Of a stretch of DNA of 19,203 nt, positions 1 to 19,203 are shown in pieces. Below the pieces are notes generated by a model. That model saw only the letters and a program-made list of their open reading frames with translations. It was not told the origin of the DNA and did no database searches. Location of the stretch: the NCBI GenBank assembly GCA_946479185.1, contig CAMLFF010000025.1, positions 1 to 19,203 of the forward strand, in the 5' to 3' direction. Positions within the stretch are counted from its first letter, which is position 1; every line of letters starts with the position of its first letter. The DNA is from an uncultured Sphingobium sp. (GTDB lineage Bacteria > Pseudomonadota > Alphaproteobacteria > Sphingomonadales > Sphingomonadaceae). The translations under genes were made by a program, and so were the position numbers.

Positions 1-210
1 GAGGCCAGTGAAGACGCGCTCATGCTCGCCAATGCTCGCTATCGCGGCGGTGTCGACAGCTTCCTGCAAGCTCTCGACGCCCAGCGCACCAGCTATGCCG
101 CCCGCCGCAATCTGGTCGCGACAGAGCTGGAAGCCGCGCGCAACCGGGTTACGCTGTATCGCGCGCTCGGCGGTGAGACGGCGGGCGCCGATGCGGGTCG
201 CGCGCGTTAA
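1..210 (+). CDS. Outer-membrane efflux factor (TolC/OprM/NodT family), C-terminal end only
   Basis: The reading frame is open from the first base of the window, so the gene starts upstream and only the last 69 residues are visible. The stretch RYRGGVDSFLQALDAQRTSY is the typical C-terminal repeat of outer-membrane factors of the OprM/NodT lineage, where a helix with a 'Y-x-x-G-x-x-(S/D)-F-L-x-x-L-D-A-Q-R' pattern builds part of the periplasmic tunnel. Such proteins are the outer-membrane exit of RND or MFS tripartite efflux pumps, so the inner-membrane pump and adaptor genes are probably just outside the window to the left. The gene converges with the Rieske gene across about 40 bases, with no clear terminator between. 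The family is secure; the substrate cannot be told. Confidence 0.85.
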   Translation, partial: EASEDALMLANARYRGGVDSFLQALDAQRTSYAARRNLVATELEAARNRVTLYRALGGETAGADAGRAR

Positions 211-252
211 ACATGCCGTTCGGGTAGCAATCAACCGCCGCTGATCGCGCCC

Positions 253-1326
253 TTATCGTGACGCTGTTTCCTGCGTGATCGCCGCGCCATTGCCAGCCGC
301 CAGCTTCGCGACAAGGCGATTGAACAAGGTCACGCCCCGGTCATGGCTGGTCGGCATGATGCGCGCATCCGCCGGTGCCAGATCGATGACGCGCTGCTGG
401 GCTTCGATCATGCATTTATCTTCGGCAAAAGCCATGTCCGCCATACGCATCATCCCATCGCGCAAGGCTTCGTCACCATGCTCCCGGTGCGGACCCCATG
501 AGAAGAAATAGCGCGCCGTCTTGTCCGTCATTGGGGTCACGGCCTGGCTGGTGAAGTTCAGTCCGTCCTTGGCGTCCCCCTTGTCGGGCGCAGCAAAGTT
601 GAGCTTTTCCGCTGTGCCGAGCGGATAGGTGGCGCTCCACATCAGCAGGATGCCGGGCACCAGAAAATCATAGGTCTGCCAGTTGTCGATCGGATCGGAC
701 GATTTGCGATTGCTCGATCCCAAAGTGTTGGTGATCCACCGCTCGAACCGCACACCGCGCGCAAGCGGCGTGACGACCGGCAGGTTGTTCGCAAAGTCCG
801 GACTTGAGCCGAAGCTCTGCGCATGAACATAGGTCAAATGGCTGAAATCAAGCAGATTATCATTAATGAGCCGCGCCTCCGCTGCATAATCCAGTTGGCC
901 ATGACCCAGGACATAGTCGGGATCGTCATAGCCCACAGCGGGGGGAATGAGGGCAGGGTCGGCAGCCTGTTCCTCGCCCATCCAGACCCATATCCAGCTA
1001 TGACGTTCGACCACCTTGTAGCGTTTGACGCGCGCATCGCGGGGGATGAGGTCCTGCCCTGGAATTTCGATCACCTTGCCATCAGCATCGAACAGCAGGC
1101 CGTGATACATGCAGCGCAGTCGCTCGCCTTCACACCGGCCCAGCGAAAGCGGTGCCATCCGGTGAACGCAGCGGTCCGCCAGCGCGTGAATGGCACTCTC
1201 GCCGCGCCACAGCACGATCGGCTCGCCCAATATGGTGATCGCAAAGGGCGTGGCGGGCGCGAGATCCGCAGACCATCCAGCTACATACCAGGCGTCGCGA
1301 ACATAAGATGATGCGAGGTTACCCAT
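253..1326 (-). CDS. Rieske [2Fe-2S] aromatic ring-hydroxylating / O-demethylating oxygenase (VanA-like)
   Basis: This is a 357-residue oxygenase component. An N-terminal Rieske domain carries the cluster ligands C53-x-H55 and C72-x2-H75, with the usual 16-residue gap. The C-terminal catalytic domain carries the mononuclear-iron pattern N156-D-N-L-L-D161-F-S-H164-x4-H169. Length and motifs fit the single-subunit class of vanillate O-demethylase and related monooxygenases, which take electrons from a separate reductase; no reductase gene is present here. I chose the ATG at 1326 because a GAGGG lies 8 bases upstream. A TTG at 1341 preceded by AGGAG is a possible longer start. The gene is divergent from a TetR-class repressor and shares a palindromic intergenic region with it, so the repressor probably controls it. 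The substrate is unknown. Confidence 0.88.
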   Translation of the reverse strand: MGNLASSYVRDAWYVAGWSADLAPATPFAITILGEPIVLWRGESAIHALADRCVHRMAPLSLGRCEGERLRCMYHGLLFDADGKVIEIPGQDLIPRDARVKRYKVVERHSWIWVWMGEEQAADPALIPPAVGYDDPDYVLGHGQLDYAAEARLINDNLLDFSHLTYVHAQSFGSSPDFANNLPVVTPLARGVRFERWITNTLGSSNRKSSDPIDNWQTYDFLVPGILLMWSATYPLGTAEKLNFAAPDKGDAKDGLNFTSQAVTPMTDKTARYFFSWGPHREHGDEALRDGMMRMADMAFAEDKCMIEAQQRVIDLAPADARIMPTSHDRGVTLFNRLVAKLAAGNGAAITQETASR

Positions 1327-1360
1327 TGATTCTACCCTCAAGTCTCTCCTGCGACACAGG

Positions 1361-1386
1361 TTGACTTAACAGTGTTAAATAGTCAA
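1361..1386. promoter_or_regulatory. Candidate TetR operator between the Rieske gene and its repressor
   Basis: A 13-base palindrome TTAACA-G-TGTTAA (1366-1378) sits inside a second, slightly offset pair of TTGAC (1361-1365) and GTCAA (1382-1386). It lies about 35 bases before the Rieske start and 15 before the repressor start. TetR-class repressors bind short palindromes in exactly such divergent gaps, so this is the natural operator for the adjacent regulator. The outer pair also gives a TTGACT-like -35 element on each strand, but I could not find a convincing -10 at the right distance. Confidence 0.55.
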
Positions 1387-1393
1387 TCCCGCA

Positions 1394-1975
1394 GTGATGA
1401 CGCAGCCTCAAATCCCAGCGCTTGATCGCGCCCGCGTCGTGTCCGCAGCCTTTGCGCAACTTCAGGAAAGCGGGCTGGAGGGGTTGAGCATGCGCCCCTT
1501 GGCCAAGCGGCTCGGCGTGCAGGCCCCCGCCTTATACTGGCATGTTGCCGACAAGGGCGCGCTGCTCGGCATGATGGCGCGGGAGATTTACGACATGGCT
1601 TATCGTTCGATCCCGGCATCGTCCGACTGGCGCGATTGGCTGATCCAGTTAGGGCAGGCCCTGCGGCGGTCGTTTGCAGCCCATCGGGATGGCGCGCGCC
1701 TTTGTGCAAGCGTGTCTGCGCCGCGCGTCACATCAACCGCCGATCATGCGCGCGCCGTCTCCGCGCCGCTCGTCGCATTGGGTCTCGATATGCAGCGAGC
1801 TTTATCCTGCCAGGCTTCGGTCATCTCCTTCGTGTTGGGCTGGTCAAGCTACGAAGCCAACGGCTCCATGCATGATTATCTCGACGAAATGCTCGGCTTC
1901 GATGCAAGCTTCGAGCTTGGCCTGCGTGCGCTGGTCGCAGGCTTCGAGCAGCAGCTGAAGGGCGATTTTATCTAA
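1394..1975 (+). CDS. TetR-class transcriptional repressor (TetR_C type)
   Basis: This is a 193-residue protein. The N-terminal helix-turn-helix (about residues 12-58) includes LSMRPLAKRLGVQAPALYWH, very close to the DNA-binding region of the classical tetracycline repressors. The C-terminal ligand domain keeps the HRDGAR segment, which in Tn10 TetR contains a magnesium-binding histidine, and the end (GLRALVAGFEQQLKG) also matches the TetR tail. The rest of the ligand pocket differs, so the inducer need not be tetracycline. The frame opens with GTG at 1394 immediately followed by ATG at 1397; no clear Shine-Dalgarno is visible, so the message may be nearly leaderless. The MFS exporter follows 20 bases downstream, probably in the same transcript, and the Rieske oxygenase is divergent. 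Confidence 0.9.
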   Translation: MMTQPQIPALDRARVVSAAFAQLQESGLEGLSMRPLAKRLGVQAPALYWHVADKGALLGMMAREIYDMAYRSIPASSDWRDWLIQLGQALRRSFAAHRDGARLCASVSAPRVTSTADHARAVSAPLVALGLDMQRALSCQASVISFVLGWSSYEANGSMHDYLDEMLGFDASFELGLRALVAGFEQQLKGDFI

Positions 1976-1995
1976 GCATTAGACAAATGTAGGAC

Positions 1996-3285
1996 TTGCG
2001 CCGCACCATCAGCCAATCCACAAATTACCCCTATCACCTGTCTAAACCTGTTCAAGGCCTCCCCATCACCACCGCCACCACCTTCTCGCCCCTGCGCCAC
2101 CGCACCTTCGCGTTCATCCTGCTGGGCGCGTTGCTGGCGCATTTCGGCAATGCCATTCAGGCGGTCGGCGCGGCTTGGCAATTGACGGCGACGGGGCAGC
2201 GGGCCGATGTCGTTGCGCTCGTGCAAAGCGCGGTCAATCTGCCGATCATGCTGCTCGCCCTGCCTGCGGGCGCGATGGCGGATATGTGGGATCGGCGCAC
2301 GCTCATGCTGGTGGCGCAAGGGGCGATGTTCGCGCTCTCGCTGCTGCTGGCGCTGCTGAGCTTTGCGGGCATCGTACCGCCAGCGCTGGTCATTGGGCTC
2401 ACGGCCTTGCTGGCCTGCGGGGTTGCCTGCTTCAATCCCGCGCTCGCAGGCTCGATCAGCCATATCGTGCCGCGCGCAGAGCTTGGCGCGGCGATCGCGC
2501 TCAACATCCTTGCCTTTAGCGTTGCGCGCACAGTCGGCCCCGCGCTTGGCGGCGCAATTGTTGCGGCGGGGGGCGCCAAGGCGGCGTTCGTAGCCAATGC
2601 GCTGAGCTATCTCGCGGTCATCCTCATCCTGTGGCGCTGGCGTCCCCAAGTCGCCAAGCCAGAGGGTGGGCGGCGGATTTCGGCTGTGATTGCGGAGGGG
2701 TTCCGCTTCGCTGCATCGTCTCCTCCGGTGCGGACTATCATGTTGCGCGCGATCACCTTCACCGCCACTGGCAGCGCGGCCTGGGCACTGATGCCGCTCG
2801 TTTCCAGCGAGATGCTGGGGCAGGGCTCCTTCACCTTTGGGATGCTGCTAGGTGCGCTGGGTCTAGGCTCAGTCGCAGGGGCAGCCAGCAGCACATGGTT
2901 CCGTCAGCGCTATAATGGCGAGATAATCACGCGCGCGGCAGGGCTGATCTATGGCGCAGGATGCCTCGGCGTCTCCTTCTCGCCCCCCTTCTGGGTGATG
3001 CTGCTACTGTTGGCGATTGGCGGCGCGGCATGGGTGCAGGCGCTTTCCGGCTTCTCCGTGGCAGGGCAATTATGGGCGCCGAAGCCTCTGATCGGGCGCG
3101 TTACAGCGATGACGAGCAGCGTCACCTTTGGCGGCATTGCGCTTGGCAGCTGGCTATGGGGTCATTTTGCGGAGAGTCACGGCGTCGCAATGGCGCTGAT
3201 GGCCTCCGGCGCGGGTATGATCGTGCTTCCGCTGGTTGGCCTCATCCTTCCCATGCCGCGCGAGCAACCCACGCCTGAAGCTTAA
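1996..3285 (+). CDS. Major facilitator superfamily exporter (MFS_3 / EntS-like)
   Basis: This is a protein of up to 429 residues with about ten to twelve hydrophobic segments. The opening motif (FSPLRHRTFAFILLGALLAHFGNAIQ region, residues ~31-56) and the loop GAMADMWDRRTLML (the MFS motif A, G-x-x-x-D-x-x-x-R-R) are typical of the MFS_3 transmembrane effector group, which includes the enterobactin exporter EntS. The start is uncertain: an in-frame stop at 1990-1992 makes TTG at 1996 the earliest possibility, with AGGA only a few bases before it; no ATG or GTG lies between it and the first helix. The gene follows the TetR-class repressor closely and is likely the efflux arm of a repressor-controlled module. 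It converges with sufE, the two stop codons sharing the bases TTAA at 3282-3285. Confidence 0.88.
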   Translation: MRRTISQSTNYPYHLSKPVQGLPITTATTFSPLRHRTFAFILLGALLAHFGNAIQAVGAAWQLTATGQRADVVALVQSAVNLPIMLLALPAGAMADMWDRRTLMLVAQGAMFALSLLLALLSFAGIVPPALVIGLTALLACGVACFNPALAGSISHIVPRAELGAAIALNILAFSVARTVGPALGGAIVAAGGAKAAFVANALSYLAVILILWRWRPQVAKPEGGRRISAVIAEGFRFAASSPPVRTIMLRAITFTATGSAAWALMPLVSSEMLGQGSFTFGMLLGALGLGSVAGAASSTWFRQRYNGEIITRAAGLIYGAGCLGVSFSPPFWVMLLLLAIGGAAWVQALSGFSVAGQLWAPKPLIGRVTAMTSSVTFGGIALGSWLWGHFAESHGVAMALMASGAGMIVLPLVGLILPMPREQPTPEA

Positions 3286-3704
3286 GCCAGTCGCTGCGCC
3301 GTCTCGCGGATCAGCGCGATCATGTTTGGCAGGCCCTGCGTGCGGTTGGAGGAGAGTTGCCGCTTGAGATCGAATGGCGCGAGCGCCGCCTCGATGTCCA
3401 GTGCGGCGACGTCCGCCGGCATCTTGTCCTGCACCGTCAGGAGCACCAGCGCGATAATGCCCTTGGTGATCGCAGCATTGCTGTCAGCTAGAAAATGCAG
3501 CGCTCCATCATCCTTGCGCGTGGGGTAGACCCAAACCGATGCCGAGCAGCCACGCACCAGCGTCGCATCGGTCTTGAGCGCATCGGGCATTGGCTCAAGG
3601 GCGCGGCCAAGGTCGATCAGCAGCCGGTAGCGCTCATCGCCTTCCAGCAGCTCATAATCGTCCTGAACATCTTGCAAAGTGGGGAGGCTCGTCATGCGGC
3701 CCAT
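3282..3704 (-). CDS. sufE: SufE-type cysteine desulfuration protein
   Basis: This is a 140-residue protein of the SufE/CsdE family. These proteins accept the persulfide sulfur from a SufS/CsdA cysteine desulfurase and pass it to the iron-sulfur scaffold. The acceptor cysteine is C53 in the segment LVRGCSASVWV, matching the family pattern V-x-G-C-x-S-x-V-W. The later D-x-N-A-A-I-T-K-G and LSSNRTQGLPNM segments are also typical. The first ATG (3704) or the fourth codon ATG (3695) could be the start; neither has an obvious Shine-Dalgarno. It lies 27 bases downstream of the last gene of the psp run, on the same strand and with no terminator seen, so it may be read as the tail of that operon. No other suf genes are in the window. 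Confidence 0.92.
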   Translation of the reverse strand: MGRMTSLPTLQDVQDDYELLEGDERYRLLIDLGRALEPMPDALKTDATLVRGCSASVWVYPTRKDDGALHFLADSNAAITKGIIALVLLTVQDKMPADVAALDIEAALAPFDLKRQLSSNRTQGLPNMIALIRETAQRLA

Positions 3705-3731
3705 ATAGGCAGCGCGGTGCGCGATGCCAGC

Positions 3732-3995
3732 TCAGATATCGATGCCTGCCGCGATCGCCTCCAGCTTGCGGATGCGCTCCTTGAGGTGCGCCATTTCAAT
3801 CCGCGCAGTCATGGCCGTGCTGTTCAGGCCTGGCTCGCTGGCGGCGGAGGGCGCAGGCCGCTCCAGTCCCAGCCGCTTCAGCGCCAGCCAGCCGTTCCAG
3901 CCCTTTAGAAGCGCGAAAGTGACGGTTGCGGTCACAAAGACCAGCGCGAGCGCAAAAGAGGTTTCGCCCAATATATTGACCATGCTCATCATCAT
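3732..3995 (-). CDS. Small membrane-anchored coiled-coil protein at the end of the psp operon
   Basis: This is an 87-residue protein that I cannot place in a named family. It has one N-terminal transmembrane helix (about residues 8-30), a short basic and Pro/Ala-rich linker, and a C-terminal helix (ARIEMAHLKERIRKLEAIA) with heptad-like hydrophobic spacing. The ending 'L-K-E-R-I-R-K-L-E-A-I' resembles the C-terminal helix of PspB proteins, so a PspB-derived origin is plausible. The ATG at 3995 follows GGGGGA by about six bases; ATGs at 3992, 3989 and 3983 are alternatives. The region just before the start is nearly the same as that before the gene at 4646. It is the sixth psp gene in order, 14 bases after the preceding stop. 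Confidence 0.75.
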   Translation of the reverse strand: MMMSMVNILGETSFALALVFVTATVTFALLKGWNGWLALKRLGLERPAPSAASEPGLNSTAMTARIEMAHLKERIRKLEAIAAGIDI

Positions 3996-4009
3996 GCCCT
4001 TTCCCCCGA

Positions 4010-4294
4010 TCAGTGCCCGATTGCGCGGGGCGCCTCGTCATCTCGCAGTCCCTCAATCTCATCGGCAAGCCCGGCGCCACGGTCAGTCACGATCCGCTCC
4101 AGCACGCGCACGCGCTGCTCCAGCCGCTCGACCTGCGCCGCATATTGCGCAGCCTTTTCCGCCGTCTGCGTGCCCATCACCTCAAGCTCGCGCTCGCGCA
4201 GCTTCACCATCCGCTGCATGTGGCCGCTCCACGTTTTCGCAAGCACGGGAATGCCCACGACGATCAGAAAAAAGCCCAGCATCGTTATAGGCAT
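4010..4294 (-). CDS. PspB-like small membrane protein with shared C-terminal motif
   Basis: This is a 94-residue protein with one N-terminal transmembrane helix (about residues 5-22), then a charged helix predicted to form a coiled coil (AEKAAQYAAQVERLEQRVRV), and the tail LERIVTDRGAGLADEIEGLR. That tail closely matches the end of the neighbouring protein at 4308-4646 (VERIVTD...LNHEIESLR) and part of the PspC tail. A PspB-like topology (short membrane anchor, cytoplasmic coiled coil) is inferred; the family itself is not one I can name. I chose the ATG at 4294, preceded by GAGAGGG at good spacing, over a longer frame that would overlap the upstream gene and begins with an unlikely Arg-rich stretch. 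Confidence 0.8.
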   Translation of the reverse strand: MPITMLGFFLIVVGIPVLAKTWSGHMQRMVKLRERELEVMGTQTAEKAAQYAAQVERLEQRVRVLERIVTDRGAGLADEIEGLRDDEAPRAIGH

Positions 4295-4307
4295 GGTCGA
4301 ATCCCTC

Positions 4308-4646
4308 TCAGTTCGTCGAGCCGCGCAGGCTCTCAATCTCATGATTGAGGCTCAGCGCGCCATCGGTCACGATCCGCTCGACATTGATAAGCCGATCCTT
4401 GACGGCGCCCATCTCTGCGCGCAGCTGCGCGTTTTCCTGGCTCAGCAGCTTGATGCGCTCGACCATTTCCTCATTTTTCTGCGGATAAACGGCTTTGCCC
4501 CAGCTATTCTCAAGCGGATAGCCATTATGCACGCGCAGCCATGTGTTGAACACCCAGCCGGCAATGGCGAAGAAGCCCAGCGCAATGCCGCCACCGATGA
4601 TCCACGGCATATTATCGCTGATGCCCAAAATCGCTAATTCATTCAT
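4308..4646 (-). CDS. PspB-like membrane/coiled-coil protein with shared C-terminal motif
   Basis: This is a 112-residue protein. A hydrophobic segment lies at about residues 13-36, then a short polar region (HNGYPLENSWGKAVYPQ), then a long charged helix with heptads (EEMVERIKLLSQENAQLRAE) and the tail VERIVTDGALSLNHEIESLR. The tail pairs with that of the next gene and recalls the 'VERIIAAD' end of PspB in the same operon. It begins at ATG 4646 with AGGGG about eight bases upstream. It lies 38 bases after pspC and 13 bases before the next gene, all on the minus strand, so it is very likely cotranscribed. Function is not known; location in the operon suggests a part of the membrane-stress sensing complex. 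Confidence 0.82.
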   Translation of the reverse strand: MNELAILGISDNMPWIIGGGIALGFFAIAGWVFNTWLRVHNGYPLENSWGKAVYPQKNEEMVERIKLLSQENAQLRAEMGAVKDRLINVERIVTDGALSLNHEIESLRGSTN

Positions 4647-4684
4647 GTCCTTTTTCCCCTGATCTTGAGACCGTCAGCCGCGCC

Positions 4685-5065
4685 TCAGCGCAGGCTGTCA
4701 ATCTCGTTGGCGAGGCGCGTGTTGCGGCTGGTGTAATAGGTCTCGATGTCGCCAAGCCGCCGATCGATATCGCGGAACTTGCTGCGCACATCGCGGGTGG
4801 AGCGTGCCGGGTTGGTGCGCACACCTTGCCAGAACTTCTCATCGTCCCGGTCGGCATACAGGCCTGATGGCTTGTCATCAGCCATCCATGCGGCGAGGAA
4901 ATAGGCAATCACCGTCCAGGGGAAGGCGCCCATCAGCGTCACCAGTACAGCGCCGATGCGGACCCACAGCACATTGATGCCGCTATAGTCGGCGATGCCG
5001 GAGCACACGCCCATGAACTTGCCATTTTTCTTGTCGAGATAGAATTTGGTGCGGCGGGCGGACAT
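4685..5065 (-). CDS. pspC: Phage shock protein C (PspC)
   Basis: This is a 126-residue inner-membrane protein. Residues about 5-65 form the PspC domain (KFYLDKKNGKFMGVCSGIA, then the amphipathic and transmembrane part ending FPWTVIAYFLAAWM). The C-terminal 50 residues are a charged helix ending RLANEIDSLR, which resembles the tails of the two added genes downstream. PspC acts with PspB in sensing inner-membrane stress and releasing PspA from PspF. The ATG at 5065 follows AGGAGG by eight bases; a longer in-frame extension upstream lacks any support. The start is one base after the pspB stop (TAAGATG), suggesting translational coupling. Confidence 0.93.
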   Translation of the reverse strand: MSARRTKFYLDKKNGKFMGVCSGIADYSGINVLWVRIGAVLVTLMGAFPWTVIAYFLAAWMADDKPSGLYADRDDEKFWQGVRTNPARSTRDVRSKFRDIDRRLGDIETYYTSRNTRLANEIDSLR

Positions 5066-5066
5066 C

Positions 5067-5333
5067 TTAGTTCCTCCTGTCGAAGTTATAGTCGTCGCTC
5101 TCAACCGAGCGATGCGGGCGGAAATCGGGATTGTCGGCAGCGATGATGCGCTCGACAGTCTGGAGGCGTTCCTCAAGGCGGCGGGCGAGCACATGCATCT
5201 CATCGAGCAGGCGCTCATCCTCATCCGTGATCTTGGGCGATTGCTTCCACTTGGTCACATAATGGAAGAGCAGCCAGGGCATGCCGATGAACAACATGCC
5301 GCAGATGACGACGGGCAGGAAAACATCTTCCAT
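5067..5333 (-). CDS. pspB: Phage shock protein B (PspB)
   Basis: This is an 88-residue protein with the PspB layout: an N-terminal membrane helix (about residues 4-24, PVVICGMLFIGMPWLLFHYV), a short basic turn, then a cytoplasmic coiled coil (DEDERLLDEMHVLARRLEER) ending VERIIAADNPDFRP. The ending matches the 'ALESILDAEHPNWR' of enterobacterial PspB. It is slightly longer than the roughly 74 residues of the E. coli protein because of a polar C-terminal extension. It begins five bases after the pspA stop; the ribosome-binding sequence AAGGA lies in the last codons of pspA. Confidence 0.92.
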   Translation of the reverse strand: MEDVFLPVVICGMLFIGMPWLLFHYVTKWKQSPKITDEDERLLDEMHVLARRLEERLQTVERIIAADNPDFRPHRSVESDDYNFDRRN

Positions 5334-5338
5334 GATGG

Positions 5339-6007
5339 TTAGTCCTTCCTGCCCTGGGCGGCCTTGAGCGCGGCAAGCTCGGCTTCGACCGCGTCATTGG
5401 ATTGCAGCTCAGCAATTTCCTGCTCCAGCGTCTTGGGCTGTCCACCAAGACCCGCCGCATCGGCCTGACCTTCCGCCATGTCCACGCGGCGCTCGAGCAG
5501 CTCGAAGCGGGAGAAGGCGTCCTGCACCCGCTCGCCATTATACATTTCGCGCGCCCGCAGGCGGGATTGCGCACTTTCCATCCGCGTGACGAGACTGTTC
5601 TGGCGGGCACGGGCCTCACGCAGCTTGCCTTGCAGCTTGGCGATATCCTCTTCGGAGGCTGCCAGCGCTTCATCGAGCACCAATATCTGCGACTTGAGCT
5701 GATCGGCCATCTCGACCGCCTTCTGCCGCTCCACCAGAGCCGCCTTGGCCAGGTCTTCACGATCCTTGGAAAGGGCGAGCTCGGCCTTTTCCTTCCAGCT
5801 CTCCTGCAACGCATCGAGCTTGGTGATGTGGCGGCGCATTTCCTTCTGGTCCGCAATCGTGCGGGCAGCAGAGGCGCGCACTTCGACCAGCGTCTCCTCC
5901 ATTTCGAGAATGATCATGCGGATCATCTTGGCCGGATCTTCTGCCCGGTCGAGCAGATCGGTAACGTTGGCGGCAATGATATCCCGGGTGCGTGAGAAAA
6001 TACCCAT
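5339..6007 (-). CDS. pspA: Phage shock protein A (PspA)
   Basis: This is a 222-residue protein of the PspA/IM30 (ESCRT-III-like) family. It begins MGIFSRTRDIIAANVTDLLD and continues DPAKMIRMIILEMEETLVEVR, both family signatures, followed by a long coiled coil through to about residue 180. PspA binds damaged inner membrane as oligomers and, when idle, holds the activator PspF inactive. It is the first gene of the minus-strand run, with GGAG eight bases before the ATG. Upstream lie a leader hairpin, a sigma-54 type promoter and a long inverted repeat, and pspF is divergent, which is the classical arrangement for PspF control. Confidence 0.96.
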   Translation of the reverse strand: MGIFSRTRDIIAANVTDLLDRAEDPAKMIRMIILEMEETLVEVRASAARTIADQKEMRRHITKLDALQESWKEKAELALSKDREDLAKAALVERQKAVEMADQLKSQILVLDEALAASEEDIAKLQGKLREARARQNSLVTRMESAQSRLRAREMYNGERVQDAFSRFELLERRVDMAEGQADAAGLGGQPKTLEQEIAELQSNDAVEAELAALKAAQGRKD

Positions 6008-6033
6008 TCAACTACTCCATCAAAACTCTGTAT

Positions 6034-6061
6034 CGGTGTGCGTGCAGGGACACGCACACCG
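6034..6061 (-). promoter_or_regulatory. Stable stem-loop in the pspA mRNA leader
   Basis: An 11-base perfect inverted repeat (GGTGTGCGTG at 6035-6044 against CACGCACACC at 6051-6060, plus an outer C/G pair) encloses six bases. It lies 27 bases before the pspA ATG and downstream of the predicted sigma-54 start point, so it would be transcribed. It is not followed by a run of T on the minus strand, which argues against an intrinsic terminator. A role in message stability, or in gating the pspA ribosome-binding site, is inference. Confidence 0.6.
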
Positions 6062-6087
6062 CCGCCTGAGCGGACTGGCTTTTACTA

Positions 6088-6103
6088 AGCATAAGCCGTG
6101 CCA
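6088..6103 (-). promoter_or_regulatory. Sigma-54 (-24/-12) promoter of the psp operon
   Basis: Read on the minus strand, TGGCACGGCTTATGCT matches the sigma-54 consensus TGGCACG-N4-TTGCW at all but one position. The invariant GG and GC are exactly spaced (GG at 6101-6102, GC at 6089-6090). The expected start of transcription is about 12 bases further on, near 6077, giving a leader of about 70 bases before pspA. A divergent pspF gene makes this assignment strong. Confidence 0.85.
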
Positions 6104-6133
6104 ATTCACGAAAGGCGCAGAAAAGCGCGAATT

Positions 6134-6157
6134 TTGGCCGGCGGTGCATCCGGCCAA
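6134..6157. promoter_or_regulatory. Inverted repeat, candidate PspF enhancer site
   Basis: Perfect 8-base arms TTGGCCGG (6134-6141) and CCGGCCAA (6150-6157) are separated by 8 bases. The centre lies about 68 bases upstream of the predicted pspA start point and about 56 bases before the pspF ATG. PspF works from upstream activating sequences and also represses its own gene in E. coli, so a site here could serve both. A few T residues follow on the plus strand, but no plus-strand gene ends here, so a terminator role is unlikely. Confidence 0.5.
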
Positions 6158-6201
6158 CACTTTTTGTTGCGAAGAAGTGGGATTTGGCACTAATATTTGG
6201 C

Positions 6202-7239
<1,038 letters not shown>

Positions 7240-7256
7240 GACGTGGCGCAGGCAGA

Positions 7257-7820
7257 TCAACCGCCGTTGAAGTTCACCATGCAGTAAAGCATCGGGATCG
7301 ACAGCGCCGTGTTGGTGCGGCTGAAGATCATTGCGCGCGTGGCGGCGCTTGCCTTGGTCGCATCATCGGCGGGCACGATGCCGAGCGCCTTCTTCTGCGC
7401 AGGCCAGATCACGAACCACACATTGAACGCCATGATGAGCGCCAGCCACATGCCAAGGCCGATCAGCTGATAAGGCGCGGCCAGCATCATGGCCTGATGG
7501 GCATAGCCTGCGAGCCATGCAACGATCAGCCCGGTCAACACCGTGAAGGCAGCGCCCCAGCGGAAGAAGAACAAAGCAGATGGCGCAATGAATTTGGAGA
7601 CGCCGGGCTTCAGCTCGGCAGGCACCTTGGGCATGGTGGGGATCTGCACGAAGTTGAAATAATAGAGTAGGCCGATCCACAAGATACCGAAGAAGCTGTG
7701 TAGCCAGCGAAAGGTCGACTGCATGAAATCGCCATTCGGGCCAATGCCGTAAATCACTGCGAGCGATAGCAGCACGCCTACAAGCAGCACCATGTGCAGA
7801 TTGCCGAAAAATTTAGTCAT
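7257..7820 (-). CDS. DUF989 / PuuD-like multi-pass membrane protein
   Basis: This is a 187-residue integral membrane protein with about five hydrophobic segments (roughly residues 8-28, 37-58, 85-107, 114-138, and a C-terminal one near 167-183). The segment RWLHSFFGILWIGLLYYFNF and the later MAFNVWFVIWPAQKKALG resemble the membrane domain of the urate hydroxylase PuuD family (DUF989), including the conserved histidine in the W-L-H motif. In PuuD this domain precedes a cytochrome c; here no heme motif C-x-x-C-H is present, so it is a stand-alone membrane domain and urate oxidation should not be assumed. Start at ATG 7820, just after GGGGGAG. It converges with pspF and is divergent from sodB. 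Confidence 0.72.
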   Translation of the reverse strand: MTKFFGNLHMVLLVGVLLSLAVIYGIGPNGDFMQSTFRWLHSFFGILWIGLLYYFNFVQIPTMPKVPAELKPGVSKFIAPSALFFFRWGAAFTVLTGLIVAWLAGYAHQAMMLAAPYQLIGLGMWLALIMAFNVWFVIWPAQKKALGIVPADDATKASAATRAMIFSRTNTALSIPMLYCMVNFNGG

Positions 7821-7924
7821 AGCTCCCCCCAAATCTCTTAGAGGTGCGCCGAGGGCGACCCCTCTCCCAGGCCAGACTATCCTGGCCATCGGCAAGGCTA
7901 GGCCAAAGCTTGGCGCCTGTCATA

Positions 7925-7940
7925 TCAAATTTATATTTGA
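7925..7940. promoter_or_regulatory. AT-rich palindrome upstream of sodB
   Basis: TCAAAT-TTAT-ATTTGA is a perfect 6-base inverted repeat in an otherwise GC-rich gap, between the divergent DUF989 gene and sodB. Its base composition and position suit an operator or promoter element. The regulator is not identifiable; it does not match a Fur box as I know it. Confidence 0.35.
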
Positions 7941-8072
7941 GCCTGATCGGGAGAGATGACTGGAAACCGTGGCTCAGGCGCGCCATTTCGCACTTGCAAG
8001 GCCGAACGATTCGCGCGCCCGCGCGTTTCGCCTTCACGAAAACAATTCAAAACCCAATGAGGAGCTTTCATC

Positions 8073-8696
8073 ATGGCATTCAAACTGCCCGATCTTCCCT
8101 ATGCCAAAACCGCTTTTGGCGAAGACATGTCGTCCGAGACGTTCGATTATCATCATGGCAAGCATCACAATGCGTATGTCGTGAAGGCGAACGAGCTGGT
8201 CGAGGCTGATCCTGCCCTGCAGGGCAAGTCGCTGCTCGAGCTGATCGAGCTTTCAAAGGGCGGCGCAAAGCCGGGCCTGTTCAATCAGGTCGGCCAGATC
8301 TGGAACCACAGCTTCTTCTGGCTTGGTCTTTCCCCTGAGAAGCAGGAGCCGACCGGCAAGCTTGCTGAGTTGATCAACGAAGCGTTCGGCTCGGTCGATG
8401 CGCTCTGCGACAAGCTCAAGGCAGAGGCCGTCGGCCATTTCGCCAGTGGTTGGGCCGCGCTCAACCTCAAGGATGGCAAGCTGGAAGTGACGAGCTACCA
8501 TGATGCCGACACGCCAGTCGCCCACGGCGCGACGCCACTGTTCATTCTCGATGTGTGGGAACATGCCTATTATATCGATTATCGCAACGTCCGGCCGAAC
8601 TATGCCGAGACGATCCTGAAAAATCATGTGAACTGGGCGTTCGTCGCCGAGAATCTTGATGGCAAGGGTGCCGAGCGTGCCAATCAGCCCGGCTGA
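8073..8696 (+). CDS. sodB: Iron superoxide dismutase
   Basis: This is a 207-residue cytoplasmic Fe-type superoxide dismutase, converting superoxide to hydrogen peroxide and oxygen. Metal ligands fit H27 (in FDYHHGKHH), H79 (IWNHSFFW), D160 and H164 (ILDVWEHAYYIDY). The GHFASGW segment and overall pattern favour the iron type, though Fe/Mn specificity is hard to settle by eye. The ATG at 8073 has GAGGAG eight bases upstream. It is a single-gene transcript with its own promoter region of about 250 bases and a clear terminator at 8724-8760. An AT-rich palindrome about 130 bases upstream is a candidate control site. Confidence 0.96.
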   Translation: MAFKLPDLPYAKTAFGEDMSSETFDYHHGKHHNAYVVKANELVEADPALQGKSLLELIELSKGGAKPGLFNQVGQIWNHSFFWLGLSPEKQEPTGKLAELINEAFGSVDALCDKLKAEAVGHFASGWAALNLKDGKLEVTSYHDADTPVAHGATPLFILDVWEHAYYIDYRNVRPNYAETILKNHVNWAFVAENLDGKGAERANQPG

Positions 8697-8723
8697 TTGC
8701 TGCTGTTAGTTTGATACCGGAAT

Positions 8724-8760
8724 AAAGGGATGGCGCGGCGCAAGCTCGCCGTCCCTTTTT
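8724..8760 (+). terminator. Intrinsic terminator of sodB
   Basis: AAAGGGA at 8724-8730 pairs with TCCCTTT at 8752-8758, with an inner GGCG/CGCC pair, and a run of five T ends at 8760. It sits 27 bases after the sodB stop. The uspA gene on the other strand ends at 8761, so the same hairpin may serve both directions. Confidence 0.85.
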
Positions 8761-9219
8761 CTAACTCAGCCGCTCAATATCGTCACGATTGAGCGAGCCG
8801 GGGATGATCATCACCGGGCAGGGCAATGTCCCCGCATCATTGCCTGCAAAATGCGCCACCAATGGTCCCGGCGCTCCCTTTGCCGCAGCGCCCAGCACCA
8901 ACGCGGCGATTGGCTCGCCAGAAGCCAGCATTTCCTTCACCGAGGCGATCGGATCACCCACCTTCACGGTGATCGCAGGCTGAATGCCCGCCTCTGCCAT
9001 CAGCGTGCCGGCCGCACCCATTGCCAGCGCCTCGGCCCGCGAGCGCGCTTCATCCTCCATCGTCGCCTGCACCGCGCCCCACTGGACAAACTCTGTTTTT
9101 GGCACGAGCGCCAGCATATGGACGCCACCGCCGGTCTTGGCAGCGCGGCGCGCGGCGAAGAGCAGGGCCGATTCAGCCTCGCTGCTTTCATCCACAACGA
9201 CGAGATAGGTGCGCATCAT
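8761..9219 (-). CDS. Universal stress protein (UspA family)
   Basis: This is a 152-residue single-domain Usp protein. It begins with the beta strand and loop YLVVVDESSEAESALLFAAR, where the aspartate contacts nucleotide in ATP-binding members. It ends with a glycine-rich segment LVLGAAAKGAPGPLVAHFAG followed by CPVMIIPG, close to the usual G-x2-G-x9-G-S/T plus V-x-V-V-P ending, but with a somewhat altered glycine loop, so nucleotide binding is uncertain. Start at ATG 9219 (or 9216) with GGGGAG eight bases before. It ends against the sodB terminator and is divergent from the pyruvate dehydrogenase E2 gene. The usual role is survival under nutrient or oxidative stress; the partner is unknown. 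Confidence 0.88.
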   Translation of the reverse strand: MMRTYLVVVDESSEAESALLFAARRAAKTGGGVHMLALVPKTEFVQWGAVQATMEDEARSRAEALAMGAAGTLMAEAGIQPAITVKVGDPIASVKEMLASGEPIAALVLGAAAKGAPGPLVAHFAGNDAGTLPCPVMIIPGSLNRDDIERLS

Positions 9220-9358
9220 GGCCTGCTCCCCGAAAATTCTTGCGATGACAGGTGCGGGAAATTCGCCCCTGATGCAAGCGATGGCCTTGACCCAGCCGGG
9301 CAAAGCGTGAAGGTGAACGCTGATTTTCTAACCTGCAAAACGGGAAAGCCTGGCCCTC

Positions 9359-10657
9359 ATGGCGATCAATATTCAGATGCCCGCTCTCTCCCCCACCATG
9401 GAAGAAGGCACGCTCACAAAGTGGCTGGTCAAGGAAGGCGACAGCGTTTCGTCTGGTGATCTGCTTGCCGAGATCGAGACCGACAAAGCCACTATGGAAT
9501 TTGAGGCTGTCGATGAAGGCGTGATCGGCAAGATCCTGGTCGCCGAAGGCACGGACAATGTAAAGGTCGGCACGGTCATTGCCGTGCTGGTGGAAGATGG
9601 CGAGGCGGTTCCTGCGGACGCTGGCAGTGCAGCCGCCCCCAAGGCCGATGCCGCACCCGCCAAGGCAGAGCCTGCCAGCGCGCCCAAGCCGGAGCCGGAA
9701 GTCGCCAAGGCCGCAAGCGCGCCTGCCGCCGCCGCGCCCGCATCCACTGGCGATCGCGTCACCGCCAGCCCGCTCGCGCGCCGCATCGCCTCGCAGCAGG
9801 GCATTGATCTGGCCGCGCTCTCGGGCAGCGGACCCAATGGTCGCATCGTCAAAGCCGACCTTGAGGGCGTGAAGCCCGGCAGCACCGCGCCTGCAACGGC
9901 CGCAGCGCCCGCCGCAGCATCCGCACCCGCTGCCGCGCCAGCGCCGGTCGCAGCGCAGGATTTCGGCATTCCGCACGAGGTCGAGAAGCTCTCGAACATG
10001 CGCAAGACCATTGCGCGCCGCCTCACCGAATCCAAGCAGCAGGTTCCGCACATCTACCTCACCGTGGACGTGCGGCTCGATGCGCTGCTCAAGCTGCGTG
10101 GCGAGCTGAACAAGGCGCTCGAATCATCCGGCGTGAAGCTGTCGGTCAACGATATGCTCATCAAGGCGCTCGCCAAATCGCTGCTCATCGTGCCCAAGTG
10201 CAATGCGCAATTCGCGGGCGATCATCTGCTCAAGTTCAGCCGCGCGGATATCTCGGTGGCCGTGTCGCTCCCCGCTGGCCTCATCACGCCGATCATCACG
10301 GATGCCGGGTCCAAGTCGATCAGCGCCATCTCTACGGCCATGAAGGATCTCGCCGGGCGCGCCAAGGAAGGCAAGCTCAAGCCCGAGGAATTCACCGGCG
10401 GCACCGCCAGCCTCTCCAACATGGGCATGATGGGCATCAAGCAGTTCGAGGCGGTCATCAACCCGCCACAGGCCATGATCATGGCCATCGGCGCGGGCGA
10501 GAAGCGCCCCTATATCGTCGATGATGCGCTGGGCATCGCAACGGTCATGTCCGCCACCGGCAGCTTCGATCATCGCGCAATCGATGGCGCAGATGGCGCT
10601 GAGCTGATGAAGGTATTCAAGGAATTGGTGGAGGCGCCGCTGGGTCTGGTGGCCTAA
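9359..10657 (+). CDS. pdhC: Pyruvate dehydrogenase E2 (dihydrolipoyl acetyltransferase)
   Basis: This is a 432-residue E2 core subunit. An N-terminal lipoyl domain (residues ~2-78) has the lipoylated lysine K43 in [10 protein letters not shown] long Ala/Pro-rich linker leads to the E1/E3-binding domain (residues ~134-170, [20 protein letters not shown]). A second Ala/Pro linker leads to the catalytic acetyltransferase domain (residues ~205-432), with the active-site motif FDHRAIDGA (H405, D409). The opening [22 protein letters not shown] points to pyruvate rather than 2-oxoglutarate dehydrogenase. A single lipoyl domain and this layout are usual for alphaproteobacteria. The E1 genes are not in the window. 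The stop is directly followed by the next start, so the run downstream is an operon. Confidence 0.95.
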
Positions 10658-11074
10658 GTGCCTGCCGGCCCTGTCTCTTCGGAAGATGAGCTGCCGAACG
10701 GTCAACCCGCGACGCGCATCACCGCCATGCCTGCCGACGCCAATCCTTATGGCGATATTTTCGGCGGCTGGCTGATGGGGCAGATGGACATGGCCGCAGC
10801 GCTTGTCGCCTCGCGGCACAGCAAGGGCCGCGCGGTCACCATCGCCGTGGAGGGTATGCAATTCCATCGACCCGTGCTGGTGGGCGATGAAGTCTCGGTT
10901 TTCGCCAAGCTTGTGAAGGTCGGCAGCACCTCGATGACCATCGACGTCGAGGCCTGGCGCCGCGCGCGGCACAGCGAGGAGACCGACAAGGTCACGCAGG
11001 CCAAATTCATCTTCGTCGCCATCGATGAAGCGCGCCGCCCCCGAAAGGTGCCACCCATGGTGCCAGCAGCATGA
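10658..11074 (+). CDS. Hot-dog acyl-CoA thioesterase (YciA-like)
   Basis: This is a 138-residue single hot-dog domain protein. The segment NPYGDIFGGWLMGQMDMAAA is the signature of the YciA/BACH acyl-CoA thioesterases, which hydrolyse acyl-CoA to free acid and CoA. The later GMQFHRPVLVGDEVSVFAKL strand is also typical. The start is GTG at 10658, immediately after the E2 stop codon, implying translational coupling. It lies inside the pyruvate dehydrogenase gene run, so acetyl-CoA or other short acyl-CoA balance is a reasonable guess but not shown. Its stop (TGA) overlaps the ATG of the next reading frame as ATGA. Confidence 0.9.
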   Translation: MPAGPVSSEDELPNGQPATRITAMPADANPYGDIFGGWLMGQMDMAAALVASRHSKGRAVTIAVEGMQFHRPVLVGDEVSVFAKLVKVGSTSMTIDVEAWRRARHSEETDKVTQAKFIFVAIDEARRPRKVPPMVPAA

Positions 11075-11559
11075 AGCAATGTCGGCTCGGTGTATTCCCC
11101 TCTCCCCTTGAGGGAGAGGGAGGGGCCCGCCGCGAAGCGGTGGGAGGGAGAGGGGGCAACCCTCTGCTGGAACGCGCCCGACAGATGCGGACAAACCCGA
11201 CAGATGCCGAGCGACGCCTCTGGGCGATCCTGCGCAACAAACGATTGGCTGCTCACAAATTCAAGCGTCAGCAGGTGATCGGCAACTTCATTGTCGATTT
11301 CGTGAATTTTGAACATCGGCTCATTGTCGAGGCCGATGGCTCACAGCATATCGGAAATGAACAAGATAACCACCGGACGGCATGGCTGGAGCGTCAAGGC
11401 TTTCACGTGCTGCGTTTCTGGAATGACGATATTCTGGCGCGCACGGATCAGGTCGCTGAGGCAATCTGGTGTGCGCTGATTGACAGGGCCCAACCCCTCT
11501 CCCCCAACCCCTCTCCCGCGAGGGGAGAGGGGCTTTTAAATGGAGCAATTCGTGTCTGA
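11071..11559 (+). CDS. DUF559 endonuclease-like protein (Vsr/restriction-endonuclease superfamily)
   Basis: This is a reading frame of 162 residues. The core, about residues 32-145, is a DUF559 domain: RARQMRTNPTDAERRLWAIL, then HKFKRQQVIGNFIVDFVNF, then LIVEADGSQH, and GFHVLRFWNDDIL. The D-x-F...E-x-D-G-x-Q-H pattern is the expected metal-binding nuclease centre of the Vsr-like fold; biochemical activity of most DUF559 proteins is not known to me. The first ~30 and last ~20 residues (SPLEGEGGARREA and PLSPNPSPARGEG) are translations of GC-rich palindromes that flank the gene. ATG 11071 overlaps the thioesterase stop; CTG at 11164 or ATG at 11185 are other possible starts. It sits between the thioesterase and lpdA and is foreign to the pathway. 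Confidence 0.85.
   Translation: MKQCRLGVFPSPLEGEGGARREAVGGRGGNPLLERARQMRTNPTDAERRLWAILRNKRLAAHKFKRQQVIGNFIVDFVNFEHRLIVEADGSQHIGNEQDNHRTAWLERQGFHVLRFWNDDILARTDQVAEAIWCALIDRAQPLSPNPSPARGEGLLNGAIRV
11098..11144 (+). repeat. Left palindromic flank of the DUF559 gene
   Basis: Two hairpin-forming repeats lie side by side: CCCTCTCCC (11098-11106) with GGGAGAGGG (11112-11120), and CCCGCCGC (11126-11133) with GCGGTGGG (11137-11144, one G-T wobble). They resemble the extragenic palindromes often seen beside DUF559 genes, and the first arm recurs in the right flank. Confidence 0.75.
11491..11532 (+). repeat. Right palindromic flank of the DUF559 gene
   Basis: Two copies of the 13-mer CAACCCCTCTCCC (11491-11503 and 11505-11517) are followed by GGGAGAGGGG (11523-11532), which pairs with CCCCTCTCCC (11508-11517). 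The hairpin has 10-base arms and is followed by CTTTT, so it also looks like a weak intrinsic terminator just before lpdA. Confidence 0.75.
11542..11545 (+). promoter_or_regulatory. Shine-Dalgarno GGAG that decides the lpdA start
   Basis: GGAG lies six bases before the GTG at 11552. The ATG at 11540 overlaps this GGAG, so it is unlikely to be the real start: it would remove the ribosome-binding site from the leader. Confidence 0.7.
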
Positions 11560-12967
11560 ATCTTTTGACGTTATCGTTCTTGGTTCTGGCCCCGGCGGCT
11601 ATGTCGCGGCGATCCGCGCGAGCCAGCTTGGCCTCAAGACCGCGATTGTGGAGCGCGAGCTGCTCGGCGGCATCTGCCTCAACTGGGGCTGCATCCCCAC
11701 CAAGGCGCTCCTGCGCTCGGCGGAAATCTTCCATTATATGAGCCACGCCAAGGATTATGGTCTGGCCGCCGAGAAGATCAGTGCCGATCTCGAAGCCGTG
11801 GTGAAGCGCTCGCGCGGTGTCGCCAAGCAGCTGAATGCTGGCGTCACGCACCTGATGAAGAAGAACAAGATCGCGGTCCACATGGGCACGGGCGTGCTGG
11901 CTGGCAAAGGCAAGCTCGCCGTGACGGACAAGGACGGCAAGAAGACTGAACTCAGCGCCAAGCACATCATCGTCGCGACAGGTGCCCGCGCGCGCGATCT
12001 GCCTTTCGCCCCGGCGGACGGCAAGCGCATCTGGACCTACCGCACCGCCATGACCCCGCCGGAAATGCCCAGCAAGCTGCTCGTCATAGGCTCCGGCGCC
12101 ATCGGCATCGAGTTTGCGAGCTTCTATAATGACATGGGCGTGGACGTGACGGTCGTCGAGATGATGGACCGCATCGTGCCCGTGGAAGATGCGGACATCT
12201 CCGTGTTCCTTGAGAAGCAGCTCAAGAAGCAGGGCATGAACATCCTGACCGGCGCGAAGCTGGATAGCCTCAAGGTTACCGGCACCGGGGTCTCGGCAGG
12301 CATCACCGGCAAGGATGGCAAGGCAGTGCCAGGCGATTTCAGCCATTGCATCGTCGCCATCGGCATCGTGCCCAACACGGCGGATATCGGGCTGGAAGCG
12401 CTCGGCGTCACAACCGAGCGCGGCCACATCAAGGCCGATGGCCTGTGCCGCACCAACGCGGATGGCATCTGGGCAATCGGTGACGTCACCGCGCCGCCAT
12501 GGCTCGCGCACAAGGCCAGCCATGAAGGCGTGTCCGCGGCTGAAGCCATTGCGCAGGCGCTCGGTAACAAGGATGTGCATCCCCATGAGATGGATGCGCT
12601 GAACATCCCCGGCTGCACCTATTGCCGCCCGCAAGTCGCCAGCGTCGGCCTCACCGAGGCCAAGGCCAAGGAAGCCGGTTATGAAGTGAAGGTCGGCAAC
12701 TTCCCCTTCATGGGCAATGGCAAGGCCATCGCGTTGGGCGAGGCGGAAGGTTTTGTGAAGACGGTGTTCGATGCCAAAACGGGCGAACTGCTCGGCGCGC
12801 ATATGGTCGGCGCGGAAGTGACCGAGATGATCCAGGGCTATACCATCGGCAAGACTGCCGAGCTGGTGGAGCAGGATTTCATGCAGACCGTTTTCCCGCA
12901 TCCCACCATCAGCGAATCCATGCACGAGAGCGTGCTGGCCGCTTATGGGCGGGTCATCCACGTCTAA
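11552..12967 (+). CDS. lpdA: Dihydrolipoamide dehydrogenase (E3)
   Basis: This is a 471-residue FAD-dependent disulfide oxidoreductase that reoxidises the lipoyl groups of 2-oxoacid dehydrogenases and makes NADH. The FAD-binding GSGPGG is at residues 11-16, the redox disulfide is C42-L-N-W-G-C47, an NAD-binding VIGSGAIGIEFASFY lies mid-protein, and the C-terminal FPHPTISESMHE supplies the catalytic H450 and E455. Most relatives begin near S-x-x-F-D-V-I-V-L-G, which fits the GTG at 11552; the ATG at 11540 would add four residues. It follows the E2 gene, separated by the thioesterase and DUF559 genes, so it is the E3 of the pyruvate dehydrogenase complex. Confidence 0.95.
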   Translation: MSESFDVIVLGSGPGGYVAAIRASQLGLKTAIVERELLGGICLNWGCIPTKALLRSAEIFHYMSHAKDYGLAAEKISADLEAVVKRSRGVAKQLNAGVTHLMKKNKIAVHMGTGVLAGKGKLAVTDKDGKKTELSAKHIIVATGARARDLPFAPADGKRIWTYRTAMTPPEMPSKLLVIGSGAIGIEFASFYNDMGVDVTVVEMMDRIVPVEDADISVFLEKQLKKQGMNILTGAKLDSLKVTGTGVSAGITGKDGKAVPGDFSHCIVAIGIVPNTADIGLEALGVTTERGHIKADGLCRTNADGIWAIGDVTAPPWLAHKASHEGVSAAEAIAQALGNKDVHPHEMDALNIPGCTYCRPQVASVGLTEAKAKEAGYEVKVGNFPFMGNGKAIALGEAEGFVKTVFDAKTGELLGAHMVGAEVTEMIQGYTIGKTAELVEQDFMQTVFPHPTISESMHESVLAAYGRVIHV

Positions 12968-12974
12968 GTCGACC

Positions 12975-13601
12975 ATGCGCGCGGCTCACCCGCTGGGCCT
13001 CGCGCTCGGTCTGTTCGCGCTGGTCATCGCGATCGGCCTGTTGCAGCTCATAGGCTTGTTCGCGCCGATCGATGAATTTCTGACGCGTGCGGCGCGCTGG
13101 ATGCACGGCATCCGCGGTGCCGGGCTGGTGACGCACATCGCGATCTGGCTGGACCGCTTGGGTGCGGCAGGCGGTCGCGCCATAATCGCGCTGGCAATCG
13201 GCATGACGCTCGCCAGCAGCGGACGGCCCGATTTGATGATCCGGCTGTTTGTCGCCGCAATGGGCACATCGGTGCTCAACTCGTTGATCAAGCTAGCCTT
13301 CGATGCGCCCCGCCCGATGATGCTCGGCTCCATCATTGAAACGACTGGCACAAGCTTCCCCAGCGGCCATGCGGCGGGCGCGATGGCGCTTTATGGCGCA
13401 CTTGCGATGATGACCCGCTCGCGGCTACTGGTGCTGGCCTGTATCGGCATGATGCTCGCCACTGGCCTCAGTCGCGTGTGGTTGGGCGTGCATTGGCCGA
13501 GCGATGTCGTCGCCGGTTGGGCCGTCGGACTCATGTGGCTCGCAATCCTTGCCTGGCTGATGCCGGGCGCTCAATCCCGTAGCGAGCCCGCCGCGTCCTG
13601 A
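12975..13601 (+). CDS. PAP2-family membrane phosphatase
   Basis: This is a 208-residue integral membrane protein with all three acid-phosphatase motifs: K106-x6-R113-P114 (KLAFDAPRP), P-S-G-H132 (SFPSGHA) and S166-R-x5-H173-x3-D177 (SRVWLGVHWPSD). There are about six transmembrane segments. PAP2 enzymes dephosphorylate lipid phosphates such as phosphatidic acid or undecaprenyl diphosphate; the substrate here is not known. I start at ATG 12975, eight bases after the lpdA stop. An in-frame ATG at 12945 would overlap lpdA and add ten polar residues. It is probably the last gene of the plus-strand run. Confidence 0.9.
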   Translation: MRAAHPLGLALGLFALVIAIGLLQLIGLFAPIDEFLTRAARWMHGIRGAGLVTHIAIWLDRLGAAGGRAIIALAIGMTLASSGRPDLMIRLFVAAMGTSVLNSLIKLAFDAPRPMMLGSIIETTGTSFPSGHAAGAMALYGALAMMTRSRLLVLACIGMMLATGLSRVWLGVHWPSDVVAGWAVGLMWLAILAWLMPGAQSRSEPAAS

Positions 13602-13671
13602 AGGGGCGCCGGGCAAATGGCTGTTTGTCGCGATTTTAGCATAGAGCGTTGCAACAATGCCGCACTGCACA

Positions 13672-13687
13672 AAATAGCGCCCTATTT
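13672..13687. repeat. Inverted repeat AAATAG-CGCC-CTATTT in the TonB receptor upstream region
   Basis: Perfect 6-base arms with four bases between. Its right edge runs into the first TTGACA. It could be a weak end-of-transcript hairpin for the PAP2 gene or an operator; nothing settles which. Confidence 0.35.
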
Positions 13688-13737
13688 GACAGCCTTTCCC
13701 GCACATATTGCTCCCAAATTGACAGCCGCTATGTCAA
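13686..13737. promoter_or_regulatory. Cluster of three TTGACA elements before the TonB receptor gene
   Basis: The direct repeat TTGACAGCC occurs at 13686-13694 and 13719-13727, 33 bases (about three helical turns) apart. A reversed copy, TGTCAA at 13732-13737, makes TTGACA-N7-TGTCAA with the second. Each could be a -35 box, but no good -10 lies 16-18 bases on. A regulator binding pattern is the alternative. This is the main structure in the 346-base non-coding stretch 13602-13947; I see no RNA gene there. Confidence 0.4.
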
Positions 13738-13905
13738 ATCGCGCTTCTGCAAGCGGAATTTAAGACGGTCAGCGCGGATACAGGACAGGGGGAAAAGCTC
13801 CACTGTCATGAATTCGTCACGCTCTCCCGCCAGGGCTCCGCAAAATATGGAGAGGGTGTTCGGCGCCGCACAAGCCGGGAAGGACGTCGCGTCGTGCGGC
13901 GCGCA

Positions 13906-13919
13906 ATCAGTTTACTGAT
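13906..13919. promoter_or_regulatory. Palindrome ATCAGT-TT-ACTGAT in the TonB receptor leader
   Basis: Perfect 6-base arms lie 28 bases before the receptor ATG, just upstream of its ribosome-binding site. It may be an operator or a small leader hairpin. Confidence 0.35.
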
Positions 13920-13947
13920 CTGCATCGATTCAAACAGGGGAATCTCG

Positions 13948-16900
13948 ATGACTAATTTCCGCTTTTTTCTCGCAGCTTCTGCGGCAAGCATTGCCACGGC
14001 CTGCATCGCCCTCCCGGCCTATGCGCAGGAGACCACTTCGACCATCACCGGCACGGTGACTGGTGATGGCGCGCCGCTTTCCGGCGCTGCCGTTCAGGTG
14101 ACGCACGTGCCCAGCGGCACGACATCCTCGGCCACAACCAATGCGAGCGGCGGCTTCTCTGCTTCCGGCCTGCGCGTTGGCGGACCTTACTCCGTCAAGG
14201 TAAGCGCGGCTGGATTTAGCGACTTCGAAGCGACCGACGTGTATACCGTCGTTGGTCAGTCCTTCACGCTGCCGGTGGCAATGCAATCGGCTGGCGACAC
14301 CATCGTCGTCACCGCATCGCGCATTCGCGGCGCTGGCAATACGTCGCAAGGGCCAGTGACCGTTCTCGATGCCGAGCAGATCAGCAAGGTGGCGTCGGTC
14401 AACCGCGACATTCGCGATCTCGCTGCGCGCAACCCTTTTGCCACGCTCGATACCAGCCAATCTACTGGCCGTCAGGTGTCTTTTGCAGGCCAAAACCCGC
14501 GCTTCAACCGCTTCACCGTCGATGGCGTGCCCATTACGGACAGCTTCGGCCTGAACCCCGACGCCCTGCCATCCCGTCGTGGCCCGGTGCCTTTGGATTC
14601 GATCGCACAGTTTGAAACCAAGGTTGCGCCTTACGACATTCGCGAAGGCTTCTTCCAGGGTGGCGTATCGAACGCGATCCTCAAGTCCGGCACGAACGAG
14701 TTTCACGGCACTGCCTTCTACACGTTCAGCTCGGATGAGCTGACTGGCAAGCGCACCAAGCCCTACATCCTTAACCCCACCGGGCGCGTCGCCGTGCCAA
14801 ACTTCACCAGCAAGGATTTTGGCGCCCAGCTCTCCGGCCCGATCATTAAGGACAAGCTGTTCTTCATGATTGCCGCAGAGCGCGTTCGCGCCGCCCGCCC
14901 GGTTGCATTCGGCACGCAGGAAGACAATGCTGGCACGCCTGTCATCGGCTCCAGCAATGCAGATTTGCAGCGGGTGATCGGCATCGCCAAGAGCCGCTAT
15001 GGCTATGATGCTGGCGGCCTTCTGCGCACCGATGGCGACAAGGATGATCGCATCGTCGGCAAGATCGATGCGAACCTCTCGGACACGCAGCGCGTTTCGC
15101 TCACCGGCCTTTACACCAAGGATGAGCTGAACGTCTCCACGACGACTGGCACGCGTGATCTGGGCCTTGAGTCCAACGCCTACCGCAAGCCGAACGAGTT
15201 GAAGGCTGGCGTCGTCGCGTGGAATGCCGACTGGTCGGAGGCTTTCTCGACCGAGACGCGGGCGCTCTACAAGGCTTATGACAGCGGCCAGTTCCCGCTG
15301 CTTGGCCGCAGTGCGCAAATGTCAGTCTGCGCTGGCCCAGCCGTCGCTCGCACGGGCGGCGCAACGAGCACCTCTGCCAGCATCGTCTGCCCCACTGGCA
15401 CGCCGCAATATGTGCTCGGCGCTGGCGGCCCGAGCCAGACCAATATCCTCAATATCCGTAGCTGGGGTGGTTCGGTTTCCGCCAAGCTTAAGGCTGGGAA
15501 CCACACATTCCAGGCGCTGGCTGAATGGAACCACACCAAGACCTTCAACGCCTTTGTGAACCCATCGGCTGGCAGCTATTATTTCGACAGCATTGACGAT
15601 TTCGCTAATGGCACGCCGAGCCAGTTCATCTACAATAATGCTGCTTCGCTTGATCCTAGCGATGCCGCTGCCAGCTTCTCCTATGATGTCTACACCTTTG
15701 GATTGCAGGATGACTGGCGCGTAAGCGACAAGCTGGCGCTCGGCATCGGCCTGCGCTGGGACGTGTTTGGGATGAAGGACCAGCCGGCTCTCAATCCTAA
15801 CTTCGCGCCCCGTTATGGCTTCTCGAACACCCACACGATCAGCGGGATCGATCTGCTCCAGCCGCGCATCGGCTTCACGTACAAGCCAGCACCACGCCTC
15901 ACCATCCGTGGTGGCGGCGGCATCTTTGGCGGTGGATCGCCGGACGTTTACATCGGTAACTCCTTCTCCAACACGGGCGTCGTCAACACGTCGATCACGG
16001 CACGTCAGACCGATGGCGGCATCTTCCAGCTCAATGGATCAAGCGCTGGCGCCAACAGCGCGAACGCAGCGGCCATTCTTGGGAGCCCATCCTTCACGAC
16101 CATCCCTTCGGCGGCAAATACAGCCGTGGTTGCAGCGGCCAATGGCCTCTCGACTAACCCCAATGCGACGACGTCGATCAATGCAGTCGATCCGGAATTC
16201 AAGGCGCCTAGCCAGTTCCGCGCGACGCTCTCGGTGGATTATGAAGCCAATCTCGGGCCGCTCGGCGACGGTTGGTTCTTCGGCGCTGACCTGCTCTATT
16301 CCAAGGTTCGTTCACAGGTCATGGTTGTTGATCTGCGCTCTATCCCGGTTGCCGGTTCGCTCACGCCGGACGGTCGTCAGCGTTACGCCAGCAAGATCGG
16401 CAATGCGAACGACACGGGCCAGGATCTGCTGCTCACCAACACCGATTATGGCCGTAGCTGGGTTGGCGTTGTGCGTGCAGAAAAGCGCTGGGATTGGGGT
16501 CTGACGATTGGCGGCGCCTATACCCGTCAGGACGTTCGTGATGCTGCTGCGCTCACATCGTCGCAGGCCGGCTCGATCTATGGCAATGGCGCCAATCTTG
16601 ACGCCAACTTCGGTGGACCCGGCCATGCCAATGACGAAGTGAAGTGGGCCTTCCGTTACAACGTCTCCTTCGAGAAGGCGTTCTTCGGCGACTATAAGAC
16701 GCGCTTGGACCTGTTCGGCACCACCCGCGCCGGTTCGCCATATAGCTACACGATGCAGGATCTGTCGGGCGGCCGCTCGGGCGTATTCGGCACCGCGGGT
16801 AGCGCTCTGCGTTACCTGTTCTACGTGCCAACCGTGAATGACTCCAAGGTTGTCTATGGTGCCGCGACTGCAACGGTAGCACAGGCTGCTGCGGATCAAG

Positions 16901-17292
16901 CGCGGATCAACGCTATCATCGAGGAATCGGGTCTGGGTGCCTATCGTGGCCAGATCGCGCCGCGTAATGGCTTCCGTTCAAAGGCCTTCACGCGTGTCGA
17001 TCTGCACGTCGAGCAGGAAATCCCGCTGCCGCTGGGCACCCGCTTTGCGCTCTTTGCGGATGTCGAGAACCTCACCAACCTGCTCAACCACAAATGGGGT
17101 CAGCAGCTTCGGTCGAGCTTCCCGTTCCGCAAGGTCGTAGCGAAGGTTAGCTGCGTCGCGGCAACCGGCAATAGCTGCGCACAATATCGCTATGAGCAGC
17201 CAAGCTCCAACACGGTGCTGGCAGACGAGTTGGTGACCAACAATGGTTCATCGCTCTACACCATCCGCGTGGGCGCTCGCTTCAGCTTCTGA
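13948..17292 (+). CDS. Oar-like TonB-dependent outer-membrane receptor
   Basis: This is a 1114-residue outer-membrane protein. A signal peptide (residues 1-26, cleaved after LPAYA) is followed by a carboxypeptidase-regulatory-like beta domain (about residues 32-112, starting ITGTVTGDGAPLSGAAV). Next come a TonB-box-like DTIVVTASR, a plug domain (FTVDGVPITDSFGLNPDALP), and a long barrel ending YTIRVGARFSF with the terminal phenylalanine expected for BAM-dependent insertion. The layout is that of Oar/OmpA-like TonB receptors, whose substrates are mostly unknown. ATG 13948 follows AGGGG by seven bases and starts right at the signal peptide; an upstream in-frame start is less likely. It stands alone with its own leader and terminator. 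Confidence 0.93.
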   Translation: MTNFRFFLAASAASIATACIALPAYAQETTSTITGTVTGDGAPLSGAAVQVTHVPSGTTSSATTNASGGFSASGLRVGGPYSVKVSAAGFSDFEATDVYTVVGQSFTLPVAMQSAGDTIVVTASRIRGAGNTSQGPVTVLDAEQISKVASVNRDIRDLAARNPFATLDTSQSTGRQVSFAGQNPRFNRFTVDGVPITDSFGLNPDALPSRRGPVPLDSIAQFETKVAPYDIREGFFQGGVSNAILKSGTNEFHGTAFYTFSSDELTGKRTKPYILNPTGRVAVPNFTSKDFGAQLSGPIIKDKLFFMIAAERVRAARPVAFGTQEDNAGTPVIGSSNADLQRVIGIAKSRYGYDAGGLLRTDGDKDDRIVGKIDANLSDTQRVSLTGLYTKDELNVSTTTGTRDLGLESNAYRKPNELKAGVVAWNADWSEAFSTETRALYKAYDSGQFPLLGRSAQMSVCAGPAVARTGGATSTSASIVCPTGTPQYVLGAGGPSQTNILNIRSWGGSVSAKLKAGNHTFQALAEWNHTKTFNAFVNPSAGSYYFDSIDDFANGTPSQFIYNNAASLDPSDAAASFSYDVYTFGLQDDWRVSDKLALGIGLRWDVFGMKDQPALNPNFAPRYGFSNTHTISGIDLLQPRIGFTYKPAPRLTIRGGGGIFGGGSPDVYIGNSFSNTGVVNTSITARQTDGGIFQLNGSSAGANSANAAAILGSPSFTTIPSAANTAVVAAANGLSTNPNATTSINAVDPEFKAPSQFRATLSVDYEANLGPLGDGWFFGADLLYSKVRSQVMVVDLRSIPVAGSLTPDGRQRYASKIGNANDTGQDLLLTNTDYGRSWVGVVRAEKRWDWGLTIGGAYTRQDVRDAAALTSSQAGSIYGNGANLDANFGGPGHANDEVKWAFRYNVSFEKAFFGDYKTRLDLFGTTRAGSPYSYTMQDLSGGRSGVFGTAGSALRYLFYVPTVNDSKVVYGAATATVAQAAADQARINAIIEESGLGAYRGQIAPRNGFRSKAFTRVDLHVEQEIPLPLGTRFALFADVENLTNLLNHKWGQQLRSSFPFRKVVAKVSCVAATGNSCAQYRYEQPSSNTVLADELVTNNGSSLYTIRVGARFSF

Positions 17293-17316
17293 TCGCTGCC
17301 AACAGGCTAAGAAAAA

Positions 17317-17354
17317 GGGGCGGGGACAGCAATGTCTCCGCCCTTTCAATTTTT
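17317..17354 (+). terminator. Intrinsic terminator of the TonB receptor gene
   Basis: GGGCGGGGACA (17318-17328) pairs with TGTCTCCGCCC (17333-17343) around a GCAA tetraloop, a GNRA type, with one G-T pair. A T-rich tail ends at 17354. It lies 25 bases after the stop codon. Confidence 0.88.
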
Positions 17355-17381
17355 GGTGCCTCCGTTACCGACGCCCGAGCA

Positions 17382-18131
17382 TCATCCCAGCTTCAGGCAG
17401 CTATCCAGTCCCTGCGTCTTCACAGCGCCAATATAGCGCGAAATGCGATTACCCTGTTTGCGCGTGAAGCCGGATGGCGCGATGGCGGCGCGCTTTTTGG
17501 GCAGGGGGAACACGGCAGCGATGCGGGCCGCTTCGGAGCGGGAGAGCGTGTCAGCGCCATGATTGAAGTAGCGGATCGCACCCGCCTGCACCCCATAGGT
17601 GCCAATGCCCGTCTCGGCGACGTTCAAATACACTTCCATGATCCGGCGTTTGCCCCAGATCGCCTCGATCAGCACGGTGTACCAGGCCTCCAGCCCCTTG
17701 CGGAAAAAGCCGCCACCTTGCCAGAGGAACACATTTTTCGCGGTCTGCTGGCTGATGGTCGAGCCGCCGCGGATGCGGCCGCCGCGTGCATTATATTGCA
17801 GCGCCTTCTGGATCGCATCGGTATCAAAGCCATGATGCTGGCAGAATTTGGCGTCTTCTCCGGCAATCGCGGCACGCGCCATATCGCCATCAATCTGTGA
17901 GAGGGGCGTCCAGTCCTTGGTAACCCCCTTGTCGTCCATCAGCATCGTGATGGTCACGGGCACTGGCACCCATTTATAAAGCAGCACCTGCACCAGCGAG
18001 ATGGTGACGAAACAGAAGATCGCAATCGCGATCCAGCGGAACAGCTTGCCGATGAAGGATGTTGGATTGCCGGGGAAGCGCAGCCACCCGCGCTTGCCGC
18101 TCCCGCGCCGGGTTTTCGTCGCTGCTGCCAT
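17382..18131 (-). CDS. mtgA: Monofunctional biosynthetic peptidoglycan transglycosylase
   Basis: This is a 249-residue GT51 glycosyltransferase that polymerises lipid II into glycan strands at the inner membrane. A basic N-terminus is followed by one transmembrane helix (about residues 31-52) and the catalytic domain. The catalytic glutamate is E92 in GEDAKFCQHHGFD. The motifs RGGSTISQQTAKN, RKGLEAWYTVLIE and KRRIMEVYLN are in order. No transpeptidase domain follows, so it is the monofunctional type. The ATG at 18131 has AGGAGAG upstream. It is 14 bases downstream of the pyrC stop on the same strand, so probably cotranscribed. Confidence 0.95.
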   Translation of the reverse strand: MAAATKTRRGSGKRGWLRFPGNPTSFIGKLFRWIAIAIFCFVTISLVQVLLYKWVPVPVTITMLMDDKGVTKDWTPLSQIDGDMARAAIAGEDAKFCQHHGFDTDAIQKALQYNARGGRIRGGSTISQQTAKNVFLWQGGGFFRKGLEAWYTVLIEAIWGKRRIMEVYLNVAETGIGTYGVQAGAIRYFNHGADTLSRSEAARIAAVFPLPKKRAAIAPSGFTRKQGNRISRYIGAVKTQGLDSCLKLG

Positions 18132-18145
18132 CGCGCGCTCTCCTC

Positions 18146-19203
18146 TTAATGGCCGGGGAATTGCGTGGCCTCAAAGCGCACCGCCTCGCCCACTGCCTCA
18201 TTGGCCAGCTGTGCATCCCACATCACGCGATTGCCGCGTATGATGGTGCCGATGGGTTTGCCGGTAACGCTTATATCCTCAAAGGGCGACCAGTCGCAGC
18301 GCGAGGCGAGCCACTGCTTCTCCATTGTCCAGCGGGCCTTGAGGTCGACCACGGTGAAATCGGCATCATAGCCCACGGCGATGCGCCCCTTGCCGACCAG
18401 CCCGAAGATGCGCTGCGGCCCGGCGCTGGTCAGATCGATGAAGCGCTGCAGCGTTAGGCGCCCATTGGCGACATGATCGAGCAGCAGCGGCACCAGCGTC
18501 TGCACGCCGGGCATGCCGCTTGGGCTTGCCGGATAGGTCTTGGCCTTTTCTTCCTTGGTGTGCGGCGCATGGTCGGAGCCCAGCACATCAGGCACACCCT
18601 GCGCGAGCCAGTGCCATAGTCCATCGCGATGCGCGCCCGAGCGGATTGGCGGGTTCATCTGCGCATAGGTCCCAAGGCGCGGATAGGCCTCCTCAGCCGC
18701 GAGGGTGAGATGCTGCGGCGTCACCTCGCAGGTCGCGATGTCCTTGTGCTGGCTCAGAAATTCCAGCTCGGCAGGCGTGGTGATGTGCAGCACATGGATG
18801 CGCCGCCCGGCCTCGCGCGCCAGCTTCACGATGCGCCGGGTGGCGAGCATCGCGCTTTCATCATCGCGCCACACCGGATGGCTTGAGGGATCGCCCGTCA
18901 CACGATGGTCCATGCGCGCATTCATCCGCGCCTCATCCTCGGCGTGGATGGCGACCCGGCGGCGGCCATGCGCCAGCACGCGGGCCAGCGCTTCATCCTC
19001 CGCCACCAGCAGGCTGCCGGTCGAGGCGCCCATGAAGATCTTGACGCCTGCCGTGCCGGGGATGCGCTCCAGCTCGGCCAGCTGCTCGGCATTGTCGCCC
19101 GTCGCGCCGACATAAAAGGCATGGTCGCACCACATCCGGTGATGGGCGCGGGCGAGCTTGTCATGCACGCGCTCGGCAGTGTCCGTGTTGGGGTTGGTGT
19201 TCG
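18146..19203 (-). CDS. pyrC: Dihydroorotase, N-terminus outside the window
   Basis: The frame stays open to the end of the window, so the first ~90-100 residues are missing; about 351 are visible. The first residues seen, NTNPNTDTAERV, follow the family's 'MPNTNP' element. IHAEDE, HVLHITTPAELEFL, EVTPQHL and LGSDHAPHTKEEK are the zinc-binding and catalytic segments of the amidohydrolase class that includes dihydroorotase and allantoinase. The family and the strong DHAPHTKEEK pattern fit dihydroorotase, the third step of pyrimidine synthesis, but allantoinase-like relatives look similar. It is followed by mtgA after 14 bases. Confidence 0.9.
   Translation of the reverse strand, partial: NTNPNTDTAERVHDKLARAHHRMWCDHAFYVGATGDNAEQLAELERIPGTAGVKIFMGASTGSLLVAEDEALARVLAHGRRRVAIHAEDEARMNARMDHRVTGDPSSHPVWRDDESAMLATRRIVKLAREAGRRIHVLHITTPAELEFLSQHKDIATCEVTPQHLTLAAEEAYPRLGTYAQMNPPIRSGAHRDGLWHWLAQGVPDVLGSDHAPHTKEEKAKTYPASPSGMPGVQTLVPLLLDHVANGRLTLQRFIDLTSAGPQRIFGLVGKGRIAVGYDADFTVVDLKARWTMEKQWLASRCDWSPFEDISVTGKPIGTIIRGNRVMWDAQLANEAVGEAVRFEATQFPGH

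Follow-up and report, generated by a model that had tools for sequence, protein, structure and literature searches.

The psp locus of an uncultured Sphingobium sp. raises a question: what are three further genes for small membrane proteins doing behind pspA, pspB and pspC? A sequence-only reading had pointed them out in the stretch of DNA analyzed here (contig CAMLFF010000025.1, 19,203 nucleotides; "the window"), and both the genes and their coordinates were confirmed. On the minus strand, the order is pspA, pspB, pspC, U1, U2, U3 and sufE; pspF, for the sigma-54 enhancer-binding activator, is divergent on the plus strand. Matches over the cut-off identify PspF (6202..7239; TIGR02974, E = 3e-137), PspA (5339..6007; TIGR02977, E = 1.9e-83), PspB (5067..5333; PF06667, E = 4.7e-26, and TIGR02976, E = 3.2e-22) and PspC (4685..5065; PF04024, E = 1.2e-15, and TIGR02978, E = 1.5e-38), while sufE (3282..3704) matched PF02657 (E = 8.2e-34). 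Every gene from pspA to sufE starts with ATG, the successive gaps measure 5, 1, 38, 13, 14 and 27 nt, and the frame of pspC is open up to position 5224.

The additional products are U1 (4308..4646, minus strand; 112 residues), which has no Pfam or NCBIfam match over the cut-off, the PspB-like U2 (4010..4294, minus strand; 94 residues), whose matches to TIGR02976 and TIGR02978 lie below it, and U3 (3732..3995, minus strand; 87 residues), with no family over it. Hydropathy analysis finds one hydrophobic segment in each, as in a single-pass protein with an N-terminal membrane helix followed by a coiled coil. For U1, an AlphaFold2 model (mean pLDDT 76, pTM 0.32) also places helices at residues 13–40 (membrane) and 59–110 (a long helix); this predicted layout is as expected for a coiled-coil partner, the identity of the partner being outside the model's reach. 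The model of PspC was poor (mean pLDDT 61). Among solved structures, PspC had no sequence match, and the U family matched just what appear to be generic coiled coils (best E = 0.015). By the positive-inside rule, the flank of a membrane helix that is rich in Lys and Arg is the cytoplasmic one. U1, U2 and U3 have one, four and three such residues after the hydrophobic segment and none before it; by this rule, their coiled coils should thus be placed in the cytoplasm.

It had also been proposed that all five small proteins carry matching coiled-coil tails. The end motifs quoted for this are all present, but several are not protein termini: PspB extends 16 residues beyond DNPDFR, U1 ends in IESLRGSTN and U3 in LEAIAAGIDI. 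The segments of interest, all on the minus strand and with coordinates counted by hand, are the C-terminal coiled-coil segment of PspB, from its translation (LEERLQTVERIIAADNPDFR, 5118..5177); the C-terminal tail of PspC (RRLGDIETYYTSRNTRLANEIDSLR, 4688..4762), which falls within the TIGR02978 match (residues 6–125); the tail of U1 (DRLINVERIVTDGALSLNHEIESLR, 4323..4397), delineated by TIGR02978 below the cut-off and by profile comparison; the tail of U2 (EQRVRVLERIVTDRGAGLADEIEGLR, 4043..4120), from the family scan and profile comparison; and the highly conserved C-terminus of U3 (ARIEMAHLKERIRKLEAIAAGIDI, 3735..3806), recognized by conservation in 10 sequences.

We compared profiles of five subfamilies, namely U1, U2 and U3 together with U0 and UX, which are absent from the window. 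In hhalign, the six pairings of U0, U1, U2 and UX gave probabilities of 98.4–99.9% over 80–91 columns, with scores of 78–183; heptad-shuffled profiles scored at most 23.0 and reversed ones at most 24.3. On this evidence, the four are one family, in which U1 and U2 are true paralogs. The U2 profile also aligned with that of PspB at 96% over 67 columns, membrane helix included, and the range for the remaining seven comparisons (four U families against two PspB sets) was 49 to 93%. Eight comparisons of the four families with the PspC tail gave 69 to 95%; within the clade, the best match of each was 91–95% (95% for U1 with the tail profile from expanded operons). A further comparison, with 25 PspC tails taken from E. 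coli and from 24 loci sampled across the phylum (six loci of order- and class-set genomes were omitted), gave 88–92%. Coiled-coil composition is part of the within-clade score for U1, since the same-clade PspC tail gave 43.1 with the true profile and 27.0 with the reversed one. U0, U1, U2 and UX thus have an N-terminal hydrophobic helix joined to a coiled-coil helix that ends in a PspC-tail-related segment, the coiled coil being related to PspB too. Direct homology of PspB and the PspC tail, at 0.5–29% probability in four profile pairs, is not supported, so that the U family looks like a link between the two; such a link, as judged from profiles, does not prove that they match each other.

To calibrate these likenesses, hidden Markov models were trained solely on operons without extra genes (68 PspC and 68 PspB sequences) and applied to 299 U proteins and 2018 decoys (299 reversed, 1495 heptad-shuffled, 150 PspA and 74 SufE). 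At E < 1e-3, the full-length PspC model recovered 40 of 58 U1, 20 of 63 U2, 7 of 55 U0, 30 of 63 UX and 0 of 60 U3 proteins, and no decoy of any kind (0/299, 0/1495, 0/150 and 0/74, respectively); at E < 0.1, it matched 10 of the 150 PspA sequences. At E < 1e-3, the PspB model found U2 (25/63), UX (11/63) and U0 (3/55), no U1 (0/58) or U3 (0/60), and no decoy (0/2018). A model of the PspC tail only was weaker and noisier than the full-length one: at E < 1e-3, it matched 25/58 U1, 8/63 U2, 4/55 U0, 23/63 UX, 0/60 U3 and 1/150 PspA proteins, and at E < 0.1 it also matched 35 of 299 reversed decoys and 17 of 150 PspA sequences. For U1 and U2, the likeness exceeds chance at the level of the family; individually, the window's own copies fell short of 1e-3 in these tests (best E = 0.0055 for U1 and 0.0018 for U2).

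Published family models gave a compatible picture. Residues 58–107 of U1 match TIGR02978 positions 72–121 (E = 0.0082, below the cut-off), and U2 falls short of the cut-off in its matches to TIGR02976 (E = 0.0011) and TIGR02978 (E = 8e-4); for PspB, U2 reached 19.2 bits where TIGR02976 demands 51.7, and 13.1 where the Pfam model demands 25.6. No TIGR02976 match was listed for U1 or U3. Among 33 U members scanned at E ≤ 0.01, 20 matched TIGR02978 (best 8.3e-5) and nine matched TIGR02976 (best 4.6e-8). The U2 gene of one relative (L026) and a gene at locus G016 matched the PspB model at 3.9e-7 and 2.4e-7, both below the cut-off, and the second PspB of locus L196 did so at 7.3e-10. The two-helix PspC domain, PF04024, was absent from U1–U3 and from the 33 members in the Pfam scan; the segment that PspC shares with the U proteins is represented in E. 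coli PspC by the final 23 residues. As families, U0, U1, U2 and UX bear the PspC-type C-terminal tail of TIGR02978, and U3 does not. A strict expression for the tail, counted over distinct sequences except for PspA, agreed: in expanded operons, it matched 22 of 27 U0, 30 of 31 U1, 41 of 48 U2, 26 of 35 UX, 0 of 31 U3, 0 of 34 PspB and 14 of 34 PspC proteins, and outside these operons 4 of 69 PspC proteins; it matched 0 of 150 PspA proteins.

U3 requires separate treatment. Its profile aligned with that of UX at 91% (88.7% with query and template exchanged), with U2 at 78%, U0 at 29% and U1 at 7%, and with PspB or the PspC tail at 15% or less. A further copy of the tail in U3 is not supported with respect to PspB and PspC by these profiles or by the models above (0/60), and its membership in the U family is unproven at the level of sequence. 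Among 10 sequences, the first half of U3 is variable and the last two dozen residues are strongly conserved; 1703 homologs were found at E ≤ 0.001, and in none of the 30 expanded order-set operons that possess U3 does another U gene follow it. We consider it a conserved component in its own right, which probably uses its C-terminus to dock to some other protein of the Psp system. The earlier proposal of a duplicated PspB-like unit with a shared, PspC-type tail is thus borne out for U1 and U2, by profiles and models at the family level, and is not supported for U3; tails that match on all five proteins are not confirmed, in view of U3 and of the PspB/PspC comparison.

Are such operons widespread? 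A U1-seeded search of contigs, one genome per species, returned 28 loci, a sample biased by its seed; 27 have pspABC and further U genes, and the other (L028) looks like a chance match. The 27 relatives are mostly Sphingobium, Sphingomonas and Novosphingobium, with a few metagenome-assembled bacteria. An unseeded survey covered 118 genomes of the order, 105 of which have PspA. The resulting order set holds 105 loci from 102 PspA genomes: three genomes contribute a second locus, G111 and G085 were omitted (their contigs end at most 1.6 kb behind pspA), and L001 stands for G001. Three to seven U genes occur in 33 of the 105 loci (three in one locus, four in six, five in 14, six in ten and seven in two), with U0 present in 27 of these operons, U1 in 30, U2 in 32, UX in 31 and U3 in 30. 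No U gene accompanies pspABC in another 51 loci, some of which have sufE and some not, and in 11 a second PspC is joined by one U-like gene. Ten loci are left: three of the PspA-PspC-U3 type, four in which an additional PspC or PspB occurs but no U gene, two truncated at the end of the contig, and L106, with PspA, a short PspC, two U genes and no PspB found.

In a PspA tree of 128 rows, for which six of the 27 seeded relatives were used and one short row was dropped, the operons with at least three U genes form one clade (support 100/99). Its 40 main operons comprise 33 from the survey, those of the six seeded relatives and that of the window, and none has fewer than three U genes, which are co-directional and closely spaced; the clade's three further rows come from the second loci of the PspA-PspC-U3 type. 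Absence of the three genes from related psp operons had been named as grounds for abandoning the sequence-only reading, and in both survey and tree they are conserved there. L106 and L167 branch beside the clade, the latter with no U gene within the 3.2 kb available. In another clade, of 22 rows, ten show a second PspC followed by one U-like gene. Across the class, 22 of 190 genomes had a PspB match, 20 of them over the cut-off; 17 loci were examined, omitting three order-set genomes and two marginal matches, and 16 are plain pspABC. The exception is L196, where a second PspB occurs together with a single-pass protein that bears a PspC-type tail. In the PspA tree, the window forms a group with L001 and L006 (support 100/98), both of which have U0 and UX; it has thus probably lost these two, and the full U set is not required.

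The family is also found away from psp. We counted 7149 relatives of U1, and U profiles matched at 1e-5 in at least 91 of the 118 genomes, including genomes that have no expanded operon. At the places of this kind examined (18 among the matches listed and seven elsewhere in the phylum), the relative is encoded by a lone gene, or by two in tandem at L242; its product is small, begins with a hydrophobic stretch and bears the same tail. Nine neighbors were tested, and they vary by group: one group repeatedly has a divergent gene whose product is about 500 residues long (the one tested is an M18 aminopeptidase), and other relatives adjoin rpoD or an AstE/AspA-like protein. At two of the 18 places (L250 and L251), the contig starts just upstream, so that a psp neighborhood is possible; these genomes have no PspA match. 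No consistent sigma-54 site was found upstream of the single-gene relatives. Since many genomes have such relatives well away from psp, the family is not specific to that operon, and a reasonable history would be that a single gene was captured behind pspC and then copied.

We then considered selection and correlated evolution. U1–U3 are under purifying selection: against L001 and L006, dN/dS was about 0.07–0.08 for PspA, 0.15–0.19 for U1 (dN 0.17 and 0.16, dS 0.92 and 1.06, respectively), 0.35–0.38 for U2 and 0.34–0.56 for U3. Beyond what the distances of PspA, SufE and PspB account for, the tails of PspC, U0, U1, U2 and UX evolved in a correlated manner in nine of ten pairs (p ≤ 0.024), and none of the five pairs with U3 did so. 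The non-tail parts covary nearly as often (eight of ten pairs at p < 0.05); correlated evolution is thus weak support and does not single out the tail. An earlier version of this test had seemed to, with p ≤ 0.014 for six of six U-U pairs of C-terminal halves and one of six pairs of N-terminal halves, and no correlation at 0.05 of SufE with any of five U C-terminal halves. This tail-only signal was rejected, as the SufE control also reached p = 0.002, for C-terminal halves against PspB and for N-terminal halves against U3, and better controls showed the bodies covarying. Gene conversion among tails was likewise rejected: identity was greater within than between genomes for U0-U2 alone (p = 0.001), and the other nine of ten pairs showed no within-genome excess at 0.05.

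The position of pspF is that expected of a PspF regulon. A divergent PspF match accompanies the window's operon and those of all 27 relatives (L001–L027; the match of L011 is cut by a contig end). A sigma-54-type promoter-like site (6089..6104, minus strand) lies 97 nt upstream of pspA and agrees with 12 of 13 consensus positions; it is one of two sites with at least 12 of 13 on both strands of the 19.2-kb window. An identical scan found no comparable site in several relatives, L001 among them. A co-directional sufE lies no more than 4.3 kb downstream in 30 of the 33 expanded operons of the order set. The same holds for 27 of the 51 operons that lack extra genes, where its distance from pspC is 136 to 2829 nt. 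This frequent neighbor is unlikely to have a part in the Psp response. Zymomonas belongs to the order studied here. Its pspA, pspB and pspC rise under ethanol, and pspA–pspD in xylose medium; the Zymomonas passages of these reports (PMC3495753, PMC8645129) make no mention of extra genes after pspC.

What, then, do the U proteins do? Our preferred answer, to which we assign a probability of roughly 0.58, is that this is a PspF-type psp operon in which a single-pass family has been amplified behind pspC and joins the PspBC/PspA switch through its tail. The U proteins would be made together with PspA, would share the inner membrane with PspB and PspC, and would enter the same partner-exchange switch, where the extra subunits could add binding sites or inputs, or widen the docking platform for PspA. 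Passages of PMC3068692 on E. coli bear on this role: PspC fragments need the C-terminal region to bind PspA, the leucine zipper at residues 77–98 is needed for that binding, and PspB-PspC binding runs through the membrane region. In one of the two topologies given there, the C-terminal region of PspC is putatively periplasmic, which would complicate a switch operated by the tail. For Yersinia, the corresponding passages of PMC5596341 describe a cytoplasmic C-terminal domain that binds PspA in the on state, freeing PspF, and cite work on PspB-PspC silencing and partner exchange. Additional subunits of the PspBC/PspA switch, bound by way of their tails, are what we infer to be the likeliest role of the U proteins and the simplest reading. 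A hetero-oligomer with the Psp sensors, as the sequence-only reading envisaged, is plausible, and the sensor may be larger and more mixed than the textbook two-part one.

A more elaborate scheme can be put forward tentatively, and we think it unlikely as a whole. In this combinatorial complex, PspB, PspC and three to seven paralogs, most of them bearing a PspC-type, PspA-binding tail, would form mixed coiled-coil bundles; each kind of membrane insult would be sensed by membrane segments of its own, all of them feeding into a single PspA/PspF switch; and the PspC tail might imitate the region of the last helices of PspA, thereby pulling PspA off PspF. On the last point, the PspC tail aligned with PspA of the same sampling at 47%, 49% and 51% in three profile comparisons, and at 64%, 25% (in another register) and 14% in cross comparisons. 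The true scores were 22.7–30.1, and 20 shuffles of the tail were lower in each comparison (the highest shuffle being 23.6). The U families themselves gave 0.3–8% against PspA. Mimicry of PspA is kept solely as an idea.

Somewhat less probable still is that the U proteins are effector parts, made after induction to act on the membrane or to hold PspA oligomers there, with no control over PspF. PspD and PspG of E. coli are extra small membrane members of the PspF regulon, and just such a role has been proposed for them. The U genes lie downstream of pspC as pspD does in E. coli, and a PspC-type tail could act as a dock for PspA. However, that tail is related to the regulatory tail of PspC, and Pfam shows no relation of the U proteins to PspD or PspG.

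That the U genes are simple copies of pspB, raising its dosage and adding no function, is improbable. The 67-column alignment of U2 with PspB would fit, as would the name "Phage shock protein B" that a few relatives carry in databases; but five subfamilies are maintained side by side, four as pure or near-pure clades with few stray rows (in a quick tree, support 0.75–0.85), and a GY[PAS] motif after the membrane helix, common to U0 and U1, was not seen in the compared PspB sequences. Least probable of all is that these are unrelated small coiled-coil membrane proteins resembling Psp by convergence: weak matches to generic coiled coils, the varied neighbors of single-gene relatives, the reversed decoys of the tail-only model and above all U3, the best fit to this reading, speak for it, but heptad-preserving and reversed decoys scored far below the true sequences when the PspC and PspB models were full-length, as did shuffled profiles in hhalign, and linkage to psp is clade-wide.

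The enlarged locus is a real, conserved and under-described variant of the Psp operon. We know of no settled account of how PspB and PspC convert membrane damage into release of PspF, and two-part PspB/PspC systems offer few handles on it. A sensor tail set on several membrane segments, and gained and lost among close relatives, is a natural mutation series for the PspA-binding tail. The operon would also give a first context to thousands of proteins that are mostly called hypothetical, if they are named at all.

How new is the variant? Variation of this kind was noted in a 2024 paper, which is attributed to Ravi et al. In one sentence with two example accessions (AOL22920.1 and ANW39986.1), that paper (PMC11237479) mentions "PspB duplicates" within the operon, and also a PspC to which a divergent PspB is fused; "undescribed", the word of the sequence-only reading, is hence too strong. 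PspB, PspC and PspD are given as the usual proteobacterial companions of PspA in the relevant part of PMC9239133 (2022), whose main text has no word starting with "alphaproteobacteria" or "sphingo". Our literature search returned no paper joining PspB and PspC with Sphingomonas, or PspA, PspB and PspC with Novosphingobium; a looser one turned up a Novosphingobium paper in which "phage shock" occurs once. In the papers and passages covered, we did not find the clade-wide expansion into five subfamilies, the PspC-type tail or the single-gene relatives.

Compared with known systems, the PspB duplicates and the PspC with a divergent C-terminal PspB represent the same kind of variation as the U set, whereas the number of genes, the subfamilies, the clade and a mechanism do not figure in the passages of PMC11237479 concerned. 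E. coli PspD and PspG resemble the U proteins in being extra small membrane proteins, but share no sequence similarity with them by Pfam. The PspC tail (TIGR02978 positions ~72–121) resembles the U tails more closely: both have a helix with ERxxTS/D and then a short end, E[IF]xxL, although U1–U3 lack the two-helix domain of PspC. Like the U proteins, PspB (PF06667, TIGR02976) is encoded in the same operon and has one N-terminal membrane helix followed by a coiled coil with an [LV]ER[IL] motif; in contrast, the U proteins of the window fall below the PspB cut-offs, are encoded beside a normal pspB and, in U1 and U2, carry a further PspC-type segment after the coiled coil.

The tail of PspC (window 4688–4762, minus strand) aligns with a region of PspA near that protein's last helices (residues about 158–201; window about 5405–5536, minus strand), and the PspA stretch concerned reads RFDxLERRVDxxEG..TLEEEIAEL. 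Three profile-profile comparisons of the tail with this region gave probabilities of 47–51%, all in one common register; cross comparisons between PspC tail and PspA returned 64%, 25% and 14%, the 25% alignment being in a different register. Judging from these alignments, it is possible that PspA is imitated by its own anchor, PspC, by way of the tail.

U3, one of the extra small membrane proteins encoded behind pspA-pspB-pspC, is strongly conserved over its last 24 residues (window 3735–3806, minus strand) in 10 sequences, in contrast to its variable first half. Three genomes have a second mini-locus (L134, L135 and L136) that holds PspA, PspC and U3 only; U3 is thus paired directly with PspC there.

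The same-strand downstream neighbor of the psp operon is sufE (window 3282–3704, minus strand). Within the order set, 30 of the 33 expanded operons and 27 of the 51 plain ones have sufE behind them in the same orientation, at distances of up to 2.8 kb in the latter.

Relatives of the U family also occur as single genes distant from psp among the matches listed (L241–L247 and L248–L265; two of the 25 could not be judged), with a tandem pair at L242. Their host genomes, which include Brumicola/Glaciecola-type bacteria, lack an expanded operon.

Besides a second PspB, an operon from outside the order set (L196:2428–2914) encodes a single-pass protein that has a similar membrane helix; the tail of this protein is of the PspC type instead. 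By sequence, one kind of body bears two tail types in this operon.
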